Positions 1 through 64,000 of a stretch of DNA of 64,000 nucleotides are shown one piece after another (position 1 is the stretch's first letter; every line of letters begins with the position of its first letter). The stretch comes from Halorussus vallis (GTDB lineage Archaea > Halobacteriota > Halobacteria > Halobacteriales > Haladaptataceae): NCBI RefSeq assembly GCF_024138165.1, contig NZ_CP100000.1, positions 3,038,001 through 3,102,000 on the forward strand, given 5' to 3'. Both the position numbers and the translations under genes were made by a program. The notes beneath the pieces are model-generated. The model was not told the origin of the DNA, searched no databases, and saw nothing but the letters and a program-made list of their open reading frames with translations.

Positions 1-1
1 G

Positions 2-796
2 GCGGGCGTCGGCATGGTCGGGGTCGTCCACGCCACCCGTGCCATCGACGCGCTCCAGCGACTCATCGGCCGGGTCGAACTCGGCATGATCCCCCAGATC
101 GTCGACACCGTCGTCTACATCGAGGCCGGGAAGGTCGAGAAGGTCTACGACGTCTCGACCCAGGTCAAGGTGCCCGAGGGGCTGATGGAGGAGGACCTCG
201 CCCGCCCGGTCATCATGATCGAGGACTTCGAGACGGGCAAACCGGAGTACGAGATCTACACCTTCAACCGCCAGGTCGTCACCGTCCCGCTCACGGAGGG
301 CGAACAGGAGGAGAGCGGCGTCTCGCGACTCGCCCGCCAGGAGATAGAGCGCGAGATTCAGTCGGTCGCCCGCGGTCCCGTCGACGTCGACGTCCAGGGC
401 CAGAACCGCGCAACGGTGTACGTCAGCGACGACGACATCTCCTACGTCATCGGGAAGGGCGGCGGCCGCATCGACGACATTGAGAGCCGCCTCGGCATCG
501 ACATCGACGTCCGGACCCAGAGCGAGAAGCCCCAGTCGATGTCCGCGACCGGCGCGAGCGGCGGCGGGACCCAGCAGGGCAACGTCGTGACGCCCGAGGT
601 CACCTCCCGGCACATCGTCATCCCCACCGAGGGCCACGCCGGCGAGACGGTCGAGGTGCAGGCCGACGGCGAGTACCTGTTCACCGCGACGGTGGGACGG
701 GGCGGCGACATCCAGGTTTCGCGAGGGAGCGCCATCGCCGAGGAACTGGAGCGGGCCATCGACCGCGAGCGCGCCATCACCGTGGTCGGGACCTGA
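2..796 (+). CDS. PIN/KH-domain PilT-like ATPase, C-terminal part (5' truncated)
   Basis: The reading frame is open from the first bases of the window, so this is the C-terminal part of a longer protein (about 264 residues visible, start outside). It resembles the end of the archaeal PINc/VapC-family ATPases, which join a PIN nuclease-like domain, a PilT/VirB11-type ATPase and a KH RNA-binding domain. What can be seen is the end of the ATPase region, then a KH domain with its GxxG loop (IGKGGGRI, about 146-153 counted from the Met at 14), then a short beta-rich tail. Role in the family is poorly known; RNA or ribosome-linked NTPase work is inferred from the KH domain. The next gene is convergent. 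Confidence 0.85.
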   Translation, partial: AGVGMVGVVHATRAIDALQRLIGRVELGMIPQIVDTVVYIEAGKVEKVYDVSTQVKVPEGLMEEDLARPVIMIEDFETGKPEYEIYTFNRQVVTVPLTEGEQEESGVSRLARQEIEREIQSVARGPVDVDVQGQNRATVYVSDDDISYVIGKGGGRIDDIESRLGIDIDVRTQSEKPQSMSATGASGGGTQQGNVVTPEVTSRHIVIPTEGHAGETVEVQADGEYLFTATVGRGGDIQVSRGSAIAEELERAIDRERAITVVGT

Positions 797-823
797 GAGA
801 TCTCCTTCCCGCCGTCGGTTTCT

Positions 824-1795
824 TCACTCCGACCCGACCCGCGGGTCGACCGCGAGGTACGCGAGGTCCTGGACGAGGTTCCCCACGATGCCCGCGAACG
901 CGACGACCATCGTCACGCCGAGGATGAGCGGGACGTCGCGCTGTTCGATGGCCGCGAGTCCGACCGTGCCGATGCCGGGAATCGAAAAGACGTGTTCGAG
1001 GATGAAGACGCTCACCACGAGCACGCCGAGCAGGTCGGCGAAGAACAGCGAGAGGAGCGGGAGCGCGGCGTTCTTGACGACGTGGCGGCCCACCACCCAG
1101 TTCGACGCGCCCTTCGCGCGCACCAGTTTGAGGAACTCGGTGTTGACGTACTCGCGGGACTCGGCCCGGGCGTACCGGAGTTGGCCGGCGAGGAGGCTGA
1201 CGCCGAGGATGACGGCCGGGAGGACGACGTGCGAAACCGTCCCTTCGCCGAAGAAACCCTCGCCGAACGCGCCGAGACCGAACAGGAGGGCGACCTTCGC
1301 GAGCCAGTAGTTCGGAATCCCGTAGCCGAGGTAGGCCCCGCCGCTCGCGACCCGTTCGAAGGCGCTTCCGGGGTTCAGCGCCGCGTACACCCCGAGTCCG
1401 ACCCCGCCGACCAGCGCGAACACCATCGCGGGGACGAGGTACGCCAGCGTGGCGGGAAGCGCCCGACCGAGGACGGCCGTGACCGGAGCGTTCTGGCTGT
1501 ACGACCGGCCCCAGTCGAGCGTCGTGATGTCGACCAGCCACCGGAGGTACCGTTCGGTGACCGGTTCGTCGAGGTTCCGTTTCTCCTTGTATGCGCTGAT
1601 GGCGTTCTGCACGATTTCGGCGCGTTCGGACGCGTTGGCCCGCTGAGCCTCCGGGGAGTGGCCCGCCTGATAGGCGACCAGCCCCACGTTCGGGTCGGCG
1701 GTCAGCGCGACGAACGCGAACGTGACCGATATCACGAGGTAGACGGCGAACACCGCGAACAGTACTCGCTTGGTGACGTGCTTCCACAGCGCCAT
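824..1795 (-). CDS. ABC transporter permease, DppB/OppB-like
   Basis: A 323-residue integral membrane protein of the peptide/nickel ABC permease family (BPD_transp_1). The N terminus (MALWKHVTKRVLFAVF) is the classical first transmembrane helix. A periplasmic-type loop follows, then about five helices with the EAA-type coupling loop around LVRAKGASNWVVGRHVVKNA, and the family ending LAYLAVDPRVG. The frame stays open further upstream, but homology begins at the ATG at 1795. It should pair with the DppC-like permease at 1931 to form the membrane channel. Unusually it is transcribed divergently from that gene and the two ATPases, from an intergenic region of about 130 bp. The substrate (peptide, nickel or oligosaccharide) cannot be read from the permease. 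Confidence 0.92.
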   Translation of the reverse strand: MALWKHVTKRVLFAVFAVYLVISVTFAFVALTADPNVGLVAYQAGHSPEAQRANASERAEIVQNAISAYKEKRNLDEPVTERYLRWLVDITTLDWGRSYSQNAPVTAVLGRALPATLAYLVPAMVFALVGGVGLGVYAALNPGSAFERVASGGAYLGYGIPNYWLAKVALLFGLGAFGEGFFGEGTVSHVVLPAVILGVSLLAGQLRYARAESREYVNTEFLKLVRAKGASNWVVGRHVVKNAALPLLSLFFADLLGVLVVSVFILEHVFSIPGIGTVGLAAIEQRDVPLILGVTMVVAFAGIVGNLVQDLAYLAVDPRVGSE

Positions 1796-1930
1796 CGTCT
1801 GGAGTCTCTCCTCGGTGGAAAAGTGAACGAACTGATACAAAGAGTTTATGAACGAGAGTAGTAATGTATCTGCCATATCGCCGTCGTCGCGCTCGGCGAC
1901 CGCCCGCTCCGAAACGGGGTGTCCGAACGA

Positions 1931-3130
1931 ATGGCCGCAGATGCCGACCCGTCTCCCGACCGGGAACCCATCGAGTGGGTCGACTGGGACCGACTCGACA
2001 CCGGCCGGTCGGTTCCCCGACGGCTCGTCGGTCTCTTCGGCGCGCTGGCCGTCGTGGCCGCGCTCTACCGGTACTCGCAGGTCCACGGGACCGACCTCTT
2101 CCTGCCGTGGTCGCCGTCGCTGTTGACGTGGGCGTTCCGGGTGAGCCTCGTCGTGCTCGCGTTCCTCGGCCTTCCGCCGCTGGTCGCGAACCCCGAGCGC
2201 GCCCGCCGCTACTGGCGACGGTTCCGGCGGAATCGGCTCGCCGTCGCGAGTCTCGGCTACCTGGTCGCGTTCGTCGTCCTCGCGCTGGTCGGGCCGGTCG
2301 TCTTCGGCCGCCCGAAGGTGAACCCCGGCGTCGGATTTCAGCCGCCGGCGTTCTTCACCGTTTCGTACGGCACCATCGCCATCAACTGCGTCGGTCCCGT
2401 CACCGGCACCGGGATAAACCCGATCTGCGTCGGCACGCTGCGGTATCCGCTCGGGACGACCAAACTCGGCGAGAACGTGCTCGTCCTGCTGATTGCGGGG
2501 ATGCGCGTGAGCCTGCAGGTCGCGGTCGTCGCCACCGCGTTCATGATTCCGGTCGCGACGACCGTCGGCATCGTCTCGGGATACGTCGGCGGACGCCTCG
2601 ACACCGCGCTGATGCGCTACGTCGACGTCCAGCAGGCGGTCCCGGCGTTCGTCGTCTACCTCGTCCTCGTCTTCGTCTTCGGCAAGAGCCTCTTCCTGCT
2701 CGTCGCGGTGTTCGGCCTGCTGAACTGGGGGAGCGTCGCCCGCCTGGTCCGGAGCGAGGTGCTCCGACGCCGCGAGGAGCAGTACGTCGAGGTGGCCGAG
2801 AGCGCGGGCGTGAGTCGGACGACCGTCCTCCGGCGACACCTGCTCCCGAACGTCTCGAACGCGGTGCTCGTGGGCGCGACGCAGAAGATACCCCAGTTGG
2901 TGCTCATCGAGACGGGGGTCACGTTCCTCGGCCTCGGCGACGTCGGCCGCCGGTACCAGTCGTTCGGCGAAACCATCGCCGACGGCTTCGACGGCGCGTT
3001 CGGGAACCCCGCGCTGGAGGTCTGGTGGATATGGGTGCTCCCGGTCGTCGTACTGGCGGTTACGATCATCGCGTTCGCCGTCGTCGGCGACGCGCTTCGG
3101 GACGCCTTCGACCCGCGGGGTGAGGTCTGA
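1931..3130 (+). CDS. ABC transporter permease, DppC/OppC-like
   Basis: A second permease of the peptide/nickel family, 399 residues from the ATG at 1931; a GTG at 1919 would add four residues. It has an acidic, proline-rich cytoplasmic start, two early hydrophobic segments (about 35-80), the OppC-type N-terminal segment near RRNRLAVASLGYLVAF, and the five-helix core with an EAA loop (YVEVAESAGVSRTTVLRRHLLPN). The C terminus keeps the family signature GDALRDAFDPR. It is longer than a typical bacterial DppC (about 300) because of the additional N-terminal membrane region, common in haloarchaea. Its stop overlaps the ATG of the next ATPase by one base (TGATG), so translation is probably coupled. 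Confidence 0.92.
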   Translation: MAADADPSPDREPIEWVDWDRLDTGRSVPRRLVGLFGALAVVAALYRYSQVHGTDLFLPWSPSLLTWAFRVSLVVLAFLGLPPLVANPERARRYWRRFRRNRLAVASLGYLVAFVVLALVGPVVFGRPKVNPGVGFQPPAFFTVSYGTIAINCVGPVTGTGINPICVGTLRYPLGTTKLGENVLVLLIAGMRVSLQVAVVATAFMIPVATTVGIVSGYVGGRLDTALMRYVDVQQAVPAFVVYLVLVFVFGKSLFLLVAVFGLLNWGSVARLVRSEVLRRREEQYVEVAESAGVSRTTVLRRHLLPNVSNAVLVGATQKIPQLVLIETGVTFLGLGDVGRRYQSFGETIADGFDGAFGNPALEVWWIWVLPVVVLAVTIIAFAVVGDALRDAFDPRGEV

Positions 3131-4227
3131 TGTCGGCGCTCCTCTCGGTTTCGGACCTCCGAGTGCGGTTCCGCACCGACCGCGGTGTCGTCCGGGCGCT
3201 GGACGGCGTGGACTTCCGGGTCGACCCGGGCGAGACGCTCTGTCTGGTCGGCGAGAGCGGGTCGGGCAAGACCGTCGCCTGCGAGTCGCTCACCCGCCTC
3301 GTGCCGACGCCGCCGGCCGAACTCGACGGCGAGGTCCGGTTCGACGGCCGGGACCTGCTGTCGGCGTTCGACCGGCGACTCCGTGCGGTCCGAGGCGACC
3401 GCATCGCCTACGTCTTTCAGAACCCGCAGGGCGCGCTCGACCCGGTGTACACCGTCGGCGAGCAGTTGATGGAGGCGATTCTGATACACCGCGACGTCTC
3501 GAAGTCGGCGGCCCGGAGTCGGTCGATTCGACTGCTTGACCGCGTCGGGATTCCCGACCCCGCCGAGCGCGTCGACGAGTACCCCCACGAGTTCTCGGGC
3601 GGGATGAAACAGCGGGTCGTCATCGCCGCGGCGCTGGCGGCCGACCCGAACCTGCTGGTCGCGGACGAACCCACGACCGCCCTCGACGTGACCACCCAGG
3701 CCGAGATTCTCCGCCTCCTCGGGGAGATACAGCGAGAGCGCGAGATGGCCGTCGTGTTCGTCACCCACGACCTCGGCGTGGTCGCGCAGGTCGCCGACCG
3801 AGTGGTGGTCCTCTACGCGGGGAAGGTGATGGAACGGGGCGGCGTCGAGGCGATCTTCGACGACCCGGCCCACCCCTACACTCGCGCACTGCTCGACTGC
3901 CTCCCGCGACGCGACCGTGCCCCCCGACCGATACCGGGGTCGTTCCCCGACCCGACCGACCCGCCCGCAGGCTGTCGGTTCCACCCGCGGTGCCCCCACG
4001 CGGTCGCCGACTGTCGGTCGGGCGACCAACCTCCGGAAGCGTCGGTGCCGGGGGACGACGCGGAACCCGTCACGTCAGCCGAAGCCGAGACCTCGGCTTC
4101 GGCCGACCACGTCGCGGCGTGCGTCTACTACGACGGTGACCGCGACCCCGCCGCGCTGGATCGCGGAGCGGACGCCGTCTCAGCACCGCCGGACGACTCG
4201 ACGCCCGACGAGGAGGAACGAGGATGA
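3130..4227 (+). CDS. ABC transporter ATP-binding protein, DppD/OppD-like
   Basis: First of two ATPases energising the transporter, 365 residues. It has Walker A GESGSGKT (41-48), ABC signature FSGGMKQRV, Walker B LLVADEPTTALD and the H-loop THDLGVV. The C-terminal oligopeptide-transporter domain contains the GCRFHPRCPHA motif, whose cysteines in this family can bind an iron-sulfur cluster or metal. A low-complexity stretch rich in Ala, Glu and Ser follows; it includes a small DNA inverted repeat (GAAGCCGAG..CTCGGCTTC) at 4079-4102. It overlaps dppC-like by 1 bp and the next ATPase by 4 bp (ATGA), a tight operon. Confidence 0.94.
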   Translation: MSALLSVSDLRVRFRTDRGVVRALDGVDFRVDPGETLCLVGESGSGKTVACESLTRLVPTPPAELDGEVRFDGRDLLSAFDRRLRAVRGDRIAYVFQNPQGALDPVYTVGEQLMEAILIHRDVSKSAARSRSIRLLDRVGIPDPAERVDEYPHEFSGGMKQRVVIAAALAADPNLLVADEPTTALDVTTQAEILRLLGEIQREREMAVVFVTHDLGVVAQVADRVVVLYAGKVMERGGVEAIFDDPAHPYTRALLDCLPRRDRAPRPIPGSFPDPTDPPAGCRFHPRCPHAVADCRSGDQPPEASVPGDDAEPVTSAEAETSASADHVAACVYYDGDRDPAALDRGADAVSAPPDDSTPDEEERG

Positions 4228-5591
4228 GCGACGCGACCCGCTCGCCCGAGGAAACCCGCGCGGGCGAGGACGCGCTGCTGTCGGTCCGCGGCCTGAAGAA
4301 GCACTTCCCCCTCACGAAGGGACTGCTCCGCCGCGAGGTCGGCCGCGTCCGCGCCGTCGACGGTATCGACTTCGACCTGCGCCCCGGCGAGACGCTCGGC
4401 CTGGTCGGCGAGTCAGGCTGTGGCAAGTCGACGGTGGCCCGGACGGTGGTTTCGCTCGAATCGCCGACCGCGGGGACGGTCGAGTTCGACGGCCGCGACG
4501 CGACCGACCTCCCGAGCGACGAGCGAAAGCGGTTCCGCAGGCGGGTCCAGATGGTGTTCCAGGACCCCACCTCCAGTTTCGACCCGCGGATGACGGTCGG
4601 CGAGTCGGTCGCCGAACCGATGGTCGCCCACGGCCTCACCGACGACGAGCGCCTGTCGGCCCGCGTCGACTCGCTACTGGGACTGGTCGGACTCTCGACC
4701 GACGACGCCGACAGCTACCCCCATCAACTCTCCGGCGGACAGAAACAGCGGGCCGCCCTCGCCCGAGCGCTGTCGCTGAACCCGGACGTGCTCGTGCTGG
4801 ACGAACCCGTGTCGGCGCTCGACGTGTCGGTCCAGGCCGAAATCCTGGCGCTCGTCGGGGAACTCCAGGACGCGTTCGACCTCGCCATCCTGCTCATCAG
4901 CCACGACATGAGCGTCGTTCGACAGCTCTGCGACCGCGTGGCGGTGATGTATCTGGGCGAAATCGTCGAACGCGGGCCGACGACCGCCCTCTTCGACGAC
5001 CCCGGACACCCCTACACCCGCGGCCTCCTCGCGGCGATTCCGGAACCCGACCCTCGCGACGGATGGGAGACTTCGGGGCTGTCCGGCGAGGTTCCCGACC
5101 CGGCCGACCCGCCCGCGGGATGTCGATTCCACACCCGGTGTCCGGCGGTGATTCCGCCGGCCGACCTCGACGTCTCCCGGTCGGAGTGGCGGTCGATATT
5201 CGCGTTCCGCGTGGCGCTCGAGGACGGGACCTTCGGTCTCGAATCGGTGCGCGAGCGACTGGTCGACGGTGCGCCGGGGGACGACGTTTCTGTAGACGGC
5301 GAAGTCTCGCCGGCGCGACTCCGAGAGGCCGTCCGCGACGCCTACGACCTGCCCGAGGACCTCGACGCCGCCGCCGCCGACCGCGCGCTCGCCGACGCCG
5401 TCGTGGCGGCCGTCGACGGTGAGACGGAGTCGGCGGTCGCGCGACTGCGCGAGGCGTTTCCGACGGTCTGCGTGCAGGAACGTCCGGAAACACACGAATC
5501 GGGGGCGAAAACCGTCGCGTGTCACCTGTCTCGGGACGGAGAGTCGAAAGCGGAGACGGTCGACGGCGAGGACTCAGCGAACGGTCGATAG
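4224..5591 (+). CDS. ABC transporter ATP-binding protein, DppF/OppF-like, with inserted C-terminal segment
   Basis: Second ATPase of the peptide-type transporter, 455 residues. It has Walker A GESGCGKST, signature LSGGQKQRAALARAL, Walker B VLVLDEPVSALD and H-loop ISHDMSVV. The C-terminal motif GCRFHTRCP is followed by about 95 extra acidic residues before the usual end (CVQERPETHE..VACHLS), so the zinc/Fe-S-like C-terminal domain is split by an insertion. Similar long tails occur in haloarchaeal OppF proteins; their role is unknown. It is translationally coupled (ATGA) to the upstream ATPase and is the last gene of the + strand operon. No substrate-binding protein gene follows. Confidence 0.93.
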   Translation: MSDATRSPEETRAGEDALLSVRGLKKHFPLTKGLLRREVGRVRAVDGIDFDLRPGETLGLVGESGCGKSTVARTVVSLESPTAGTVEFDGRDATDLPSDERKRFRRRVQMVFQDPTSSFDPRMTVGESVAEPMVAHGLTDDERLSARVDSLLGLVGLSTDDADSYPHQLSGGQKQRAALARALSLNPDVLVLDEPVSALDVSVQAEILALVGELQDAFDLAILLISHDMSVVRQLCDRVAVMYLGEIVERGPTTALFDDPGHPYTRGLLAAIPEPDPRDGWETSGLSGEVPDPADPPAGCRFHTRCPAVIPPADLDVSRSEWRSIFAFRVALEDGTFGLESVRERLVDGAPGDDVSVDGEVSPARLREAVRDAYDLPEDLDAAAADRALADAVVAAVDGETESAVARLREAFPTVCVQERPETHESGAKTVACHLSRDGESKAETVDGEDSANGR

Positions 5592-5650
5592 ACGGGGCGC
5601 AGGTTGAAGTCGAAGCACCTCCGGGGCGTCGCGCACTGGGTCCAGGCGTA

Positions 5651-5740
5651 CTATCCGGCGCCCGCGCCGTTGCAGACCAGCACGACGTCGACGAGCCAGT
5701 CGAACGGGTAGAGCGTGGGATACCGTCCTGCACGCCGCTG
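5651..5740 (-). pseudogene. possible orphan C-terminal tail of a lost gene
   Basis: On the minus strand a 29-residue open stretch ends with TAG at 5651-5653 and reads like a genuine protein end (about 23 residues beginning YPTLYPFDWLVDV and ending VLVCNGAGAG). It has no start codon and is bounded upstream by an in-frame TGA at 5741-5743. I do not recognise the family. It may be a degraded gene end or chance coding resemblance. The rest of the 190-bp gap between the OppF-like gene and the wHTH gene shows nothing else. Confidence 0.2.
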
Positions 5741-5783
5741 TCACCTTCCGGTTCGAGCGGTCATCGGAGAAGAATCGGACCGC

Positions 5784-6068
5784 TCACTCGGCGCACTTCT
5801 GCGCGTCGGCGCACTCGGCGTCCGCGTCTATCGGGACGTCTATCTCGTAGAGATTCTGGCGGGCGTCGGCGAAGTAGACGTCCTCCTCGACCACGCCGAG
5901 GTCCTCCAACCGTTCGAGGGCGTACCGAACGGTCCGGGCCGACAGCATCGACTCCTCGACTATCTGTTTCTGGGTGAGCGAGCCGTTGTATTCGAGTACC
6001 TTGAAAACGAGTTTCGCACTCGGCGGCAGGTCGTCCAAATCCTCTCGCTCAGACTGAGACACCATCAT
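5784..6068 (-). CDS. small winged helix-turn-helix transcriptional regulator (MarR-like)
   Basis: A 94-residue single-domain regulator. An acidic start is followed by a winged HTH (about LPPSAKLVFKVLEYNGSLTQ, then the recognition helix SARTVRYALERLEDLG) and a beta wing near DARQNLYEIDV. The last residues hold two cysteines (ADAECADAQKCAE). I chose the ATG at 6068 because the TATA box at 6091-6098 lies 26 bp upstream, giving a leaderless mRNA; an upstream ATG at 6083 would lie before the predicted start of transcription. It is a common haloarchaeal type with unknown targets. Its promoter abuts the left arm of the inverted-repeat element at 6099. Confidence 0.85.
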   Translation of the reverse strand: MMVSQSEREDLDDLPPSAKLVFKVLEYNGSLTQKQIVEESMLSARTVRYALERLEDLGVVEEDVYFADARQNLYEIDVPIDADAECADAQKCAE

Positions 6069-6090
6069 TACGTTTCGAAACATCCCATCG

Positions 6091-6098
6091 CTATAAAA
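6091..6098 (-). promoter_or_regulatory. TATA box of the wHTH regulator gene
   Basis: TTTTATAG on the minus strand, 26 bp before the ATG at 6068, predicts a leaderless transcript. The bases just upstream (GGTGG), where a BRE would sit, belong to the end of the 73-bp inverted repeat. Confidence 0.55.
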
Positions 6099-6583
6099 CC
6101 ACCTTTTCCTGCGGTCGAACTCGCGGCAGGGCCGCGAGTTCTCCCTGGGAAAATCTGGACCAAAACCGCGGTACTCCTTCTACGGAGCCTCCGGCTCCGC
6201 ATCAGTCCGTGCCGCGTCCGCTCGCTCGAACACGCGGCCGTCACCGGCCGCGCATCGCTCGTTCGCGGCGCTACCGCTATACTCACCGCCGGGGGAAGTA
6301 TCGTTTGCCGAAACTGGAGGCTGTTTCAAGTATCCTCGTTCGTAACCCGAATCGTTTGCCCGTCTCCATCTCCCGTTTCGCTCGACCGACCTCGTGCGGT
6401 GGCACTCCGTCTCTTTCCGCGAGCGAACGGAGTGAGCGAGCGGCCCAAGGAACCACCGACGGAGCGGCGAGGCGGCGAAGCCGCCTCGGCCGCGACGGTA
6501 GGTGGTGACGCCGCGGTTTTGGTCCAGATTTTCCCAGGGAGAACTCGCGGCCCTGCCGCGAGTTCGACCGCAGGAAAAGGTGG
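6099..6583. repeat. 485-bp element bounded by a perfect 73-bp inverted repeat
   Basis: Positions 6099-6171 and 6511-6583 are exact reverse complements over 73 bp. Each arm itself contains a hairpin (CTCGCGGCAGGGCCGCGAG). The 339-bp core has no convincing gene but holds smaller hairpins such as GGCGGCGAAGCCGCC near 6470. Reading through gives several arginine/serine-rich open frames that look like over-predicted ORFs, not proteins. No target-site duplication or transposase is evident. It fits a non-autonomous, MITE-like or structured-RNA element. Confidence 0.8.
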
Positions 6584-6630
6584 AGGTTGAGGTCGGGGCA
6601 TTTTTGAAGTAGGGTCCCTGAGCAGTACCC

Positions 6631-6939
6631 ATGGCTACGAAATCGGTGTCCGAGCGACGGAAGTCCCACATGCGGGGCGTGACGGTCACGGCCGTCGCGA
6701 CGCTGGCGGGGGTCGCCGCGGCGCTCGCCTCGTCCGCGCTCGTCGGGCTGGCGGCGAAAGACCAGCTCGCACTGGGCGTGGTGGGTGGGTTCACCCTCGC
6801 GCAACTGCCCGTGATGCAGGTGCTCGGAATCGACGTGAACGACTTCTCGACCAAGGATTACCTCTACGTCCTCTTCATGACGTTCTCCATGTGGTTCGTC
6901 ACGTGGACCATCCTGCTGACCAACGGCGTCACCCTGTAA
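6631..6939 (+). CDS. EMC6-like membrane protein
   Basis: A 102-residue protein with a basic, Ser-rich N terminus (MATKSVSERRKSHM) followed by three hydrophobic helices (about 18-40, 46-62 and 78-98). It matches the haloarchaeal EMC6-like family, whose eukaryotic relative is a subunit of the ER membrane protein insertase; an insertase or chaperone role here is an inference. Its stop at 6939 is two bases before the ATG of the ABCE1 gene, so the two are almost certainly cotranscribed, an arrangement that ties membrane protein handling to ribosome recycling. Confidence 0.8.
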   Translation: MATKSVSERRKSHMRGVTVTAVATLAGVAAALASSALVGLAAKDQLALGVVGGFTLAQLPVMQVLGIDVNDFSTKDYLYVLFMTFSMWFVTWTILLTNGVTL

Positions 6940-6941
6940 TC

Positions 6942-8756
6942 ATGGCAGAAGACAGTATCGCCGTCGTGGACCTCGAGCGGTGCCAGCCCGAGCGCTGCAG
7001 CTACGAGTGCAAGAACTACTGCCCGCCCAACCGGACGGGCAAGGAGTGCATCACGCTCCGGGGCGAGGACGCCGACGACGGCAAACCCGACCAGATACAG
7101 ATCAGCGAGGAGATCTGCCTGGGCGAAACCTGCGGCATCTGCGTCGAGAAGTGTCCGTTCGACGCCATCGAGATCATCAACCTCCCCCAGGAACTCCAGG
7201 ACGAACCGGCCCACCGCTACGGCGAGAACGCCTTCTCGCTGTACGGCCTGCCGGTCCCGCTGGAGGGCCAGGTCACCGGCATCCTCGGACCGAACGGCAT
7301 CGGGAAGACCACCGCGGTCAAGGTGCTGGCCGGCGAACTCGCGCCGAACCTCGGCCGCTACGAGGACCCGCCGGGATGGGAGGAGGTGCTCGACACTTAC
7401 CGCGGAACTGAACTCCAGGACTACCTCGCGGCGGTGAAGGACGGCGACGTGAGCGTCGCCCGCAAGCCCCAGTACGTCGACAAGATTCCCGACCAGTTCG
7501 GCGGGTCGACCGCCCAACTGCTGGAGAACACAGACGAGCGGGGCGTGCTCGACGACCTGCTCGAACGCCTCGAAATCGAGCACGTGATGGACCAGGACAT
7601 CGACAGCCTCTCGGGCGGCGAACTCCAGCGCGTGGCGCTGGTGGCGTGTCTCGCCCGCGACGCCGAGTTCTACTTCGTCGACGAGATCACGCCGTACCTC
7701 GACATCAGCCAGCGGGTCGCGGCCGCCCGCCTCATCCAGGAGATGGCCGAGGAGCACGGCAAGTCGATGCTGGTGGTCGAACACGACCTGGCCATCCTCG
7801 ACCTCGTCGCCGACAACCTCCACGTCGCGTACGGTGAACCCGGCGCGTACGGCGTCATCACGTCGCCGAAGTCGGTGCGCAACGGCATCAACGAGTACCT
7901 CGAAGGTTACCTGAACAACGAGAACATGCGCATCCGGCCCCAGGCCATCGAATTCGAGGAGCACGCCCCGCGGGAGGTCACCCGTGCCGACACCCTGGTC
8001 GAGTACCCCGACATCGCCAAGTCCTACGGCGAGGGCGAGTTCAGCCTCGAAGTCGAGGGCGGCCAGATCCGCGAGAACGAGGTGCTGGGCATCGTCGGCC
8101 CGAACGGCATCGGGAAGTCGACATTCGCGAAACTGCTCGCCGGCCGACTCGAACCCGACGAGGGGGAACTCGACTTCCGCCTCGACATCGCTTACAAGCC
8201 CCAGTACATCGAGATCGACCAGCCGATGCGGACCGACGTGTTCCTCCAGTCCATCACCGACAAGGTCGGCTCGTCGTACTGGGACACCGAGATCGCCCAA
8301 CCGCTCCAACTCGAACGCATCATGGAGCAGAACCTCACCGACCTCTCGGGCGGCGAGCGCCAGCGGGTCGCCATCGCGGCCTGCCTGTCGAAGACCGCCG
8401 ACCTCTACCTGCTCGACGAACCCTCGGCGTACCTCGACGTCGAACAGCGGGTCCGGGCGACCCGCGCCATCCGCCGGTTCGCCGAACAGCGCGACGCCAC
8501 CGTGCTGGTCATCGACCACGACATCTACATGATCGACCTGCTGGCCGACCGCCTGATGGTCTTCGACGGCGAACCCGCGGTCAGCGGTCACGCGACCAAG
8601 CCGAAGGGGATGCGCGAGGGGATGAACGACTTCCTGTCGAACCTCGACATCACCTTCCGGCGCGACGAGAACGTCGGCCGGCCCCGCATCAACAAGCCCG
8701 GCAGTCAACTCGACCGCCAGCAGAAGAAGGAAGGCGAGTACTACTACGCGCCCTGA
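6942..8756 (+). CDS. rli: ABCE1 / RLI ribosome recycling ATPase
   Basis: A 604-residue cytosolic twin-ATPase that splits post-termination ribosomes together with release factor aRF1 or Pelota. It has an N-terminal ferredoxin-like domain with two 4Fe-4S clusters (cysteines in CSYECKNYC..KEC and CLGETCGICVEKCP). NBD1 has GPNGIGKTT and signature LSGGELQRV; NBD2 has GPNGIGKST, signature LSGGERQRVAIA and Walker B DLYLLDEPSAYLD. The hinge regions and the C-terminal end (KEGEYYYA) are conserved. The ATG at 6942 gives the normal N terminus (MAEDSIAVVDL). It is preceded by the EMC6-like gene in an operon. Confidence 0.97.
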   Translation: MAEDSIAVVDLERCQPERCSYECKNYCPPNRTGKECITLRGEDADDGKPDQIQISEEICLGETCGICVEKCPFDAIEIINLPQELQDEPAHRYGENAFSLYGLPVPLEGQVTGILGPNGIGKTTAVKVLAGELAPNLGRYEDPPGWEEVLDTYRGTELQDYLAAVKDGDVSVARKPQYVDKIPDQFGGSTAQLLENTDERGVLDDLLERLEIEHVMDQDIDSLSGGELQRVALVACLARDAEFYFVDEITPYLDISQRVAAARLIQEMAEEHGKSMLVVEHDLAILDLVADNLHVAYGEPGAYGVITSPKSVRNGINEYLEGYLNNENMRIRPQAIEFEEHAPREVTRADTLVEYPDIAKSYGEGEFSLEVEGGQIRENEVLGIVGPNGIGKSTFAKLLAGRLEPDEGELDFRLDIAYKPQYIEIDQPMRTDVFLQSITDKVGSSYWDTEIAQPLQLERIMEQNLTDLSGGERQRVAIAACLSKTADLYLLDEPSAYLDVEQRVRATRAIRRFAEQRDATVLVIDHDIYMIDLLADRLMVFDGEPAVSGHATKPKGMREGMNDFLSNLDITFRRDENVGRPRINKPGSQLDRQQKKEGEYYYAP

Positions 8757-8986
8757 GCCGTCCCGTCGGCCGTAACTCGGTGAGGACTCTCACAATCTCC
8801 TCCGGGCGCGCACCCACCGTCTTCTGCGCCACCCTTCCGGTCACTTTTCTGCGTCGCGCTTCGAATACCCACGGCCGACGGGACGATTTAGGGCCTCTCT
8901 AGGCCTCGAAACCGACGTTCCTCCGGACCCCGCCGAGCGCTTAGACCGTTCATAGTAATGGAATTTCGGCGGCTACTCCGGGGTAG
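8757..8986. other. intergenic region without recognised gene
   Basis: 230 bp between ABCE1 and the surface protein gene. I see no ORF. The stretch GATTTAGGGCCTCTCTAGGCC near 8885 has short imperfect symmetry; nothing else stands out. Confidence 0.5.
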
Positions 8987-10117
8987 ATGAAACGAACACT
9001 CGTCCGACTCCACGCGCTGTTGCTCGTCGCGGTGCTGGTCGCGTCGGCGGTCGTCCCGTTCGTCGGCGCCGGCGCGCTCGCGGGCGCCGCGGCGCCCGCG
9101 AGCGCGAGCGTCTCAGCCCTCGCCCTGCGTGCGCCGAACGATGCGGAGGCCGTCGCGAGTCCGAGCAGTCCGAACGCCACGGCGACCCACCGGTTCGCCG
9201 TCCCCGTCTCGACGAACGTCTCGTTCACGGGCGTCGAACTCGCCTACGAGGCGAACGTCGGCCTCGGCGGCGTCTCGGCCGCCGACGTTCGCGTCGGCGT
9301 CGACCGGCACGGCGACGGCGACGGGTTTGGCACCGACGCCGAGTTCACCGACTCGGTGACGAACGTCGACGCGAGCGGGTCGACGCTGACCGTCGAGGCG
9401 AGCGGGAAGTACGACCTCTCGGCCGGCGACGAACTGGTCGTCGCGGTCGAAGGCGTCCGGAACCCGCCGAAAGCCGGCGACCACGCGGTCACCGTCGCGG
9501 TCGCACCCGACAAGTCGGGCGCGACCGCGACCGCCGAACTGGCGATTCGGGACCACGTCCCCCGAATCGCGATGGTCGTGACCGGTAACACGCCCGGAAC
9601 CGTCTCGGTCCAGCACTACCTGCCGGCCGACGAAACCGGCTTCCTCGTGGTGCGAAACGAGACGGGCGCCGTCCTGGGCGTCTCGGACCCCATCGAGGGT
9701 GAACCGCCCTACGAGAGCGAGTGGCACCGTGTCTCGCTCTCGCGAACCGACGCCGCCCAGAACGCCACGATTACCTTCTACGACGACGCGAACGGCGACG
9801 GCGCGTTCGACGCCGCGACGGACGAACCGTTCGTCGTGGCGGGTCGGAACGTCACGAAGACCGTGCGACTCTCGGCGGCCGGGCCAGTGACGACGACCGA
9901 GACGGCGACGGCGACTCCGACCCCGACCGCGTCGACCGACTCCGGGGCGGGCGCGACGACCGCCGCGACCGAGACGACGGCGAACGCGTCGGACGAGACG
10001 ACCCCGAGCGAGACGTCCGCGGACGCCGACGGAACCACCAGTTTCGTCCCCGGGTTCGGCGTCGGCGCGACCGCAGTTGCACTCGTCGCGGCGGCGCTGT
10101 TGGCGACACGGCGATGA
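8987..10117 (+). CDS. secreted PGF-CTERM surface protein
   Basis: A 376-residue exported protein. It has a Sec signal peptide (MKRTLVRLHALLLVAVLVASAVV, processed near Ala-35 to Ala-40), a beta-rich extracellular region of about 260 residues with N-glycosylation sequons (NATATH, NVSF, NATITF), and a Thr/Ala-rich linker (about 300-350). The C-terminal archaeosortase signal is PGFGVGATAVALVAAALLATRR. Archaeosortase A is expected to remove the tail and attach the protein to a prenyl lipid in the cell envelope. The middle resembles haloarchaeal surface beta-sandwich domains; I cannot name the ligand. The signal peptide region carries a perfect 32-bp DNA palindrome at 9073-9104. Confidence 0.85.
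   Translation: MKRTLVRLHALLLVAVLVASAVVPFVGAGALAGAAAPASASVSALALRAPNDAEAVASPSSPNATATHRFAVPVSTNVSFTGVELAYEANVGLGGVSAADVRVGVDRHGDGDGFGTDAEFTDSVTNVDASGSTLTVEASGKYDLSAGDELVVAVEGVRNPPKAGDHAVTVAVAPDKSGATATAELAIRDHVPRIAMVVTGNTPGTVSVQHYLPADETGFLVVRNETGAVLGVSDPIEGEPPYESEWHRVSLSRTDAAQNATITFYDDANGDGAFDAATDEPFVVAGRNVTKTVRLSAAGPVTTTETATATPTPTASTDSGAGATTAATETTANASDETTPSETSADADGTTSFVPGFGVGATAVALVAAALLATRR
9073..9104. repeat. perfect 32-bp palindrome inside a coding region
   Basis: GCGCTCGCGGGCGCCG followed directly by its reverse complement. It encodes the Ala/Gly-rich end of the signal peptide of the PGF-CTERM protein. Confidence 0.85.
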
Positions 10118-10221
10118 GGTCGCGCTCGGGGATTCGCCCCCGAGCGCGTGGAGTCCGGATGGCCGAGGGTCGCCGGTCCGGAACCGAACCACTTTCTTCC
10201 GAGCGGTCTTACCCGCCACCA

Positions 10222-11520
10222 GTGACATCGGACCTCCCCTCCTGGTTCGGCACCGGCCACGAGCGCCGGGCGAAGGCGTTCGCCTGCCTGGCGCTGCTCT
10301 CGCTCGCGGTGGCGTCGGTCGGCGTGCTCGCCGCGCCCTCCCATCCCCGCGTGACCGTCTCGACCGACGCCCCAGAGTCGAACACGCTCGTCGCCCTCCA
10401 GGGCTACCACCACGAGGGACGGGCCGTCGAGGTCACCCCCGACGGTGAGATCGCCTGGGAGTACGCGAAACCCGACGACGTCTTCGACGCCGAGGCGCTC
10501 GCCCCCGACCGCATCCAGTTGTCGACCGCCAACGAGATTCCCGACCGGAAGTGTCCCGCCCGCTTCCGGAACGATGGGTTCGAGAACTGCGTGCGAAACA
10601 GCCTGCGAATCGTCGACAAGTCCAGCAAGGAAACCGTCTGGGAGTACGCGTGGTACGACGTGAAACTCCACGAACACGAACTCCACGACGCCGACCACTA
10701 CACGGTAAACGGCGAAGACCGCTGGGTGATGGTCGACATGGGAAACGACCGCGTGTTCGCGGTGAACCGCCAGAAGGAGGTCGTCTGGGAGTGGAACGCC
10801 ACGGACGCCTACGAGCGTCCGGCGAAACTGGGTCCGGAGGGCGACTGGACCCACGTCAACGACGTGGACCGAATCCGGCCGGGGGTCTTCCAGATCAGCC
10901 TCCGGAACTTCGACACCGTGGCCGAACTCCGGGTCCGGAACGGGTTCGTCTCGGTTCGTCCGGTGGTCGGCCCGAACAGTTACGCCGAGCGCGGCGACGT
11001 CCTCCACGAACAGCACAACCCCGACCGACTCGCCGACGGCCACCTCCTCGTGGCCGACAGCGAGAACGACCGCGTGGTCGAACTGAACCGCTCGGGCGAC
11101 ATCGTCTGGGAGTTCGGCGGCAGCGCCACTCTCGACTGGCCCAGAGACGCGGACCGCCTGCCCAACGGCCACACGCTCGTCGCCGACTCGTACAACGACC
11201 GCGTGGTCGAGGTGAACGAGCGCGGCGAGGTCGTCTGGGCGGTCGAAACTGGCGGCCTCCCCTACGAGGCCGACCGACTCCCGGCCGAGTGGAGCGCCGA
11301 CGCCCGCGCGGAGGGCAGCAGCGACCGACCGACCGCGCCCGAAGCGAACCTCTCCGACGGCGTCGAGGAGGGGTCGGTAGTCGAAGGCTACGCCGAGTAC
11401 GCCGTCTCGATGGCGAAGTACGTCCTCCCCGTCGGTTTCGGCGAACAACTGTTCCCGCTCACGTTCGGCCTCCTCTCGCTGTTCGGTGCCGCGATAGAAG
11501 GCGTGCTATGGCGGCGGTAG
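10222..11520 (+). CDS. arylsulfotransferase (ASST)-like membrane-anchored protein
   Basis: A 432-residue protein starting at GTG 10222, the last start before an N-terminal hydrophobic helix (about 16-35). The large extracytoplasmic part has repeated blade-like motifs (GEIAWEY, KETVWEYAWY, KEVVWEWNATD, GDIVWEFGG, GEVVWAVETG) and the HEHELHDADH and HVNDVDR segments typical of the arylsulfotransferase beta-propeller family. A second hydrophobic helix closes the protein (about 410-428). Bacterial ASST transfers sulfate between phenols; in haloarchaea the substrate is unknown and catalysis is only inferred. It may follow the PGF-CTERM gene in one transcript (105-bp gap). Confidence 0.8.
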   Translation: MTSDLPSWFGTGHERRAKAFACLALLSLAVASVGVLAAPSHPRVTVSTDAPESNTLVALQGYHHEGRAVEVTPDGEIAWEYAKPDDVFDAEALAPDRIQLSTANEIPDRKCPARFRNDGFENCVRNSLRIVDKSSKETVWEYAWYDVKLHEHELHDADHYTVNGEDRWVMVDMGNDRVFAVNRQKEVVWEWNATDAYERPAKLGPEGDWTHVNDVDRIRPGVFQISLRNFDTVAELRVRNGFVSVRPVVGPNSYAERGDVLHEQHNPDRLADGHLLVADSENDRVVELNRSGDIVWEFGGSATLDWPRDADRLPNGHTLVADSYNDRVVEVNERGEVVWAVETGGLPYEADRLPAEWSADARAEGSSDRPTAPEANLSDGVEEGSVVEGYAEYAVSMAKYVLPVGFGEQLFPLTFGLLSLFGAAIEGVLWRR

Positions 11521-11602
11521 TCCGTCGCCCGGGTCGACGCGCCGCTGGCGTCGAAGCGTCAAGCGTCGAGTTCGGAATCCGCGTTCGAGAGAAGGTGACC
11601 GA

Positions 11603-12124
11603 CTACAGCACCGTGCGCTGGCAGGACCCGCAGAGGTTCTCTTCTTTCACGTCGACTTCTCGGACGGTCGGCGAGAAGTTCATCACGCACCGCTTGTTGT
11701 CGCAGTGTTCCAGCCCCATCGTGTGGCCGATCTCGTGGACGACCTCCTTGCGGACGCGGTCGGAGAAGATGTCGCTTGCACTCCGGTTCGAGAAGCCGCC
11801 GTCGCTGGAGGTCTGGAGCCGGTAGGTCGAGATGACGCTGCCGTTGCCGTCGAGGTAGGCGAGGCCGAACACGTAGTTTCGGCGGCGGTAGAACAGGTCC
11901 TTGGGAGTGATGGCGATGTTCTTCTCGCCGGAGCCGAGCCGACTGGCGAGTTCGATGAACTCTTCGGCCCGGTACTGGTCGCGCTTTTCGTCGTGCGCCC
12001 CCGCGGGGACCGGCTGGGACTCGTGGATAGAAACATCGCAGTCGTAGACCGCACGGAGTGCGGCCGAGGCCTGGCGCTTGACCTGCGCCGTAACGTCCCC
12101 CACGGGGACAACGTCGACGAGCAT
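11603..12124 (-). CDS. amzA: archaemetzincin metalloprotease
   Basis: A 173-residue zinc protease of the archaemetzincin family (M54). The extended zinc motif HEIGHTMGLEHC spans 130-141, with the further structural-zinc cysteines Cys146 (KRCVMNFSP) and the C-terminal pair Cys165/Cys168 (LCGSC). Length and layout match the family. The ATG at 12124 is supported by a TATA box 27 bp upstream (12148-12155); longer in-frame starts would precede the predicted transcript. Family members are compact intracellular zinc peptidases of uncertain substrate. It is divergent from the UPF0146 gene, with only 39 bp between starts. Confidence 0.93.
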   Translation of the reverse strand: MLVDVVPVGDVTAQVKRQASAALRAVYDCDVSIHESQPVPAGAHDEKRDQYRAEEFIELASRLGSGEKNIAITPKDLFYRRRNYVFGLAYLDGNGSVISTYRLQTSSDGGFSNRSASDIFSDRVRKEVVHEIGHTMGLEHCDNKRCVMNFSPTVREVDVKEENLCGSCQRTVL

Positions 12125-12147
12125 GGGAAACACTATGAGTGACCCAC

Positions 12148-12155
12148 CCATAAAC
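12148..12155 (-). promoter_or_regulatory. TATA box of amzA
   Basis: GTTTATGG on the minus strand, 27 bp upstream of the amzA ATG, implying a leaderless mRNA. It lies inside the 39-bp divergent spacer shared with the UPF0146 gene. Confidence 0.55.
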
Positions 12156-12163
12156 TTCCCGCC

Positions 12164-12553
12164 GTGAGACCGCCAACCCGCGACGCCCTCGCCGACCGCC
12201 TCTCGGCGTTCGAAACCCTCGTCGAGGTGGGAATCGGTAACCGGACCGACGTGGCGGCCGCGCTTGCGGACGCCGGGCAGTCGGTGACTGCGACCGACGT
12301 CCACCCCCGGGAAGTCCCCGCGGGCGTCGCGTTCGTCGCGGACGACGTGACCGACCCCGACCCCGAGGTGTACGCCGACGCCGACGCCGTCTACGCGCTC
12401 AACCTGCCCCCCGAACTCCACCGCCCGGCGCGCGACTGCGCGCGCCGGGCGGACGCGGCCCTGCTGTTCACGACGCTGGGCGGCGACCAGCCGGTGATTC
12501 CGGTCGAACGCGAGACGCTCCCCGGCGAAACCCTCTACCGGGTTCGGGAGTAG
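12164..12553 (+). CDS. UPF0146 family protein (Rossmann-like)
   Basis: A 129-residue archaeal protein of the UPF0146 family starting at GTG 12164. It has the Rossmann-like glycine region LVEVGIGNRTDVAAAL, then TATDVHPREVP and the conserved stretch VYALNLPPELHRP. It resembles a shortened S-adenosylmethionine-dependent methyltransferase fold without a clear target domain; function is unknown. A 32-bp imperfect palindrome (14-bp arms) at 12421-12452 encodes part of the variable helix. It is divergent from amzA. Confidence 0.85.
   Translation: MRPPTRDALADRLSAFETLVEVGIGNRTDVAAALADAGQSVTATDVHPREVPAGVAFVADDVTDPDPEVYADADAVYALNLPPELHRPARDCARRADAALLFTTLGGDQPVIPVERETLPGETLYRVRE
12421..12452. repeat. 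palindrome with 14-bp arms in the UPF0146 gene
   Basis: CCGCCCGGCGCGCG, a 4-base spacer ACTG, then the exact reverse complement. It is coding for a residue stretch rich in Arg and Ala. Confidence 0.8.
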
Positions 12554-12577
12554 GTCGGATTCGGCTCGTCCGCGCGC

Positions 12578-12766
12578 TCACTCCTCGTGCGGAACCATCT
12601 CGGTGCCCCCGCACTCGAGGCACTCCTCGCGGTCGGTCCGGTACCGCTCGCCGCAGTTCCGACACTCGTAGTCGGAGTCTTCGCTCGTCGCCGACTCGGC
12701 CGCCGCCTTCTCGGCGGCCTGCTTGAACTTCTCGACGTTCCGGCCAAGGTCGCTGAACAGTCCCAT
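12578..12766 (-). CDS. small zinc-ribbon protein (62 aa)
   Basis: A 62-residue protein. The N-terminal amphipathic helix (MGLFSDLGRNVEKFKQAAEKA) is followed by a C-terminal zinc ribbon with two CxxC knuckles (YECRNCGERY and EECLECGG). Small CPxCG-related zinc-finger proteins of this kind are abundant in haloarchaea and several affect growth or biofilm formation, but no role can be assigned here. It lies between a UPF0146 gene and a methyltransferase gene on the same strand as the latter. Confidence 0.8.
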   Translation of the reverse strand: MGLFSDLGRNVEKFKQAAEKAAAESATSEDSDYECRNCGERYRTDREECLECGGTEMVPHEE

Positions 12767-12827
12767 GGGTTCGGTTACCGAGAGGGGTCCTGCGGGGATA
12801 AGTGCTAGCAGGCGAGCGTCAGTGGAA

Positions 12828-13466
12828 TCAGTCCCGTTCGGGCCGAAACGCCCGGAGCGTGTCGCGGTCGCCCGCCTCGGCGTGCACCTCCGCGAAACCT
12901 CGCTCGGTGAACACCCGGTTCCAGTCGCGGTAGTACAGCGGGAACTCGTCGTTGACGTAGTTCACCGCGGGGTCGTCCCCGTCGGCCGAAGCCGCTTCGC
13001 CTTCTCCGCTTTCGCCCTCGTTCTCGACCGTCACGAGTAGGCTCTCGGTGATGCGAGCCAGTTCGTCGAACACCCACGCATCGTCGGGGTGGAGGTGCTG
13101 GAGCGTCTCGACCGAGAACACCGCGTCGAACCGGTCGTCGGCGAACTCGCCGACCACGTCCTCGATGGCGGCGGCGTAGAACGTGCCCGTCTCGGCGAGG
13201 TCGGGGTACTCCTCGGCCATCACCTCGAACGCCTCGTCGTTGATCTCGATGCCGTGGAGGTCGTCGTAGCCGCGCTCTCGGAGGTGCGCCAGGTGGCGTC
13301 CCGAACTGCACCCCAGTTCGAGGACCGCGGCGTCCCGCTCCACCGCGTCGTCGATTCGCGCGCCGACCGACTCGCTCGTCTCGTCCGGCCCGTAGTAGGC
13401 GTAGTAGTCGGGCGAGTACTCGCCCGACCGCTCTGCCCACCGTCGACGGACCTCGTTGGAATTCAC
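12828..13466 (-). CDS. class I SAM-dependent methyltransferase
   Basis: A 212-residue methyltransferase. SAM-binding motif I is VLELGCSSGRHL (48-59), the acidic residue after beta-2 is in LHGIEINDEA, and motif IV is FDAVFSVETLQHLHPDD. A short Gly/Glu/Ser-rich linker interrupts the C-terminal half. I chose the GTG at 13466 (VNSNEVRRRW) because a TATA box (GTTTTACG) at 13489-13496 lies 26 bp upstream, implying a leaderless mRNA; the frame is open further upstream but with non-protein-like residues. Substrate unknown. Confidence 0.85.
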   Translation of the reverse strand: MNSNEVRRRWAERSGEYSPDYYAYYGPDETSESVGARIDDAVERDAAVLELGCSSGRHLAHLRERGYDDLHGIEINDEAFEVMAEEYPDLAETGTFYAAAIEDVVGEFADDRFDAVFSVETLQHLHPDDAWVFDELARITESLLVTVENEGESGEGEAASADGDDPAVNYVNDEFPLYYRDWNRVFTERGFAEVHAEAGDRDTLRAFRPERD

Positions 13467-13488
13467 TCGAGTCGATACGTCGCCCGGC

Positions 13489-13496
13489 CGTAAAAC
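13489..13496 (-). promoter_or_regulatory. TATA box of the methyltransferase gene
   Basis: GTTTTACG on the minus strand, 26 bp before the GTG start at 13466. It decides the start over the longer open frame. Confidence 0.5.
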
Positions 13497-13608
13497 CCCC
13501 CGGACGTCGTCGGTTCCCGACAGCTTCGGTCCGTCTTGCCGCGACGAGGCCCTGCGGGGCCTCAGCACCCGCCACGACGCTTAACAGCGACGAGAGTGAC
13601 TATCCAAC

Positions 13609-14397
13609 GTGTCCGTCGCTCCAGACCCGTCAGAGATCTTTCAGCGTGCGGTCGAGGAAGGCGAGCGCCGCCTCGACCAGTCGATGCTCGAACTCGTCTC
13701 GACCAGTTTCATCGCGGGGTTCACCGTCGTGTTCGGGATGATCGCCCTCGGCATCGTCGAGGGCGCGTTCGAACCGCGGTTCGGCGAAATCGCCAAGGTC
13801 GCCGGCGCGCTCGCGTTCGGCGTCGCGCTCGTGTTCCTCGTCGTCGGTCGGACGGAACTGTTCAACGAGAACTTCTTCGACCCGACGGCGAAGGCGGTCG
13901 ACGCCGACGACACCTGGATGGTCGGTTCGCTGATTCGCCTGTGGGTCGTCACGTTCGCGCTCAACCTCGTCGGCGGTGGCCTCTTCGTCTACCTGCTGTC
14001 CGTGGAGGGCGCGCTCACCCCCGGCGCGGTCCACGTGCTGACCCGGACCGCCGAGGAGATCGTCCACCGGCGGGCGCTCCCCGAGTTCGTGAAGGGAATC
14101 ACCGGCGGCGCGCTCGTCTCCCTGCTCTCGTTCATGCTGGAGGCCGTCGACAGCGTCGGAAGCCGAATCACCGTCTCGTACGTCGTCGGCGTCCTGCTGA
14201 CGCTCGGCCCCTTCGACCACGTCATCGTCACGATACTCCACGTCCTCTTCGGCCTCTTCCTCGGCGCCAACATCGGCCTCGGCGCGCTGGCCGTCACGAC
14301 CGCCGTCGTCACGGCGGGCAACCTCGTCGGCGGACTCGGTCTGGTCACGCTCAGCCACGTCGCGCAGGTGAAGGGCGCCCGCCAGTCCGGCGAATAG
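13609..14397 (+). CDS. formate/nitrite transporter (FNT) family channel
   Basis: A 262-residue polytopic membrane protein from GTG 13609. It shows the FNT start (PDPSEIFQRAVEEGERRL) and six hydrophobic helices. It has the family segments AGFTVVFGMIALGIVEG, VGRTELFNENFFDP (TM3 broken-helix region) and a C-terminal GLGLVTLSHVAQVKG. FNT proteins are pentameric channels for small anions such as formate, nitrite or hydrosulfide. This haloarchaeal subgroup, which has a longer acidic loop after the FDP motif, has no assigned substrate. No formate or nitrite enzyme gene is nearby. Confidence 0.88.
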   Translation: MSVAPDPSEIFQRAVEEGERRLDQSMLELVSTSFIAGFTVVFGMIALGIVEGAFEPRFGEIAKVAGALAFGVALVFLVVGRTELFNENFFDPTAKAVDADDTWMVGSLIRLWVVTFALNLVGGGLFVYLLSVEGALTPGAVHVLTRTAEEIVHRRALPEFVKGITGGALVSLLSFMLEAVDSVGSRITVSYVVGVLLTLGPFDHVIVTILHVLFGLFLGANIGLGALAVTTAVVTAGNLVGGLGLVTLSHVAQVKGARQSGE

Positions 14398-14417
14398 CCG
14401 GGGAACGAGTTCGACCG

Positions 14418-15056
14418 TCAGGGCTTCCGCGCGACGACGACCTCCGCGGCGTGGCGGTGGGGTTCGCCGTTGGAGTCGTCGTCGAACACGAAGGCGTCTT
14501 CCTCCAGAATATCCCAGTCATCGTAGTAGCCCCGCAGTTCGCCCTGTGCGTAGAAGTGTTCGTTGTCTCCCCAGTCGGGCGCGGTCGCCACCTCGGGGTG
14601 GTCGACGAACGCGAAGACGGCGTGCACGCGGTCTTCGCGGGTCGCCTCGCGGAACCGGCGGAACTGCGCCTCGCGGTTCTCGGGGCGGAGGTACTGGAGC
14701 GTCCCGATGGAGTAGAACAGGTCGACGCGCTCGGGGAGTTCGAGGTCGTTGACGTCGCCGCGGCGCGTCTCGACTTCGACCCCGCGCTCGTCGGCCAGGC
14801 GTTCGGCCTTCTCCAGGCCCGCGGGAACCGGGTCGACGGCGTAGGTCCGGAACCCCTCTTCGGCCAAGTAGACGGCGTCCCGGCCTTCGCCCGCACCCAC
14901 GTCCACGGCGACCGGCGCGTCGGACGCGCCGGTCGCCGTGGACGCTTCGCGGGTCGCTTCGACGTACTCGACCGCCGTCGCCGCGAGGTCGTTCGGTTCG
15001 GTGCCCCAGTAGTACTCCTCGGCGCTGTAGCGTTCCTGCAACTCGGCGCGGTCCAT
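14418..15056 (-). CDS. TehB-like class I SAM methyltransferase
   Basis: A 212-residue protein with an N-terminal YYWGTEPNDLA motif typical of TehB/thiopurine-type methyltransferases. SAM motif I is VAVDVGAGEGRDAVYLA, then TYAVDPVPAGLEKAERLA, LFYSIGTLQYL, and a C-terminal domain ending AEVVVARKP. These proteins methylate small molecules or oxyanions; the substrate here is unknown. A perfect 43-bp palindrome (14901-14943) encodes the segment just before motif I, so that linker looks recently altered. It is convergent with the FNT gene. Confidence 0.85.
   Translation of the reverse strand: MDRAELQERYSAEEYYWGTEPNDLAATAVEYVEATREASTATGASDAPVAVDVGAGEGRDAVYLAEEGFRTYAVDPVPAGLEKAERLADERGVEVETRRGDVNDLELPERVDLFYSIGTLQYLRPENREAQFRRFREATREDRVHAVFAFVDHPEVATAPDWGDNEHFYAQGELRGYYDDWDILEEDAFVFDDDSNGEPHRHAAEVVVARKP
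14901..14943. repeat. palindrome with perfect 21-bp arms inside a coding region
   Basis: GTCCACGGCGACCGGCGCGTC, a 1-base spacer, then the exact reverse complement. It falls in the methyltransferase gene between the N-terminal helix and SAM motif I. Confidence 0.9.
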
Positions 15057-15151
15057 GTCGGGGCCAACGGTGCCGGGGGTTACCGGGGTTTCGGTTCCGT
15101 TTCGTCTCCGATGACGGAAGACCCTTACTCCCCGATTGACTACTCCCGCGC

Positions 15152-16045
15152 ATGCACGCAGACGCGGTCGTGTTGGACATCGACGGCGTGGTCGTCGACG
15201 TAGCCGACTCCTACCGGCGGGCCATCGTCGAAACCGTCGAGCGGGTCCACGGCGACACCATCGAGAAGCCGGCGATACAGCGGTTCAAGGACGCCGGCGG
15301 CTTCAACAACGACTGGGAGTTGACCGACGCCGTCGCGCTGTTCGTCCTCGCGAAACGCGAGGGATTCGACGCCGACGTCGCGGAGTTCGCCGACCGAATC
15401 GCCGAGCGCCGCCGGCAGACCGGCGCTGAGAGCGCCGACGGTCTCGACGCCGCCGAGGCGGTCGTCGAGGACGCCGTCTCCGCCGAGGCGAACGACCGAA
15501 TCCGAGAGGAGTGGGACCCCGAACGCCACCGGGCGGTGTTCCAGCAGTTGTACCTCGGGGCCGACCTCTACGCCGAACTAGAGGGCGAGGAGGCCGACAT
15601 CGACGCGCCGGGGTTCGTCCACGACGAACCGGTGCTCCTCGACCCCGCGACCCTCGACGCACTGGCCGACTACCCCCTCGGCGTGGTCACCGGCCGCCCC
15701 GCTGCGGAGGCCGACATCGCCCAACGCCGGGCCGACCTCGACGTGCCCGAAGACCGGCGGTTCACGATGGACGACTGGGAGGAGGGCAAGCCCCATCCCC
15801 ACGCACTGACGACACTCGCCGAGCGGTTCGACGCCGACTCGGTGGTGTTCGTCGGCGACACGCTCGACGACGTGCGCACCGCCACGAACGCTGCCGCCGA
15901 GGACCCCGACCGCGACTACTACGGCGTTGGCGTGCTGACGGGCGGGTTGACCGGCGAGGAAGGCCGCCGGAAGTACGAGGAGGCGGGCGCCGCCGCGGTC
16001 GTCGACTCCGTCAACGACCTCCCGGACCTCCTCGACGGCGCCTAA
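15152..16045 (+). CDS. HAD-superfamily hydrolase (TIGR01548-like)
   Basis: A 297-residue phosphohydrolase of the haloacid dehalogenase superfamily. Motif I is DIDGVVVDV (nucleophile Asp and general acid Asp), motif II is near LGVVTGRP, the motif III lysine is in [11 protein letters not shown], and motif IV is [14 protein letters not shown] large helical cap of about 120 residues lies between motifs I and II. The family is widespread in haloarchaea and sometimes linked to histidine or sugar-phosphate metabolism; the substrate here is not known. The start ATG gives the motif close to the N terminus, as usual. Confidence 0.88.
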
Positions 16046-16106
16046 AAATGGCCTGTCTCGACAAGCGAACCGCCGTTCCGTCCTTAACTCTTACGCCCGA
16101 TAGAGA

Positions 16107-16463
16107 ATGGTTCACACCGCTCGGTCCGAACTCGCTCTCGACGATCTCTTCGAATTGCTCGCCAACGAGCGTCGCCGTCGGGTCCTCGAACACGTTCGAG
16201 GTGCCGACGGACCGACCGGGTTGCCCCAACTGGCGGCCGACATCGCCAAGCGCGAGTCCGACGGGATCGTCGACTCGGCGTCACCAAGTGAGGTCGAGCG
16301 CGTCCAGGCGTCGCTCCACCACCAGCACGTCCCGAAGCTCGCGGAGTCCGACGTTGTCGACCGCGGTCCCGACGGCGAGACGGTTTCCTCGGGTGCGAAC
16401 GTCGCCGACGCCGCGCGCCTCCTCGACGCGGTCGACCGCGTCCCGTCGGTCGCGTCGAACTGA
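16107..16463 (+). CDS. DUF7344 winged-helix regulator
   Basis: A 118-residue haloarchaeal protein with the DUF7344 pattern. The helix LDDLFELLANERRRRVLEHV is followed by SEVERVQASLHHQHVPKLAESDVV, where the HHQHVPKL stretch is the family hallmark, and a short hydrophilic tail. Members are predicted transcriptional regulators often fused to or beside HalX/HalOD signalling proteins. This one stands alone after the HAD gene. A second DUF7344 protein occurs at 35111. Confidence 0.85.
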   Translation: MVHTARSELALDDLFELLANERRRRVLEHVRGADGPTGLPQLAADIAKRESDGIVDSASPSEVERVQASLHHQHVPKLAESDVVDRGPDGETVSSGANVADAARLLDAVDRVPSVASN

Positions 16464-16529
16464 ACGGCCGGACTCGTCTCCCCCGACGCGACCGTTCGGT
16501 TTTTAGCCCAGTAGTGTGAGTCCATCGAC

Positions 16530-16895
16530 ATGGATTGGTCCAGACTCCCCTCCGCGGTCATCGCGGCGCTGTTCGTCGGGTTCCTCCTCGGCACGCATCT
16601 TTCGCCGCCCGACGCCTTCACCCAGTTGTTCTACTCCGCCCCATTGGTCGTCGTCGCGCTCCCGTTCGCCTACCGGTTCGAACCCGAACTCTCGCGGGCG
16701 ACGGTCGGCCAGCACGCTATCTTCGTCGTCTGTCTAATAGGTGCGCTGGCGAGAGGGAACCGACTCGTTCCCGTCCCGGACGGGGCCGCGCTCGCGTTCG
16801 CCCGCGCCGCGTTCGCGCTCGCGGGCCTCGCGCTCGGCGGTTGGCTGGCGTATCTCGGCGGCCTCGGCCGACTCCGCGATGGGGCAGGAGCGTGA
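16530..16895 (+). CDS. small polytopic membrane protein, first of a coupled pair
   Basis: A 121-residue protein with four hydrophobic segments (about 9-22, 33-48, 62-74 and 88-110), joined by short loops. No family is recognised. The final TGA overlaps the GTG of the next gene (GTGA, 4 bp), so both are translated from one mRNA. The two products share the same layout and the end motif GxWxxYxGG (GGWLAYLGG here, GNWVGYGGG in the partner), suggesting an old tandem duplication. Confidence 0.7.
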   Translation: MDWSRLPSAVIAALFVGFLLGTHLSPPDAFTQLFYSAPLVVVALPFAYRFEPELSRATVGQHAIFVVCLIGALARGNRLVPVPDGAALAFARAAFALAGLALGGWLAYLGGLGRLRDGAGA

Positions 16896-17287
16896 GCACC
16901 AACTGGCGCGCGGTCGAACGCGTCGGATGGACCCTCGCCCTCGGAGGCTTCCTCGCGGTCATGCTCGGGTCCGTCCTCGCGCCGAATCCGACGCGATTCT
17001 GGCCCGCCGCCGCGGCGTCGCTGGTCGTCGCGCTCCCGGTCGCCTACTGGTTCGTCGCCCGCCACCAGCGAGCAGACGACGGCCCGGTCGCGGGCCGATT
17101 CACGCTGTTCGTGATGGTGGCCGTCGCCGCGGCGACGGCCACCATCTCGCTGGTCGAGTCGGCGACCGCACCGGGGACGACCGCGGCGGCCGCGGGGCGG
17201 ACCGCCGCGGTCGTGGCCGCACTGCTGGTCGGCAACTGGGTCGGCTACGGCGGCGGGTACGAGGCGATTCGTCGCCGCGTCGTGTGA
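16892..17287 (+). CDS. small polytopic membrane protein, second of a coupled pair
   Basis: A 131-residue membrane protein starting at GTG 16892, overlapping the upstream stop by 4 bp. It has four hydrophobic segments and the paralogous pattern to its neighbour: VVALPVAYWFVARHQ corresponds to VVALPFAYRFEPEL in the first protein. A perfect 32-bp DNA palindrome (17114-17145) encodes part of helix three (MVAVAAATATI). Function unknown; heteromeric assembly with its neighbour is an inference. Confidence 0.7.
   Translation: MSTNWRAVERVGWTLALGGFLAVMLGSVLAPNPTRFWPAAAASLVVALPVAYWFVARHQRADDGPVAGRFTLFVMVAVAAATATISLVESATAPGTTAAAAGRTAAVVAALLVGNWVGYGGGYEAIRRRVV
17114..17145. repeat. perfect 32-bp palindrome inside a coding region
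   Basis: ATGGTGGCCGTCGCCG joined to its exact reverse complement, in the second small membrane protein gene. Confidence 0.9.
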
Positions 17288-17741
17288 GCGAACGTCGGTT
17301 TTCGAGTCCGGAAGCGCCAGACGACACCGACCACCGGAGGCGCAGGGTGACACAGGTTTCCGGAAGCGCTCTGTGAACCAACCGCCGTGGGTGGGACTGA
17401 AAGGGGCCGCCCGCTCGCGTTTACATGGTCGCCTGTGGGACCCCTATTCGGCGAGCGGCGAAGCCGCGAGTCGAATATGTCTCACAGCGACCGCGAGCGG
17501 GCGGGGGCTTTCGAAGTGGTCCTGTTAGCTGTCGTTGCGGTCGTCGTTGGAGAGCGGGCGGGGGCTTTCGAAGCGGTTGCTGTCTCGATTGCGGTTGCTC
17601 GTGATGAACGAGTAGCGACTTTCGAGGCGGTCACAGGAACCCTACCTCGTCTCTAAATGCTGGCTGCGAAGCCGATTTCGAACACCCGAAGGCGTTGCCG
17701 GAGTGAGGAACGTTTAATCCGGCCCCGGCCGCAGGTGGAGT
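17288..17741. other. 454-bp intergenic region holding a dispersed repeat
   Basis: No credible gene. An 89-codon open frame here is repetitive and overlaps the repeat, so I do not call it. The region contains the 124-bp element at 17393-17516 and two further copies of its 3' motif downstream. Confidence 0.6.
17393..17516 (+). repeat. dispersed non-coding repeat, copy A
   Basis: It begins GGGACTGAAAGGGGCCG and ends AGCGGGCGGGGGCTTTCGAAG. The same two end motifs, 123 bp apart, occur in reverse orientation at 38687-38809. The interior is less conserved but contains the hairpin AGCGGCGAAGCCGCGAG. The end motif AGCGGGCGGGGGCTTTCGAAG is repeated at 17553-17573 and in decayed form near 17610. Confidence 0.75.
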
Positions 17742-18410
17742 ATGCGAATCGCACTGCTCGGCGGGACGGGCGACATCGGCCAGGGGCTGGCGCTGCGGTG
17801 GGCACGCGACACCGACCACGAGATTCTCGTCGGGTCGCGCGACCCCGAGAAGGCCCGCGGGAAGGCCGAGGAGTACGAGACCGAACTGGACAGCGTCGGC
17901 GTCGAGACGACGGTCAAGGGGTTCGCCAACGAGATGGCGGCCGACCGGGCCGATATCGTGGTGCTGGCGGTGCCGGCCTACCACGTCCGGGACACCGTCG
18001 AGGCAGTCGCCGACCGAATCGGGGATTGCGACGCGCTGGTGACCCCCGCGGTCGGGATGAAGCGTGACGACGAGGGGTTCCACTACAAGCCGCCGAAGGT
18101 CGGGAGCGTCACCGAACTGGTCGCGGACACCGCGCCCGACGGTGTGCCGGTCGTCGGGGCGTTCCACAACCTCGCGGCCGACCGACTCGCGAACCTCGAC
18201 GTGGAACTCGACCTGGACACCCTCGTGGTGGGCGACGACGAGGACGCGGTCGGCCACGTGGTCGCGATCGCCGAGGAGATAGAGGGCCTCCGGGCGCTCC
18301 CGGCCGGCGGCGCGGCCAACGCCGCCGAGGTCGAGAGCCTCACGCCGCTACTCATCAACATCGCGATGGCGAACGAGGGGATGCACGACGTGGGCGTGAA
18401 GTTCGAGTGA
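17742..18410 (+). CDS. npdG: NADPH:F420 reductase
   Basis: A 222-residue enzyme that transfers hydride between NADP(H) and the deazaflavin coenzyme F420. The N-terminal Rossmann motif is LLGGTGDIGQGLALRWA (4-20), followed by the GSRDPEKAR segment that reads the NADP phosphate. Family motifs VLAVPAYHV, TPAVGMKRDDEGF, GAFHNLAAD and the C-terminal ESLTPLLINIA are present. Length fits Fno/NpdG. A deazaflavin-dependent family protein lies at 34034, a possible F420 user in the same genome. Confidence 0.93.
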   Translation: MRIALLGGTGDIGQGLALRWARDTDHEILVGSRDPEKARGKAEEYETELDSVGVETTVKGFANEMAADRADIVVLAVPAYHVRDTVEAVADRIGDCDALVTPAVGMKRDDEGFHYKPPKVGSVTELVADTAPDGVPVVGAFHNLAADRLANLDVELDLDTLVVGDDEDAVGHVVAIAEEIEGLRALPAGGAANAAEVESLTPLLINIAMANEGMHDVGVKFE

Positions 18411-18489
18411 GGCGACGGCAGAGCGAAGTCGGAGAGCGAATAGCGAGGAGACGGCGCGAGGACGGACCGGACTCCTCGTCCCCCAGACG

Positions 18490-18496
18490 CTTTAAC
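18490..18496 (+). promoter_or_regulatory. TATA-like box of the small membrane protein gene at 18521
   Basis: CTTTAAC, 27 bp before the ATG at 18521, supports this start and a leaderless mRNA. Confidence 0.45.
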
Positions 18497-18520
18497 TCCG
18501 TCGCCGCCGTATACCGGTGT

Positions 18521-18886
18521 ATGACAAACTGGTACGCCGTGATGGTGGGGTTCGTCGTCTCGGTCGTCGCCGGCGTCATCGGACTCGTGATTCCCGGCCT
18601 CGGCCAGTTAACCGCCGGACTGCTCGGCGGCTTCATCGCGGGGTACATGGCCGCTGGCGGGGCCGGCCGGGGCGCCTGGCACGGCCTGCTGGCCGGCTCC
18701 ATCGGCGGTGTCGTCCTCGCCGTCGTCGTGGGCGTCGCGATCAGCGCCATCGGCGCGGTCGGAATGGGGCCGCTGGGGCCGCTGCTCGGCGGGGGTATCT
18801 TCGTCTTCGGCGCCGTACTCGCGCTGATCCTCGGCCTCGAGAGCGCACTCGCCGGCGCGATCGGCGGCTGGATCGCCGAGGAGTAG
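18521..18886 (+). CDS. DUF5518-like small membrane protein
   Basis: A 121-residue hydrophobic protein rich in Gly and Ala with four membrane helices. Motifs are GGFIAGYMAAGGAGRGAWHGLLAGSIGG and a final GAIGGWIAEE; the GYxAGG..xGAxHGxLAG pattern is typical of the DUF5518 family of haloarchaea. Function unknown. The frame is open upstream but the TATA box at 18490 supports the ATG at 18521. Confidence 0.75.
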   Translation: MTNWYAVMVGFVVSVVAGVIGLVIPGLGQLTAGLLGGFIAGYMAAGGAGRGAWHGLLAGSIGGVVLAVVVGVAISAIGAVGMGPLGPLLGGGIFVFGAVLALILGLESALAGAIGGWIAEE

Positions 18887-18972
18887 CGCTTCGAGGGCTT
18901 CGAGCACTTCGGACGTCACGCCGGGCGGCGCCTCCCGAACATTCTTATCGAATCGGTAACCATTCGTGGACG

Positions 18973-20121
18973 ATGCAGTGGGAGACCGACTGGGAACTCC
19001 GCGCGCGGATGGCCGCGGTGTTGTTCGCGCTCGCGGCGCTCCTGGGCGCATTCGCCGTCGCCATGCACTGGGTGCTGACCGACGCGTTCGTCGCGTTCTC
19101 GGCGTTCCTGCTCGGCGGCGACGCGCCCGTGGTCGTCGGCGACCGACTCGGTGCCGGACTCCTCGCGGTACTGTTCGTCGCCGCGGTGGTTTCGGAACTC
19201 CTGGTGAGCGAGAAACTCACCGGCGAGGACACCGACCTCCGGTCGTCCGACGACGCGCCCGCCGAACTCCGAACGCGGCTCGCCCGCCTCGCCCAGACCG
19301 CCGACCTCCCGTCGCCGAAACTCCGGACGGTCGAAACCGAGACGCCGAAGGCGTACACGACCGGCGTCCTGCCGGGCAACGCGACCGTCGTCGTTTCGAC
19401 CGGGCTCGTCGACGCGCTCGACGACGAACAGCTCGACGCGGTGCTGGCCCACGAACTCGCCCACGTCAGAAATCGCGACGCGGCGGTCGTGACCGCCGCG
19501 TCGCTGGTCGAAATCGTCGGCCGGTGGCTGCTGGAGACGTTCGAGCGGCCGGCGTCGGACGACCCCGAGACGGCTCCCCGGCGACGGGAATCCCCGGCGA
19601 AACGGTTCCTCTACGGAAATCCTATTTCGTCGTTCCTCTGGCTGTTCTACGCGGTCGCGGTGCGGCCCGTCGCGTGGGGGTTCTGGTGGGTCGGTCGCGG
19701 GCTGTCCCGACTCCTCTCCCAGCACCGCGAGTACGCCGCAGACCGCGGTGCGGCCGCCATCACCGGTTCGCCGGCCGCGGTCGCCTCGGCGCTCGCGACG
19801 CTCGACCGCGCGGCCCGCGAACACCCCGAGACCGACCGCCGGGCGCGCGAGGCGGTTCGGGCGGGCTTCTACGTCGTGCCGGTTCCGGAGTCCGACGACG
19901 ACTTCGACCCGAGCGAGTACACCGGCTTCGCCGTCGCCGCCGAACACCGCGAGCCAACCGCCCTGGAGCAGTTCGACGCGGCCGCGACCGACGCCACCGC
20001 CGCCGCCATCGAGGAGGCCAACGACGCGACCGACTTCCCGACCCACCCGCCGACGGGCGACCGCATCGCCCGCCTGCGGGAACTCGAAGCCGAATCCCTT
20101 TCCGGGTCGCCCGCGAACTGA
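18973..20121 (+). CDS. M48 family metalloprotease (HtpX-like)
   Basis: A 382-residue membrane zinc protease. Two N-terminal helices (about 12-32 and 60-76) are followed by the M48 catalytic motif HELAH (160-164) in VLAHELAHVRNRDA. The membrane-embedded middle is at 210-245, and the third zinc ligand is in REYAADRGA. The substrate-shaping motif YTTGVLPGNATVVVSTGLVDAL is conserved with HtpX. Family members degrade misfolded membrane proteins. The C-terminal domain of about 120 residues ends with THPPTGDRIARLREL, the usual HtpX tail. The ASCH gene starts five bases after the stop. Confidence 0.9.
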   Translation: MQWETDWELRARMAAVLFALAALLGAFAVAMHWVLTDAFVAFSAFLLGGDAPVVVGDRLGAGLLAVLFVAAVVSELLVSEKLTGEDTDLRSSDDAPAELRTRLARLAQTADLPSPKLRTVETETPKAYTTGVLPGNATVVVSTGLVDALDDEQLDAVLAHELAHVRNRDAAVVTAASLVEIVGRWLLETFERPASDDPETAPRRRESPAKRFLYGNPISSFLWLFYAVAVRPVAWGFWWVGRGLSRLLSQHREYAADRGAAAITGSPAAVASALATLDRAAREHPETDRRAREAVRAGFYVVPVPESDDDFDPSEYTGFAVAAEHREPTALEQFDAAATDATAAAIEEANDATDFPTHPPTGDRIARLRELEAESLSGSPAN

Positions 20122-20126
20122 TTCGC

Positions 20127-20441
20127 ATGGCAGACCCAGACGCCGAGACGCTCCTGCCGAACGAGCGCATGCGAGACGGTGCCAGCGCGGGCGACGTGAC
20201 CCAGATTCACCGCGGCCGGCAGTACGCCGAGGCTGGCGACCGCTTCGAGGTGGATGGCGAGGAGTTCGAGGTCGTCGAGGTCCAAGAGCGGACGCTGGGC
20301 GACCTGACCGACGAGGACGCCCGCGCAGAGGGGATGCGCGACCTGGCCCAGTACCGCGAGATGCTGGACCGCGCCCACGAGGACTTCGAGTGGAACGACG
20401 AGAGCGAGGTCGTTCTGCACCGCTTCGAGAAGGTCGAGTAG
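20127..20441 (+). CDS. ASCH-domain protein
   Basis: A 104-residue haloarchaeal ASCH domain protein (PUA-like beta barrel). The pattern is LLPNERMRDGASAGDVTQIHRG, then GDRFEVDGEEFEVVEVQERTLGDLTDEDA, ending FEWNDESEVVLHRFEKV. ASCH domains bind RNA or modified nucleosides and some hydrolyse N4-acylcytidine; activity here is not established. It follows the M48 protease at 5 bp and is probably cotranscribed. Confidence 0.85.
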   Translation: MADPDAETLLPNERMRDGASAGDVTQIHRGRQYAEAGDRFEVDGEEFEVVEVQERTLGDLTDEDARAEGMRDLAQYREMLDRAHEDFEWNDESEVVLHRFEKVE

Positions 20442-20988
20442 TCGGTCGGTGCGGGAACACCTGAAGCCATACCAGAAAAGGGCGACCAGTCGAAGGGAGC
20501 CACCCACTCGTACCCATCGGAGTAATTTTTCGACCGAGGCGTCCTGCTCGCACGATACAACTGAGTGACCGCACCGCGACGACCACACGCCTCCCCAGCC
20601 GACTCCTTCGTTCACGCCTACGGCGTTCTCTCAGTCGTCCCTCGCGCGAGATTGTCGCACCCGCAAGGGGTGCGACCGCGCGCGCCACGCCGAAGGTCGG
20701 TATCGCGCACCGTCACAGCCGCCGCGGCGCGCGCTGGCGTGAGTTCAACTCACGCCAACGTCGCGCGAGGTCTGCGCGAGCGAAGCGAGTGCAGGCTCGG
20801 AGGACGCGGTTTGTCCTCCGGTGGATGACCGAGCGCCGGCAGGCGCGACCGAGTCGGCTGGGGAGGGCTGTGGATTGCGGTCGCGGTGCGGTCACTCATC
20901 GTCATCGTGCGAGTAGCGGTCTGCGGTTGCAGTTCGTCGCACTGCGGCTACATCAGACGAAAGTAGAAACCGGGCGAAAACCGACGAC
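20442..20988. other. 547-bp intergenic region with inverted-repeat element
   Basis: No credible gene. It holds the imperfect inverted repeat listed separately and several small hairpins (GTCGCACCCGCAAGGGGTGCGAC near 20655 and GGCGTGAGTTCAACTCACGCC near 20734). Confidence 0.6.
20563..20897. repeat. 335-bp element with imperfect terminal inverted repeats
   Basis: The left arm (20563-20605) starts GAGTGACCGCACCGCGAC and ends CCTCCCCAGCCGACTC. The right arm (20851-20897) is the reverse complement of both end blocks with a slightly different filler. Inside are two near-perfect hairpins and a stretch resembling other haloarchaeal intergenic repeats (GCGAGCGAAGCGAGTGCAGG). No ORF of note and no transposase, so it looks like a non-autonomous element. 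Confidence 0.65.
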
Positions 20989-21327
20989 TCACCGACGTTC
21001 CCGGAGTTCCGCGCGCAGGTCCCCCATGTCCATCCCCTTCATCGACAGCAGCACCAGCAGGTGGTAGACGATGTCGGCGCCCTCGTGGGCGATCTCCTCG
21101 CGGTCGTCGTCCTTCGCCGCCAGAATCAGCTCCGTGGTTTCCTCGCCCAACTTCTCCAGGACGGCGTTCTCGCCCTTCTCGTGGGTGAACAGCGAGGCGG
21201 TGTACGAATCCTCCGGGAGGGTCTCCTTGCGGTCCTCGACGACCGCGAACAGTTCGTCCAGAATCTCGCCGGTCGATTCGCCGCCCTCACTCGACTCCGC
21301 GGCCCCCTCGGCCTGGTCCCCGCTCAT
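20989..21327 (-). CDS. hisE: phosphoribosyl-ATP pyrophosphohydrolase
   Basis: A 112-residue HisE, the second step of histidine synthesis (PR-ATP to PR-AMP plus PPi). An acidic N-terminal extension of about 20 residues precedes the MazG-like helical core. It shows TASLFTHEKGENAVLEKLGEE and the metal-binding ELILAAKDDDREEIAHEGADIVYHLLVLL. The start at 21327 overlaps the end of the BFN gene by 4 bp (ATGA), so it is translationally coupled to it. No other his genes are in the window. Confidence 0.95.
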   Translation of the reverse strand: MSGDQAEGAAESSEGGESTGEILDELFAVVEDRKETLPEDSYTASLFTHEKGENAVLEKLGEETTELILAAKDDDREEIAHEGADIVYHLLVLLSMKGMDMGDLRAELRERR

Positions 21328-21776
21328 GGTCCCAGTTCGGCGACTTCGCGGATGTCCTGGAGTTCGTCGAACTCCTCGCGGTCGCGGCCGCCGGACTCGA
21401 ACACCTCGGCTTCGACCTCGATGGGTGCGTTCGTCCGGGCCGCCATCGCCAGCGAGTCGCTCGGTCGGGCGTCGACGACCGTGTCGCCGCGGGCCGTGTC
21501 GAGGTGGAGGTCGGCGATGTAGGTGTTGTCCTCCAGCGCGGAGACGACCACGCGCGTGATTCGCCCGCCGAGTTCCTCCATGATGTCGAGGGCGAGGTCG
21601 TGGGTCAGCGGGCGACCGATGTCCTCGGCTTCCATCCCCCGGGCGATGCTGATCGCCTCCTCGAAGCCGATGAAGATGGGGAGCACGTCCTCCTCGTCGT
21701 CCGATGCGAGTACGACCACCGGGACCGGTCCGTCGCCGGTCATGGCCACGCGCACCGCGTCGATTTCGGCGTCCAT
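21324..21776 (-). CDS. bifunctional nuclease (BFN/DUF151) domain protein
   Basis: A 150-residue protein with the DUF151 fold. Motifs include VVVLASDDEEDVLPIFIGFEEA, RPLTHDLALDIMEELGG and the hallmark VDARPSDSLAMAARTNAPI. Plant and bacterial relatives have nuclease activity; the archaeal role is not known. It lies between pdxT (70 bp upstream) and hisE (4-bp overlap) on the minus strand. Confidence 0.9.
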   Translation of the reverse strand: MDAEIDAVRVAMTGDGPVPVVVLASDDEEDVLPIFIGFEEAISIARGMEAEDIGRPLTHDLALDIMEELGGRITRVVVSALEDNTYIADLHLDTARGDTVVDARPSDSLAMAARTNAPIEVEAEVFESGGRDREEFDELQDIREVAELGP

Positions 21777-21845
21777 GCCCGGACCGAGGGGTGCCAGAAA
21801 GAAAAATCTGCCCTACCGAGAATCGTCCGCCCGCGCGAAACCGAC

Positions 21846-22472
21846 CTACTCCGACGCCGCGAGGTCGCCGGCCGGTTCGCCGGCCGACTCGTTCTCGAAG
21901 AACGCCAGGCCGTGGATTCGCGAGTCGGCGGTCAGTTCGGGGTGGAAGGAGGTGCCGACGACCGGGCCGTCCCGGACCGCGACCGGGTTGCCGTCCCACG
22001 ACGCCAGCACCTCGGCGTCCCCGCCGGCGTCTGCGATGAGCGGCGCGCGGATGAACACCGCCGGGAACGGCGCGTCGAGGCCCTCGACGTCGAGCGGCGC
22101 CTCGAAACTGTCCTTCTGGCGGCCGAAGGCGTTGCGCTCGACGGTCACGTCCGCCACCCCGAGGTTCTCGACGCGGTCGTCGCCCGCATCGTCGGCGGCG
22201 ACGATGAGGCCCGCGCAGGTCGCCAGCACGGGCTTGCCGGCCTCGACGTGGGCGACGATCTCCTCGGCGATGCCCTCCGAGCGGAGGAGCCGCGAGATGG
22301 CGGTCGATTCGCCGCCCGGCAGCGACAGCAGGTCGCAGTCGGGGACGGTTCCGGCGGTCCGGATCTCGGCGACCTCGACCTCCCGGCCGTGGCGGTCGGC
22401 GGCCCGGCGAATCGCGTCGGCGTGTTCGCTCACGTCGCCCTGGACGGCGACGACACCCGCTTGTAGGGTCAT
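21846..22472 (-). CDS. pdxT: pyridoxal 5'-phosphate synthase glutaminase subunit PdxT
   Basis: A 208-residue glutaminase that delivers ammonia to PdxS for PLP synthesis. Motif LPGGESTAISRLL is at 51-63, nucleophile Cys86 is in LATCAGLIV, and the catalytic His/Glu are in GTSFHPELTAD. It is slightly longer than bacterial PdxT owing to an insertion (DDAGDDRV) after the nucleophile elbow. pdxS is not in the window. The ATG at 22470-22472 gives the conserved start TLQAGVVAVQGDV. Confidence 0.95.
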   Translation of the reverse strand: MTLQAGVVAVQGDVSEHADAIRRAADRHGREVEVAEIRTAGTVPDCDLLSLPGGESTAISRLLRSEGIAEEIVAHVEAGKPVLATCAGLIVAADDAGDDRVENLGVADVTVERNAFGRQKDSFEAPLDVEGLDAPFPAVFIRAPLIADAGGDAEVLASWDGNPVAVRDGPVVGTSFHPELTADSRIHGLAFFENESAGEPAGDLAASE

Positions 22473-22578
22473 TGCCGGGAGTTGTGGTCGGGGCGAGAAA
22501 AAGGGCGCGTCTCGGCACGAGGGGTTCCACGTCGTCTCGGTCGACGTTACTCCACGCCGCACTCGGCGAAGACCGCAT

Positions 22579-23184
22579 CTACCGGTCGTCCACGCGCGAA
22601 CCCATCCACGTTCCGAGCGTCAGGCCGTAGATGGCGTGGCCGACGTGGAAGACCAGTCGGTCGTCGGCGTCGAGGCTCATTCCGAGGACGCGTTCGAGCA
22701 CGACGCGCTCGCCGAACACCGAGAGGACGAGTCCGTAGACGGTGCCCGCGAGCAGGCCGGCCGCCTCCCGGCGGGCCTCGCGGTCGTCCTCGTCCGCCTC
22801 CGCGGCCGACGAGGACAACTGCGGCGTCGACGCCGTCGAACCGGAACCGGTCGGAACGAGCGCGCCGAAGGCGACGCCGGCGCCGAGTCCGTAGAGTAGA
22901 TGGAGGACGATGGCGGCCACCGGGTGGTCGTTCGGGTCGCCGCCGGCGACGAACTTCGACCAGAACACCGCGGTCGGTGGGAGCGCGTGCGAGATGGGAA
23001 GCCGATAGGCGGTCATCACCAGCGTCGCGACGAGGCCGCCCTTCGCGCCTTCGACGACGCGGGCCGAGCGCCGTCGACGGCGCTCGGCCCGCGTCGTGCG
23101 CTCGTCGGCCCGGTCCCGGTCGGTCGCGCGACCGCGGTCGGTTGCGGCGGTGTCGGTCGAATCACCGAGGAGCGGGAGTCGCAT
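22579..23184 (-). CDS. haloarchaeal membrane protein with Arg-rich N terminus
   Basis: A 201-residue protein not assigned to a named family. The first 42 residues are hydrophilic and Arg-rich. About four hydrophobic segments follow, containing VVEGAKGGLVATLVMTAYRLP, VLHLLYGLGAGVAFGAL, LLAGTVYGLVLSVFGERVV and HVGHAIYGLTLGTWMG. Repeated YGL..G motifs suggest an internal duplication. The basic N terminus is encoded by a perfect 44-bp palindrome (23054-23097), so the true start could be further in, near ARVVEGAKGG. Confidence 0.65.
   Translation of the reverse strand: MRLPLLGDSTDTAATDRGRATDRDRADERTTRAERRRRRSARVVEGAKGGLVATLVMTAYRLPISHALPPTAVFWSKFVAGGDPNDHPVAAIVLHLLYGLGAGVAFGALVPTGSGSTASTPQLSSSAAEADEDDREARREAAGLLAGTVYGLVLSVFGERVVLERVLGMSLDADDRLVFHVGHAIYGLTLGTWMGSRVDDR
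23054..23097. repeat. perfect 44-bp palindrome at the 5' end of a gene
   Basis: ACGACGCGGGCCGAGCGCCG and on to a centre at GTC|GAC, followed by its exact reverse complement (22-bp arms). It encodes the Arg-rich N terminus of the membrane protein at 22579. Confidence 0.9.
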
Positions 23185-23354
23185 GGCGATACGCCGACCC
23201 GGACGCCGAAAGTGCTGGCGGCCGCGGTCGAGCGACCGGGAGGTGAAAGACGGTTCTCGTCGGAGGCGTAGAGGACGTTCCTCGTCGGAGATGTAGAAGG
23301 TGCTCCCGACCGAAACCGGAGATCGTCGAAACCCGTCCGTCGGTGGCCGACGAA

Positions 23355-23516
23355 CTACAGCGCGAGGATGTTCAGCACTTTGATGAACACGCCGAAGAGG
23401 ACGCCGAACGCGACGATGGTCTTGGGGTCGAGTCGAATCGCGTTGCGGTCCTCTGCGTCGAAGTACCGGACGAGTCCGGCGCTGGACATCAGTCCGCCGG
23501 AGTCACTGCTGCTCAT
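23355..23516 (-). CDS. secG: preprotein translocase subunit Sec61-beta (SecG)
   Basis: A 53-residue gene. The acidic N terminus ([20 protein letters not shown]) leads to the family motif [10 protein letters not shown], then [13 protein letters not shown] and one C-terminal transmembrane helix (about 33-52). This is the archaeal Sec61-beta subunit that associates with SecY and SecE in the protein-conducting channel. Start ATG at 23514-23516, stop TAG at 23355-23357. Thioredoxin is divergent. Confidence 0.92.
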
Positions 23517-23662
23517 GTTCCGTTGGTCCGACCGCCCCTCGCCTAAACCTTTCGGAGCGTCTCGCGGCCGAGACGGCCGGCCGGTCCGGGTTCCGATTCC
23601 GGCAACGTAACGGGAGTGGGAAACCCTTATGCGAACGGCGGCGGAACGTTCGAAGAGAACGC

Positions 23663-23929
23663 ATGACTGTCACGCTGAAGGACTTCTACGCGGATTGGTG
23701 TGGACCGTGCAAGACCCAGGACCCCATCCTCGAAGAGATGGAGGAGGACTGGGGCGAGGTCGACTTCGAGAAGGTGGACGTGGACGAGCACCAGGACGTG
23801 GCCAACGAGTACCAGGTCCGCTCGATTCCGACCATCGTGGTCGAGAACGACGACGGCGTGGTCGAGCGGTTCGTCGGCGTCACCCAGCGCGACGAACTCG
23901 AAGACGCCCTCGAGAAGGCGGGCGCGTAA
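23663..23929 (+). CDS. thioredoxin
   Basis: An 88-residue thioredoxin with active site WCGPC (Cys13 and Cys16), cis-proline motif RSIPT and the end region [20 protein letters not shown]. It is short, lacking the first beta-alpha unit of bacterial thioredoxin, as usual for many archaeal forms. It is expected to be a cytosolic dithiol-disulfide oxidoreductase. It is divergent from secG. Confidence 0.92.
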
Positions 23930-24033
23930 TCGGACCCCTGTTTTGATGGCCGCGCGACGTTCCCTTGCCGCCGCACCGCGTGCCGGCGAACTCCACCGAT
24001 AGACGTATCAAAACTCCAACCGTCGGGGGCGAT

Positions 24034-24471
24034 ATGGCATCTCTCCGGAGGCGACTCCGACCGTCGGCGCGGAGTCGGCGGTCGCTGGCGGTCGGTGCCG
24101 GTTTCAGCGTCCTCTACACCTGCGTCACGTTGGGTTACGCCGCCCATCCCGCGACCGACGTCACCGTCTCCGGGACGCTCTGGCACGCGCTCGTGCTCTA
24201 CTCGTTCCTGGCGTTCGGCACCGTCGGGGTGCCGGTGTCGCTCTGGTTACGGTACGAACTTCGAAGCCCGGGCGTCCTCCTCGCGGGCGTCCTGCTGTTC
24301 TGGCACGCGCTCGTCTACGTCCCGCCGTTCGGGAGCGGGGAGGGCGACGCTCCCGGCTTCCTCTTCGTGTTCGTCTTCGTGCCGGTCTACCTCGTCGCGT
24401 ACGGCCTGCTCGCCGCGGTCGAGTTCTGGCTCAAAGGCCGGGATATCGCCGCCTCCCTGCCGAGCACCTGA
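24034..24471 (+). CDS. conserved four-helix membrane protein
   Basis: A 145-residue protein. The basic N terminus (MASLRRRLRPSARSRRS) is followed by four hydrophobic helices, the last with the cluster FLFVFVFVPVYLVAYGLLAAVEFW. No family recognised. The ATG at 24034 is preceded by a TATA-like ATCAAAAC at 24007-24014, which favours it over the longer frame that starts at 23965. Confidence 0.7.
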   Translation: MASLRRRLRPSARSRRSLAVGAGFSVLYTCVTLGYAAHPATDVTVSGTLWHALVLYSFLAFGTVGVPVSLWLRYELRSPGVLLAGVLLFWHALVYVPPFGSGEGDAPGFLFVFVFVPVYLVAYGLLAAVEFWLKGRDIAASLPST

Positions 24472-24528
24472 CCGACGGTCGAGTCCGACTCTCGCATCGC
24501 CGACCCCGCCGAGCGACAGATTGCTCGG

Positions 24529-25548
24529 TCACTCCAGACCGACCTTCTCGGCGTACTCCTCGAAGACCGCCCACGAGGGGTCGACTTCGGGATGCGCGAC
24601 CTCTTCGCCGTCGACGAACGCGCCCTCGCCCGCCGACACCTCGCCGACTTCCGCGGCGGGGATGCCCTCATCGTCGAGCGCCGCGAGCACGTCGTCGGCG
24701 CCTTCGGGCCGGACCGTCACCAGCAGGGTCCCCTCGCTGGTCGACATCCAGGGGTCGATGTCGAAGAACTCGCAGGCCTCCCGGACGCCGGGGAGGAACG
24801 GCACCGCCGACGAGTCGACGTCGATTCTGACGCCGCCCGCCTGGGCGAGTTCGACCAGCGCGCCCCGTACGCCGCCCTCGGTGGCGTCGTGCATCGCGGT
24901 GACCGGCCCGGCGGCCGCCGCGGTCAGGGCGTCCCGGACCGGACTCATGTCGTAGAAGCGCTCCTTGGCCGCCGCGATGGTACCCTCGGGTAAGTCGACG
25001 GCCTCCTCGAACAGCGTCACCATGAACCCCGCGGCCTCGATGGCCGGTCCCTTCGTCACGAGCAGTCGGTCGCCCGGGCGCGCGCCGTCCGGACGCACGA
25101 GGTCGTCGGGGTCGCCAACCGCGAGCGTCGTCGCGCCCCCGACCCACGGGTACGAACACCCGCCGTAGCGGGCGGTGTGGCCCGTCACGATGCTCACGCC
25201 GAACTCGCGGGCCTCGCGGTCGAACGTCTCCCAGACCGTCCGGAACTGCTCGTCGGTCATCTCCGGCGGGAGGGTGAACGAGACGGTCAGGTGCGAGGGC
25301 GGGATGCCCGACACCGCGGCGTCCGAGAGCGCGACGTGGAAGGCGAACCACGCCGCGCGCTCGAAACCCAGCGCCGGGGTGAGCGAGAGCGGGTCGCTGG
25401 CGAGGACGACCGTTCGACCGCCGACCTCGACCGCGCCGAAGTCGACGCCGTGGCGCGGTCCGAGCGTCACGTCGTCGCGGTCGGCGCCGAGGTTGGGGTA
25501 GATGTGTTCGTCGAAGAACGCCCGGTCGACTTTGCCGAGGTCGGTCAT
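24529..25548 (-). CDS. AIR synthase-like protein (PurM/HypE/SelD fold)
   Basis: A 339-residue protein of the PurM-like ATP-binding superfamily. The N-terminal domain has DRDDVTLGPRHGVDFGAV and VVLASDPLSLTPALG (metal- and ATP-binding aspartate). The middle has VTGHTARYGGCSYPWVGGAT, and the C-terminal domain has MHDATEGGVRGALVELA. Relatives are HypE (hydrogenase maturation), ThiL and AIR synthase; haloarchaea carry this form without hydrogenases, so its substrate is unknown. The ATG at 25548 fits the domain start and lies about 26 bp below an AT-rich TTTGTTTC segment. Confidence 0.85.
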   Translation of the reverse strand: MTDLGKVDRAFFDEHIYPNLGADRDDVTLGPRHGVDFGAVEVGGRTVVLASDPLSLTPALGFERAAWFAFHVALSDAAVSGIPPSHLTVSFTLPPEMTDEQFRTVWETFDREAREFGVSIVTGHTARYGGCSYPWVGGATTLAVGDPDDLVRPDGARPGDRLLVTKGPAIEAAGFMVTLFEEAVDLPEGTIAAAKERFYDMSPVRDALTAAAAGPVTAMHDATEGGVRGALVELAQAGGVRIDVDSSAVPFLPGVREACEFFDIDPWMSTSEGTLLVTVRPEGADDVLAALDDEGIPAAEVGEVSAGEGAFVDGEEVAHPEVDPSWAVFEEYAEKVGLE

Positions 25549-25701
25549 TGCCGGCAGTATTACCGGGCGAAACAAATCGGTGGTGATTCCGCGCGCTTCT
25601 GACGACCGCCACGTGCCAGTCGTCGGAAGCGCGAGAGCGTTGCGAGCGTCGACTCCGCTCGCGCCACCGCCTTACCGACGGTAACCCGATTTCAAGAGGT
25701 A

Positions 25702-25709
25702 ACTATATC
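25702..25709 (+). promoter_or_regulatory. TATA box of the HxlR regulator gene
   Basis: ACTATATC, centred 28 bp upstream of the ATG at 25734, implies an almost leaderless mRNA. Confidence 0.55.
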
Positions 25710-25733
25710 CGACTCGCCCCCGTGGTCCCGCCC

Positions 25734-26132
25734 ATGAGCGAGACGAACGAGGAATCCGAGAGCGACGCGGACGACCCGCTCGCGGTGTGGTGCGCCGGCG
25801 AGGACTGGTGTCCGGTCACCGCGACCGCGACGGTCATCGGCAAGAAGTGGCACCCGGTCGTCGTCCACCGCCTGCTCGACGGCGGGCCGATGGGGTTCAA
25901 CGAACTCGAAGCCGACGTCGACGGCATCTCCAGCAAGGTCCTCTCGGACAGTTTGGAGGACCTGGAGGAGAAGGGGTTGGTCAACCGCGACATCGTGAGC
26001 GAGAAACCGGTCCGGGTGTCGTACTCGCTGACCGAACGGGGGGAGTCGCTCGAATCGGTCATCGCCGAGATGGCCGAGTGGGGGTCGGCGTACCTCGCCG
26101 CCCCGGCGGGCGACGGCGATTCGTTCTCGTGA
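25734..26132 (+). CDS. HxlR-family winged-helix transcriptional regulator
   Basis: A 132-residue regulator. The HxlR hallmark segment GKKWHPVVVHRLLDGGPMGFNEL is followed by the recognition helix ISSKVLSDSLEDLEEKGLVNR, then a wing (EKPVRVSYSLTERG) and C-terminal dimerisation helix. The N-terminal acidic region contains the cysteine pair WCAGEDWCPV, which in this family may sense redox state or metals; this is inferred. It is monocistronic. Confidence 0.9.
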   Translation: MSETNEESESDADDPLAVWCAGEDWCPVTATATVIGKKWHPVVVHRLLDGGPMGFNELEADVDGISSKVLSDSLEDLEEKGLVNRDIVSEKPVRVSYSLTERGESLESVIAEMAEWGSAYLAAPAGDGDSFS

Positions 26133-26241
26133 GTTCGGCTACGGACGGACCTCGGTCGACGATTCGACGCGACGTCTTGGACCGGCGATAGATGGTCTGA
26201 GCGCTCGAACGTGCGACCTGTCATAACCGGCGCGGCGGTGT

Positions 26242-26661
26242 TCAGTTCGAATCGATCTCCTCGTAGTGTTCGACGATTTCCTTCATGCACCACTGGTTCA
26301 GCCCCTGCGAAGCGAGCGCGAGAGACACCGACGAAATCGGTTTTCGCTCGTAGGCGGCGTACAGCGCCCACAGCATCACCGGAATACTCAGCGTGTTCAC
26401 GACCTGCGGGTATCCGAGGCCGACGAGGCGATTACCGTCGGCGGTCCACCGCTCTTCTGCCTTCACGACCTTGTACATCCAGTCGTCCAACTCCTCGTCG
26501 GGTTCGGGGAACAGCACCGGATTGACCAGCACGAACAGCGCGGTGAGAATCACCAGCGACCACTTGCGGTAACACAGCGCGAGGACGAGCACCGGCCCCG
26601 CAAAGAATCGACTCCATCCGCTCTTCGGGTTTGAGTGGCGACCCCATACTTCGTCGTCCAT
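26242..26661 (-). CDS. DUF6653-like membrane protein
   Basis: A 139-residue protein. The start DDEVWGRHSNPKSGWSRF matches a haloarchaeal family pattern, followed by two hydrophobic segments (about 22-52), a conserved acidic/aromatic part (PDEELDDWMYKVVKAEERW), a third helix and the ending LALASQGLNQWCMKEIVEHYEE. Function unknown. The ATG at 26661 was chosen because the longer open frame adds 44 residues with no family pattern. The region is slightly less GC-rich than its surroundings. Confidence 0.75.
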   Translation of the reverse strand: MDDEVWGRHSNPKSGWSRFFAGPVLVLALCYRKWSLVILTALFVLVNPVLFPEPDEELDDWMYKVVKAEERWTADGNRLVGLGYPQVVNTLSIPVMLWALYAAYERKPISSVSLALASQGLNQWCMKEIVEHYEEIDSN

Positions 26662-27152
26662 CACATCCGTAATTTTCCCTGGCACGCGTTTCGTGTCGTC
26701 GTTCGGCCGGAAAAGCGTTGTCGGGACCCGTCCCCGACCAACCGGACAGAGTTCCTCTCCGCGCTGCATCCCGAAATTGGGAAAATAGTACAATTCCGCA
26801 GGAGTTCTCGAACGACTCGTTCGTGTCTCGTTCTCCGATTCTGCGCTCGATCACGTCGACCCTGTCTGACACAAAAGCGGGGCCGAGCGCGTACCGTCCT
26901 CCGGAACCGCGAGCGGTCGCCGATCCCGCATTTAATATCGCAACAGTTCATTTATCACGGTAGAGTAGTCGGCCGCGAGGGAGTCGCGCCAACCGACGCC
27001 GAAGGCCTTCTTCGTGACCTCGAGCACCGGCGCGACCTGCCAGCGCTCGAACTCCGGGCCGTGGAATCGACCGCGAGCGCCGGACGCGATAGCCCCGACG
27101 GCGTTCGATGGTCCGAACGTTTTTCTCCGAAGACGGGACCAACTCGTCGCGG
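26662..27152. other. 491-bp region without intact gene
   Basis: Relatively AT-rich for this genome near 26770-26960 (for example AAAATAGTACAATT and TTTAATATCGCAAC). The only coding-like content is a gene tail on the minus strand at 26932-27060. No repeat found. Confidence 0.5.
26932..27060 (-). pseudogene. candidate gene remnant (C-terminal tail)
   Basis: On the minus strand the last 42 or so residues of an open frame read naturally (FERWQVAPVLEVTKKAFGVG then WRDSLAADYSTVINELLRY) and end in TAA. Upstream the frame becomes Arg/Gly-rich and lacks a good start before the divergent DUF6735-like gene. It could be the end of a gene truncated by rearrangement. I do not recognise the family. Confidence 0.3.
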
Positions 27153-27674
27153 ATGGCACACCGCGCACTCCTCGCCTACGAGCGCGACGACGGCACGTAC
27201 GACCTCCACCGCTCGCGCTGGGGCGGTGCCGACTTCTCGCTCGCGCGCCGCATCACGGCCGAGACGCCCTTCGCCGGCGACGCGGCGGCCGCCGTGGACC
27301 CGGAGCCCGTCGCGTCGGGCCTCTCGCTCGACGAAATCGTCGCCGAACACGTCGACTTCCTCCACCACGAAGCGTTCTTCCGCGTCGACCGCGAGTTCGC
27401 CGCGACGCCGTTCCACGTCCTGTGGTTCGGGTTCGAACTCGACGCCGAAACCGTCGAGCGGAGCGAGACGGTCGGTCACGGCGCGCTGGTCGCCGCACAC
27501 GTCCGGAATCCCGGCGGCGTCGACGACTACCTCCGGGGCTGGGTCCGCGGGACGAAAGCGGTCGTCGGCGACGCCGTCGACCGTGGGTGGCTCTCCCGGG
27601 CGGATGCAGTCGAGTACCTCGCCGAACGGGTCGCGGCGTGGGACGACGACCGGGAGGTGATACGGCCGGAGTGA
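27153..27674 (+). CDS. DUF6735-like haloarchaeal protein
   Basis: A 173-residue acidic soluble protein starting MAHRALLAYERDDGTYDLHRSRWGG, the pattern of the haloarchaeal DUF6735 family. Further conserved-looking parts are EIVAEHVDFLHHEAFFRVDREF and a C-terminal WLSRADAVEYLAERV. No catalytic motif identified; function unknown. I start at 27153, not at the upstream ATG 27108, because similarity begins there. A 38-bp hairpin follows the stop at 27693. Confidence 0.75.
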   Translation: MAHRALLAYERDDGTYDLHRSRWGGADFSLARRITAETPFAGDAAAAVDPEPVASGLSLDEIVAEHVDFLHHEAFFRVDREFAATPFHVLWFGFELDAETVERSETVGHGALVAAHVRNPGGVDDYLRGWVRGTKAVVGDAVDRGWLSRADAVEYLAERVAAWDDDREVIRPE

Positions 27675-27692
27675 CCGCCGAATTCAGACCGC

Positions 27693-27730
27693 CTCGCGTG
27701 CCGACGCGCCGTGGCGCGTCGGCACGCGAG
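27693..27730. terminator. long hairpin after the DUF6735-like gene
   Basis: 18-bp perfect arms (CTCGCGTGCCGACGCGCC) with a GT loop, 18 bp after the stop at 27674 and 37 bp before nucS. No T-run follows, so it is a structural candidate for a 3' end, not a proven terminator. Confidence 0.5.
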
Positions 27731-27767
27731 TGACGGATTTTAGTGCGCTCGCCGTCTACGTCCGGCA

Positions 27768-28502
27768 GTGACAACCGCAGACGGCACGACGGTCGCCCTC
27801 CGCGACCCGACGCCCGAGCAGGCGCGCGAGCGGGTGGCCGCGGCCATCGACCGCGGCGACCTGATAACCGTCTTCGGCCGATGTTCGGTCGACTACGAGG
27901 GCCGGGCGTCGAGCACGCTCGGTCCCGGCGACCGCCTGGTCGTGCTCAAACCCGATGGGACGGTGCTGGTCCACACCGACGAGGGCCAACAGCCGGTGAA
28001 CTGGCAGCCGCCGGGGTCGACCCGGAGCGCCGCGGTCGCCGAGGGCGACCTCGTCGTCGAGAGCACTCGTTCCGCGCCCGAAGAGCGACTGGTGGTGTCC
28101 TTCGAGTCGGTCCGGCAGGTGTCGACCTACGACGTGAGCGACCCCGAGGACCTCGCGCTCTCGGGGACCGAGGAGGACCTCCGCCGGCGACTGCTGGACG
28201 ACCCCGACCTGGTGGAGGCGGGGTTCAAGCCGCTCGCCACCGAGCGCGAGACGCCCGCGGGCGCGGTCGACATCTACGGCCGCGACCACAACGGCGCGAC
28301 CGTCGTCGTCGAACTCAAGCGCAAGCGGGTCGGCCCGGACGCGGTCGGCCAGCTTTCGCGATACGTCGAAGCGCTGGCCCGCGACCTCCACGCCGACGCC
28401 GAGATTCGGGGCATCCTGGTCGCGCCGTCGGTCACCGACCGGGCGCGCGACCTGCTCACCGAGAAGGGACTTGAGTTCGTCGCGCTCTCGCCGCCGGAGT
28501 AG
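27768..28502 (+). CDS. nucS: endonuclease NucS/EndoMS (mismatch-specific)
   Basis: A 244-residue nuclease from GTG 27768. The N-terminal domain has GRCSVDYEGRASS (about 37-49), containing residues that bind DNA in NucS, and the NWQPPGS motif (78-84). The C-terminal RecB-like nuclease domain has catalytic Asp168 (AVDIYGRD), Glu182 and Lys184 (VVELKRKR) and the QLSRYVEAL helix. Known archaeal NucS cuts both strands at mismatches and works with PCNA. The C terminus here (FVALSPPE) shows no evident PCNA-interacting box. Neighbours include a PCNA-like clamp and mutS within 5 kb. Confidence 0.95.
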   Translation: MTTADGTTVALRDPTPEQARERVAAAIDRGDLITVFGRCSVDYEGRASSTLGPGDRLVVLKPDGTVLVHTDEGQQPVNWQPPGSTRSAAVAEGDLVVESTRSAPEERLVVSFESVRQVSTYDVSDPEDLALSGTEEDLRRRLLDDPDLVEAGFKPLATERETPAGAVDIYGRDHNGATVVVELKRKRVGPDAVGQLSRYVEALARDLHADAEIRGILVAPSVTDRARDLLTEKGLEFVALSPPE

Positions 28503-28506
28503 TCGT

Positions 28507-28743
28507 TCAGGACTGGGCGCGGCGGACGACCAGCACGAGGCCGACGGTCATCGTCAGCGCGACGACCAGGAACGTGAGGCTGAAATCCTGGGGGAACGCG
28601 GCGTCGACCTGCGAGGCTTCGATGCCGGCGGTCGGCGTCGGCGTCGACGTTTGCTGGACCGCCAGCGCCGGGGTCGCGGCCAGCGACAGCACCGCGACCG
28701 CCGCGAACAGCAACCGACGTGTGGGAGAGAGGTCAGCGGACAT
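28507..28743 (-). CDS. small secreted or membrane protein
   Basis: A 78-residue protein. An N-terminal signal-like helix (RRLLFAAVAVLSLAATPALA) is followed by a short Thr/Pro-rich stretch and a C-terminal helix (LTFLVVALTMTVGLVLVV) ending RRAQS. It is either a signal-anchored protein or one with a cleavable signal and C-terminal anchor. The TATA box at 28767-28774 lies 27 bp upstream of the ATG at 28743. It is convergent with nucS. No family recognised. Confidence 0.7.
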   Translation of the reverse strand: MSADLSPTRRLLFAAVAVLSLAATPALAVQQTSTPTPTAGIEASQVDAAFPQDFSLTFLVVALTMTVGLVLVVRRAQS

Positions 28744-28766
28744 CGTACCGGTCGTCTCCGAGGTGC

Positions 28767-28774
28767 GATAAATC
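28767..28774 (-). promoter_or_regulatory. TATA box of the small membrane protein gene at 28743
   Basis: GATTTATC on the minus strand, 27 bp before the ATG, implying a leaderless mRNA. Confidence 0.55.
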
Positions 28775-28812
28775 TCTTGCGAACGACGCCGCACGCCGGT
28801 CCCGTCTCCGGT

Positions 28813-29379
28813 TCAGAAGTTGGTCACCTTCGACTGGATTCTGCCGTCGTCGATCTCCGCCGACGACTCGTCGTCCCGGAAATACCGGGCGAGTTCGTCG
28901 GCTCGGACCTCGTCGCTCTCGTGCAGGTACGCGATCTCGGTGAGCGACAGCGTCTCGCCGCGCTCCAGTTTCGACACGAGTTGCTCGGCGGTGAGCGACT
29001 GGAACGTCAGGTCGAGTCGGACGGTCGCGGCCCGTTCCTCGCTCGCCTCGGCCACGTTGACGCCCTCCGCCAGCACAGTCTCGAAGTCGAGTCCGGTGTC
29101 GTCGACCGCCCGGTAGAGGAAGGCGACGGCCGACACGAGCGCGTCGAACGCCTCGACGCCGTCGACGCGCTCGAACCGCTTGCCGAAGACGAGTTCGCGG
29201 TCCCGCTCCGAGAGGTGTTCGACGAGCAGTTCGAAGTCGAACATCGACTCGTAGATGCGGTCGCGGATCCGCGCGCGGGCGTTTCGCTCCGACTGGACCG
29301 ACGCGAAGTCGGTTTCGCCGCGGAGGTACGTTCTGTCTGCTCGACTCAGGATGCCGCGTTCTCGGTCTTCCCCGGACAT
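28813..29379 (-). CDS. haloarchaeal conserved protein (ILSxADRxYLRG type)
   Basis: A 188-residue acidic protein. The N terminus GILSRADRTYLRGETDF followed by RNARARIRDRIYESMFDFELL is a motif shared by many haloarchaeal proteins of unknown function, some near DNA replication genes. The middle is helical, and the end has a possible wHTH-like part (LTAEQLVSKLERGETLSLTEIAYL). It is divergent from the PCNA-like gene over an AT-rich 120-bp region with inverted repeats, so a regulatory link between the two is plausible but unproven. Confidence 0.7.
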   Translation of the reverse strand: MSGEDRERGILSRADRTYLRGETDFASVQSERNARARIRDRIYESMFDFELLVEHLSERDRELVFGKRFERVDGVEAFDALVSAVAFLYRAVDDTGLDFETVLAEGVNVAEASEERAATVRLDLTFQSLTAEQLVSKLERGETLSLTEIAYLHESDEVRADELARYFRDDESSAEIDDGRIQSKVTNF

Positions 29380-29397
29380 AATCGGATTCTGATTATG
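29377..29397. promoter_or_regulatory. operator-like inverted repeat at the clamp/ILSxADR divergent promoter
   Basis: CATAATC-N7-GATTATG overlaps the start codon of the gene at 28813. A second pair, AATTAGAG (29403-29410) and CTCTAATT (29443-29450), flanks the TATA box TATATAA (29413-29419). The region is markedly AT-rich for this genome. Confidence 0.4.
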
Positions 29398-29499
29398 GTA
29401 CGAATTAGAGGGTTATATAGATACTCGAATTCCGATTATCTTCTCTAATTTCGACGGAACGCTTATAGGACATCTTTCCGATACGACTAGCGAGCATCC

Positions 29500-30297
29500 A
29501 TGGCCAAACTCGACTCAAACTCCGGAACCGACGACTCACCGAACTGCCCGCTCCGCACCATCGTGGACGCCGAGACGATTCAGACGACCGTCGAACTCGC
29601 CCACGCGCTGTTCGAGGAGTGTCACGTTCGCTTCGACGAGGGCGGACTCCGACTGTCGGCCATGGACGCCGCGACGGTGGCGTCGGTCGAAATCGCGCTC
29701 GACGCCGCCGCGTTCGACTCGTTCGAAGCCGTCGACGGGCACGTCGGCGTGAACCTCTCGCGACTCCGCGACGTCGTGCGGATGGCCGACCGGGGACGCC
29801 CCGTCCGGTTCGCCCTGGACGCAGAGACGCGAACGCTCGACGTCCGCATGGACGAACTCGAATACACGCTCGGGGTGCTGGACCCCGAAACTATCCGGTC
29901 GCCGCCAGACCGCCCCGACGGGGGCTTCGAGTTCACCGGCGAGGTGCGCGTGGCCGCCGGCGACTTCGAACGCGCGGTGAAGGCGGCCGACATGGTGTCG
30001 GGCCACCTCGCGCTCGGCATCGACGCCGACGAGGAGGTGTTCTACGTCGAGGCCGAAGGTGACACCGACGACGTCTCGCTCGCGCTGTCGGCCGACGAAC
30101 TCCTCGAATTCGCGCCGGGACCGGCCCACTCGCTGTACTCGCTCGACTACCTGGCGGCCATCAACCGGGCGATGCCCCGGGACGGCGAGCTAGACCTCCG
30201 ACTCGGCACCGAACAGCCGGTCGAAGTCGGCTACGAATTCGCCGACGGCGCGGGTTCGGCGGAGTACCTGGTCGCGCCCCGCATCGCGAGAAGCTGA
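29500..30297 (+). CDS. PCNA-like DNA sliding clamp, divergent form
   Basis: A 265-residue protein with the PCNA fold. Clamp motifs seen are RFDEGGLRLSAMDAATVASVEIAL, HVGVNLSRLRDVVRMADRG, MDELEYTLGVLDPETIR, KAADMVSGHLALGIDADEE, VFYVEAEGDTDDV and YLVAPRIARS. Compared with the usual haloarchaeal PCNA (about 247 residues, starting MFKAIVSA) it has an N-terminal extension of about 15 hydrophilic residues and changed residues in the first strands and the interdomain loop. It may be a second clamp with specialised partners, or the genome's main clamp in diverged form; the other clamp is not in view. It lies between nucS and mutS. Confidence 0.85.
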   Translation: MAKLDSNSGTDDSPNCPLRTIVDAETIQTTVELAHALFEECHVRFDEGGLRLSAMDAATVASVEIALDAAAFDSFEAVDGHVGVNLSRLRDVVRMADRGRPVRFALDAETRTLDVRMDELEYTLGVLDPETIRSPPDRPDGGFEFTGEVRVAAGDFERAVKAADMVSGHLALGIDADEEVFYVEAEGDTDDVSLALSADELLEFAPGPAHSLYSLDYLAAINRAMPRDGELDLRLGTEQPVEVGYEFADGAGSAEYLVAPRIARS

Positions 30298-30370
30298 GCG
30301 TCGCGGCCGTTTCGAGAGGACCGCGACCGACCCGCCGGCTACGAAGTCGAGTGACCCGACTGTCGTCGGG

Positions 30371-33043
30371 TCACTCGACTTCGCGCTTGAGCTCGGCGAG
30401 TTCGTTCATCGCCTCCAGCGGCGTCATCGTCGCCACGTCCACCTCACGGAGGCGGTCGGCGAGCGCCGACGCCGCGGCGTCGGCGCTCGCCCGGGGCGTG
30501 GAGCCGGACGACGGTTCCTCGCCGTCACTCGGTCCCTCACCGTCGGCCGTCAGTCGCGGGGCCGAGTCGGCCTCGGCGCTCGCGCCGGCGGCGTCGGCGG
30601 CGTTCTCGGCCGCCTCGTCGTCGCGTTCCGCGCGCTCGGCGGCCAGCAGTTCCTTCGAGCGCTCTACCACCTCGTCGGGGACGCCCGCCTCCCGGGCGAC
30701 CTGGACGCCGTAGGAGGCGGTGGCCGCGCCGGGGCGCACGTCGTGGTCGAAGACGACCTCCTCGTCGGTCTGGTCGGCCGCGAAGTGGAGGTTGAACGCA
30801 CGCGGCAGGTCGGCGGCCGTCTCGGTGAGTTCGTGGTGGTGGGTCGCGAACAGCGTCATGGCGCCGATCTCGTCGTGGACGTGTTCGGTGACGGCCCGCG
30901 CGATGGCCAACCCGTCGGTGGTGCTGGTGCCCCGACCCACCTCGTCGAGCAAGACCAGCGAGTCCTCGGTGGCGCTCCGGAGGATGGAAGCCAGTTCGGT
31001 CATCTCGACCATGAACGTCGAGCGCCCGCCGGCGATGTCGTCGCTCGCGCCCACCCGGGTGAACACCCGGTCGACCGGGGTGACGCTCGCGCTGGCCGCC
31101 GGGACGAAGCTCCCGGTCTGGGCGAGCACGGTTATCAGGGCGACCTGGCGCATGTACGTCGACTTGCCCGACATGTTCGGGCCGGTGATGACCGCGAAGC
31201 GGTCGTCGGAACCGAGCGTGACGTCGTTGGGGACGAACGACTCCTCGGTGCGCTCGACCACGGGGTGGCGGCCGCGCTCGACGCTGATGCCCTCGCCGCC
31301 GATGTCGGGGCGACCGTAATCGTGCTTGGCCGCCACCTCGCCGAGCGCGGCGAGGACGTCGAGTTCCGCCAGCGCGTCGGCCAGCGCCTGGACGCGCTCG
31401 GACTCGGCGGCGACCGTCGAGCGAACCTCCCGGAACAGTTCGTGTTCGAGGTCGTCGGCCCGATTCTCGGCCCGGAGAATCTCGTCCTCGCGCTCCTTGA
31501 GTTCGGGCGTGTAGAACCGCTCGGAGTTCTTGAGCGTCTGGCGGCGCTCGTAGTCGTCCGGCACCGAGTCGAGGTTCGGGTTCGTCACCTCGATGTAGTA
31601 GCCGTGGACCGCGTTGTGGCCGACCTTCAGCGAGCCGACGCCAGTGCGCTCGCGCTCTTTGGCCTGGAGGTCGTCGATCCACGCCTTCCCCTCGCGCTCG
31701 GTCGCCCGGAGCGCGTCGAGTTCGTCGTCGTAGCCTTCGGCGATGACACCGCCCTCGGTTATCTCGCGGTCGGGGTTCTCCTGGATAGCGCGGTCGATCA
31801 GGTCCCGGACGTCGGCGAGTTCGTCCAGGCCGTCCCGGAGCGCCGACAGTTTCTCGGAGTCGAGGTCGGCCATCGCGGCCTTGAGTTCGGGCACCACGTC
31901 GAGGGTGTCTTTGAGCGACCGCAGGTCGCGGGCGTTGGCCCGGCCGCGCGAGATGCGGGCGATGAGTCGCTCGATGTCGTAGACGTCTCGCAGGAGCGTC
32001 CGGGCCTCCTCGCGGGCCCGGACGCTCTCGGTCCACTCCTCGACGGCGTCGAGGCGGGCCTCGATGCGGGCCTCGTCCAGCAGGGGTCGCCGGAGCCAGT
32101 CCTTGAGCTTCCGACTCCCGAGCGCGCAGGACGTCTCGTCGAGCACGCCCAGCAGGGTCGCGTCGGGGTCGCCGCGGACGCCCCGGCGCTCGAACAGTTC
32201 GAGGCTGTCGAGCGCCACCGCGTCCAGCAGCATGTACTCGCGGGGTTCGTAGCGGGTGAGGTGGTTGAGGTAGTCGAGTTCGTCGTCCTTGCCGCCGCGG
32301 GTGTACTCGGCGTACGCCAGCAGGGCGCCGCAGGCCCGAATCTCGCAATCCTCCGCGAGCAGGCTCTCGGGCGGCCCGAAGTACGACTCGACGCGCTCGC
32401 GGGCCGACTCGGCCTCGAACGCGCCCGGGTCGTAGGGCGAAACCATGCAGTCGGCCGCGAAGAAGTCGGTCGAGACGCCCGGTTCGACGACGGCCTCTGC
32501 GGGCGCGAACCGACTGATCTCGTCCTCGACGGCGTCCTCGCGCCGGGCGCTGGTTGCGTAGAAATCGCCGGTCGAGACGTCCAGGAGCGCGAGGCCGTAG
32601 CGTTCGCCCGAGGTGAGACACGCCACGAAGTTGTTGTCGTCGGTGTCGAGCAGTTCGTCCTCGGTGAGCGTGCCGGGCGTGACGATGCGCGTCACGGCGC
32701 GTTCGACCACGCCGGTCGCCTCCTCGGGGTCCTGGACCTGGTCGGCGACCGCGACCCGGTAGCCGGCGTCCAGTAGCGTCTCGATGTACGACTCGGCGTT
32801 GTCGACGGGGATGCCCGCCATCGGGTAGGTGCCGGTCGAGTCCTCGCGCTTGGTCAGCGTGATTTCGAGCAGGCGGGCGGTGGCCTCGGCCGCCTCGCAG
32901 AAGGTTTCGTAGAAGTCCCCCACCTGGAAGAGGACGAGCGAGTCGTCGTACCGCGAGCAGAGGTCGAAGTACTGACTCAGCATCGGCGTCAGTTCGTCGT
33001 CGCTCTCGGCCATCTTCTCGGGTGGCCCCAGCGCCGCGTCCAT
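30371..33043 (-). CDS. mutS: DNA mismatch repair protein MutS
   Basis: An 890-residue MutS1. The mismatch-reading domain has the GDFYETF motif (42-48; Phe44 and Glu46 contact the mispair). Connector, lever and clamp domains follow, then the ABC-type ATPase with Walker [14 protein letters not shown], signature region [14 protein letters not shown], Walker [17 protein letters not shown] and ATHHHELT. A haloarchaeal acidic, Ala-rich insertion of about 70 residues precedes the C-terminal helix. mutL is not adjacent, unlike the common mutS-mutL operon. It is convergent with the clamp gene. Confidence 0.97.
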
Positions 33044-33251
33044 GCGAGGGAGTCAGGGGACGGGGACCGATATACCCCTCGGTAGCGTGGCGAAAGTGAT
33101 GACGGGGTCGGCGCCGACTCCGTCCCCCGAATTTCGAGGGGCGAACGTGGACGTGACGCGATGCTCGAACGCGACGCGACCGCTCGTTCGACTCGGAGGG
33201 GCGGTCCGGAACGTCCCAAAACTTATCGCCTCTCCGTTGGGCGTTCGTTTC

Positions 33252-33434
33252 ATGGGAATCTTCGAGGAAATCGCGGTTCTCGACCTGAAGTTCAGGGTCG
33301 TCGTCGCACTCGTGTTGACGTTCGTCGGCGTCTCGTTTCCGATGGCGCTCCTCCTCGAATCGAAGGTCGGATTCGCCGTCGGGGCCGCGGCCGCAGTCGT
33401 CGTGGCGTCTCTCACCGCACGAAAGCTCCGGTGA
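33252..33434 (+). CDS. small two-helix membrane protein (60 aa)
   Basis: A 60-residue hydrophobic protein (start MGIFEEIAVLDLKFRVVVAL) with two transmembrane helices and a basic end (LTARKLR). The ATG at 33252 has a TATA-like ACTTATCG 28 bp upstream. The longer open frame upstream is not protein-like. It is divergent from mutS. No family recognised. Confidence 0.65.
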   Translation: MGIFEEIAVLDLKFRVVVALVLTFVGVSFPMALLLESKVGFAVGAAAAVVVASLTARKLR

Positions 33435-33501
33435 CGTGGGCCGGATTGCTCGGCGGATTGCCGCCGAGACGCCTAAACCGCTCGCGCGACTACCTCCGAC
33501 C

Positions 33502-33888
33502 GTGACCGACCCAGCTACGACGGAGACGGCCGAGGCTGTCGAGGCGGCCGAGACGCCCGAGAAACCGGTCGACCTCGCCGACGCCGACGAACTCGACGAG
33601 TTCATCGCCGCTCACGACCGCGCGCTCGTAGAGTTCCACACTCAGGGCTGTTCGCTCTGCCAGGCCATCCAACCCGTCCTGGGCAACGTCGCCCGCGCGA
33701 CCGACGTCGCCGTCGGGACGATGAACCCCCGCGACGACCCGCCGCTGGTCGAGGCGTACGACGTCCGGAGCGTCCCGACCCTCCTGCTGTTCGAGGACGG
33801 CGAACTCGTCGACCGACTCGCCGAGGGGTTCCAGGGGACCGAAGCGGTCGTGGCGTTCGTCGAGGGCCGCGGCCGGAGCGGCGACTGA
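33502..33888 (+). CDS. thioredoxin-fold protein with CSLC motif
   Basis: A 128-residue protein from GTG 33502. An acidic N-terminal region of about 35 residues is followed by a thioredoxin fold with the redox pair Cys50/Cys53 in TQGCSLCQAIQP, and the cis-Pro motif RSVPTLLLFEDGE. It replaces the usual WCGPC by GCSLC, so its redox potential or partner probably differs. Likely cytosolic. A 38-bp hairpin follows the stop. Confidence 0.85.
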   Translation: MTDPATTETAEAVEAAETPEKPVDLADADELDEFIAAHDRALVEFHTQGCSLCQAIQPVLGNVARATDVAVGTMNPRDDPPLVEAYDVRSVPTLLLFEDGELVDRLAEGFQGTEAVVAFVEGRGRSGD

Positions 33889-33933
33889 TACGACGCGGCC
33901 GGCGGGACGACGACCGACGAACGCGAATCTCCT

Positions 33934-33971
33934 CGGCCGGTCGGCGTCGGCGTGCCGACGCCGACCGGCCG
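33934..33971. terminator. long hairpin between convergent genes
   Basis: 18-bp perfect arms (CGGCCGGTCGGCGTCGGC) with a GT loop between the thioredoxin-fold gene and the convergent oxidoreductase gene. The architecture (18-bp arms, GT loop) is identical to the hairpin at 27693. Confidence 0.5.
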
Positions 33972-33977
33972 TCGCGG

Positions 33978-34007
33978 TTCGGCCCGTTTCGGTTCGGCCC
34001 GTTTCGG
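33978..34007 (+). repeat. short tandem repeat
   Basis: Two perfect copies of TTCGGCCCGTTTCGG in tandem, with a partial third, between convergent genes. Confidence 0.8.
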
Positions 34008-34033
34008 CTCGGACCGTCACGATTCGAATCGTC

Positions 34034-34678
34034 TCACGCCCGCCGGACGGCTTCTCCCTCCAGTTCGACTTCGATGGCGACGGTCCCGGCAAGCGCGTCT
34101 TCGAGCGCCGGCCTGTCCGGCATCCCCTCGCCCTCGATTCGCAGGCCGAGTCGGCGGGCGTTCCCCACGCCCTCGCGTTCGAGGTAGCGCTCGACGTGGT
34201 CGGCCACCTCCGCGGGGTCGTTGGTCGGTTCGGCGACTCCCTCGCGCTCCTCGCCCCGGATGCGGAGTCGGACCGGCCGACCGCCCCGGAGGTTCTTCCA
34301 CCAGTCGCTGTGGGTGAACACGACGACTCGGCCGTCCTCTTCGAGGTAGCCGACCGGCGTGGTGTACTCTGCGCCGGTCTTTCGGCCGGTGAAGGTGATG
34401 AGCGCGACCGAGTCGCTGACGAGACCGTGGAGCGGCGACCGGAGCAGTCGCTCCATCACCGGGTTGAGTACGTCGTAGGCCCAATCGGGCGCCGGCGGTT
34501 CGGCGGCCTCGACGGTGGGTTCGTCGCTTCGAGCCGCCGACCCCGCGGGCGCGCCCGCCGGGTCAGTGGCCTGTCGGTCGGTTCGTTCTCGAAGCGTCCG
34601 TCGAACGGCGAGGAGGCCGACCCCCGCGAGTCCGACGAGCGCGATTCGCTCCTTCCACCCCGTCGACAGTCGTGGCAT
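34034..34678 (-). CDS. deazaflavin (F420)-dependent nitroreductase-family protein
   Basis: A 214-residue protein. An N-terminal hydrophobic helix (ERIALVGLAGVGLLAV) is followed by an Ala/Pro-rich linker. The DDN-like split-barrel has LITFTGRKTGAEYTTPVGYLEEDGRVVVFTHSDWWKNLRGG, the family pattern in which TGRKTG..R/YTTP binds F420. Relatives reduce nitro compounds or quinones with F420H2, which npdG at 17742 could supply. Membrane anchoring is inferred from the N-terminal helix. Confidence 0.83.
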   Translation of the reverse strand: MPRLSTGWKERIALVGLAGVGLLAVRRTLRERTDRQATDPAGAPAGSAARSDEPTVEAAEPPAPDWAYDVLNPVMERLLRSPLHGLVSDSVALITFTGRKTGAEYTTPVGYLEEDGRVVVFTHSDWWKNLRGGRPVRLRIRGEEREGVAEPTNDPAEVADHVERYLEREGVGNARRLGLRIEGEGMPDRPALEDALAGTVAIEVELEGEAVRRA

Positions 34679-34737
34679 GGGACTCCGTACGGCGTCGTCG
34701 GTGAAGTGTCTCGGGGCGGTGCTTTGGGTTCGCTGGT

Positions 34738-35118
34738 CTACTCGGAGTTGTCCGCGGAGTCCGCCCTGCCATCGAACCCGGCGGGTTCGTAGATGCGTAT
34801 CCACCCGTCGCTGTAGACTGCGACCTTGTGATCGTCGAAGTGGAACGATACGGTGCCCTCCTCCTCGCGCTCCGTGTCCGCTCCCGACGGGCCGAAGAAC
34901 ATCTCTTCGACCGACTCAACGTCGATGGAGTCGTAGAGCGGCGGCATCGCCCCGTAGTCGAGGGGGTCCACGTCCTTGGCCTCCGCGATGGCGAAGACCA
35001 GCACCGTGCTCAGTTCGTGGTCGCTCTCGCGGCCGTAGTGGATCTGGTTCACCTGTCGCCACTCCGACTCGTCGACGTTGATTTTCTCGTCGGTCGGGTC
35101 GCCGTTCGCTTTACTCAT
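34738..35118 (-). CDS. HalOD1 output-domain protein
   Basis: A 126-residue protein with the haloarchaeal HalOD1 pattern (LSTVLVFAIAEAKDVDPLDYGAMPPLYDSIDVESVEEMF, then VSFHFDDHKVAVYSDGWIRIYE). HalOD1 is a proposed output domain in haloarchaeal signalling, molecular action unknown. Its start overlaps the stop of the upstream DUF7344 gene by 8 bp, so the pair is translationally coupled. Confidence 0.85.
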   Translation of the reverse strand: MSKANGDPTDEKINVDESEWRQVNQIHYGRESDHELSTVLVFAIAEAKDVDPLDYGAMPPLYDSIDVESVEEMFFGPSGADTEREEEGTVSFHFDDHKVAVYSDGWIRIYEPAGFDGRADSADNSE

Positions 35119-35575
35119 CCTGCCTCCTGTTTCGCGCGTGGTCTTCCTGCCGGGCGTCGACTTCTGCCCCCGCACCGTCGAGGACGGCCTGCACCTGGGC
35201 GGTGTTCTCCGCGCGTACGATGATGTCGTCACTTCGTTCGTAGGTGAGTATACCGAGGTCTGCGAGTTTCGGCACGTGCGAGTGATAGAGCGACACCTGG
35301 ACGTCCCTGCGGTCCTCGTCCGACACGTCGGCGAGCGGTTCGTCTCGTTCCCACGCGGCTATCTTGGTCGCCAGTTCGGCGAGCGTCTCATCGCAACTCC
35401 CGTTGATGAGCGTGTACAGCAGATAGCGACGGCGCGGGTGACTGATCGCTGCGAACACCTCGTTCAGTTCCAGGATGGTTTCCGCCGGGTCGTCCGAGCG
35501 GAGCGTCCCCGAGCGACTCTCCGTCGCCCGACTCGCGTCGCAGGTGTTTCTGTCCTTTGACGGGTCTTCGTCCAT
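35111..35575 (-). CDS. DUF7344 winged-helix regulator
   Basis: A 154-residue protein. A polar N terminus of about 35 residues is followed by the DUF7344 wHTH (LNEVFAAISHPRRRYLLYTL, then VQVSLYHSHVPKLADLGIL) and the end YERSDDIIVRAENTAQVQ. It is predicted to bind DNA and probably works with the overlapping HalOD1 protein. A TATA-like GATACATATC at 35601-35610 sits about 30 bp before the ATG at 35575. Confidence 0.85.
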   Translation of the reverse strand: MDEDPSKDRNTCDASRATESRSGTLRSDDPAETILELNEVFAAISHPRRRYLLYTLINGSCDETLAELATKIAAWERDEPLADVSDEDRRDVQVSLYHSHVPKLADLGILTYERSDDIIVRAENTAQVQAVLDGAGAEVDARQEDHARNRRQDE

Positions 35576-35600
35576 TGAAAATACAGACGGAGGGGGACTT

Positions 35601-35610
35601 GATATGTATC
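35601..35610 (-). promoter_or_regulatory. TATA box of the DUF7344-HalOD1 operon
   Basis: GATACATATC on the minus strand, about 30 bp upstream of the ATG at 35575, implies a very short leader. Confidence 0.5.
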
Positions 35611-35734
35611 GGTGCTTTAAAAGGGGGCGCCCGGAGGATTGAATTAAAATCGGTGGCGATTTCCGCCACGAATCCTGTCGAATAGCCGACTCGACCTGGT
35701 CGCCTCGGAACTCGCCCGTCGTCCGCCGACTCCG

Positions 35735-36367
35735 CTACGTGCCCTCGACGAGTCGCTCGAACTGGTGAGGCGGAATCGCGCCGCGAGCGGCGTGGCCGTC
35801 GTAGGCGAACGTCGGGATGCCCGAGACGCCCATCTCCTGGGCCTCCTCGAAGCGCCGTTTCAGTTCGGCTTCGAGTCCGTCGTCGTCGATGGCGTCGCGG
35901 ACCTCCTCTTCGGGGACGCCGACGGATTCTGCGATGTCCGCGATGACGTCGGGGTCGCCGATGTCCCGTCCGTCCCGCCAGAGCGCCTTGAAGGTCCGCT
36001 CGTGGAACTCCTCGAACGTCTCCTCGTCGTAGGCCTGTTTGACGTACAGCGAAACCTTCTGGGCGTCCCAGGAGTCGACCTCGAGCGAGTAGTCCAGGGT
36101 CATCTCGACGTCGTACTCGTCTTTGAGGCGTTCGACGTTGTCGCGGACCTGCGCGAAGTAGTCGTCGTCCTTGCCGTCCTCGACGTCGTGGTCGATGCTC
36201 CCGTCGGGGTGGCGCTTGTACCCCCGGAGGTCGAAGACGTGCCACTCGACCTCCGGCGGGTCCTCGGCTTCTTCGAGGTACTCCTCCATGGCCGCTTTCC
36301 CGAGGTAGCAGAACGGGCAGACGTAGTCCGAGAAGACGGTGAGTTCGTCTTCGCTGATCGTGCTCAT
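35735..36367 (-). CDS. DsbA-family (FrnE-like) oxidoreductase
   Basis: A 210-residue cytoplasmic-type DsbA-like protein. The active site is CPFC (Cys17 and Cys20) in FSDYVCPFCYLGK, a helical insertion domain follows, and the cis-proline motif is VSGIPTF. There is no signal peptide. Relatives (FrnE, 2-hydroxychromene isomerase-like) act as disulfide isomerases or oxidoreductases in oxidative stress. Monocistronic. Confidence 0.9.
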   Translation of the reverse strand: MSTISEDELTVFSDYVCPFCYLGKAAMEEYLEEAEDPPEVEWHVFDLRGYKRHPDGSIDHDVEDGKDDDYFAQVRDNVERLKDEYDVEMTLDYSLEVDSWDAQKVSLYVKQAYDEETFEEFHERTFKALWRDGRDIGDPDVIADIAESVGVPEEEVRDAIDDDGLEAELKRRFEEAQEMGVSGIPTFAYDGHAARGAIPPHQFERLVEGT

Positions 36368-36637
36368 ATCTCTTCGTTAGGTCCTGAGAGGGAAAAACCC
36401 GTCATTCAAAGCGAGGTCTTCCGGTTTCGAACGGGGCGGTACCGGTCGGACGGCGACGCCGGCCACGACCGCGACCGTCGTCAGGATACCGTCGTTCGCG
36501 CCGCAGACCAATTCGGCGATGTACGCGCCCGGTCGCTCCACCTCGTCACCGAGCAGACGTCCAGCATGGACTGTCGGTGGCCCGCCGGGTGACCGTCCCG
36601 CCGAAAGCTACGTTCGACTCGGCGTCGACCGCCCGGT

Positions 36638-37723
36638 ATGGACCTCGACCTCGACGGCGCGCTCGCCGACTTCGACCGCCGCGACTGGCGGACCGAGACC
36701 GACCTCGAACCGCTCCGGGTCGCGATGGTCGGCCTCGGGTGGTGGACCCGAGAGCGAGCCATCCCCGCGGTCGCCGACTCCGAGTTCTGCGAGACGACGG
36801 TCGTGGTCAGCGGCGACGCCGAGAAAGCCGAGGACGTCGCCGACGAAACCGAGTCGGTCGAGCGCGCGCTCACCTACGACCAGCTCCGCGGCGGCACCGC
36901 GACCGACGCCTACGACGCGGTCTACGTCTGCACGCCGAACGCGAGACACCTCCCGTTCGCCGAGTCGGCCGCCGAGTTCGGCAAGGCGGTCCTCTGCGAG
37001 AAGCCGATGGAGGCGACCGCCGAGCGTGCCCACCGGATGGTCGACGCCTGTGCGGACGCCGGCGTCCCGCTGATGGTCGCCTACCGGATGCAGACCGAAC
37101 CCGCGGTCCGCCGGGCGCGCGAACTGGTCCGGGCCGGCGCCGTCGGCGACCCGGTCGTCGTCCACGGTCACATGTCCCAGCGCCTGCTGGAGATGATGCC
37201 GAACCCCGACCAGTGGCGCCTCGACCCCGACCTCGCGGGCGGCGGAACTTCGGTCACGGACCTCGGAGTCTACCCGCTCAACACCGCCCGGTTCGTCCTC
37301 AATTCGGAGCCCGCGGCGGTGTCGGCGTTCGCCGAGTCGCCGTCGGCGGGCTTCGAGTCGGTGCCCGACGAGCGCGCGACGTTCCAGGTCCGGTTCGAGG
37401 ACGGCACGCTGGCGGCGTTCTCGGCCAGCCAGAACGCCGCCCACTCGGGGCACCTCCAGGTGGTCGGTACCGACGGCGAGGTGTCGGTCGACCCCGCGTT
37501 CATGGGCGGGGCCCACCACGGATTCGAACTCGCGGTCGGAGGACGGCAGGTCGAAATCGACTATCCGGAGCGCGACCAGATGCGCGAGGAGTTCGACTAC
37601 TTCGCCCACCAGGTCCGGACCGGCGGGGAAATCTACCCGGACGGCGAACACGGACTCATAGACGTCGAAGCCATCGAGGCGGTGTACGAGAGCGTCGAGA
37701 CTGGGTCGGCGGTGTCGCTGTAG
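36638..37723 (+). CDS. gfo6: D-xylose 1-dehydrogenase (NADP+), Gfo6 type
   Basis: A 361-residue Gfo/Idh/MocA oxidoreductase closely similar in pattern to the haloarchaeal xylose dehydrogenase that begins oxidative pentose breakdown (xylose to xylonolactone). The Rossmann motif is AMVGLGWWTRERAIPAV (29-45). The catalytic EKP is in LCEKPMEAT, and the C-terminal alpha/beta domain has YRMQTEPAVRRA, DLGVYPLNTARFVL and the end DGEHGLIDVEAIEAVYES. No other xylose pathway gene (lactonase, dehydratase) is nearby, so it may also act on related sugars. Convergent with ubaA, 10 bp apart. Confidence 0.88.
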   Translation: MDLDLDGALADFDRRDWRTETDLEPLRVAMVGLGWWTRERAIPAVADSEFCETTVVVSGDAEKAEDVADETESVERALTYDQLRGGTATDAYDAVYVCTPNARHLPFAESAAEFGKAVLCEKPMEATAERAHRMVDACADAGVPLMVAYRMQTEPAVRRARELVRAGAVGDPVVVHGHMSQRLLEMMPNPDQWRLDPDLAGGGTSVTDLGVYPLNTARFVLNSEPAAVSAFAESPSAGFESVPDERATFQVRFEDGTLAAFSASQNAAHSGHLQVVGTDGEVSVDPAFMGGAHHGFELAVGGRQVEIDYPERDQMREEFDYFAHQVRTGGEIYPDGEHGLIDVEAIEAVYESVETGSAVSL

Positions 37724-37733
37724 AGGCGCGGCC

Positions 37734-38549
37734 TCAGTCGGCCCGCACCGGACAGGACTCCTCGGCGTACTCGACGTCGGCCAGCGACTCGATGGGTTCG
37801 TCGCCGCACACCGGACAGTCGGGGTTGGGCCTGTACTCCAGTTCCTCGAAGCTCATGTCCATCGCGTCGTAGAACAGCATCCGGCCGTCGAGCAGTTCGC
37901 CCGCGTCGAGCAGGTACTTCACCGTCTCGGTCGCCTGGATGCACCCGACGGTGCCCGGCAGGACGCCGAGGACACCCGTGCTCGCACAGTCGGGGACCAT
38001 CCCCTGGGGCGGCGCCTCGGGGAACAGACACCGGTAGCACGGCCCTTCGGTCGTGAACGTCGTTACTTGCCCCTCGAACTTGTAGATGGCGCCGTGGGAG
38101 AACGGCGTCCCCGACAGCGTGCAGGCGTCGTTTATCAGGTACCTGGTCCGGAAGTTGTCGGTGGCGTCGACCACGAAGTCGTAGTCGGCGATGAGGTCCT
38201 CGACGTTCTCGGGGTCGACTCGGACCTCGTGGGTCCGGACTTCGAGGTCGGGGTTGAGGTCGGCGACGAAGTCGGCGGCCGACTCGACCTTCGGGCGTCC
38301 CACGTCGTCGTCGCCGTGGATGACCTGGCGCTGGAGGTTGCTCAACTCCACGTCGTCGTCGTCGGCGACGCCCAGCGTGCCGACGCCCGCCGCCGCCAGG
38401 TACTCGATTACGGGCGCGCCCAGTCCGCCGGCGCCGACCACGAGCACCGCGGCGTCGAGCAGTGCCGACTGGCCCTCGGGTCCCACCTCGTCCATGATGA
38501 TGTGACGCGAGTACCGGTCGAGTTGCGTCGCGTCGAGCGAGAGACTCAT
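37734..38549 (-). CDS. ubaA: ubiquitin-like SAMP-activating enzyme E1
   Basis: A 271-residue E1/MoeB/ThiF enzyme that adenylates the SAMP ubiquitin-like proteins and supports tRNA thiolation and molybdopterin synthesis in haloarchaea. The nucleotide loop is VLVVGAGGLGAP (36-47), with the DDDDVELSNLQRQ motif. Catalytic Cys188 is in VPDCASTGVLG, and zinc cysteines are at 171/174 (CYRC) and 245/248 (CPVC). The ATG at 38549 is supported by a TATA box 27 bp upstream. Confidence 0.95.
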   Translation of the reverse strand: MSLSLDATQLDRYSRHIIMDEVGPEGQSALLDAAVLVVGAGGLGAPVIEYLAAAGVGTLGVADDDDVELSNLQRQVIHGDDDVGRPKVESAADFVADLNPDLEVRTHEVRVDPENVEDLIADYDFVVDATDNFRTRYLINDACTLSGTPFSHGAIYKFEGQVTTFTTEGPCYRCLFPEAPPQGMVPDCASTGVLGVLPGTVGCIQATETVKYLLDAGELLDGRMLFYDAMDMSFEELEYRPNPDCPVCGDEPIESLADVEYAEESCPVRAD

Positions 38550-38570
38550 GCTCGTGGGTTGGGCGCTTTC

Positions 38571-38580
38571 GGGTATAAAT
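38571..38580 (-). promoter_or_regulatory. TATA box of ubaA
   Basis: ATTTATACCC on the minus strand, about 27 bp upstream of the ubaA ATG, indicating a leaderless mRNA. Confidence 0.6.
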
Positions 38581-38686
38581 CCGCGGCCTCGAAAATTCAC
38601 GTTTGGTCGTCCGAATCGCAGTGACCGTGACGTTCCCGGAACCCACTGCCCACTCGCACGGAAAGTCGACATCTAGATGACGACTG

Positions 38687-38809
38687 CATCGAAAGCCCCC
38701 GCCCGCTACACTCCCGCGGCTCGCTGCGCGCTTCAGTCGCTCACTGCGTTCGCTTCTTCCAGTGCTTGCTTCGCCGGGGTTCGCGTAGCGGCCGGCCCCT
38801 TTCAGTCCC
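38687..38809 (-). repeat. dispersed non-coding repeat, copy B
   Basis: Reverse-orientation relative of the element at 17393-17516. On the minus strand it begins GGGACTGAAAGGGGCCG and ends AGCGGGCGGGGGCTTTCGATG. The interior differs in sequence, with hairpin-forming blocks such as GAACGCAGTGAGCGACTGAAG. It lies in the 390-bp gap between ubaA and the CPBP protease; nothing else is seen there. Confidence 0.75.
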
Positions 38810-38941
38810 GCCCGCCGGTCGATTCACCGAGCGCTTCCGGTTGTTCGACTCACCGAGCGTTTCCGGCGGTTGGTCGGTCTGGTTTCGCCCCCTCGATCGA
38901 CCGACGCAGTTTTCAGGGCTCGAACCCTCGGACGAAACCGT

Positions 38942-39790
38942 ATGCATCAGACCGACGACACTGCGACGACCGCCGAGACGGCGGGCGACGCCTCGTTCGT
39001 CAAGCGGTTCGCCGCGCTGTTCGCGCTCGGGATGCTCGGCGTCCTCGCGGTCGGAATCTCGACCGCGACGGGCGAGGGCGGCGTCCCCGGCCTGCCGGAG
39101 GTGTCCGGCCCCGCGCTCGCCGCGCTCGTGATGATTCAACCCGCGATTCTGCTCGCGATTTCGGTCGGCGTCGGCCTCGCGCTCGCGCCGCGGGTCGGCC
39201 TGCGCTCGCACGTCGACGAGCGAGTTCGGGGTGGGCCGCCGGTACTCGGAGCGCTCCGGCCGGAGGTGACGACCGCCGCGGCCGTCGGCGCCGCGGCCTA
39301 CCTCGCCGTCGTCGCCCTCGACGTCGCGTTCGCACCGCTGGTCGCCGAGGACCTCGCGGCGGTCACGCCCACGCCCCAGACGACCACGCTCGCCGGCCTG
39401 CTGTCCAGTCTCTCGGTTCGACTCCTCTACGGCGGCATCACCGAGGAGTTGCTCCTCCGCTGGGGGCTGTTGACCCTCTTCGCGTGGGTCGTCCACTCGG
39501 TGCGGTCGCGGGTCGCGGGCGAGCGTCGCGCGACGCTGGCGTCCTCGACCGCGTGGGTCGCCATCGTCGCTTCGGCGGTCCTGTTCGGGGTCGGTCACCT
39601 GCCCGCGCTGGCGACCGTCGTCGAACCGACGCCGGCGCTCGTGGTCCGCACCGTCGGCCTCAACGCGGTCGCGGGCGTCGGCTTCGGCTGGCTCTACTGG
39701 CGAAGGAGTTTGGAGGCCGCGATGGTCGCCCACATGGCGTTTCACGTCGCGCTGGTCGGCGTCTCGGCCGTCGCGCTGGCGGTGGCCTGA
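38942..39790 (+). CDS. CPBP-family intramembrane metalloprotease
   Basis: A 282-residue polytopic membrane protein of the CAAX-prenyl-protease/bacteriocin-processing (ABI) family. The conserved motifs are ITEELLLRWGLL (Glu-Glu and Arg), LFGVGHLPAL (His) and MVAHMAFHVAL (His). The N-terminal half has four helices. The ATG at 38942 (MHQTDDTATT) follows the usual haloarchaeal polar start; an upstream ATG would add non-conserved residues. Substrate unknown. Confidence 0.85.
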   Translation: MHQTDDTATTAETAGDASFVKRFAALFALGMLGVLAVGISTATGEGGVPGLPEVSGPALAALVMIQPAILLAISVGVGLALAPRVGLRSHVDERVRGGPPVLGALRPEVTTAAAVGAAAYLAVVALDVAFAPLVAEDLAAVTPTPQTTTLAGLLSSLSVRLLYGGITEELLLRWGLLTLFAWVVHSVRSRVAGERRATLASSTAWVAIVASAVLFGVGHLPALATVVEPTPALVVRTVGLNAVAGVGFGWLYWRRSLEAAMVAHMAFHVALVGVSAVALAVA

Positions 39791-39821
39791 CCGCCGCTCC
39801 GGACCAGAGCGTGTCGTCAGT

Positions 39822-40193
39822 TCACTCGCCGTCCGTCCACGTCTCGACGGCGTCGGCCACGTCGAACAGTTTCGACCGCGCGTCCGCGTCGATGCTGACG
39901 AAAACGCCGTCGTGGCCGTCGAACGGGACCTGCACCGCGAACGCGTCTTCGGTTTCGTAGACGATTCGACGGAGCGGCCCGGCGCTCGTCACGTCCTCGA
40001 CCTTCTCCCGCCCGAGCGCGAGCACGATTATCTCTCGCCGGAGCGTATCGAGGTCGGCTGGCTCGTAGCGGTCGGCGAGTTCGTCGCGGAGGTAGAGGTG
40101 GTCGAAGTCGTGCTCGGAGTAGACGCCCACCATGCGGAGGTCGTCGCCGACCGACGTTCGCAGCGTCTCGGTCAGTTCGCTCGGGTCGACCAT
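39822..40193 (-). CDS. haloarchaeal conserved small protein
   Basis: A 123-residue acidic protein, no named function. Conserved-looking parts are LRMVGVYSEHDFDHLYLRDELADRY and the C-terminal VQVPFDGHDGVFVSIDADAR. It resembles a family of haloarchaeal proteins seen as single genes across the class. It is convergent with the CPBP gene. Possibly a sensor or ligand-binding domain, but this is a guess. Confidence 0.7.
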   Translation of the reverse strand: MVDPSELTETLRTSVGDDLRMVGVYSEHDFDHLYLRDELADRYEPADLDTLRREIIVLALGREKVEDVTSAGPLRRIVYETEDAFAVQVPFDGHDGVFVSIDADARSKLFDVADAVETWTDGE

Positions 40194-40370
40194 CGTCTCG
40201 GCTACGTCCCGTACCCCCGTTAATGTGGGCCGCGGTCACGGACTCTCGACCGATTAGGTTTACCACTCTTTCGCGTTGTACGACCCGCCGAACGGGTCTA
40301 ATTGCGCCGCTGTCGGCTCGTATCCATCGCGTCGAAAAATCGAATCGGAATCGCGGCGTCGGCCGGTCGG

Positions 40371-40961
40371 TTACTTCGCGCGACCCTGGCCGCCGTTGTT
40401 GCTCGGTCGGACGTGTTCGGCGCCCGTGCCCCTGTTGCGGAGGCCGCGGTTGTCCTTGCCCGCGCCCGTCAGTCCGCGGAACGCGCGACCCTGGTGGGCG
40501 TCGTCGCAGATCCAGTTGAGGTCGTCGTCGTTCTGGATGGCGGGGTGCTCGGGGTCGAGCAGAATCACTTCGAACCACTTCTGGCTACCGTCCTCGCCGA
40601 CCCAGTAGGAGTTGAGCACGCGCAGGTTGCGGAACTTCCGGCTGACGCGCTCCTCGGCGATGCGCTGGACGTTCTTGCGCCGGTAGACGCGGTTGACGCC
40701 GGTCCGCTTCGAGCGCCGGCCGGCCTTGAACCGCTGCTTGCGGGCCGAGCCCTTGCGGACGCTCGCGCGGGCCACGACGACGCCCTGCTTGGCCTTGTAG
40801 CCGAGTTCGCGGGCCTTGTCGAGGCGGGTCGGTCGCTCGATGCGCTCGATGGCGCCCTGCTTGCGCCACTCTTGCTTTCGCTGCCACTGAAGTTCGGCGA
40901 GGTCGCCGTCCTTCGGGTTCTTCCACGCGTCCTTGATGTGGGAATAGAAGCTTTTTGCCAT
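40371..40961 (-). CDS. rpl15e: large-subunit ribosomal protein L15e
   Basis: A 196-residue archaeal/eukaryotic ribosomal protein. It starts AKSFYSHIKDAWKNP, with the basic RNA-binding body KGSARKQRFKAGRRSKRTGVNRVYRR, the segment LRVLNSYWVGEDGSQKWFEVILLDP and the Gly/Arg-rich tail (KDNRGLRNRGTG). Full length. The start ATG is at 40959-40961. A TATA element about 195 bp upstream and the hairpins between make a long structured 5' leader, unusual in this mostly leaderless genome. Confidence 0.97.
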   Translation of the reverse strand: MAKSFYSHIKDAWKNPKDGDLAELQWQRKQEWRKQGAIERIERPTRLDKARELGYKAKQGVVVARASVRKGSARKQRFKAGRRSKRTGVNRVYRRKNVQRIAEERVSRKFRNLRVLNSYWVGEDGSQKWFEVILLDPEHPAIQNDDDLNWICDDAHQGRAFRGLTGAGKDNRGLRNRGTGAEHVRPSNNGGQGRAK

Positions 40962-40989
40962 GGTGTATCACCACGGGCGTTGGGTGGTT

Positions 40990-41130
40990 CAGCCTGCCTC
41001 CGCGGGTGACCCCGCGACGTTTCGAGGCGCGAAGCACCTCACAGGCCACATTCCGTCCTGCGGCCCCGGGGGCGGTCGTCGACCGCTCCCGGGGCGCGCA
41101 GGTGCCCGCTGGTGCCCGTTCGCCAGCGAG
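40990..41130 (-). ncRNA. structured leader or small RNA upstream of rpl15e
   Basis: On the minus strand, starting about 25 bp after the palindromic TATA-like CCCTTAAAGG (41153-41162), several helices can be drawn. One is a hairpin around CTGGCGAACGGGCACCAG (near 41110-41127). Another has 14-bp arms with one mismatch (41064-41094, CCCCGGGAGCGGTC). A three-way junction closes with GCCTG/CAGGC (40992-41046), with hairpins at 41024-41040 and 41001-41016. No ORF fits. It could be a regulatory 5'UTR of rpl15e or a separate stable RNA. Confidence 0.4.
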
Positions 41131-41152
41131 TTACCCGAATTTCTCGTCGTTC

Positions 41153-41162
41153 GCCTTTAAGG
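41153..41162 (-). promoter_or_regulatory. TATA-like element before the rpl15e leader
   Basis: CCCTTAAAGG on the minus strand, about 195 bp upstream of rpl15e. Predicted transcription start near 41130. Confidence 0.4.
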
Positions 41163-41473
41163 GCTTCGTCTTCGGTCCGTCCTCGATTCGGCCATCGCGT
41201 CGCGACCGTGTTCCCGTCGGCCGTCGCCGCTCGATTCTACGACCGTCGCCGAACCGTCCTCACCGCTCTCTGCGTCTTCGTCGTCTGCCTCGGCGCGCTC
41301 TCGCGATGGGGACCGATACCCGGCGTGAAACGGTCTGCAACGGTCCGCTCGCGCGTTCCGCGGAACCGGCCGGAAAACGTAACCGTCGGCGGCGAAACTA
41401 AGGTCACGTTATTCCAGCGCGGGGTCCGTTACCCCCCGAATAGTAAAGAATCGGGACGCCGTGTATCTGAACT

Positions 41474-41548
41474 ATGCCGTACGCCAAGTCAGACCGGCCG
41501 GCAGTCAGTCAGCGCGAAACCGACTCGCGGTTCGCGGGAGGGCGATAG
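41474..41548 (+). CDS. 24-codon micro-ORF upstream of the DUF1328 gene
   Basis: ATG at 41474 to TAG at 41546-41548 encodes [20 protein letters not shown] plus four residues, ending one base before the next ATG. A TATA-like ATAGTAAAG at 41439-41447 suits a transcript starting just before this ORF. It may be a leader peptide coupled to the downstream gene, or chance. No similarity recognised. Confidence 0.35.
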
Positions 41549-41549
41549 C

Positions 41550-41702
41550 ATGGCGATCCTCGAACTCGCCATCGCGTTCTTCGTCCTCGCCATCATCGCG
41601 GGCGCGCTCGGGGCCGGTGGCGTCGCCGGCCTGTCGATGGACATCGCCAAGTGGCTGGTGATCGCGTTCCTGGTGCTCGCGGTGGTTTCACTCGTGCTGT
41701 GA
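41550..41702 (+). CDS. UPF0391/DUF1328 small membrane protein
   Basis: A 50-residue protein with two hydrophobic helices. It shows the DUF1328 pattern ([24 protein letters not shown], then [19 protein letters not shown]). The family is common in bacteria and haloarchaea and linked to stress in some bacteria. The frame is open upstream, but the short family length starts at the ATG 41550. Its end overlaps the convergent rio2 gene by 15 bp. Confidence 0.85.
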
Positions 41703-42605
41703 GTGCTCGCGGACGGTCGTGAACGACCCGTCCGCGAGCGCGGCCGCCAGTGACGCGCAGTCCGGGTCGTCCGGAACCAGCCGCGGGTACTTCCGCCGGA
41801 AGTAGCTCACCACGTTTTCGACGTCGCGTTCGAGTAACTCCTCGCTATTTTCGTGGTCGGTCGGCACCGCCTGGGGCCAGTCGAAGATGGTGATGCCTTC
41901 GCTGTTGACGAAGACGTTGTACTCGCTCATGTCGGCGTGGACGAAGCCTGCCTCGTAGGCGTCGCCCATCTCCGAGAGGATCAGGTCGAGGACGCCGACG
42001 ACCTGCCCCTCTTCGAGCCTGGTCCGCGAGAGTTCGACGCCGTCTATCTTCTCCATCACGATGGCGTGGCGGTTGTGGTCGACCGGCCGGGGCACCCGGA
42101 CGTCGGGGTACAGCGTCTCCAGGGCGTCGTACTCGCGCTCGGCGGCCTTCCGGGCGGTGTAGAGCCACGAGACGTGCTCGCGGTCGGAGGTGTAGTCGCG
42201 TTCGCGCATGACCTCACGGAAGTTGGTGTAACCCTCGCGGTGGTACTTCAGCGCCAGCGGCTTGTACGACTGGACCTCGTAGACGTCGCTCTCCTTGCCG
42301 ACGCCCAGCGGCGCGCCGAACCCCTCCAGGGTGCCCCGCTCGGCGAAGGTGTGGAGCGCCAGCGCGTCGTAGCCCTCGAACTTCAGCTGGTAGCCCTCGT
42401 ACTGGATGGTGTTGCGCTCGATCAGTTCGCGGTCGAGACACCGGTCGATGCGGTAGTCGACCTCCTCGGCGGTCAGCCGCGAGAACTCCGGAATCTTCTC
42501 GCGGGCGACCCACTCGCTGAAGCGCATCCCCTGCTCGACGCCCGAGAGGAGGTGGAAATCCTCGGGCTCCAGCTCGGCCAGCAGGCCCGCGACGTTCTGA
42601 ACCAT
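41688..42605 (-). CDS. rio2: RIO-type serine/threonine protein kinase Rio2
   Basis: A 305-residue Rio2. The N-terminal winged helix ([20 protein letters not shown], then [15 protein letters not shown]) is followed by the RIO kinase domain. This has the nucleotide loop [11 protein letters not shown], lysine in [16 protein letters not shown], hinge [13 protein letters not shown], catalytic loop [13 protein letters not shown] and metal-binding IFDWPQAV. In archaea and eukaryotes Rio2 acts in small-subunit maturation. The ATG at 42605 is preceded by a TATA-like CTTTTAC 28 bp upstream, implying a leaderless mRNA. Confidence 0.95.
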
Positions 42606-42629
42606 CGCGTGGCCGTAGTCGGCCCGCGG

Positions 42630-42636
42630 GTAAAAG
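42630..42636 (-). promoter_or_regulatory. TATA-like box of rio2
   Basis: CTTTTAC on the minus strand, 28 bp upstream of the rio2 ATG. Confidence 0.5.
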
Positions 42637-42872
42637 CCCCGCGTCACGTCCGACCGCGGCTCTCGGTCACCTCCGAGCGCTTCGAACCGGACGGCCGAGC
42701 GTCGTCGGTGACCCGTCCGCCACCCCGATAAATCAAATGACGATATACGAAAACGCACATTGACAGGTCAGCGGACGACGACGAGAGCCGGCGAACGAGC
42801 GACGAGTTCGCCTGTAACTCGACTCGTCGCGGGGTTACGGCGCAATCTCGTCCGGCTCAACAATCGAAACGG

Positions 42873-42879
42873 TTTTATC
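42873..42879 (+). promoter_or_regulatory. TATA box of the micro-ORF/FAD oxidoreductase operon
   Basis: TTTTATC, 26 bp before the ATG at 42902, predicts a leaderless transcript starting with the 35-codon ORF. The operator-like palindrome follows directly. Confidence 0.55.
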
Positions 42880-42880
42880 T

Positions 42881-42898
42881 TTTTAGGCGAGCCTAAAA
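42881..42898 (+). promoter_or_regulatory. DtxR/SirR-like operator (TTTAGG-N4-CCTAAA)
   Basis: TTTTAGGC-GA-GCCTAAAA, 8-bp perfect arms, lies between the TATA box and the predicted transcription start at 42900-42902. A bound repressor would block initiation. The half sites TTAGG/CCTAA match the style of DtxR/IdeR-family iron or manganese regulators. A second copy of the TTTAGG-N4-CCTAAA pattern is at 51949-51964. Confidence 0.6.
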
Positions 42899-42901
42899 CC
42901 C

Positions 42902-43009
42902 ATGAGTGGCGAACTGCGACGGTACGAACCGCCGACGAGAGTGGACGAACAACGCTCCGGCCGTCGGCGAATCGGTGCGACCGCAACCGACGGAGCGGTC
43001 CGCCGATGA
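42902..43009 (+). CDS. 35-codon leader ORF coupled to FAD oxidoreductase
   Basis: ATG at 42902 to TGA at 43007-43009. It encodes a basic peptide beginning MSGELRRYEPPTRVDEQRSG. It is the first ORF after the TATA box and operator, with its ATG at the predicted 5' end of the mRNA. Its stop overlaps the ATG of the next gene (ATGA). No family recognised. It may serve to deliver ribosomes to the downstream start, as the leaderless element of the operon. Confidence 0.45.
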   Translation: MSGELRRYEPPTRVDEQRSGRRRIGATATDGAVRR

Positions 43010-43944
43010 GCGCCGCCGACGCGACCGGTGAGAGCGGCGAGTTTGACTACGACGTCGTCGTCGTCGGGGGCGGCCCCGCGGGTTGTTCTGCGGGCGTGTT
43101 CACCGCGCGGTACGGCCTCGACACCGTCGTCTTCGACCGCGGCAACTCCTCGCTCCGGCGCTGTGCGTATCTCGAGAACTACCTCGGCTTCCCCGCGGGC
43201 ATCGATATCGAGACGCTGTACGGCCTGATGCACGACCACGCCGAGGAGGCCGGGTGCGAACTCGTCGCGGACATGGTCGAGGCGGTCGACCGCGAGGACG
43301 GCGGCTTCCGCGTCGAAACCCAGGACGGCGAGTCGGTCACGGCCGAACGCGTCGTCGCGGCCGCGCGGTACGACGCCGACTTCCTCCGGCCGCTGGGCGA
43401 CGAGGACGCGATGTTCGTGACCCACGACCACGGCGGCGAGGAACACGAGCACTTCGACCGCGAGTTCCCGAACGAGGACGGGACGACGCCCATAGACGGG
43501 GTGTACGTCGCGGCGCCGGTCGGCGACGCGGAGGCCCAGGCGATCATGTCCGCCGGTCAGGGCGCGCGCGTCGCCCGGACGATCATCGCCGACGTGCGAC
43601 GGGACCGGGGGTTCCCCGACGCGCTCGCCGACCACTGGGACTGGGTCCGGAGCGATGCCGAACTGACCGGCGAGTGGGCCGACCCCGACCGGTGGCGAGA
43701 GTGGTTCGACGCCCAGATTCCCGACGACTGCGACGTCGACGAGGACCGCCTCGTCGAACTCCGCGAACGGGAACTCGACCGGAAGTTCGAGACGTACGTC
43801 TCCGAGGAGGAGGTCGAACGCCGGGCCGAGCGGGGCCAGGAACGACTCCTCGACCACGTCGACGACGACCGCATCCTCGCCCGCGCCGAAGCGCTCCGGG
43901 AGAACCGGGCCGACGACGAGGAGCGGGCGACCGGGGACGACTGA
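43006..43944 (+). CDS. FAD-dependent oxidoreductase related to thioredoxin reductase
   Basis: A 312-residue flavoprotein. The FAD motif VVVVGGGPAGCSAGVFTARYG (17-37) is followed by the TrxR-like segment FDRGNSSLRRCAYLENYLGFPAGI, and the distal FAD motif is DGVYVAAPVGDAEAQAIMSAGQGARVA. The NADPH domain and CxxC of true thioredoxin reductases are absent; in their place is a short link and an acidic, helical C-terminal extension of about 110 residues. Similar proteins are common in haloarchaea with unknown substrate. The operator upstream suggests control by iron or another metal. Confidence 0.8.
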   Translation: MSAADATGESGEFDYDVVVVGGGPAGCSAGVFTARYGLDTVVFDRGNSSLRRCAYLENYLGFPAGIDIETLYGLMHDHAEEAGCELVADMVEAVDREDGGFRVETQDGESVTAERVVAAARYDADFLRPLGDEDAMFVTHDHGGEEHEHFDREFPNEDGTTPIDGVYVAAPVGDAEAQAIMSAGQGARVARTIIADVRRDRGFPDALADHWDWVRSDAELTGEWADPDRWREWFDAQIPDDCDVDEDRLVELRERELDRKFETYVSEEEVERRAERGQERLLDHVDDDRILARAEALRENRADDEERATGDD

Positions 43945-44082
43945 CCAATCAGTTCGCACCGGTACCCCGTCGGCGCACCGCCGGCGCGTCGACGTTCCGA
44001 AGGTCGGTCCGCGCGAGAACTATCCGTCATTCACGTTTCACACCGCGGATTTATCTCGGCCGGGCGACTCTAACTGTGTAAC

Positions 44083-47000
44083 ATGGACACCGGAGGCACC
44101 CCCGAAGCGGAGGGCGGGTCGGCGCTCGCGGGCGCCGGGTGGTCGGGCGCGCTGGCGCGGGCGACCGGCGACGGCGTCCTCGAACTCGACCCCGTCGGCA
44201 CGGTCGTCGCGGCCGACGACGACGCGGCGCGCGTCGTCGGCCGCCCGCGCACCGCGCTGGTCGGCGAGGCGCTGGAGGGACTGCTCGCGCCCGCCGACCG
44301 CGAGGCGGTCAGCGACCGCTTCGCCGAACTCTCGGCCGACGCGGACGGCGGCGCGCTCGCGCCGCCGCCCGCGGAACCCGGAGACGGCGGTTCGGCGCCC
44401 TCCTCCTCGCTCTCGCCCTCACCCTCACCCTCGCCTTCGCTCTCGGTCGCGGTCGAGACGCCCGCGGGCGAGCGCCGCGACTGTGCACTCCGACTCGCCC
44501 CGGTCCGAACCGACGCCGAACTCGCGGGCTTCGTCGCCGCGATTCGGGGAGAACCCGGCGACGGAACCCGGACCGGCACCCCGCTCGACGACCACGAGCG
44601 GGAACTCGCCCGCCAGCGCGACGACCTGCGGGCCGAACTCGGCGAGGTGCTGGGCAGGGTTTCGGACGCCATGTTCGCGCTCGACGACGAGTGGCGGTTC
44701 ACCTACGTCAACGACCGAGCCGAGGACCTCATCCGGCGGTCGGAGTCGGAACTGCTCGGCCGGAACTTTTGGGAGGCGTTCCCCGCGGCCCGCGAGTCGG
44801 ACTCCCACGACCGACTCCACGAGGCTCTCCGGACCCAGGAGTCGGTCGCCTACGAGGTGTACGCCGCCGACCCCGAGCGGTGGTTCCGAGTCAACGCCTA
44901 CCCCTCGGAGTCGGGGATTTCGGTCTACTTCCAGGACGTGACCGAGCGCCGCCGGCGCGAGCGCAGACTCCAGGAGAACGAGCGGCGCTACCGGGCGCTG
45001 GTCCGCAACGTCCCCGGCGTGGTCTACCGCGGCGCCCCCGAGAGTCCGTGGCCGATGGAGTTCCTCAGCGAGGACGTCGAGGCGCTCACGGGCTACACGG
45101 CGGCCGAACTGACCGACGGCGAGGTCCAGTGGGAGGACCTGATGCACCCCGACGACCGCGAACCCGTCCGTCGGGCGGTCGCCGACCAACTCGAGTTCGA
45201 CGGCGTCTATCGCGGCACCTACCGCATCCGCACCCGCGACGGCGAACGCCGGTGGATTCGCTCGCAGTGTCGCGCGGTGACCGACGAGTCCGGCAATGCG
45301 AGGGCCATCGAGGGCGTCTTCACCGACGTGACCGCGCGCAAGGAGCGCGAGCGACGCCTCGAACGCTACGAGACGATACTGGAGACGATAGACGACGGCG
45401 TCTACGTGGTCGACGACGACCAGGAGTTCGTCACGGTCAACGACGCCTACTGCGAAATCACGGGCTACGACCGCGAGGAACTGCTGGGCGCGCACGTCTC
45501 GCTCGTGGTCGACGATCGGACCGTCGCGGCCGCCCGCGACGGCGAACGCGAGATGCGGGCCGGCGGGGAACGAACGACGATGGAGGCCGACCTCCGCCGG
45601 GCCGACGGCGAGACCATCACGGCCGAGGCGACGTTCTCGCTCCTGCCGACCGAGGACGGGACCGACGAGGTCCGCGTCGGCGTCGTCAGGGACGTGACCG
45701 CGCGAAAGGAGCGCGAGCGACACCTCGAACGCTACGAAACCATCGTGGAGTCGAGTTGGGACGGCGTCTACGCGCTCGACCCGGACGGCGACTTCGCGAT
45801 GGCGAACGACGCCTTCCTGGAGATGGTCGGCTGGGAGCGCGAGGAACTGCTGGGCCGGCCCGCGGCGGTCGTCCACGACGCCGACGTCTCGTCGGCCGCG
45901 GGCCGACTCGCCGCCGACGTATGGGAGGGCGACCGCGAGGGGGCGCGACTGGAGTTCGACCTGCGGGCGAGGGACGGAAGCGCCGTCCCCGTCGAGAGCC
46001 GATTCGGCCCCTATCCCTACGACGGCGAGCGGTGGGGCCGGTGCGGCATCGTCCGAGACATCACCGAGCGCAAGCGCCGCGAGCGCGAACTGAAGCGCCA
46101 GCGCGAGCAGTTGGCCGCGCTCGACGACCTCAACTCGCTCGTTCAGGACATCACCCACGCGGTCCTCCAGCAGTCCAGTCGCGACGAGATCGAGTCGCTG
46201 GTCTGCGAGCGACTGGCGGCCGCCGAGTCCTACGAGTTCGCCTGGGTGGGCGCGGCCGACCTGGAGCGCGAGCGGGTGACCCTCCGGACGGAGTCGGGCG
46301 TCGAGGGGTATCTGGAGGACATCTCGATTCCTCTCGACGACGGCGTCGAGGAACTCGGACCGACCGGACGGGCGGTGCTCACCCAGCGAGCGCAGGTCAC
46401 CCGCGACGCCTTCGAGGACCCGAACTACGCGGAGTGGCGCGACCACGCCCGCGAGCACGGCTTCCGCGCCTCGGTCGCGGTTCCCATCACCTACGAGGGG
46501 ACGCTATACGGCGTCCTGAACGTCTACTCGGCCAGGCGCGGCGCGTTCGACGACGACGAGCGGACGATCCTCTCGCGCCTCGGCGACGTGGTCGGCCACG
46601 CCATCAACGCGCTCGAACGCAAACAGGCGCTGTTGAGCGACGAACGGGTCGAACTCGATTTCCGCCTCCGCGACGTCCTCGGGGACGAGACACCGACCGA
46701 CGGCGAGATTCGGTTCGAGCGGACGGTGCCGGTCGACGGCGACACCTACTTGGAGTACGGAACCGTGACTGACGACGGCGTCGAGACGTTACGGGCGGTC
46801 GTCAAGGCGTTCCCGCACTTCGAGTCGCTCGCGTTCCTCGACGAGGCGGGCGACGAGCGCCGGTTCGAACTCCGACTGTCGGAACCGCCGGCCATCTCGG
46901 TGCTGGCGAACCACGGCGGCCGGGTCGCGGAGGCGGTCATCGCCGACGGCGACTACCGGATGACGGTGACGGTGCCGCCCCGGGTGGAGGTCCGGACGAT

Positions 47001-47301
47001 ACTGGACGCGATAGAGGACGCCTACCCCGACATCGACTTCGTCGCCCAGCGACAGACGAGTCGGTCCTCGGGCGATGACCGCCGGGAGACGCTGGTGGAC
47101 AGACTGACCGAGCGCCAGCGAGCGACGATGGAGGCGGCGTTCTTCGGCGGGTACTTCGACTGGCCGCGGACCAGCACCGCCGAGGACCTCGCCGATTCGA
47201 TGGAGGTGTCGCCGCCGACGTTCCACCACCACCTCCGGAAGGCCCAGAAGAAGGTGGTCGACGGCGCGCTGGTCGGCGGTGCGAGCGTCTCGAAGTCGTG
47301 A
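44083..47301 (+). CDS. multi-PAS/GAF sensor with bacterio-opsin-activator and HTH-10 domains
   Basis: A 1072-residue cytosolic signalling regulator. In order: a degenerate PAS region (1-170) containing a low-complexity SPSPSPSPS stretch; four PAS/PAC units (about 185-300, 305-425, 425-550 and 545-670, each ending in DVT or DIT followed by the Arg/Glu-rich helix); a GAF domain (about 690-850); a bacterio-opsin activator-like beta domain (about 860-1000); and the C-terminal HTH-10 (LTERQRATMEAAFFGGYFDWPR, then MEVSPPTFHHHLRKAQKK). There is no kinase domain, so signal goes directly to DNA. Ligand and targets unknown. It is single, upstream of the substrate-binding protein gene. Confidence 0.9.
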   Translation: MDTGGTPEAEGGSALAGAGWSGALARATGDGVLELDPVGTVVAADDDAARVVGRPRTALVGEALEGLLAPADREAVSDRFAELSADADGGALAPPPAEPGDGGSAPSSSLSPSPSPSPSLSVAVETPAGERRDCALRLAPVRTDAELAGFVAAIRGEPGDGTRTGTPLDDHERELARQRDDLRAELGEVLGRVSDAMFALDDEWRFTYVNDRAEDLIRRSESELLGRNFWEAFPAARESDSHDRLHEALRTQESVAYEVYAADPERWFRVNAYPSESGISVYFQDVTERRRRERRLQENERRYRALVRNVPGVVYRGAPESPWPMEFLSEDVEALTGYTAAELTDGEVQWEDLMHPDDREPVRRAVADQLEFDGVYRGTYRIRTRDGERRWIRSQCRAVTDESGNARAIEGVFTDVTARKERERRLERYETILETIDDGVYVVDDDQEFVTVNDAYCEITGYDREELLGAHVSLVVDDRTVAAARDGEREMRAGGERTTMEADLRRADGETITAEATFSLLPTEDGTDEVRVGVVRDVTARKERERHLERYETIVESSWDGVYALDPDGDFAMANDAFLEMVGWEREELLGRPAAVVHDADVSSAAGRLAADVWEGDREGARLEFDLRARDGSAVPVESRFGPYPYDGERWGRCGIVRDITERKRRERELKRQREQLAALDDLNSLVQDITHAVLQQSSRDEIESLVCERLAAAESYEFAWVGAADLERERVTLRTESGVEGYLEDISIPLDDGVEELGPTGRAVLTQRAQVTRDAFEDPNYAEWRDHAREHGFRASVAVPITYEGTLYGVLNVYSARRGAFDDDERTILSRLGDVVGHAINALERKQALLSDERVELDFRLRDVLGDETPTDGEIRFERTVPVDGDTYLEYGTVTDDGVETLRAVVKAFPHFESLAFLDEAGDERRFELRLSEPPAISVLANHGGRVAEAVIADGDYRMTVTVPPRVEVRTILDAIEDAYPDIDFVAQRQTSRSSGDDRRETLVDRLTERQRATMEAAFFGGYFDWPRTSTAEDLADSMEVSPPTFHHHLRKAQKKVVDGALVGGASVSKS

Positions 47302-47480
47302 CCGGAACTGGGGCGCGTTCGATTCGCACCCGGACTGTTCGCGAGCCGCCACGTTCGGCGTATCCCCTTTCGTACCTTTTCCTCCGGAAAAACTGTAGGC
47401 TCGACGGATTGGACTAAACCGCTTGTTTCCGTTCACCGACACGGAGATAAATGTGGTGTGCTACCGTGGTTCGGCGCGCA

Positions 47481-49313
47481 ATGGCGGAATCTGACACGAC
47501 TCGTCGGTCGTTTCTGAAAGCGACCGGGAACACGGCATCGGCTGTCGCATTGGGTGGCCTCGCCGGGACGGCGGGCGCACAGGACGGCGGGGGCGGCAAC
47601 CAGGGTACGGGAACCGGCCAAAGCGGGCAGGGTGGCCAGGGCGGCACCTTCTCGCTCATCAACTCCACGATGAGCACGCTCGACCCCATCAAGGCGACCG
47701 ACACCGCCTCGGGTGAGGTCATCCAGCAGGTGTTCGACGCGCTGATGAACTATCCGAACGGCGAAACCGCCGTCGAGAAACTGCTGGCGAAGAACTACAA
47801 GGTCTCGAAGGACTACAAGACCTACACGTTCGACCTCAAACAGGGCGTGAAGTTCCACAACGGCAAGGAACTCACCGCCCAGGACTTCGTCTACTCCTTC
47901 GAGCGCCTCGCCCAGTCGAAGAACTCGCGTCGGTCGTACTTCATCCTCGACTCCATCGGGGTGAAACACTCGACCGACGCCAAGGGCAACTACCAGCCCA
48001 ACTCGCTCGCGGTCCGCGCGCCGGACAAGTACACCCTGGAGATGGAACTGTCCAAGCCGTTCCACGCCACGCTGGAGATGCTGGCGTACACGTCGTTCGC
48101 GGCGGTCCCGAAGAACATCGTCGGCGACATCAAAGGCGCGAGCGGTCAGCTCAGCTACCAGGAGTTCTCCACCAGCGCGCCCGTCGGGGCCGGCCCGTTC
48201 GAGTTCGAGAAGTGGGAGTCGAGCACCGAGGCGGTGGTGACGCGGTTCGACGACTACCACGGTCGGAAGGCGAACGTCGAGCAGGTCCACTGGCAGATAA
48301 TGTCGGACTCGAACGCGCGGTACAACTACGCGATGAACAAGAACGCCGACGCGTTCTCCCTCCCGACCTCGAAGTACAACCAGAGCAAACTCAACGTCAA
48401 GAAGACCGACAAACTAGGGCGACAGGTCGGCACGTACGGGCCGCTGCGGAACGGCGAGACGGTCAACTACCTCGGCGTCTCGACCATCGACACCTACTAC
48501 GTCGGGTTCAACACCAACGCCGTCGAGGAACCCGCCCGGAAGGCGATGGCGTACGCGATGAACAAGCCCCAGTTGGTCGAGCAGGTGTTCAAGGGCCGCG
48601 GCCGACCGGCGTACCACTTCACACCGCCGGCCATCTTCCCGGGCGGGCCGGACGCCTACAAGAAGCACGCCAAGCAGAACTACCCCTACAGCTACGGGGA
48701 AACCGACCTCCAGAAGGCCCGCCAGGTGATGAAGGAGGCCGGCTACGGGCCGAACAACCGCTATAAGTTCACGTTCACGGTCTACCAGGCCTCCAGCACC
48801 TGGCCCGACGTCGGGAAACTCCTGCGCGACAAACTCGCCAGCGCCTACATCGACATGACGGTCGAGACGGCGCCGTTCTCGACGCTGCTCAAGCGCGGCC
48901 GGAACGGCAACCTCGAAGCCTTCTCGCTCGGCTGGGTGATGGACTGGCCCGCGCCGGACAACTTCCTGCAACTGCTGTACCCGCCGAACACCGACACCTC
49001 CCAGCCCGCGCCGCTCGTCTACCTCAACTGGTCGGGGACGAAACCGGCCAAGCAGGCCAAGCAGGCGTGGCAGACGGTCAAGAACAACACCGCGCCGACC
49101 GAGCAGGCCAAAAAGAAGCGAAACCAGGCCTACCTCAAGATGGAGATGGCCAACTGGGCCGACGTGGCGCTGCTCAACGTCTACCACCAGCTCGAACAGC
49201 GGTTCTGGTACGACTACGCCCAGATTCCGAAGTTCGGCGCGGCCGGCACGAGCAGGCAGATGTTCAACGAGGTGACGGTGAACAAGGGGCAGAACCAGGG
49301 CGGGTCGAACTGA
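47481..49313 (+). CDS. ABC transporter substrate-binding protein (peptide family), Tat-exported
   Basis: A 610-residue SBP_bac_5 family protein. The N-terminal Tat signal is DTTRRSFLKATGNTASAVAL; the region after it (GTAGAQDGGGG) has no lipobox cysteine, so it is not a typical Tat lipoprotein. The solute-binding body has the family segment YTFDLKQGVKFHNGKELTAQDFVYSFERL and later GWVMDWPAPDNFLQLLYPP. Permease and ATPase genes are not adjacent; the only such set in the window is at 824-5591. The start at 47481 puts the twin-arginine at residues 8-9. Confidence 0.9.
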   Translation: MAESDTTRRSFLKATGNTASAVALGGLAGTAGAQDGGGGNQGTGTGQSGQGGQGGTFSLINSTMSTLDPIKATDTASGEVIQQVFDALMNYPNGETAVEKLLAKNYKVSKDYKTYTFDLKQGVKFHNGKELTAQDFVYSFERLAQSKNSRRSYFILDSIGVKHSTDAKGNYQPNSLAVRAPDKYTLEMELSKPFHATLEMLAYTSFAAVPKNIVGDIKGASGQLSYQEFSTSAPVGAGPFEFEKWESSTEAVVTRFDDYHGRKANVEQVHWQIMSDSNARYNYAMNKNADAFSLPTSKYNQSKLNVKKTDKLGRQVGTYGPLRNGETVNYLGVSTIDTYYVGFNTNAVEEPARKAMAYAMNKPQLVEQVFKGRGRPAYHFTPPAIFPGGPDAYKKHAKQNYPYSYGETDLQKARQVMKEAGYGPNNRYKFTFTVYQASSTWPDVGKLLRDKLASAYIDMTVETAPFSTLLKRGRNGNLEAFSLGWVMDWPAPDNFLQLLYPPNTDTSQPAPLVYLNWSGTKPAKQAKQAWQTVKNNTAPTEQAKKKRNQAYLKMEMANWADVALLNVYHQLEQRFWYDYAQIPKFGAAGTSRQMFNEVTVNKGQNQGGSN

Positions 49314-49635
49314 CGCCGGCGGTTCAGAAATCGTCTTTTTCACCGAAAACCGCGGCGAGACGCCCAGTCGGTACGACGAACGACGAGTGCCGCCGGTTCT
49401 TTGAGGGCGGCGGTGACTCTTGGATGGATTCTATTTCGCGATACTAAATGAGGGGTGGATGGCCGGACCACAGTTTCGAAGGATGGCACGCCGAGGATAT
49501 TTCGGACGGTTAGTCAGACGGCACGTGTGCTGCCACAGTGAGCGGATTCCGCTGAAGCGGAAGAGGGCGCCTTGTGCAGAACGATAAACCCCGCCATCCT
49601 CTGCGGATTCGACGAAGCTGTTCGAGAAGGGAGGT
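49314..49635. other. 322-bp intergenic region, AT-richer than average
   Basis: No credible gene. Towards the right the base composition falls (for example ACGATAAACCCC and AATCATAATCGAAATGG). A small hairpin, AGCGGATTCCGCT, lies near 49540. Together with the next ORF it may be an inserted segment. Confidence 0.45.
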
Positions 49636-49881
49636 CTACTGGTCAGATACTATCGCTTGGACTCCTCGCGCGAGCGTATAAAGAATCATAATCGAAATGG
49701 CGTATAAGCCTCCTTGATAAATTCCTAAACCGAGTGCTTCGGTCGGTGAAGAGTCCAGAAATACGAAACGAGCGATCGCTACGAACGCCATGAGTGCCAG
49801 CATAAACGCTCCCCAATCGGGACCAGAACGCGGGACGCGAATAAAACGGCTCACGAGAGGTAAGACGGAATACAAGTACAT
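49636..49881 (-). CDS. small two-helix membrane protein in an AT-richer segment
   Basis: An 81-residue protein with two hydrophobic helices (about 25-45 and 52-73) and a polar end VQAIVSDQ. The codon use and base composition are clearly less GC-rich than in neighbouring genes, suggesting transfer from another source. A GTG at 49851 is an alternative start, placed suitably after a TTTATGT box. No family recognised. Confidence 0.55.
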   Translation of the reverse strand: MYLYSVLPLVSRFIRVPRSGPDWGAFMLALMAFVAIARFVFLDSSPTEALGLGIYQGGLYAISIMILYTLARGVQAIVSDQ

Positions 49882-49940
49882 AAACGGTACCGACCACCTT
49901 TGTCTTAGTCGTCAGTAGCATTTCTTCTCTCGTCGTTCGG

Positions 49941-50888
49941 TCACGATTCGAATCCGTGCCCGTCGACGTCCGCGTCATCCGGCGACGCCGATGCGTCGCT
50001 GTCGACGACGTAGACGCCGACCGCCAGGACGAGTCCGCCAAGGAGAAAGCCCGGTCCGAGCGCCTCGCCCAGCAGTGCGGCCCCGAGCGCCGACCCGACC
50101 AGCGGTTGGGCGAAGAACGCCACCGCGACCGCGCTCGCGTCGGCGCGCTCGACGCCGCTGTACCAGAGGTACCACGCCAGCGCGGTGCTGGCGACGCCCA
50201 GATACAGCACCGTGGCGACTGCCAGCGGGCCGAGACTCCGGACCATCGCCGCGACCGACGTTCCTGCCCGACCGAGTTCGAGCGGGACCAGGACGCCGAC
50301 CATCGGCACCGAGAGCGCCGTCGAGTAGGTGGCGACTTCGAGCGCGGAGTAGCGCCTGACCAGCGGCGTCCCGACGACGGTGTATGCCGCCCACCCGGCG
50401 CTGGCAACGACCAGCAGGGCCACGCCGGCGGCGTTCTCCCGGCCGAGCGACCCGAGTTCGTACCGGCTCCCGAGGACGACCATCGTCCCCGCGGCCGCCA
50501 GCGCCATGCCGCCGAGTCGCCGCCGGGTCAACCGCTCGCCGAGGAACGAAGCGCCGAACGCGAGCGTGAACACGGGCGTCAGCACGGTCAACAGCGACCC
50601 CTGACTCGCGGTAGTGTAGTCGGTCCCCAGAAACTGGGTCACCATCGTGAGTCCGACCAGCAGGCCGAGGGTCCCCAGCCGTCGCCACTCCCTCCGCGAG
50701 AACGACCGCTCCGGCCGGGTGAGTCTAACCGCCAGGAGCAGCGTCCCCGCACCGAGCACCACGCGGAGGAAAGCGAGCGTGACCGGCGGAATCAGTCCGA
50801 AGCCCCACTTGGAGGCGACGTACATGCCGCCCCATATCGTCGCCGCCAGGAGGGGCGCGAAGATAGCGGGCGTGCGAGACTCGCTCAT
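49941..50888 (-). CDS. DMT-superfamily (EamA) transporter
   Basis: A 315-residue polytopic protein with ten hydrophobic helices in two EamA repeats. The first begins PLLAATIWGGMYVASKWGFGLIPP. The second begins VALLVVASAGWAAYTVVGTPLV and has YLGVASTALAWYLWYSGVER, with the final QPLVGSALGAALLGEALGPG pattern. Drug/metabolite transporters of this type export amino acids, nucleosides or other metabolites; the substrate is not predictable. Acidic C-terminal tail. Confidence 0.88.
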   Translation of the reverse strand: MSESRTPAIFAPLLAATIWGGMYVASKWGFGLIPPVTLAFLRVVLGAGTLLLAVRLTRPERSFSRREWRRLGTLGLLVGLTMVTQFLGTDYTTASQGSLLTVLTPVFTLAFGASFLGERLTRRRLGGMALAAAGTMVVLGSRYELGSLGRENAAGVALLVVASAGWAAYTVVGTPLVRRYSALEVATYSTALSVPMVGVLVPLELGRAGTSVAAMVRSLGPLAVATVLYLGVASTALAWYLWYSGVERADASAVAVAFFAQPLVGSALGAALLGEALGPGFLLGGLVLAVGVYVVDSDASASPDDADVDGHGFES

Positions 50889-50916
50889 ATTACGTTCTTC
50901 GAGAACCGCGCCGTAA

Positions 50917-50958
50917 GTCGGTCGGTCGACGCCGCCGCGGCGGCGTCGACCGACCGAC
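50917..50958. terminator. perfect 42-bp palindrome
   Basis: Arms of 21 bp with no spacer (GTCGGTCGGTCGACGCCGCC then G|CGG..), between the PEBP gene end and the DMT transporter start. It is a candidate 3'-end hairpin of the PEBP transcript. Confidence 0.55.
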
Positions 50959-50987
50959 GAGACGCCTCGGCCGGTTCGGGTCGGCGC

Positions 50988-51455
50988 TCACCGACCGAAC
51001 GTCGCGGTGAACTGGTCGGTTTCGCGCGTCGCGGCGTCGAGTTCGTCCTGAAGTTCCGTCCGAGGGACGCCCGCGTCGACGTCCAGTTCCTCGTCCAGCA
51101 CGTGGAGCGTGAACCGGAACTCGTGGGGGTCGTCGCCCTCCGGCGGGCACGGGCCGCGATAGCCCACGTCGCCGAAGTCGTTCTCTCCCTGCCTGGCCCC
51201 GCCGAGGTCCGGCACCTCCTCCATCCGCGGGACGCCCTCGCCGATTTCCACGGTGTCGGCCGGGACGTTCCACAGCAACCAGTGGGTGAACGTCCCGGCG
51301 GGCGCGTCGGGGTCGTCGACGACCACCGCCAGCGCCGCGGCGTCGTCGGGCACGTCGGCGACGGTCAACTCCGGCGAGACGTCCTCGCCCTCGCAGGTGT
51401 ACTTCTCGGTGATCGATTCGCCGTGCGTGAACGCGGAAGTCCGGATAGAAGCCAT
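50988..51455 (-). CDS. YbhB/YbcL-type phosphatidylethanolamine-binding protein
   Basis: A 155-residue Raf-kinase-inhibitor-like protein. Motifs are EKYTCEGEDVSPEL, VVVDDPDAPAGTFTHWLLWNVP (the DPDAP and HW ligand pocket), GYRGPCPPEGDDPHEFRFTLHVLD and the final RTELQDELDAATR helix. Cytosolic; the ligand in archaea is unknown. Monocistronic. Confidence 0.92.
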   Translation of the reverse strand: MASIRTSAFTHGESITEKYTCEGEDVSPELTVADVPDDAAALAVVVDDPDAPAGTFTHWLLWNVPADTVEIGEGVPRMEEVPDLGGARQGENDFGDVGYRGPCPPEGDDPHEFRFTLHVLDEELDVDAGVPRTELQDELDAATRETDQFTATFGR

Positions 51456-52027
51456 CGTTTTCCCCGGGCCGTGTGACGGCGTGCGAAGTCAAATCCGTGG
51501 TGGCTCCGGCGGCCGGGAGAAGCGATCGGGCTGCGGTTTTCGGTGCCGCCGGTTCGCGCTCGTTACTTCGAGAGTCGGGCGTGTGCAGGTTCTCGTCCGA
51601 CTCTCGCCGCTCGGCTTTGCTCACGGCTCTCGCGTTCGATTAGCGAGACTCCTTCGGAGTATCGTTCTGCTCGCGGCTACCGCCGCTCGCTCTCCGAGAC
51701 GCGTGAACCGACAGGTTAGCGCGTCTCGCTCCTCGCGGGTCGTCGTTTCACTCCTCCCCGCTCGCTGGTCGAGAGCCGGACTCGGTCTGCGCCCTCGTCC
51801 GGTTCTCACTACTCGCGGCTACCACCGCTCGTTCTACGAGACTCCTCCGGAGTCTCGCTCTCCCCGAACAACCCACAACAGACGTACGCCCACGTCTCGC
51901 TCCGCCTGGTGCGCTTTCCGGTGAATGGGTTCCGGCTCATCTACTAGGTTTAGGTGGGCCTAAAGCACTTAACCCTTTCCCGATTCGCTCCGCAACCCAC
52001 AAGGTCGCTTCGCGCGAATCGCCTCGC
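51456..52027. other. 572-bp intergenic region with hairpin-rich repeats
   Basis: No credible gene. The region has recurrent blocks: CTCGCGGCTACCGCCGCTCG near 51673 and CTCGCGGCTACCACCGCTCG near 51813, and the small palindrome GAGACTCCTCCGGAGTCTC near 51838 with a variant near 51645. The TTTAGG-N4-CCTAAA operator lies at 51949. Confidence 0.6.
51949..51964 (+). promoter_or_regulatory. DtxR/SirR-like operator (TTTAGG-N4-CCTAAA), second copy
   Basis: TTTAGG-TGGG-CCTAAA, the same pattern as at 42881. It sits 64 bp upstream of the lipoate ligase ATG, next to a TATA-like CACTTAAC. The presence of two such sites in the window suggests one regulator. Confidence 0.5.
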
Positions 52028-52843
52028 ATGGCGCTGGCCGACCGCGAGTGGCGGGTCGTGCGCGAGGAGTCGTGGGACGGACCGCTCAACATGGCGCTGG
52101 ACGAGATCGCCGCCGAAACCGCCGCCGGGGGCGGCCCGCGGACAGTCCGGGTCTACCGGTGGGACCCGAGCACGCTCTCGCTGGGCTACCGGCAGGACCC
52201 CGACTCGGTCGCGTGGGACTTCTGCGAGCGCGAGGGCATCACCGTCACCCGGCGACCGACGGGCGGCGGCGGCATCTACCACGATAACTACGGCGACATC
52301 TCCTACTCCATCGTGGCGCCCGCCGACGAACTGCCGGGCGATCTGATGGACACCTACGAACTGCTCTGTGCGCCCGTCTTCGACGCCTTCGAACGACTGG
52401 GAATCGACGCCCGATTCACCGCGGAGAAACAGCCCGCGATCCACCAGCCGGCGTGCTACCTCCGGGAGTTACACCCGGCCCACGACGTGGTCGCGGGCGA
52501 GGACGGACGGAAGATAAGCGGCAACGCCCAGTACCGCCGGAAGGACGCGGTCATCCAGCACGGCTCGCTGAAGTTCGACCTCGACGCCGACCGCCACCTC
52601 GGGGTGTTCGCCGACCCCAACACCGCGCCCGCCGAGTTCCGCGAGCGCGTGACGACCATCGCCGAGGAGTCGGGCGCGACCCGCGAGGAGGCGGTCGAAG
52701 CCGTCGAGGCGGCCCTGCGCGAGTGGGCCAACGCCGACGAGGGCGGGTGGACCGACGAGGAACTGTCGCGCGCACGCGAGCGCGCAGAACGGAAATACGA
52801 GAGTGAATCGTGGGTCCGGGACCGCGAAGACCCGACGGCCTGA
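52028..52843 (+). CDS. lplA: lipoate-protein ligase family protein
   Basis: A 271-residue member of the lipoate/biotin ligase fold. Catalytic motifs are [24 protein letters not shown] (lipoyl-AMP loop) and [22 protein letters not shown] (the SGNAQ lysine region). There is a C-terminal helical part of about 60 residues. It would attach lipoate to 2-oxoacid dehydrogenase or glycine cleavage H protein. The single domain is typical of archaeal LplA, which can need a partner (LplB); none is adjacent. The operator at 51949 suggests metal-linked control. Confidence 0.85.
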
Positions 52844-52884
52844 ACCGGTACGGGCCACGAACGCTTTCTTCTCGATTAGCCGAC

Positions 52885-53376
52885 TCACTCCGTGAAGCGG
52901 CCGGTCTGAGTACCACAGTCGGCGCAGGTCGCCACTATCGCGTCGTCGTCGCTCCCCATCCGCTGGGGCGTCTCGTCTTCGCACTCGGGGCACTTCCGCC
53001 GGAGGTCGACTCGCTCGTCCTCGACGCGCGGTGCGCCGAGTGCCAACACGACCGCGCGCTCGCCGGCTTCTTCGCCGCTCTCCGGGTCGCTACGGTTCGT
53101 CCCGCGCTGGAACTCTCCGGGACCGAACCGGACGAGTTCGCCCGCTTCGACGGCGACGTCGCCGTTCTCCGTCCGGAACGTCACGTTCCCCGACTGGACG
53201 TAGAACACCTCCTCCTGCTCGTGGTGGCGGTGGTAGCAGAATCCGAGGCCGTCGCCCGGGTCGAGTTCGTAGTAGTTGACGGCGACGTCGGTCGTCCCGA
53301 GCGCGTCCGAGAGCGGCCGGAACGCGTCGGCCGCGCTGACGAACGACTCGGCGTCCGTGACGGAGACTGTTCGCAT
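52885..53376 (-). CDS. cupin domain protein with C-terminal zinc ribbon
   Basis: A 163-residue protein. The cupin barrel has the metal motif [19 protein letters not shown] and second motif [15 protein letters not shown]. It is followed by a zinc ribbon ([10 protein letters not shown] and [11 protein letters not shown]), two CxxC pairs. Cupins of this sort bind or isomerise small molecules; the added ribbon is common in haloarchaea. The ATG at 53376 is supported by a TATA-like CTTATC (about 53402-53407) 27 bp upstream. Confidence 0.85.
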
Positions 53377-53538
53377 CCTCGGATGTCGCATCCCGGACGC
53401 GATAAGGACTGCTACTCGAAGGCGAACGTCTCCCTGTCGACGGGTTTCGGGAGTCGAACGCCGCGTAGCGGGCGAGGTTCGGGTCGGCCCGCGCCGGTTC
53501 GAAGTACCTTTGAGGGGGCGATAACTACCTCCCGTTAC

Positions 53539-54366
53539 ATGAGAGTCGGCGCACACGAATCCATCGCTGGCGGCGTCTACAACGCCGTGACGAGCCAGGT
53601 CGAGGACGGCGGCAACTGCGGACAGATCTTCACCCACTCCCCACAGGTCTGGCAGGACCCCAACATCGACGACGACGAGGCCGAGCAGTTCCGGTCGCTC
53701 TCGGCCGAGCACGACGTCGGGCCGTGGGTCATCCACTCGTCGTACCTCGTGAACCTCTGTACGCCCAAGGACGACCTCCGCGAGAAGTCCATCGACAGCA
53801 TGCAGAAGGAGGTCGACGCCGCCGACAAACTCGGCGTCCCCTACGTCAACGTCCACCTCGGCGCGCACACCGGCGCGGGCCTCGACAACGGCCTCGACAA
53901 CGCCGCGAGCGCGCTCGACGAACTCGACGTTCCCGACGGCGTCACCGTGCTCATCGAGAGCGACGCCGGGTCGGGCACGAAACTCGGCGGTGACTTCGAG
54001 CACCTCGCCGAGGTGCTGGCCCGCTCCGAGCAGGACCTCGACGTCTGTCTCGACACCGCCCACGCCTTCGCCGCGGGCTACGACCTCTCCACCGAGGAGG
54101 GCGTCGAGGAAACCGTCGCGGAGTTCGACGACGTGGTCGGACTGGAACACCTCCAGTACGTCCACCTCAACGACTCCAAGCACGACTGCGGCACGAACAA
54201 GGACGAGCACGCCCACATCGGCGAGGGCCTCATCGGCGAGGAGGGCATGCGGGCGTTCATCAACCACCCCGACCTCGCCGACGTCCCGCTGGCGCTCGAA
54301 ACGCCCAACGAGGACGGCCGCGGGTTCGCCTGGAACATCCAGCGCGTGAAGGAACTGCGAGAGTAG
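53539..54366 (+). CDS. nfo: deoxyribonuclease IV (AP endonuclease, Nfo)
   Basis: A 275-residue TIM-barrel endonuclease IV for repair of abasic sites. It starts [12 protein letters not shown], with zinc-ligand regions [78 protein letters not shown] and LETPNEDG. Full length and all three metal sites are recognisable. A strong hairpin (54429-54470) lies between this gene and the convergent SRPBCC gene. Confidence 0.96.
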
Positions 54367-54428
54367 CGAGACACGCCGAGCGCGAGCGAGGCGGGGCTCG
54401 AAGAAACGAGCGGCGTAAGCCGCGAGTA

Positions 54429-54470
54429 GCGAGATTCGTCGCGACGGCTCGCCGTCGCGACGAATCTCGC
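54429..54470. terminator. hairpin with perfect 20-bp arms between convergent genes
   Basis: GCGAGATTCGTCGCGACGGC, a TC loop, then the exact reverse complement. It lies between nfo and the SRPBCC gene and is preceded by an AGCGGCGTAAGCCGCGAG repeat module. Possible bidirectional 3'-end structure. Confidence 0.55.
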
Positions 54471-54542
54471 AACGGCGGGCGGACTACTTCCGAACGAACG
54501 ATTGTCCCATGGAGACGGTCGTCTCGCGTCCGCCGAGCGCGC

Positions 54543-55298
54543 TCATATCACGTCGCCATTCCCGCGGGCCGACGGGTTGCGCTCGGTCGTCGGGTACTCG
54601 CCCGTCTCGGCGAGGCTCTTGAACCGCTGGAGCGCGGTGCCCACGACCGCGCTGGAGACGACGCCGAGTCGCTCCGCGACCGCGTGGCCGACCGACCCGC
54701 CGGGCGGGTCGAAGCGCACGCGGAGCGTGACCTCGGTTCCGCGGTTGCCCGGCGCCGGGCGGAACGCCACCGACCCCTCGGCGGAGAGCCTGGCGTCCGG
54801 CGCCGACTCCCAGCGCAGGAACTCGCCGGATCGGTCCTCGACGATTCGAGTCTCCCACGTCGCGGTGCGCCCGAACGGCAACTCGGCGCGCCAGCGCTGG
54901 CGGTCCTCGCCGACCGAGGTCACCTCCGCGAAGTGACCCCAGACGTCGGCCGCGTTCTCGGGGTCGCGCCAGAACTCGTAGAGTTCGTCGGCCGACTCGC
55001 CGACGGTGACCGTCCGCTCGACCGTCGTCGCGCCCGTCGTGGCGCCGGACCCGCCTCGTTCGTCGGCGCCAGAGTCGCCTCCGGCGAGCGACCGGTAGAC
55101 CAGCCATCCCCCGGCGACCGACGCCGCGATTCCGCCGAGCGTGCGCCGCCTGAGTCCGAGCACCGCGAGCGTTGCGCCGAGTGCGGCGGTCGCGACCCGC
55201 CCTTTGCGGCCTGCGTTCCGCCCGGCGGTTGAGCGGCTGGCTTCCCTCGCCACGTTCGGCGACTCGGCGGTCGCGGTGTTCCCCGATTCCGCGGTCAT
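54543..55298 (-). CDS. SRPBCC/START-like family membrane-associated protein
   Basis: A 251-residue protein. A polar N terminus precedes a hydrophobic part (ATAALGATLAVLGLRRRTLGGIAASVAGGWLVYRSL) of two short helices, then the SRPBCC (polyketide-cyclase-like) domain (VERTVTVGESADELYEFWRDPENAADVWGHFAEV, RWRAELPFGRTATWETRIVED and a final helix with LQRFKSLAETGEYP). This is the pattern of YgaP-TM/SRPBCC proteins seen in many bacteria and haloarchaea. Ligand unknown. Confidence 0.85.
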   Translation of the reverse strand: MTAESGNTATAESPNVAREASRSTAGRNAGRKGRVATAALGATLAVLGLRRRTLGGIAASVAGGWLVYRSLAGGDSGADERGGSGATTGATTVERTVTVGESADELYEFWRDPENAADVWGHFAEVTSVGEDRQRWRAELPFGRTATWETRIVEDRSGEFLRWESAPDARLSAEGSVAFRPAPGNRGTEVTLRVRFDPPGGSVGHAVAERLGVVSSAVVGTALQRFKSLAETGEYPTTERNPSARGNGDVI

Positions 55299-55450
55299 CG
55301 TCGGCGTCCCCCGTTCGCGGTACCTCGAGTGCGCGCGGCGTTTCGTGTCATGGTGTCCGTCCTTACGGGCGAGTCGGCGGGGCCGTGCTTGGACTTTGGG
55401 GCCGGAGGCCCCGACCGAACGGTTTTGCGGGTGTGAGGAGAAGTACCTGC

Positions 55451-55630
55451 ATGCGATTCGAATCGAACGTCGTCCGAGCCGTCGGCGTCCTCGCGTTCGT
55501 CGTCGGACTGGTCGGCTACGTCGCCTTCGGCTGGCGATTCGGAGACGGGACGAGCAGTCCGGTCGCGCTCGCGTTCGCACTGCTCGCAGTTGCCGTCGCG
55601 GTCGGCACGACCCTGCGAAACCGCCGCTGA
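55451..55630 (+). CDS. small two-helix membrane protein (59 aa)
   Basis: A 59-residue protein (start MRFESNVVRAVGVLAFVVGL) with two hydrophobic helices and a basic C terminus (TTLRNRR). It is divergent from the SRPBCC gene and convergent with azlD, 7 bp apart. No family recognised. Confidence 0.65.
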   Translation: MRFESNVVRAVGVLAFVVGLVGYVAFGWRFGDGTSSPVALAFALLAVAVAVGTTLRNRR

Positions 55631-55637
55631 GGCCGAC

Positions 55638-55982
55638 TCACCCGAGCGCGGCGCTCAGAAGCAGCATCGCGCCCATCCCGACGACCAGCGTCGCCAGGAT
55701 GTTCTCGGTTCGCCACGCGACCGCCGCCGCGAGCGCGCCGGCGAGGAGCCGCGGGTTCGTCGGCGAGAGCGACACCGCGCCGTCGGCGACGACCAACTGG
55801 GGGACGACGAGCGCCGACAGCACCGCCGCGGGGACGAACCGGAGCGCGCGCTCGACGCTCTCGGGCACGTCGTCGAGGCGGCCGAACAGTGCGATAAACG
55901 ACAGCCGAAGTGCGTAGGTTACGACCCCCGCGGCGAGGATGACCACCCACAGCGTCGCGTCGTCGAAGGTCGTCGGGGCCAT
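55638..55982 (-). CDS. azlD: AzlD-family small membrane subunit
   Basis: A 114-residue protein with four hydrophobic segments, typical of AzlD (VVILAAGVVTYALRLSFIALFG, and later VAWRTENILATLVVGMGAM). It pairs with AzlC to form a branched-chain amino acid exporter in bacteria. The start codon directly follows the azlC stop with no spacing, so they are translationally linked. Confidence 0.88.
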   Translation of the reverse strand: MAPTTFDDATLWVVILAAGVVTYALRLSFIALFGRLDDVPESVERALRFVPAAVLSALVVPQLVVADGAVSLSPTNPRLLAGALAAAVAWRTENILATLVVGMGAMLLLSAALG

Positions 55983-56699
55983 CTACTCGGCCTCCCCGGC
56001 CGCCCCGTCGGTCGAGACGCCCGTCGCTCGTTCGACGGCGAGTCCGGCCCCGATGCCGACGACCGCCGCGACGATCAGTCCGAGATTGTACGGCAGTCCG
56101 GCGGCGACGACCGCGACCGCACCCCCGACCAGCGCGGCCGCGGCGGTCGCGCGGTCGGTGACCGCCGGAACGAGCACCGCGAGGAAGACCAGCGGGACCG
56201 CGAATTCGAGGTGCCAGCCCTCGGGCGTCCTCGCTCCGAAGATGATGCCGACGACGGTCGCCGTCTGCCAGGTGAGCCACAGCGGCGTCGCCACGCCGAG
56301 GTAGTACCACCGACGGCTCGTCTCCTCGTCGTTCTCGAACTCCAGTATCGAGAGCGCGTACACTTGGTCGACCAGCAGGTACGCCAACAGCCCCTTCCAG
56401 CGGGCCGACTGGCGCCGGAAGTGCGGTGCGAGGGAGGCGCTGTACATCACGTGCCGGAGGTTGATGACCAGCACCGTCAGCACGACCACCGCGGCGGGGG
56501 CGTTCCGGCCGATGAGCTCTATGGCGGCGAGTTGGGAGGCCCCTGCGAAGATGACGACCGACATCGCGAGCGTCTGGACCGCCGGGATGCCGACGCCGAC
56601 CGCGGCGACGCCCGCGATCATTCCGAACGGGAAGACGCCGAGCGTTATCGGCGCGGCGACGCGAACCCCCGAGAGAAAGTCGGAACGTGGAGACGACAC
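55983..56699 (-). CDS. azlC: AzlC-family branched-chain amino acid exporter subunit
   Basis: A 238-residue polytopic protein from GTG 56699. AzlC motifs are VAAPITLGVFPFGMIAGVAAVGVG, VVIFAGASQLAAIELIG and VINLRHVMYSASLAPHFR, with the later PLWLTWQTATVVGIIFG. With AzlD it probably exports branched-chain amino acids or azaleucine-like compounds. The longer open frame upstream lacks membrane or family pattern. Confidence 0.9.
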   Translation of the reverse strand: MSSPRSDFLSGVRVAAPITLGVFPFGMIAGVAAVGVGIPAVQTLAMSVVIFAGASQLAAIELIGRNAPAAVVVLTVLVINLRHVMYSASLAPHFRRQSARWKGLLAYLLVDQVYALSILEFENDEETSRRWYYLGVATPLWLTWQTATVVGIIFGARTPEGWHLEFAVPLVFLAVLVPAVTDRATAAAALVGGAVAVVAAGLPYNLGLIVAAVVGIGAGLAVERATGVSTDGAAGEAE

Positions 56700-56809
56700 T
56701 GTGTACTGGTAGGTCGGCCCCGGCGTATGAGTGTTGGTTTTCCGGCGAGACGGCCGCCCGAACCGTCCCACTTTTCCGGCCGGTCTTCGTAGCGTCGGAC
56801 GACTCAGCC

Positions 56810-57610
56810 GTGCGAACGTTCTCCAGCGACTACCTCCGCGACACCAGACGCGGGATGTGGGAGGACCGCGAGGCGCTCGCGGACCTCGAACTCGGCTCGC
56901 GAGAGCGCGTCCTCGACGTGGGCTGTGGCACCGGCGAACTCGCCCGGGTGCTGGCCGACGAGACCCCCGGCGAGGTGGTGGGGGTCGACGCCGACCTCGA
57001 ACTGCTCGCGGTCGCCCGCGAAGCGGCGGGGGTCGAGGCCGTCGCGGGCGACGCCAACCGCCTGCCGTTCCCCGACGACAGCTTCGACCTCGTGGTCTGT
57101 CAGGCGCTGCTCATCAATCTCCCCGACCCCGCGCGAGCGGTTCGGGAGTTCCGGCGAGTCTCCTCGGACCTCGTCGCGGCCGTCGAACCCGACAACTCCG
57201 CGGTGGCGGTCGAGTCGACCGTCTCGGCCGAGAGCGACCTCGCGGCCCGCGCTCGGCGAGCGTACCTGCGGGGCGTCGAAACCGACGTGACCCTCGGCGG
57301 CGAGGGCGTCCGGTCGGCGTTCGAGGAGGCCGGCCTCTCGGACCTCTCGACCCGCCGGCACTACCACACCCGGACGGTCGAACCGCCCTACGACCCCCGG
57401 GACTTCGAGGCGGTCCGCCGGAAGGCCAGCGGCGAGGGGCTGGCGGCCGACCGCGCGACGATGCTCGACGGCAACCTGACGACCGAGGAGTACGACCGCC
57501 TCCGGAGCGAGTGGCGCGAGATGGGTCGGTCGGCGGTCGAGCAGATGCGCGAGGACGACTACCGCCGGGCCGAGGTCGTCCCCTTCTACGTGACGGTCGG
57601 GTCGGTCTGA
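56810..57610 (+). CDS. class I SAM-dependent methyltransferase
   Basis: A 266-residue protein from GTG 56810. Motif I is VLDVGCGTGELARVLADE, then VVGVDADLELLAVAREA, the motif II/III segment AVAGDANRLPFPDDSFDLVVCQALLINLPDP, and a long C-terminal region (YHTRTVEPPYDPRDF then a helix with TTEEYDRLRSEWREMGR). Substrate unknown. It precedes the aminopeptidase gene by 36 bp and may be cotranscribed. Confidence 0.85.
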   Translation: MRTFSSDYLRDTRRGMWEDREALADLELGSRERVLDVGCGTGELARVLADETPGEVVGVDADLELLAVAREAAGVEAVAGDANRLPFPDDSFDLVVCQALLINLPDPARAVREFRRVSSDLVAAVEPDNSAVAVESTVSAESDLAARARRAYLRGVETDVTLGGEGVRSAFEEAGLSDLSTRRHYHTRTVEPPYDPRDFEAVRRKASGEGLAADRATMLDGNLTTEEYDRLRSEWREMGRSAVEQMREDDYRRAEVVPFYVTVGSV

Positions 57611-57646
57611 GAAGAGCTATCCGGTCCGCCGGCCAACACGGCGGGT

Positions 57647-58738
57647 ATGGACCCTCGAATCCGAACGCACGCAGAGGTCATCGTCGACCACTCCGCGAAG
57701 ATCGAACCCGGCGACAACGTCCTCGTCCAGGCCCCGCCGGTCGCCGAGGACCTCGCGGCCGCGGTGGCCGAGCGCATCGGCGAGGTCGGCGCGAACCCCG
57801 CGGTGTCGCTGAGGAGTACCCGCGCCAACCGGGCGTACCTCCGCGCGAGCGACCCAGAGGACCTCGAACTCCACGACCACTCCCTCGCCCAGATGGAGGA
57901 GACCGACGCGGTCGTCATCGTCAAGGGTTCGGTGAACACCGCCGAACCGAGCGACGTGCCGCCCGAAACCATGGTCGCCTACCAGCGGGCGCAGGAGCCG
58001 GTCCTCAAAGAGCGCATGGGGAAGCGGTGGGTCGGGACGCAGTTCCCCGCGCCCGGCGACGCCCAGAAGGCCGAGATGAGCACCGCCGAGTACGAGGAGT
58101 TCGTCTACGACGCGGTGAACAAGGACTGGCAGGCCCAGAAGGAGTTCCAGGCCCAGATGGTCGACGTCCTCGACCCGGCCGACGAGGTCCGCATCGTCTC
58201 GGGCGACGACACCGACCTCCGGATGAGCGTCGCCGGCATGAAGACGGTCAACGATTACGGCGAGAAGAACCTACCCGGCGGCGAGGTGTTCACCGCGCCG
58301 GTGCCCGACTCCGTGGAGGGGACCGTGCTGTTCGACAAACCGCTGGTCCACCAGGGTCGCGAGGTCGAAGGTGCGTCCCTCGAATTCGAGGGCGGCGAGG
58401 TGGTCGCGTTCTCGGCAGAGAAGAACGAGGACGTCCTCGAATCGGTGCTCGACACCGACGATGGCGCGCGCCGACTCGGCGAACTCGGCATCGGGATGAA
58501 CCGCGACATCGACCGGTTCACGTACAACATGCTGTTCGACGAGAAGATGGGCGACACCGTCCACCTCGCCGTGGGCGACGCCATCCGCGAGACGGTGCCC
58601 GAGGGCCGACCGTACAACGAGAGCGCGGCGCACCTCGACATGATCGTCGACATGAGCGAGGAGTCGTTCATCGAGGTCGACGGCGAGGTCGTCCAGCGCG
58701 ACGGGACGTTCCGGTTCGAGGATGGTTTCGAGGGCTAG
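57647..58738 (+). CDS. M29-family aminopeptidase
   Basis: A 363-residue thermophilic-aminopeptidase (AmpS/M29) family metallopeptidase. The N-terminal domain has AEVIVDHSAKIEPGDNVLVQAPP, middle VFTAPVPDSVEGTVLFDKP (metal Glu region in this family), and C-terminal LGELGIGMNRDIDRFTYNMLFDEKMGDTVHLAVG and ESAAHLDMIVDM with His/Asp ligands. It is a dimeric di-metal exopeptidase in cytosolic protein turnover. A strong hairpin begins two bases after the stop. Confidence 0.92.
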   Translation: MDPRIRTHAEVIVDHSAKIEPGDNVLVQAPPVAEDLAAAVAERIGEVGANPAVSLRSTRANRAYLRASDPEDLELHDHSLAQMEETDAVVIVKGSVNTAEPSDVPPETMVAYQRAQEPVLKERMGKRWVGTQFPAPGDAQKAEMSTAEYEEFVYDAVNKDWQAQKEFQAQMVDVLDPADEVRIVSGDDTDLRMSVAGMKTVNDYGEKNLPGGEVFTAPVPDSVEGTVLFDKPLVHQGREVEGASLEFEGGEVVAFSAEKNEDVLESVLDTDDGARRLGELGIGMNRDIDRFTYNMLFDEKMGDTVHLAVGDAIRETVPEGRPYNESAAHLDMIVDMSEESFIEVDGEVVQRDGTFRFEDGFEG

Positions 58739-58739
58739 C

Positions 58740-58774
58740 GTCATTCGCCGGACGCATCACGTCCGGCGAATGAC
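58740..58774. terminator. hairpin after the aminopeptidase gene
   Basis: GTCATTCGCCGGACG, loop CATCA, and the exact reverse complement (15-bp arms), starting directly after the TAG. No poly-T follows at once. Confidence 0.6.
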
Positions 58775-58783
58775 GAAGTAGCG

Positions 58784-58947
58784 AGCGGCGAAGCCGCGAG
58801 CAGTGAGATTTGGAGCGAACGTAGTGAGCGAGAATCTCGTACAGACGAGCGGGGAGGAGCACAGCGACGACCCGCGAGGAATAGCGTGGTCTTCTGACGG
58901 CTTTGTCCGTCGGAAAACCACGAGAAAGCAAGCGGCGAAGCCGCGAG
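58784..58947 (+). repeat. two copies of the AGCGGCGAAGCCGCGAG module
   Basis: Copies at 58784-58800 and 58931-58947. Further copies are at 17454-17470 and, with one inserted base, at 54409-54426. Each forms a small GGC/GCC hairpin and is usually followed by a purine-rich AG-A/T-GAGATT-like stretch. Confidence 0.7.
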
Positions 58948-59127
58948 CAACCAAATTCGAAGCGACCGTCCGTCGGTAGTTTCTCCGAACGTTCAAGTAG
59001 GAAGCCGCGGCCAACGAGCGGCGTGACCTGAACGTCGCCGCGCGGGCGGTCGAGGCGGGTGCACTGCGCTCCCCCGCGCGGAACCGAAAACACGCAGTCT
59101 GTTCGCCAGCGTCGAGTCGGGGGCGTT

Positions 59128-59155
59128 CAGGCAGTCCCCGTTGGGGGACTGCCTG
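59128..59155. terminator. hairpin after the DUF7095-like gene
   Basis: CAGGCAGTCCCC, loop GTTG, and its exact reverse complement, 12 bp downstream of the stop of the minus-strand gene at 59167. Confidence 0.5.
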
Positions 59156-59166
59156 AGCATCGCCCT

Positions 59167-59829
59167 CTACACCACGTCGCCGCGGACCGTCGCGCCCTCC
59201 TGGCGCTTCCGGTAGGATTCGACCCTCTCGGCGGCCTCCTCGGCGTTCTCCTCCATGCCGAGCATCTCCAGGGCGTCGGGGAGCGTCGGGAACGCCAGTT
59301 CGCTCTCGCGGAGCTTTCGCATCGCCTCGTCGCTCCGCTGGCCCTCGGCCCAGAGGCAGACGCCACGGGGGTCGAGGATCTGCTCGTAGGCCTTGCGCGC
59401 CATCGCGCCCTTGAGTCGCTGGGTCACGTTGTCCTCGAAACTGGAGTTGCAGACTTCCAGGTGAATCGGTTCGCCGTCGTTCAGGAGGTGTGCGGCCAGA
59501 CACTTCTCCGGGGCGACGTGGCCGTTGTCGTTCGCTCGGATGAATTCGGGGTGCTCGTCGGCCCACTCGGCACGGACGGTCTTGCCCACGCCCTTGACGC
59601 CGTGGGTCCGCTCGAACTCCTCGGCGCGGTCGGCGTCGTCGCCCCGGAGGAGGATGTCCTTCGTGACGTAGACGTTGAGGCGTTCGACCGGGTCGAGTCC
59701 GAGCGCCGCGTCGCCGTACACCCACACCTCGCGGACCGGCACGGGCATCGTCTCCGTCTCGACGGTTTCGACGACCTCGACCGCGCGCTCGACGGCCTCG
59801 TCCCGACTCATCCCCTGTGTTGAACTCAT
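59167..59829 (-). CDS. DUF7095-like haloarchaeal protein
   Basis: A 220-residue soluble acidic protein. Patterns recognised from a haloarchaeal family are VPVREVWVYGDAALGLDPVERLNVYVTKDIL, GVGKTVRAEWADEHPEFIRANDNGHVAPEKCLAAHLL, and HLEVCNSSFEDNVTQRLKGAM with LDPRGVCLWAEGQRSDEAMRKLRE. Function unknown. A short AAC/ACA-rich start (MSSTQGM) precedes the domain; a downstream Met at residue 7 is possible. Confidence 0.8.
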   Translation of the reverse strand: MSSTQGMSRDEAVERAVEVVETVETETMPVPVREVWVYGDAALGLDPVERLNVYVTKDILLRGDDADRAEEFERTHGVKGVGKTVRAEWADEHPEFIRANDNGHVAPEKCLAAHLLNDGEPIHLEVCNSSFEDNVTQRLKGAMARKAYEQILDPRGVCLWAEGQRSDEAMRKLRESELAFPTLPDALEMLGMEENAEEAAERVESYRKRQEGATVRGDVV

Positions 59830-59875
59830 TGGCGGCGTTTGGTCGCGCGCGGGGAAAACGATGTTGTCACCGGTT

Positions 59876-61018
59876 TCAGGCCGAACAGCGGTTCGGCCCC
59901 ATCTCCATCTCGGTCGCCTCCTGGGCCTCCACCTCCGCTTCTCCGCGGTTCACGGCGATGACTTGCTCGTAGTTGGGCGGTTTCTCGTGGTCGCCGCGGG
60001 TGAGTCGGTCGACGAACGCCTCCTCGTCGGCTTGGAGCAGGTCCACTTCGGTTCGGGAGTGGCCGATGGTCGTCGTGACGGGTTCGCCCGGCGCGCCGTG
60101 TTCGAACTCCCCCTCGCTGGTGACGTTGACGTGGCCGGGCAGGACGACCACGCTGTCGGGTTCGGCCAGCAGGGTGCGGTGGAGCGATTCGTACTGCTGG
60201 CGCGCACCCTCCTCGGCGTCCTCGTCGCCGAACTCCAATTCCGTCCGGCCGACCGAGTCGACGTGGAGGGTGTCGGCGGTCAGCATCGCCTCGTCGTCGA
60301 CGAGGTAGTTGACCGACTCGGTGGTGTGGCCGGGCGCGAACACGGCCTTGAGGGCGACGTCGCCGACTTCGACCACTTCGTTCCGCGCGAGCGGCGCGTA
60401 CTCGTAGGTCACCTCGCGTTCCTCGGCGGCCTCGCCCAAGTGGTACGGGACGCCGAGTCGCTCGGCCAACTTCCGCCCGCCCGAGACGTGGTCGGCGTGG
60501 ATGTGCGTGTCGAGGACGCGGGTTATCTCCCAGTCGCGCTCGTCGGCGGCGGCTTCGAACTCCGCGACGTGGCGCGTCGGGTCGACGACCGCGGCCTCCC
60601 CGGTTTCGGGGTCGGCGACCACGTAACCCAGACAGCCCTTCGCGCGGCGCTGGATCTGGAGGATCTCGGCGTCTCCATCGGTCGGAACCTCGACCGTCTC
60701 GTACACCTGGTTCCAGGCTTCCATCCCGCCGGTGACGACCGCCACGTCGTAGCCCGCTTTCTCCAATTCCTCCGCGAAGTGGTTCGAGGAGATTCCCTTC
60801 GCGCAGACGGTGACGATTCGTTCGTGACCGTCGACGAGTTCGTCGAGTTCGGCCTTCCGGTCGTCGGTCAGCGTGTCGTCGGTACTGAACTCGAACTGCT
60901 TCGCGCCGCGGATGTGCCACGCGTCGAAGCTCTCGTCGCCGCGAGTGTCGAGCAACAGGACGTCCTCGCCGGCGTCGAGCATGTCGGCGAGTCGCTCGGG
61001 AGTCACTTTGGCTGGCAT
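59876..61018 (-). CDS. rhodanese-metallo-beta-lactamase fusion (persulfide dioxygenase-like)
   Basis: A 380-residue fusion. The N-terminal rhodanese domain (about 1-110) has active Cys72 in VTVCAKGISSNHFAEEL and the VTGGMEAW motif. The C-terminal metallo-beta-lactamase domain (about 118-330) has THIHADHVSGG (171-181), FAPGHTTESVNYL, LTADTLHVDSVGR and VVLPGHVNV, the set seen in ETHE1/Blh persulfide dioxygenases. It would oxidise persulfides to sulfite and pass sulfane sulfur onward. The domain order is the reverse of CstB. The C-terminal tail of about 50 residues ends GPNRCSA. A divergent cysteine-rich wHTH gene is its likely regulator. Confidence 0.88.
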   Translation of the reverse strand: MPAKVTPERLADMLDAGEDVLLLDTRGDESFDAWHIRGAKQFEFSTDDTLTDDRKAELDELVDGHERIVTVCAKGISSNHFAEELEKAGYDVAVVTGGMEAWNQVYETVEVPTDGDAEILQIQRRAKGCLGYVVADPETGEAAVVDPTRHVAEFEAAADERDWEITRVLDTHIHADHVSGGRKLAERLGVPYHLGEAAEEREVTYEYAPLARNEVVEVGDVALKAVFAPGHTTESVNYLVDDEAMLTADTLHVDSVGRTELEFGDEDAEEGARQQYESLHRTLLAEPDSVVVLPGHVNVTSEGEFEHGAPGEPVTTTIGHSRTEVDLLQADEEAFVDRLTRGDHEKPPNYEQVIAVNRGEAEVEAQEATEMEMGPNRCSA

Positions 61019-61060
61019 CGTTTCGTCGGAGTCTATCGACGCCGACGTCCTTAATCCTGA

Positions 61061-61075
61061 TTCTTCGTGGAAGAA
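61061..61075 (-). promoter_or_regulatory. operator-like palindrome TTCTTC-N3-GAAGAA
   Basis: TTCTTCGTGGAAGAA (perfect 6-bp arms) lies just upstream of the TATA-like GGATTAAGG (61048-61056) of the rhodanese-MBL gene, at the position where haloarchaeal regulators often bind. It is in the 222-bp divergent region shared with the HTH gene. Confidence 0.45.
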
Positions 61076-61240
61076 CAGTGCAATACTGTACGCCGAACGC
61101 GAGCGCGACCGTGAGCGCGGCCGCCTCGGCGAGCGACGGACCCGTTCGCTGCCGATGTGCCGTCGAGTCGCCGCTCGGCAGTGTTGTGCGAGGTATGCAA
61201 AACATTTTACGTGCGTGGTACCTAACGAGCGGTAGATACA

Positions 61241-61636
61241 ATGTCCGAATCGATGGCGGAGTACCTTCAGAAGGACATGGAGTGCGAGGGGCTCTTGGAG
61301 TGCATCCACGGCCTGAAGGAACTCGACCGACAGTGCTTCCAGGTGCTGGTCGAGAGCGCGGAGCCGCTGACGATAGACGAGGTGGCGGACCGCGTCGACC
61401 GCGAGCGCTCGACGGCCTACCGGTCGATTCAGCGACTCCTCCAGGCGGGATTCGTCCAGAAGGAACAGGTCAACTACGAGCAGGGCGGCTACTACCACGT
61501 CTACCGGCCGACCGACCCCGATGAGGTCGCAGACGACATGCAGCGGATGCTCAACGACTGGTACGCCAAGATGGGCCAACTCCTCCAGGAGTTCCGAGAG
61601 AAGTACGACCAGCAGCAGGTCGCCGTCGAGAACTGA
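61241..61636 (+). CDS. cysteine-containing winged-helix regulator (TrmB-like)
   Basis: A 131-residue regulator. The N-terminal segment has three cysteines (Cys15, Cys21, Cys32 in MECEGLLECIHGLKELDRQCF). The wHTH follows (LTIDEVADRVDRERSTAYRSIQRLLQAGFVQ), then a wing with YEQGGYYHVYRPT, and a C-terminal coiled helix for dimerisation. The thiols could sense sulfane sulfur or redox state, in line with the divergent persulfide dioxygenase-like gene. This regulation is inferred from arrangement and the operator-like palindrome, not shown. Confidence 0.85.
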   Translation: MSESMAEYLQKDMECEGLLECIHGLKELDRQCFQVLVESAEPLTIDEVADRVDRERSTAYRSIQRLLQAGFVQKEQVNYEQGGYYHVYRPTDPDEVADDMQRMLNDWYAKMGQLLQEFREKYDQQQVAVEN

Positions 61637-61720
61637 CGGCGCTCTTCGACTCTCTTCTGTCGCAGTTCGACCTGACGCCTCGTCTTCGCGTGCCGCGGCA
61701 AGAGACGCGAGCGACGACGC

Positions 61721-62845
61721 TCACCGCGCGACCGCCTCGGGCGCCGACTTGCCCTCGACGATTTCCAGCAGGAATGCCCGGACGCTCGCCATCGACTCGG
61801 CCCAGGTCGGGTGGGCCTCGTAGCGCCGCCTGGCGGCCCGCCGCATCTCGCGCAAGCGCTCGGAGTTCGCGCGGACTTCCTCGACCGCCGCCGCGATGGC
61901 GGCGGGGTCGCCGGGCGGGACCAGGAAGCCGTTCTCGCCGTCGGTGACTATCTCGCTCGCGCCGCCTGCGGTCGTCGCCAGCGCCGGCAGACCGAAGCTC
62001 ATTCCCTCCAGGTAGACGATGCCGTAGCCCTCGTAGCGGGAGGGCACCGCCAGCAGGTGACTCGCGGAAAGCCGGTCGGCGAGCGCCGCGTCCGGGAGTC
62101 GACCCGACAACGTCACCGACTCCTTGACGCCGAGTTCCCGAATCAGGTCGAGAATCCGCCGGGCGTACGCGGCGTCGGGCGTCGCGCCGACGACCGTCAG
62201 GTGCCAGTCGCCCGTGACGTCGGCGAGTCCGACGAGCAGGTCGTGCAGGCCCTTCCGCGGGACGACGTTGCCGACGAAGACGACTTCGAGCGGTTCGCCC
62301 TCGCCCGGCGGTTCCGCGGAGACGCGTTCGGCGGGCGGGTCGAAGCGGTCGCCGGCGGGCCGGGTGACGACCGACGGCCACGGCCGTCGGTCGTCGCCCG
62401 CTTCAGTTCTCTTCGTGCTTCCGGCGAGTAGCTCGGCGGCCCGACGCGTCGTTTCGCTGGCGTATACCGCGGCGTCGACGCCCCGGAGGTAGCGCCGCTC
62501 GACCGCGCGGGCCAGCCTGCCTCGAATCGGAGACTGGCGTTCGCTCGCCCGGAGGTGGTGGACGACCGAGACGACCGGCGTCTCGACCCGGCGGTTGTGT
62601 CCGACCAGCGAGGCGTGACAGAGTTCGTCCTCCACCAGCACGTCGAAGTCGCCGCGAAGCTTCGCGGCGATTCGCGGGTCGAGGTTGTCGGCGAGCGCGC
62701 GCGGTCCCGTGCGCGCTCGCCACGGCAGTTCGACGACGGTCACGTCGTCGCCCGCCGCCCGGAGGTGGGCGACCAGCTTTCGGTCGTAGAGGAAGCCGCC
62801 GCTGGTCGTCCGGAGGTCGCCGTAGACGACGAAGCCGACGTTCAC
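61721..62845 (-). CDS. GT4-family glycosyltransferase
   Basis: A 374-residue GT-B glycosyltransferase. The N-terminal domain has the start VGFVVYGDLRTTSGGFLYDRKLVAHLRAAG and LVEDELCH. The C-terminal donor-binding domain has VVFVGNVVPRKGLHDLLVGL, the DAYARRIL helix, and the EX7E-like motif PSRYEGYGIVYLEGMSFGLPALAT. No membrane segment. It lies 6 bp after the PTPS-like gene on the same strand and is cotranscribed with it. The acceptor may be a pterin or lipid; the gene order favours a small-molecule product. Confidence 0.88.
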   Translation of the reverse strand: MNVGFVVYGDLRTTSGGFLYDRKLVAHLRAAGDDVTVVELPWRARTGPRALADNLDPRIAAKLRGDFDVLVEDELCHASLVGHNRRVETPVVSVVHHLRASERQSPIRGRLARAVERRYLRGVDAAVYASETTRRAAELLAGSTKRTEAGDDRRPWPSVVTRPAGDRFDPPAERVSAEPPGEGEPLEVVFVGNVVPRKGLHDLLVGLADVTGDWHLTVVGATPDAAYARRILDLIRELGVKESVTLSGRLPDAALADRLSASHLLAVPSRYEGYGIVYLEGMSFGLPALATTAGGASEIVTDGENGFLVPPGDPAAIAAAVEEVRANSERLREMRRAARRRYEAHPTWAESMASVRAFLLEIVEGKSAPEAVAR

Positions 62846-62851
62846 GGTCGC

Positions 62852-63229
62852 TCAGACCGCCCGCTCGTGGGACGCCCACGCCGCCTCGTCCTCGCGGAGT
62901 TTCACGGCGAGCGACTCGACCGCCGGAGCGTCGAGGCCGTCGGCGAGTCGGTCGCCGAACAGCCGCGCGAAGTGCTCCAGGCTGGGATTACGTCCCTCGA
63001 ACTCCGGCAGGTCGTTGAGCGTCGCGTCGCGGTAGCGGTCGACCGTCGACTCCAGCAGCGCCGTCGCGTCGTCGATGTCCACGAGGTAGCCGTACTCGTT
63101 CAGCTCCTCGCCCGAGAACTGGACCTTCGCGGTGTAGGCGTGGGAGTGCAACTCGCCCTCCGGACCGGGGTCCGGCACCGTCAGATAGTGCTGTGCGACG
63201 AACGCGCGTTCGACCGTGACGGCGTACAT
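62852..63229 (-). CDS. 6-pyruvoyltetrahydropterin synthase-like protein (Cys replaced by Glu)
   Basis: A 125-residue PTPS/QueD-fold enzyme. The zinc histidines are His14 (FVAQHYL), His28 and His30 (LHSHAY); the acidic residue region is NPSLEHFARLF, with the last conserved His in WASHERAV. The catalytic Cys of QueD/PTPS (Cys-x3-His) is replaced by Glu24, as in PTPS-III-type enzymes, which make 6-hydroxymethyl-dihydropterin from dihydroneopterin triphosphate instead of tetrahydropterins. It heads an operon with the GT4 gene (6-bp gap), opposite a methyltransferase gene. Confidence 0.85.
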   Translation of the reverse strand: MYAVTVERAFVAQHYLTVPDPGPEGELHSHAYTAKVQFSGEELNEYGYLVDIDDATALLESTVDRYRDATLNDLPEFEGRNPSLEHFARLFGDRLADGLDAPAVESLAVKLREDEAAWASHERAV

Positions 63230-63283
63230 CCCCTAGAGGAGCGACGGCCACGTCCTTGAAGCTAGGTCGGCGTTCCGTAGAAA

Positions 63284-63290
63284 GTATATC
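63284..63290 (+). promoter_or_regulatory. TATA-like box of the 3' methyltransferase gene
   Basis: AGTATATC-like element about 45 bp before the GTG at 63332, implying a leader of roughly 20 nt. Confidence 0.35.
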
Positions 63291-63331
63291 AGTCCGGTTC
63301 CGGTACTGTGGGTCGTCAGAGGTGTCCACGC

Positions 63332-64000
63332 GTGACCGACCGCCGAGAGCGTGCGTCCGAACCGAACGAGAGCGAGAGTGGCGAAATCGAGAGCGAGAAC
63401 GCCGGAACCGAACCGCCGGTAGACGCACCGGCAGACGCGTCCGCGGGGGCGTCTGCGGGCTACGACGCGCTGGCCGAATCCGCCGACGAACTCGGCCCCG
63501 ACGCGAGTCCGTGGGGCGACAGCCACTTCCAGCGACACTATTCCTGGCCGGCGGCCCGCGACGTACTCCCGGCGGTCGACGACCGGCGCGTCTTGCTCGC
63601 CGGGTGCGGACGGGGCGACCACGTCGGGTGGTTCCTCGACCGGGGCGCGTCGGTCGTCGGACTCGACGCGAGCGAGGCGGCGATTCGAACCGCCCGCGAC
63701 CGGTTCGACGAGGAGGCGAACGCGACGTTCCGCCGCGCCGACCTGACCGACTCGCTCGACTTCGACGACGGGGCGTTCGATCTGGTCTTCAGCCACCTCG
63801 TGCTCGGTCACGTCGAGGACTGGAAGCCCGTCTTTGCGGAGTTCCGGCGCGTGCTGGGCGAACGTGGAACGTTCGCGTTCGCCGTCGTCCACCCGAAGTA
63901 CCTCCGGCGGAAGGACGCCGTCGAGAACTACTACGACGTCCAGCGAATCGACGTGGCGTGGCCGGGCGCGGTGATTCCGACCTACTACCGACCGATGCGG
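63332..64000 (+). CDS. class I SAM-dependent methyltransferase (3' truncated by window end)
   Basis: An open frame from GTG 63332 to the window end (223 codons, no stop seen). An acidic, Ala/Ser-rich N-terminal region of about 50 residues is followed by PWGDSHFQRHYSWPAARDVLP, SAM motif I VLLAGCGRGDHVGWFLDRG, VVGLDASEAAIRTARDRF, and FDLVFSHLVLGHVEDWKPVFAEFRRVLGERGTFAFAVVHPKYL. It is divergent from the PTPS-like/GT4 pair, which supports a common pathway. Substrate unknown. Confidence 0.85.
   Translation, partial: MTDRRERASEPNESESGEIESENAGTEPPVDAPADASAGASAGYDALAESADELGPDASPWGDSHFQRHYSWPAARDVLPAVDDRRVLLAGCGRGDHVGWFLDRGASVVGLDASEAAIRTARDRFDEEANATFRRADLTDSLDFDDGAFDLVFSHLVLGHVEDWKPVFAEFRRVLGERGTFAFAVVHPKYLRRKDAVENYYDVQRIDVAWPGAVIPTYYRPMR

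What the first reader, a model, noticed from the sequence alone, without database searches (positions are those of the whole stretch)
27768..33043. Repair neighbourhood: NucS, a divergent PCNA-like clamp and MutS within 5.3 kb
Seen: nucS, a PCNA-family clamp with unusual sequence, a conserved ILSxADR protein divergent from that clamp, and mutS without mutL. Known: archaeal NucS/EndoMS is mismatch-specific and works with PCNA, while MutS is the canonical mismatch reader; the two systems are usually considered alternatives. Inference: the diverged clamp may serve one or both mismatch pathways, and the ILSxADR protein may be a partner or regulator.
Basis: partly seen in the sequence, partly recalled or inferred. 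Interest (0 to 1): 0.62.

Follow-up and report, generated by a model that had tools for sequence, protein, structure and literature searches.

The report
Second sliding clamp with dedicated partner
About one in nine of the salt-loving archaea sampled carries an extra, fast-evolving copy of the DNA sliding clamp that always sits back to back with one uncharacterised protein ending in a clamp-docking tag, so the two genes look like a portable working unit rather than part of the mismatch-repair genes beside them here.

Summary
The genes are as described: nucS, a divergent PCNA ("clamp2"), a divergently transcribed ILSxADR protein ("ILS") and mutS1b. Canonical PCNA, a second mutS, mutL and a second nucS lie elsewhere in the genome. 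The mismatch-repair reading does not hold. The nucS–mutS1b convergent neighbourhood is old: 27/28 genomes of the family have it, with or without the clamp. ILS–clamp2 sits between them in only 6 of 43 genomes. The real unit is the ILS–clamp2 pair. ILS orthologues occur in 43 of 392 Halobacteriales genomes, 24 genera and 19 gene contexts, and all 43 abut a PCNA paralogue, always divergently. ILS and clamp2 trees are congruent. No third gene is shared. Every ILS carries Q-[SA]-x-[VM]-T-x-[FY], 41/43 exactly at the C-terminus: a PIP-box-like tail that is absent from 27 paralogue sequences without a clamp. The ILS promoter has two 19-bp palindromes flanking its TATA box, conserved in place; exact matches in the 5-Mb genome are these two plus one other site. 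Best reading: a portable alternative clamp with a PIP-tailed, probably DNA-binding, self-regulating partner. Its process is unknown. DNA binding and clamp binding are inferred, not shown.

The parts
28813..29379 (-). ILS protein, 188 aa: mostly helical, invariant arginine-rich stretch R32-R41, disordered C-terminal tail
   Evidence: ORF; 43 orthologues 50-82% identical; AlphaFold model pLDDT 80, tail 170-188 below 50; no Pfam/NCBIfam/PADLOC/PHROGs family
28816..28836 (-). codons of the C-terminal PIP-like tail QSKVTNF-COOH (residues 182-188)
   Evidence: Q[SA]x[VM]Tx[FY] in 43/43 orthologues, exactly terminal in 41; absent from 27 paralogue sequences
29378..29396 (.). operator-like palindrome B, overlapping the ILS start codon
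   Evidence: same pattern at -17 in 42/42 loci; exact match here, genome-wide exact pattern only here, at site A and at one other place
29413..29419 (-). probable TATA box of ILS, between palindromes A and B
   Evidence: sequence; position relative to the start codon; inferred
29421..29439 (.). operator-like palindrome A, 43 bp from B
   Evidence: at -59/-60 in 39/42 loci; two or more sites in 0.1% of shuffled upstream regions
29462..29469 (+). probable TATA box of clamp2 (CTTATAGG), 30 bp before its start codon
   Evidence: sequence; conserved ATAAG block in the intergenic alignment; inferred
29500..30297 (+). clamp2, second PCNA (265 aa) with altered interdomain-connecting loop
   Evidence: AlphaFold pLDDT 91.5, best PDB match H. 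volcanii PCNA 3ifv, TM 0.97 by target length
27768..28502 (+). nucS/endoMS (neighbour, not part of the pair); ends before the PIP tail region of P. abyssi NucS
30371..33043 (-). mutS1b (neighbour, not part of the pair), convergent with nucS
28507..28794 (-). small putative secreted/membrane ORF, 95 aa (not part of the pair)
   Evidence: hydrophobic segments by eye; not found by sequence match in the five other loci of the same genus

Best explanation
ILS and clamp2 form one portable two-gene module: an alternative sliding clamp with a dedicated partner. SHOWN by sequence: the pair is always linked and divergent, is co-inherited, moves between genomic sites, and is independent of nucS/mutS. INFERRED: clamp2 folds and most likely assembles as a ring; its PIP-docking surface has been re-tuned (canonical IDCL residues I122, P123 and L127 largely lost; IRSPPD typical instead). 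The flexible C-terminus of ILS (QSKVTxF-COOH) docks in that pocket, while the arginine-rich helical body of ILS binds DNA. ILS controls its own gene by binding the twin palindromes that flank its TATA box and cover its start codon, so ILS supply is limited and possibly tied to how much clamp is free to bind its tail. The module would thus tether a DNA-binding protein to a loaded clamp, or the reverse, in a replication- or repair-linked process not yet identified. It is not a dedicated part of NucS or MutS repair.
For: 43/43 ILS orthologues in 24 genera abut a PCNA paralogue, all divergent once the G272 clamp is correctly placed. Within the family the 10 genomes with clamp2 are the 10 with ILS, and an eleventh (G003) has fragments of both. 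No other neighbour family is shared widely; 19 separate contexts. Trees congruent: distance correlation 0.67, 0 of 2000 permutations. Some cross-family groupings are shared by both trees (L112+L114; L126 within the L117/L119/L120/L123 group). PIP-like tail 43/43 against 0/27 paralogue sequences; it resembles human Cdt1 QRRVTDFF, a solved PCNA ligand (PMC7225939). Twin palindromes at fixed places in 39-42 of 42 loci, exact matches near-unique in the genome. Paralogues without a clamp carry a palindrome over their own start codon in 15/23 cases against 6/355 control genes. Invariant R32, R35, R37, R39, R41. All 33 genomes checked outside the family also keep a canonical PCNA.
Against: No binding or expression data exist. 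NucS2 of the same genome also ends in a PIP-like tail (EAKLTDF) and occurs in a genome without clamp2, so the ILS tail might dock on canonical PCNA instead. The ILS fold has no confident structural match, so DNA binding rests on arginines and operators only. The palindromes could be bound by another regulator. Ring formation by clamp2, alone or with PCNA, was not tested.
Confidence: 0.6

Rival explanations
1. Mismatch-repair neighbourhood: clamp2 is the processivity or orientation factor of NucS and/or MutS1b, and ILS is its regulator.
For: Six genomes of the window's genus have the four genes together; archaeal NucS is known to work with PCNA (PMC7776575).
Against: 37 of 43 pairs lie elsewhere; nucS-mutS1b adjacency is conserved without the pair and shows no remnants of it. 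The window's NucS lacks the tail region that carries the PIP in P. abyssi NucS.
Confidence: 0.07
2. ILS is primarily a repressor that docks on canonical PCNA (sensing replication), and clamp2 is a regulated spare clamp that does not itself bind ILS.
For: The ILS tail resembles general PIP boxes and the NucS2 tail; palindromes lie on the ILS side of the intergenic region.
Against: The tail is invariant only in clamp2-linked ILS and absent from paralogues that live with canonical PCNA only; ILS and clamp2 are co-inherited.
Confidence: 0.17
3. Domesticated mobile-element or viral replication module: clamp2 descends from a halovirus/plasmid PCNA and ILS is an associated regulator, with no cellular role or a role against other elements.
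For: Haloviruses and plasmids carry PCNAs; the pair is patchy and portable; one copy is on a plasmid; clamp2 evolves fast.
Against: No ILS hit in phage records; clamp2 does not join the sampled viral PCNAs in the tree; no integrase or other mobility gene is shared; no PADLOC hit for ILS or clamp2.
Confidence: 0.13
4. Clamp2 forms mixed rings with canonical PCNA (as Sulfolobus PCNA1/2/3), giving a ring with one ILS-specific seat.
For: Canonical PCNA is present in every genome checked that has clamp2; heterotrimers are known in archaea (PMC4929162).
Against: Clamp2 diverges fast while canonical PCNA is conserved; interface not analysed here.
Confidence: 0.1

Closest known systems
Canonical haloarchaeal PCNA (Haloferax volcanii PcnA, PDB 3IFV/3HI8)
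   Same: Same fold (rmsd 1.3 A, 45% identity) and full-length alignment
   Different: Paralogue kept beside canonical PCNA; IDCL and surroundings changed (N43, G45, E119, I122, P123, L127 largely lost; A45 and P119 gained in 86%); always paired with ILS
Extra haloarchaeal PCNAs of Lynch et al. 2012 (PMC3404096)
   Same: Second PCNA genes in haloarchaea, of complex origin
   Different: The passages read report no partner gene, tail or operator; whether any of those four clamps belongs to this pair was not checked
Thermococcus kodakarensis PCNA2 and the PCNA inhibitor TIP
   Same: A second clamp in a euryarchaeon, and a lineage-specific PCNA-binding protein with a possible PIP
   Different: TIP is a 64-aa protein with a proposed N-terminal PIP, confined to Thermococcales (PMC4929162); ILS is 188 aa, C-terminal tail, clamp-linked
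Phage T4 gp45 clamp with gp33/gp55
   Same: Transcription proteins that reach a sliding clamp through a flexible clamp-binding motif (PMC7892883)
   Different: gp55 is sigma-like; ILS shows no such homology and no effect on transcription has been shown; analogy only
Human Cdt1 PIP degron (QRRVTDFF)
   Same: Q-x-K/R-V-T-D/E/N-F pattern
   Different: Second aromatic missing in ILS, which ends at the first; no relationship of the proteins

Membership tests
PCNA sliding clamp (clamp2) | Two-domain PCNA fold | tested here: met
   AlphaFold pLDDT 91.5; 3ifv TM 0.97 by target length, E 1.5e-29
PCNA sliding clamp (clamp2) | Profile scores over curated cut-offs | tested here: met
   PF00705 26.2 (cut-off 20.3) and NF002222 238 (cut-off 207) met; PF02747 20.7 (cut-off 23) missed. 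Distant members L129 and L132 miss the NF002222 cut-off
PCNA sliding clamp (clamp2) | Closed trimeric ring loaded on DNA by RFC | not testable with these tools
   -
Canonical haloarchaeal PCNA orthologue | Groups with canonical PCNA and keeps its invariant IDCL residues | tested here: not met
   38 of 42 clamp2 group apart from canonical PCNA, and one clade of all 42 is not rejected (p-AU 0.505); IDCL residues lost
Viral/plasmid PCNA | Groups with sampled halovirus or plasmid clamps | tested here: inconclusive
   None of 8 mobile PCNAs falls inside the main clamp2 group; three clamp2 (L112, L114, L127) branch near canonical and mobile clamps; long branches
PIP-box protein (ILS) | QxxhxxaX-type motif at an exposed terminus | tested here: met
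   43/43 Q[SA]x[VM]Tx[FY], 41 exactly terminal; region disordered in the model. Only one aromatic, and V rather than L/I/M at the hydrophobic place (definition PMC4929162)
PIP-box protein (ILS) | Binds a clamp | not testable with these tools
   -
Autoregulatory DNA-binding protein (ILS) | Conserved operator in its own promoter | tested here: met
   42/42 site B and 39/42 site A; paralogues 15/23 against controls 6/355
Autoregulatory DNA-binding protein (ILS) | Known DNA-binding domain | tested here: inconclusive
   No Pfam/NCBIfam match; no confident fold match
Mismatch-repair accessory | Conserved linkage with nucS or mutS | tested here: not met
   6 of 43 loci, one genus
NucS/EndoMS (window nucS) | NucS N and C domains over cut-off | tested here: met
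NucS/EndoMS (window nucS) | C-terminal PIP tail as in P. abyssi NucS | tested here: not met
   Ends at the residue aligned to P. abyssi 234; PIP lies in 234-251
Anti-phage defence system | PADLOC model match | tested here: not met
   None for ILS or clamp2

The most novel reading that the evidence does not exclude
ILS is a clamp-coupled transcription regulator: a sequence-specific DNA-binding protein whose C-terminal tag lets a loaded sliding clamp (clamp2, or PCNA) switch the promoter it sits on, so transcription reads out replication or repair in an archaeon, an independent counterpart of T4 gp45-gp33/gp55 late transcription with its own dedicated clamp.
Probability: 0.15. Interest if true: 0.88.

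Novelty: new variant of a known kind. Interest (0 to 1): 0.6.

Why it matters
Second PCNAs in haloarchaea have been noted since 2012 without any idea of what they do. A strictly linked partner with a PIP-like tail and its own operator turns 'redundant clamp?' into a testable two-protein system, and defines a new Halobacteriales protein family (ILS) whose members appear to regulate themselves. If ILS and clamp2 bind each other selectively, this would be a natural example of a clamp splitting off with its own client, and possibly of clamp-coupled gene control in archaea.

Tried and rejected
Chance neighbourhood of all four genes: rejected for nucS–mutS1b and for ILS–clamp2 separately, accepted for the link between the two pairs. 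Mobile element: no flanking repeats specific to the insert, no shared mobility gene, no ILS in phage records. Defence system: no PADLOC match. A third conserved component: none; recurrent clusters beyond the pair are either frame-shadow ORFs of the pair or local context. Known family for ILS: Pfam over all 43 members gave only scattered hits with E 0.018 or weaker; PDB and BFVD fold searches gave nothing with E below 0.6, which does not show that the fold is new. A first palindrome scorer was faulty and was replaced. In one search the clamp picked in L107 was the canonical PCNA and the ILS start of L102 is doubtful; the first was corrected, the second left out of operator counts. L108's clamp is frame-shifted in a draft assembly and was left out of the clamp trees. 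The genome-contig scan returned one locus only, a canonical PCNA. The third exact operator match (C1:601573) lies between a transporter-like gene and an acylase-like gene (judged by eye) and looks incidental. ILS was sought in a phylum-wide sample; every match was in the same order, but the sample is thin outside it.
Full report
WHAT IS THERE. The genome (5.05 Mb) has a canonical PCNA about 1 Mb away, 45% identical to the window's clamp, a second mutS1 and a mutL close to each other, and a second NucS homologue. Relatives with identifiable records are Haladaptatus halobius (G003) and Halomicrococcus gelatinilyticus (G010), so the window comes from the Haladaptataceae; its genus is probably Halorussus (my inference).

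TWO UNRELATED NEIGHBOURHOODS. nucS and mutS1b are convergent neighbours in 27 of 28 genomes of the family, G022 being the exception. mutS was also seen within the 1.5-kb flanks of nucS in 16 of 25 loci drawn from the rest of the order. In genomes without the second clamp the two genes can be 3-40 bp apart. ILS–clamp2 lies between them only in six genomes of the window's genus. Fourteen loci from other members of the family, with intergenic gaps of 8 bp to several kb, show no trace of the pair. So the nucS–mutS1b arrangement is older and independent, and the pair is a lodger in, or was lost from, the gap.

THE REAL UNIT. Full-length ILS orthologues (50-82% identity, reaching the last residue) occur in 43 of 392 Halobacteriales genomes, cleanly separated from more distant paralogues (below 50% identity, N-terminal match). 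All 43 lie beside a PCNA paralogue in divergent orientation, mostly 100-125 bp apart. The apparent exception (G272) was resolved by finding clamp2 on the other side of ILS, with canonical PCNA as its other neighbour. The 33 genomes checked outside the family also carry canonical PCNA, 71-84% identical to that of the window's genome. In Haladaptatus halobius both genes are present only as overlapping fragments, one with a stop: decay of the pair together. The flanks fall into 19 contexts and no third gene family is shared. ILS and clamp2 trees agree (distance correlation 0.67, 0 of 2000 permutations), including groupings that cross families (L112 with L114; L126 within the L117/L119/L120/L123 group), which suggests transfer as a unit. 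A single clamp2 clade is not rejected (p-AU 0.505), although four members were placed outside the main group in the free tree.

ILS PROTEIN. ILS is predicted to be all-helical (pLDDT 80) with a disordered end. Invariant residues cluster in GILSxADRxYLRG and in the stretch Q29-R41 with R32, R35, R37, R39 and R41; such conserved arginines in an acidic halophilic protein suggest nucleic-acid contact (inference). Its last residues, [DE]DGR[IV]Q[SA]x[VM]Tx[FY] in nearly all, are the best conserved part of the C-terminal region: the core motif Q[SA]x[VM]Tx[FY] is in 43/43 and exactly terminal in 41, and in none of 27 paralogue sequences (some duplicated). This fits the PIP definition QxxhxxaX loosely (one aromatic, V/M; PMC4929162) and is very close to human Cdt1 QRRVTDFF (PMC7225939). 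No library names the family and no fold match was found.

CLAMP2 PROTEIN. The model is a normal PCNA subunit (pLDDT 91.5; best match H. volcanii PCNA, 45% identity). Against 51 canonical haloarchaeal PCNAs, 42 clamp2 sequences have lost the invariant IDCL residues (E119, I122, P123, L127) and N43/G45 in the region corresponding to the PIP pocket, while P119 and A45 are typical (86% each). This is what a changed client set would look like; it is not proof. Clamp2 is less conserved than ILS (mean column identity 46% against 66%).

OPERATORS. Two 19-bp palindromes (ATAAYC-N7-GRKTAT) lie 43 bp apart around the ILS TATA box: 29421-29439 and 29378-29396, the second covering the start codon. Allowing two mismatches, site B is at exactly -17 in 42/42 loci and site A at -59/-60 in 39/42; 39/42 upstream regions have two or more sites against 0.1% of shuffles. 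Exact matches in the whole genome: these two and one other place. ILS paralogues that have no clamp also carry a palindrome over their start codon (two subfamily-specific types), 15/23 with at least 6 of 7 arm pairs against 6/355 control genes. The simplest account is that the shared N-terminal domain binds DNA and represses its own gene. Site A is about 25 bp upstream of the clamp2 TATA box, so an effect on clamp2 is possible but not indicated.

MECHANISM, STEP BY STEP. Shown: linkage, co-inheritance, tail, operators, altered clamp surface. Inferred: tail–clamp2 docking (about 0.7); ILS binding to its operators (about 0.65); both in one protein, so that clamp occupancy and ILS regulation could be coupled (about 0.4); a replication- or repair-linked role (likely from the nature of the clamp, process unknown). 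A link to NucS or MutS repair is unlikely (0.07): the genomic linkage is not conserved, and the window's NucS ends where the PIP-containing tail of P. abyssi NucS (residues 234-251, PMC4929162) would start. The second NucS of this genome does end in a PIP-like EAKLTDF, also in a genome without clamp2, which keeps open that such tails, including that of ILS, dock on canonical PCNA.

LITERATURE. Extra PCNAs in four haloarchaea were reported in 2012 with unknown function (PMC3404096). Reviews of H. volcanii repair and archaeal PCNA partners name NucS, NreA and TIP, and I found nothing like ILS in the passages read. H. volcanii NucS and MutS1b have both been linked to gene conversion (PMC11276520). 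Only open-licence papers could be searched, so novelty is provisional.

VERDICT. The module is a new variant of a known kind (sliding clamp plus PIP client) with an uncharacterised protein family at its centre.

Noticed in passing
window 27768-28502 and 30371-33043; nucS and mutS1b are convergent neighbours in 27/28 Haladaptataceae genomes and in at least 16 of 25 loci from other families. The 'alternative' mismatch systems are old genomic neighbours, a pattern I did not find mentioned in the passages read.
   Followed up: partly
L260 356-1090 (own genome, about C1:1763755-1764490), L261: A second, 40% identical NucS paralogue ends in a PIP-like tail (TEAKLTDF), whereas the main NucS beside mutS1b has lost or never had one: possible division of labour between PCNA-bound and PCNA-free NucS.
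   Followed up: partly
L050-L068, L133-L138: Clamp-free ILS paralogues form subfamilies with their own palindrome over the start codon, either TATAATC-N7-GATTATG or CATACACA-N5-TGTGTATG. A new family of probable self-regulating DNA-binding proteins, many on plasmids.
   Followed up: partly
L107 (G272) 7357-9667: In one genome canonical PCNA lies directly downstream of ILS, with clamp2 on the other side: both clamps flank ILS.
   Followed up: no
L078 (Haladaptatus halobius) 9549-10289: ILS and clamp2 are both decayed, their fragments overlapping and ILS with an internal stop.
   Followed up: no
window 30342-30383: Perfect 19-nt inverted repeat with a 4-nt loop, spanning the 3' end of mutS1b and the gap to the clamp2 stop: possible bidirectional terminator.
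   Followed up: no
G008 C21:499903-503220: Both nucS and mutS1b are broken into pieces (stop/frame changes) in this ILS-clamp2-bearing Haladaptatus-group draft genome: possible natural loss of both mismatch factors, or assembly error.
   Followed up: no
window 27108-27674: A DUF6735 gene lies just upstream of nucS in most members of the family and several other families.
   Followed up: no

Follow-up and report, generated by a model that had tools for sequence, protein, structure and literature searches.

A divergent predicted eL15 leader with a covarying H1-loop pseudoknot near the start codon of haloarchaeal rpl15e

The rpl15e gene of Halorussus vallis appears to be separated from its promoter by about 170 nt of structured RNA, and the question that this locus raises is what such an RNA would be. 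The window (the whole stretch of DNA that was analysed, 64,000 nucleotides of contig NZ_CP100000.1) had been given a first-pass annotation, in which two possibilities were named: an autoregulatory ribosomal protein leader, or an independent small RNA, for example a guide RNA, sharing the promoter. The gene is on the minus strand with its ATG at 40961, and the closest named L15e relatives are in Halorussus species, with 86-88% identity (best 80 of 577 loci). Near rpl15e, also on the minus strand, there is a gene for a RIO-type kinase with a Rio2 N-terminal domain (41688-42758; Pfam RIO1, 1.3e-50, and Rio2_N, 3e-30), and just downstream of rpl15e, on the same strand, one for a small protein of unknown function (39822-40193; Pfam DUF7522, E = 2e-9). 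A short hydrophobic ORF is present on the plus strand (41551-41702), and we take its product to resemble small membrane proteins such as those of DUF1328.

The minus strand of the leader region had a minimum free energy of -100.4 kcal/mol, whereas 200 shuffles averaged -80.4 (z = -4.47) and none of them reached the observed value. The plus strand folded nearly equally well (z = -4.38); therefore, the strand is not decidable from folding energy alone. The elements named beforehand were recovered in the predicted fold (Table 1): the very stable hairpin at 41064-41094 corresponds to P1, the three-way junction at 40992-41046 to P2 with its two tip hairpins, and the further hairpin to H1. The annotated stretch had extended to 41162, and here a distinction is needed, because its outer end does hold a TATA-like box but would be promoter and not RNA, with transcription starting at about 41132.

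Table 1. Features of the rpl15e locus in the window (all on the minus strand) and the evidence for each.
Feature	Position	Evidence or remark
rpl15e, ribosomal protein eL15, 196 aa	40371-40961	Pfam Ribosomal_L15e, E = 4.6e-80
TATA-like box CTTAAAGG	41161-41154	Sequence; A/T peak upstream of H1 in 184 leaders
H1, 5′ hairpin, stem CGCUGG (41128-41123) / CCAGCG (41112-41107)	41107-41128	Fold and compensatory changes
Pseudoknot 5′ strand (copy 1), ACGGGC, in H1 loop	41114-41119	Covariation
Copy 2, GCGGGC, in the H1-P1 interval; may also pair with the GCCCGU strand	41104-41109	No double changes at its 6 pairs; one compensated pair, by eye, in L163
P1 (first RF03144 helix), a very stable hairpin	41057-41102	Fold and RF03144 alignment
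P2, whose tip carries two hairpins	41054-40986	Fold
Core 5′ strand GGAAUGUGGCC (RF03144), putative eL15-binding internal loop	41044-41054	RF03144 alignment, P2 double changes
P2 two-hairpin tip (three-way junction)	40995-41043	Fold; cmscan, 43 nt compared to 3 model positions
Core 3′ strand GGCUGAACC (RF03144)	40986-40994	RF03144 alignment
Pseudoknot 3′ strand, GCCCGU, 11 nt upstream of the ATG	40973-40978	Covariation, fixed gap
GGUGAU, Shine-Dalgarno-like	40967-40972	Directly 3′ of the pseudoknot strand

The position of the transcription start was approached by aligning haloarchaeal rpl15e upstream regions on H1. In 184 of 185 distinct leaders (one was omitted because its upstream sequence was missing), it was found that an A/T peak (81-99% A/T) lies 25-28 nt upstream of the first base of H1 and that a second peak (96%) lies at -10 from this base. 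Because these peaks are at a fixed distance from H1, the start was placed at about 41132, so that H1 would stand at the 5′ end of the RNA and the leader would run from about 41132 down to 40962. That the promoter directly precedes H1 in haloarchaea is shown by comparison of these predicted leaders. The lengths of the 185 leaders ranged from 93 to 269 nt. The leader of Halorussus litoreus (L060/L044) contains a long C run and an N stretch inside P1, and its length (269 nt) is uncertain for that reason.

We then compared the locus with known RNA families. A scan of the whole window with Rfam found no family at its cut-off, RF03144 (the eL15-Euryarchaeota leader) included. A permissive scan of 601 bases (40800-41400) placed RF03144 at 41086-40981 on the minus strand with 24.9 bits (E = 0.024), which is below the gathering cut-off of 33.7 bits, a detection threshold and not a biological trait. 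The alignment covered the full model (1-48) and retained the conserved core letters, and the low score is probably due to an insert of 43 nt in place of 3 loop positions and to the long P1. The core ACGGgAUGUGGCC ... GGCUGAACC is present in the window's leader as an internal loop between two helices, a P1 hairpin stands immediately 5′ of this core, the element is located upstream of rpl15e as the family expects, and helix covariation was found in P2 (P1 was not counted). The difference from RF03144 is that P1 and P2 are much longer, P1 being far longer than that of the model, whereas P1 itself, the P2 core and the place upstream of rpl15e are the same. The window's leader is a divergent copy of the predicted RF03144 leader, a membership that we argue from the orthologous place and a series of intermediates within the genus rather than from the score.

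The RF03144 model (48 positions) spans only the middle of the element: it starts at P1, ends just past the core, and lacks the H1 hairpin and the pseudoknot strands of the haloarchaeal element. At E<=0.001 it matched 237 of the 292 class genomes, 207 of these above the cut-off. In the phylum it matched 133 of 294 genomes (127 above the cut-off), and it found the Methanosarcina control genome. Fifteen of the 55 class genomes without a match were inspected, and in 13 of these both H1 and the pseudoknot were identified by script. In another, the element was read by eye in a changed form (leader L163, genome G045), and a divergent haloarchaeal genome (L174, G021) had no recognisable eL15 leader within 230 nt upstream of rpl15e. 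H1 and the pseudoknot were also present in the window's genome and in four model misses of the same genus (G024, G162, G176 and G274).

The comparison was based on rpl15e upstream regions from 137 loci (the best 80 of 577 by protein identity, the 30 best Rfam scores and 27 of the window's family), later extended to 213 by the 15 model-missed genomes and by loci of three further groups (8, 30 and 27, a few of them repeats); the sample is uneven across groups. In the first round 136 of 137 loci were parsed, and the one that failed (L028) was parsed later. In total, 205 were parsed, giving 185 distinct leaders. Four of the unparsed entries (L003, L004, L223 and L224, two genomes occurring twice) failed because the pattern was too strict, and by eye they have a GCGGGC:GCCCGC pseudoknot. 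A very long leader (L196) yielded the core and the 3′ strand only, L232 is at a contig end with the upstream sequence missing, and L163 and L174 are also outside the parsed set.

It was found that the haloarchaeal consensus 5′ of P1 in almost all loci is a CGCUGG-loop-CCAGCG hairpin (H1) followed by GGCACC. A G[C/U]CCG strand lies 3′ of the core near the AUG, and its complement, NCGG[G/A]C, lies in the H1 loop. These two strands can pair in all of the 185 distinct parsed leaders, with all 6 pairs in 162, 5 pairs in 19 and 4 pairs in 4 (pair 1 is absent in 16 leaders and pair 6 in 11). Despite the variation in leader length, the 3′ strand of this pseudoknot ends 7-13 nt before the AUG in every one of the 185.

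This placement bears on the proposal that the rpl15e promoter also serves a separate small RNA or guide RNA, which we regard as very improbable. The presence of a long structured RNA before the gene would fit such an RNA, and nothing else was found in its favour: no guide family reached its Rfam cut-off in the window, none was among the 5 permissive matches in 40800-41400, the conserved 3′ strand is tied to the AUG, and the core is that of a predicted ribosomal protein leader.

The evolution of the pairs was evaluated by Fitch parsimony, using a quick tree built from rpl15e coding sequences and rooted at its midpoint; in the null, changes in the 3′ column are decoupled from those in the 5′ column. 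Strands for the pseudoknot counts were anchored by motif because a MAFFT alignment of 32 leaders shifted the H1 loop, which is variable in length. Anchoring on GG[G/A] fixes pairs 3 and 4 and restricts pairs 2, 5 and 6; pair 1 is free of this possible bias. Pair 1 was A-U in 72 and G-C in 93 of the 185 leaders, with 5 double changes that kept the pair, and pair 5 was G-C in 163 and A-U in 21, paired in all 185, with 3 double changes. The maxima in 200 null simulations were 3 and 2, respectively, and no simulation reached the observed values; in an earlier test, with 126 leaders, the double changes numbered 6 and 3, which none of 300 simulations reached. Judged solely by how many leaders are paired, pair 1 stayed within the tree null (80 of 300 simulations). 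Within the H1 stem, the double changes at pair 1 (2), pair 3 (8) and pair 4 (3) were all beyond the null, and the 2 at pair 5 were not. The P2 pairs had 4, 11, 17 and 11 double changes, counts to be read with two limits: 3 of the 185 leaders lack a core match, and the outer pairs b and c, paired in 155 and 77 of 182 leaders, are in the remainder unpaired or anchored wrongly.

Taken together, the predicted helices, the pseudoknot and its fixed place at the start codon are shown by comparison of leader sequences, and our confidence in the rpl15e leader and its pseudoknot is high. The first-pass annotation had named a lack of compensatory changes as one refutation, and such changes did occur in H1, P2 and the pseudoknot; together with the RF03144 match and the constant distance to the start codon, they favour the predicted autoregulatory leader of its two proposals.

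The conserved pseudoknot adjoining the start codon suggests a way to switch translation off. We consider it probable that the RNA acts in cis as the rpl15e mRNA leader and belongs, in divergent form, to the predicted eL15 family, with the order H1-P1-P2 core and the H1 loop paired near the AUG, and that excess eL15 would close it and thereby lower eL15 synthesis. That eL15 is the ligand, and the direction and the regulation itself, we infer, and in a translational block by eL15 our confidence is moderate. In this model, eL15 in excess of what newly made 23S rRNA takes up would bind the internal loop of P2 (ACGGRAUGU / UGAACC) and clamp the leader closed by stabilising the closing helix. The pseudoknot helix beside the AUG would then stop or trap the small subunit, and less eL15 would be made. 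With eL15 drawn off by rRNA, the helix would open and the rpl15e mRNA would be translated. A Shine-Dalgarno-like GGTGA(T) stands 3′ of the pseudoknot strand in 106 of the 185 leaders, and 71 of the 185 have no Shine-Dalgarno-like motif. In Haloferax volcanii, Shine-Dalgarno pairing is reported as unused at 5′ UTRs in the text available of PMC3986360, and together with the 71 leaders this makes a steric block or trapping likelier than hiding of a Shine-Dalgarno sequence. Weighing against the closure model are the divergent genome that has no such leader (L174), the score of the window's RF03144 match below the cut-off, the leaders in which pair 1 or pair 6 is absent, the anchoring of the H1 loop by motif, the ability of copy 2 to pair the same 3′ strand, and a scan of 23S rRNA for the core that gave no convincing match.

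Outside evidence on the control of rpl15e comes from Halobacterium salinarum, in which, at low salt, the rpl15e mRNA more than doubled and the protein fell below a third; the 5′ portion of the transcript carries a SmAP1 site, ribosome footprints form a peak and there is a processing site, and the authors propose a salt-dependent fold (available text of PMC9786353). The mismatch between mRNA and protein points to post-transcriptional control of rpl15e and to no particular mechanism. All of these observations would agree with a salt- or chaperone-sensitive leader, in which ionic strength or SmAP1 rather than eL15 sets the fold and translation. We think this unlikely: the core also occurs in further families of the phylum, methanogens to judge from their gene and family pattern, and in the loci read it precedes rpl15e, which fits eL15 as the ligand better, and the mechanism is untouched by the tests described in the available text of PMC9786353.

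Another rival reading comes from the second copy of the 5′ strand. The start-proximal strand may pair with copy 1, giving the pseudoknot with H1 intact, or with copy 2, giving a nested helix beside P1 that breaks into H1, with eL15 choosing between the two states. Copy 2 overlaps the H1 stem, and its GGGC is invariant in 185 of 185 parsed leaders although the 3′ strand varies, but the parsing pattern itself required G[A/G]C in copy 2, and there were no double changes at its 6 pairs in the 185 leaders. For the same lack of double changes at 6 pairs, we do not prefer an extended nested helix in which copy 2 would provide the principal closure. The copy-2 nested helix was retained as a rival because of L163, in which GCGAGC in copy 2 and GCUCGC in the 3′ strand form a compensated pair where copy 1 offers only G.U; this is a single case, read by eye. 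L163 is the only leader in which copy 2 and the start-proximal strand have changed together, and seven relatives in its genus retain GGGC/GCCC.

The 40 rpl15e loci from other families of the phylum (two sets of 20, strands read by eye) are, in our reading, methanogens, from their relation to Methanosarcina. In 31 of the 40 leaders, GUUUC stands before P1 and there is no H1. In each of these 31, GAAAC or GGAAC occurs 0-14 nt upstream of the start codon, and 29 have a second strand of the GAAAC/GGAAC type just 3′ of P2, so that GUUUC is able to pair with either. The start-proximal pairing was better than most shuffles in 13 of 16 leaders tested (<=20 of 500 reached it), and in the other three (L140, L141 and L157) a quarter or more of the shuffles paired equally well. 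In 9 of the 40 leaders, the strand pair was not found, and in some of these the core runs straight into AGGUG. The two lineages thus seem to share a closing helix extending to the start codon, with different strands doubled. On this basis, the haloarchaeal and methanogen eL15 leaders might be two-state switches on a duplicated closing strand, doubled on the 5′ side in haloarchaea and mirrored in methanogens (one 5′ strand, two 3′ strands), in which eL15 binding sets the pairing and access to the AUG. The methanogen strands are nearly invariant, and this, with the three leaders that fared no better than shuffles, argues against it; we regard the two-state switch as a tentative possibility, with low to moderate confidence.

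RF03144 was predicted by Eckert and Weinberg in 2020 (PMC7247131), whose available text lists rpl15e as the regulated gene, grades the covariation evidence as good, leaves rRNA mimicry unclear, and also predicts eL15 binding and feedback repression by the leader. Three covarying pairs were added to RF03144 in Rfam 15 (available text of PMC11701678). These two papers were the only literature on the eL15 leader that we found; the available texts of PMC4983044, PMC8303175 and PMC10134880 hold nothing specific on it. Neither main text gives a start-codon mechanism, no demonstration of autoregulation was found in the literature, and the word 'pseudoknot' is absent from the main text of PMC7247131, although its supplementary files may draw one. 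To look for rRNA mimicry, the 23S rRNA of the window's genome (L001) was scanned for a similar internal loop; there were 5 weak candidates, all with other loops, and the 6-mer AUGUGG occurs in it once, about equal to our estimate of chance expectation. What is known is the predicted RF03144 leader family, and what is new is the pseudoknot architecture.

To our knowledge, the cis-regulatory RNAs described from archaea are few. With its covariation and its constant spacing from the start codon, the pseudoknot provides a concrete, testable model, and the rpl15e leader would offer a link to the mRNA/protein mismatch in H. salinarum. The archaeal S15 leaders of Halobacteria and Methanomicrobia are likewise among the predicted ribosomal protein leaders in the available text of PMC7247131; they belong to a different gene, and the likeness is one of description. 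The rpsO (S15) leaders of E. coli and mycobacteria, as presented in the available text of PMC8470358, respond to another protein and have an unrelated structure, and repression by S15 was tested whereas that by eL15 is inferred. The rpsO leaders resemble the haloarchaeal rpl15e leader in being ribosomal protein leaders with a pseudoknot at the ribosome-binding region, and they alternate between a fold with two hairpins and one with a pseudoknot.
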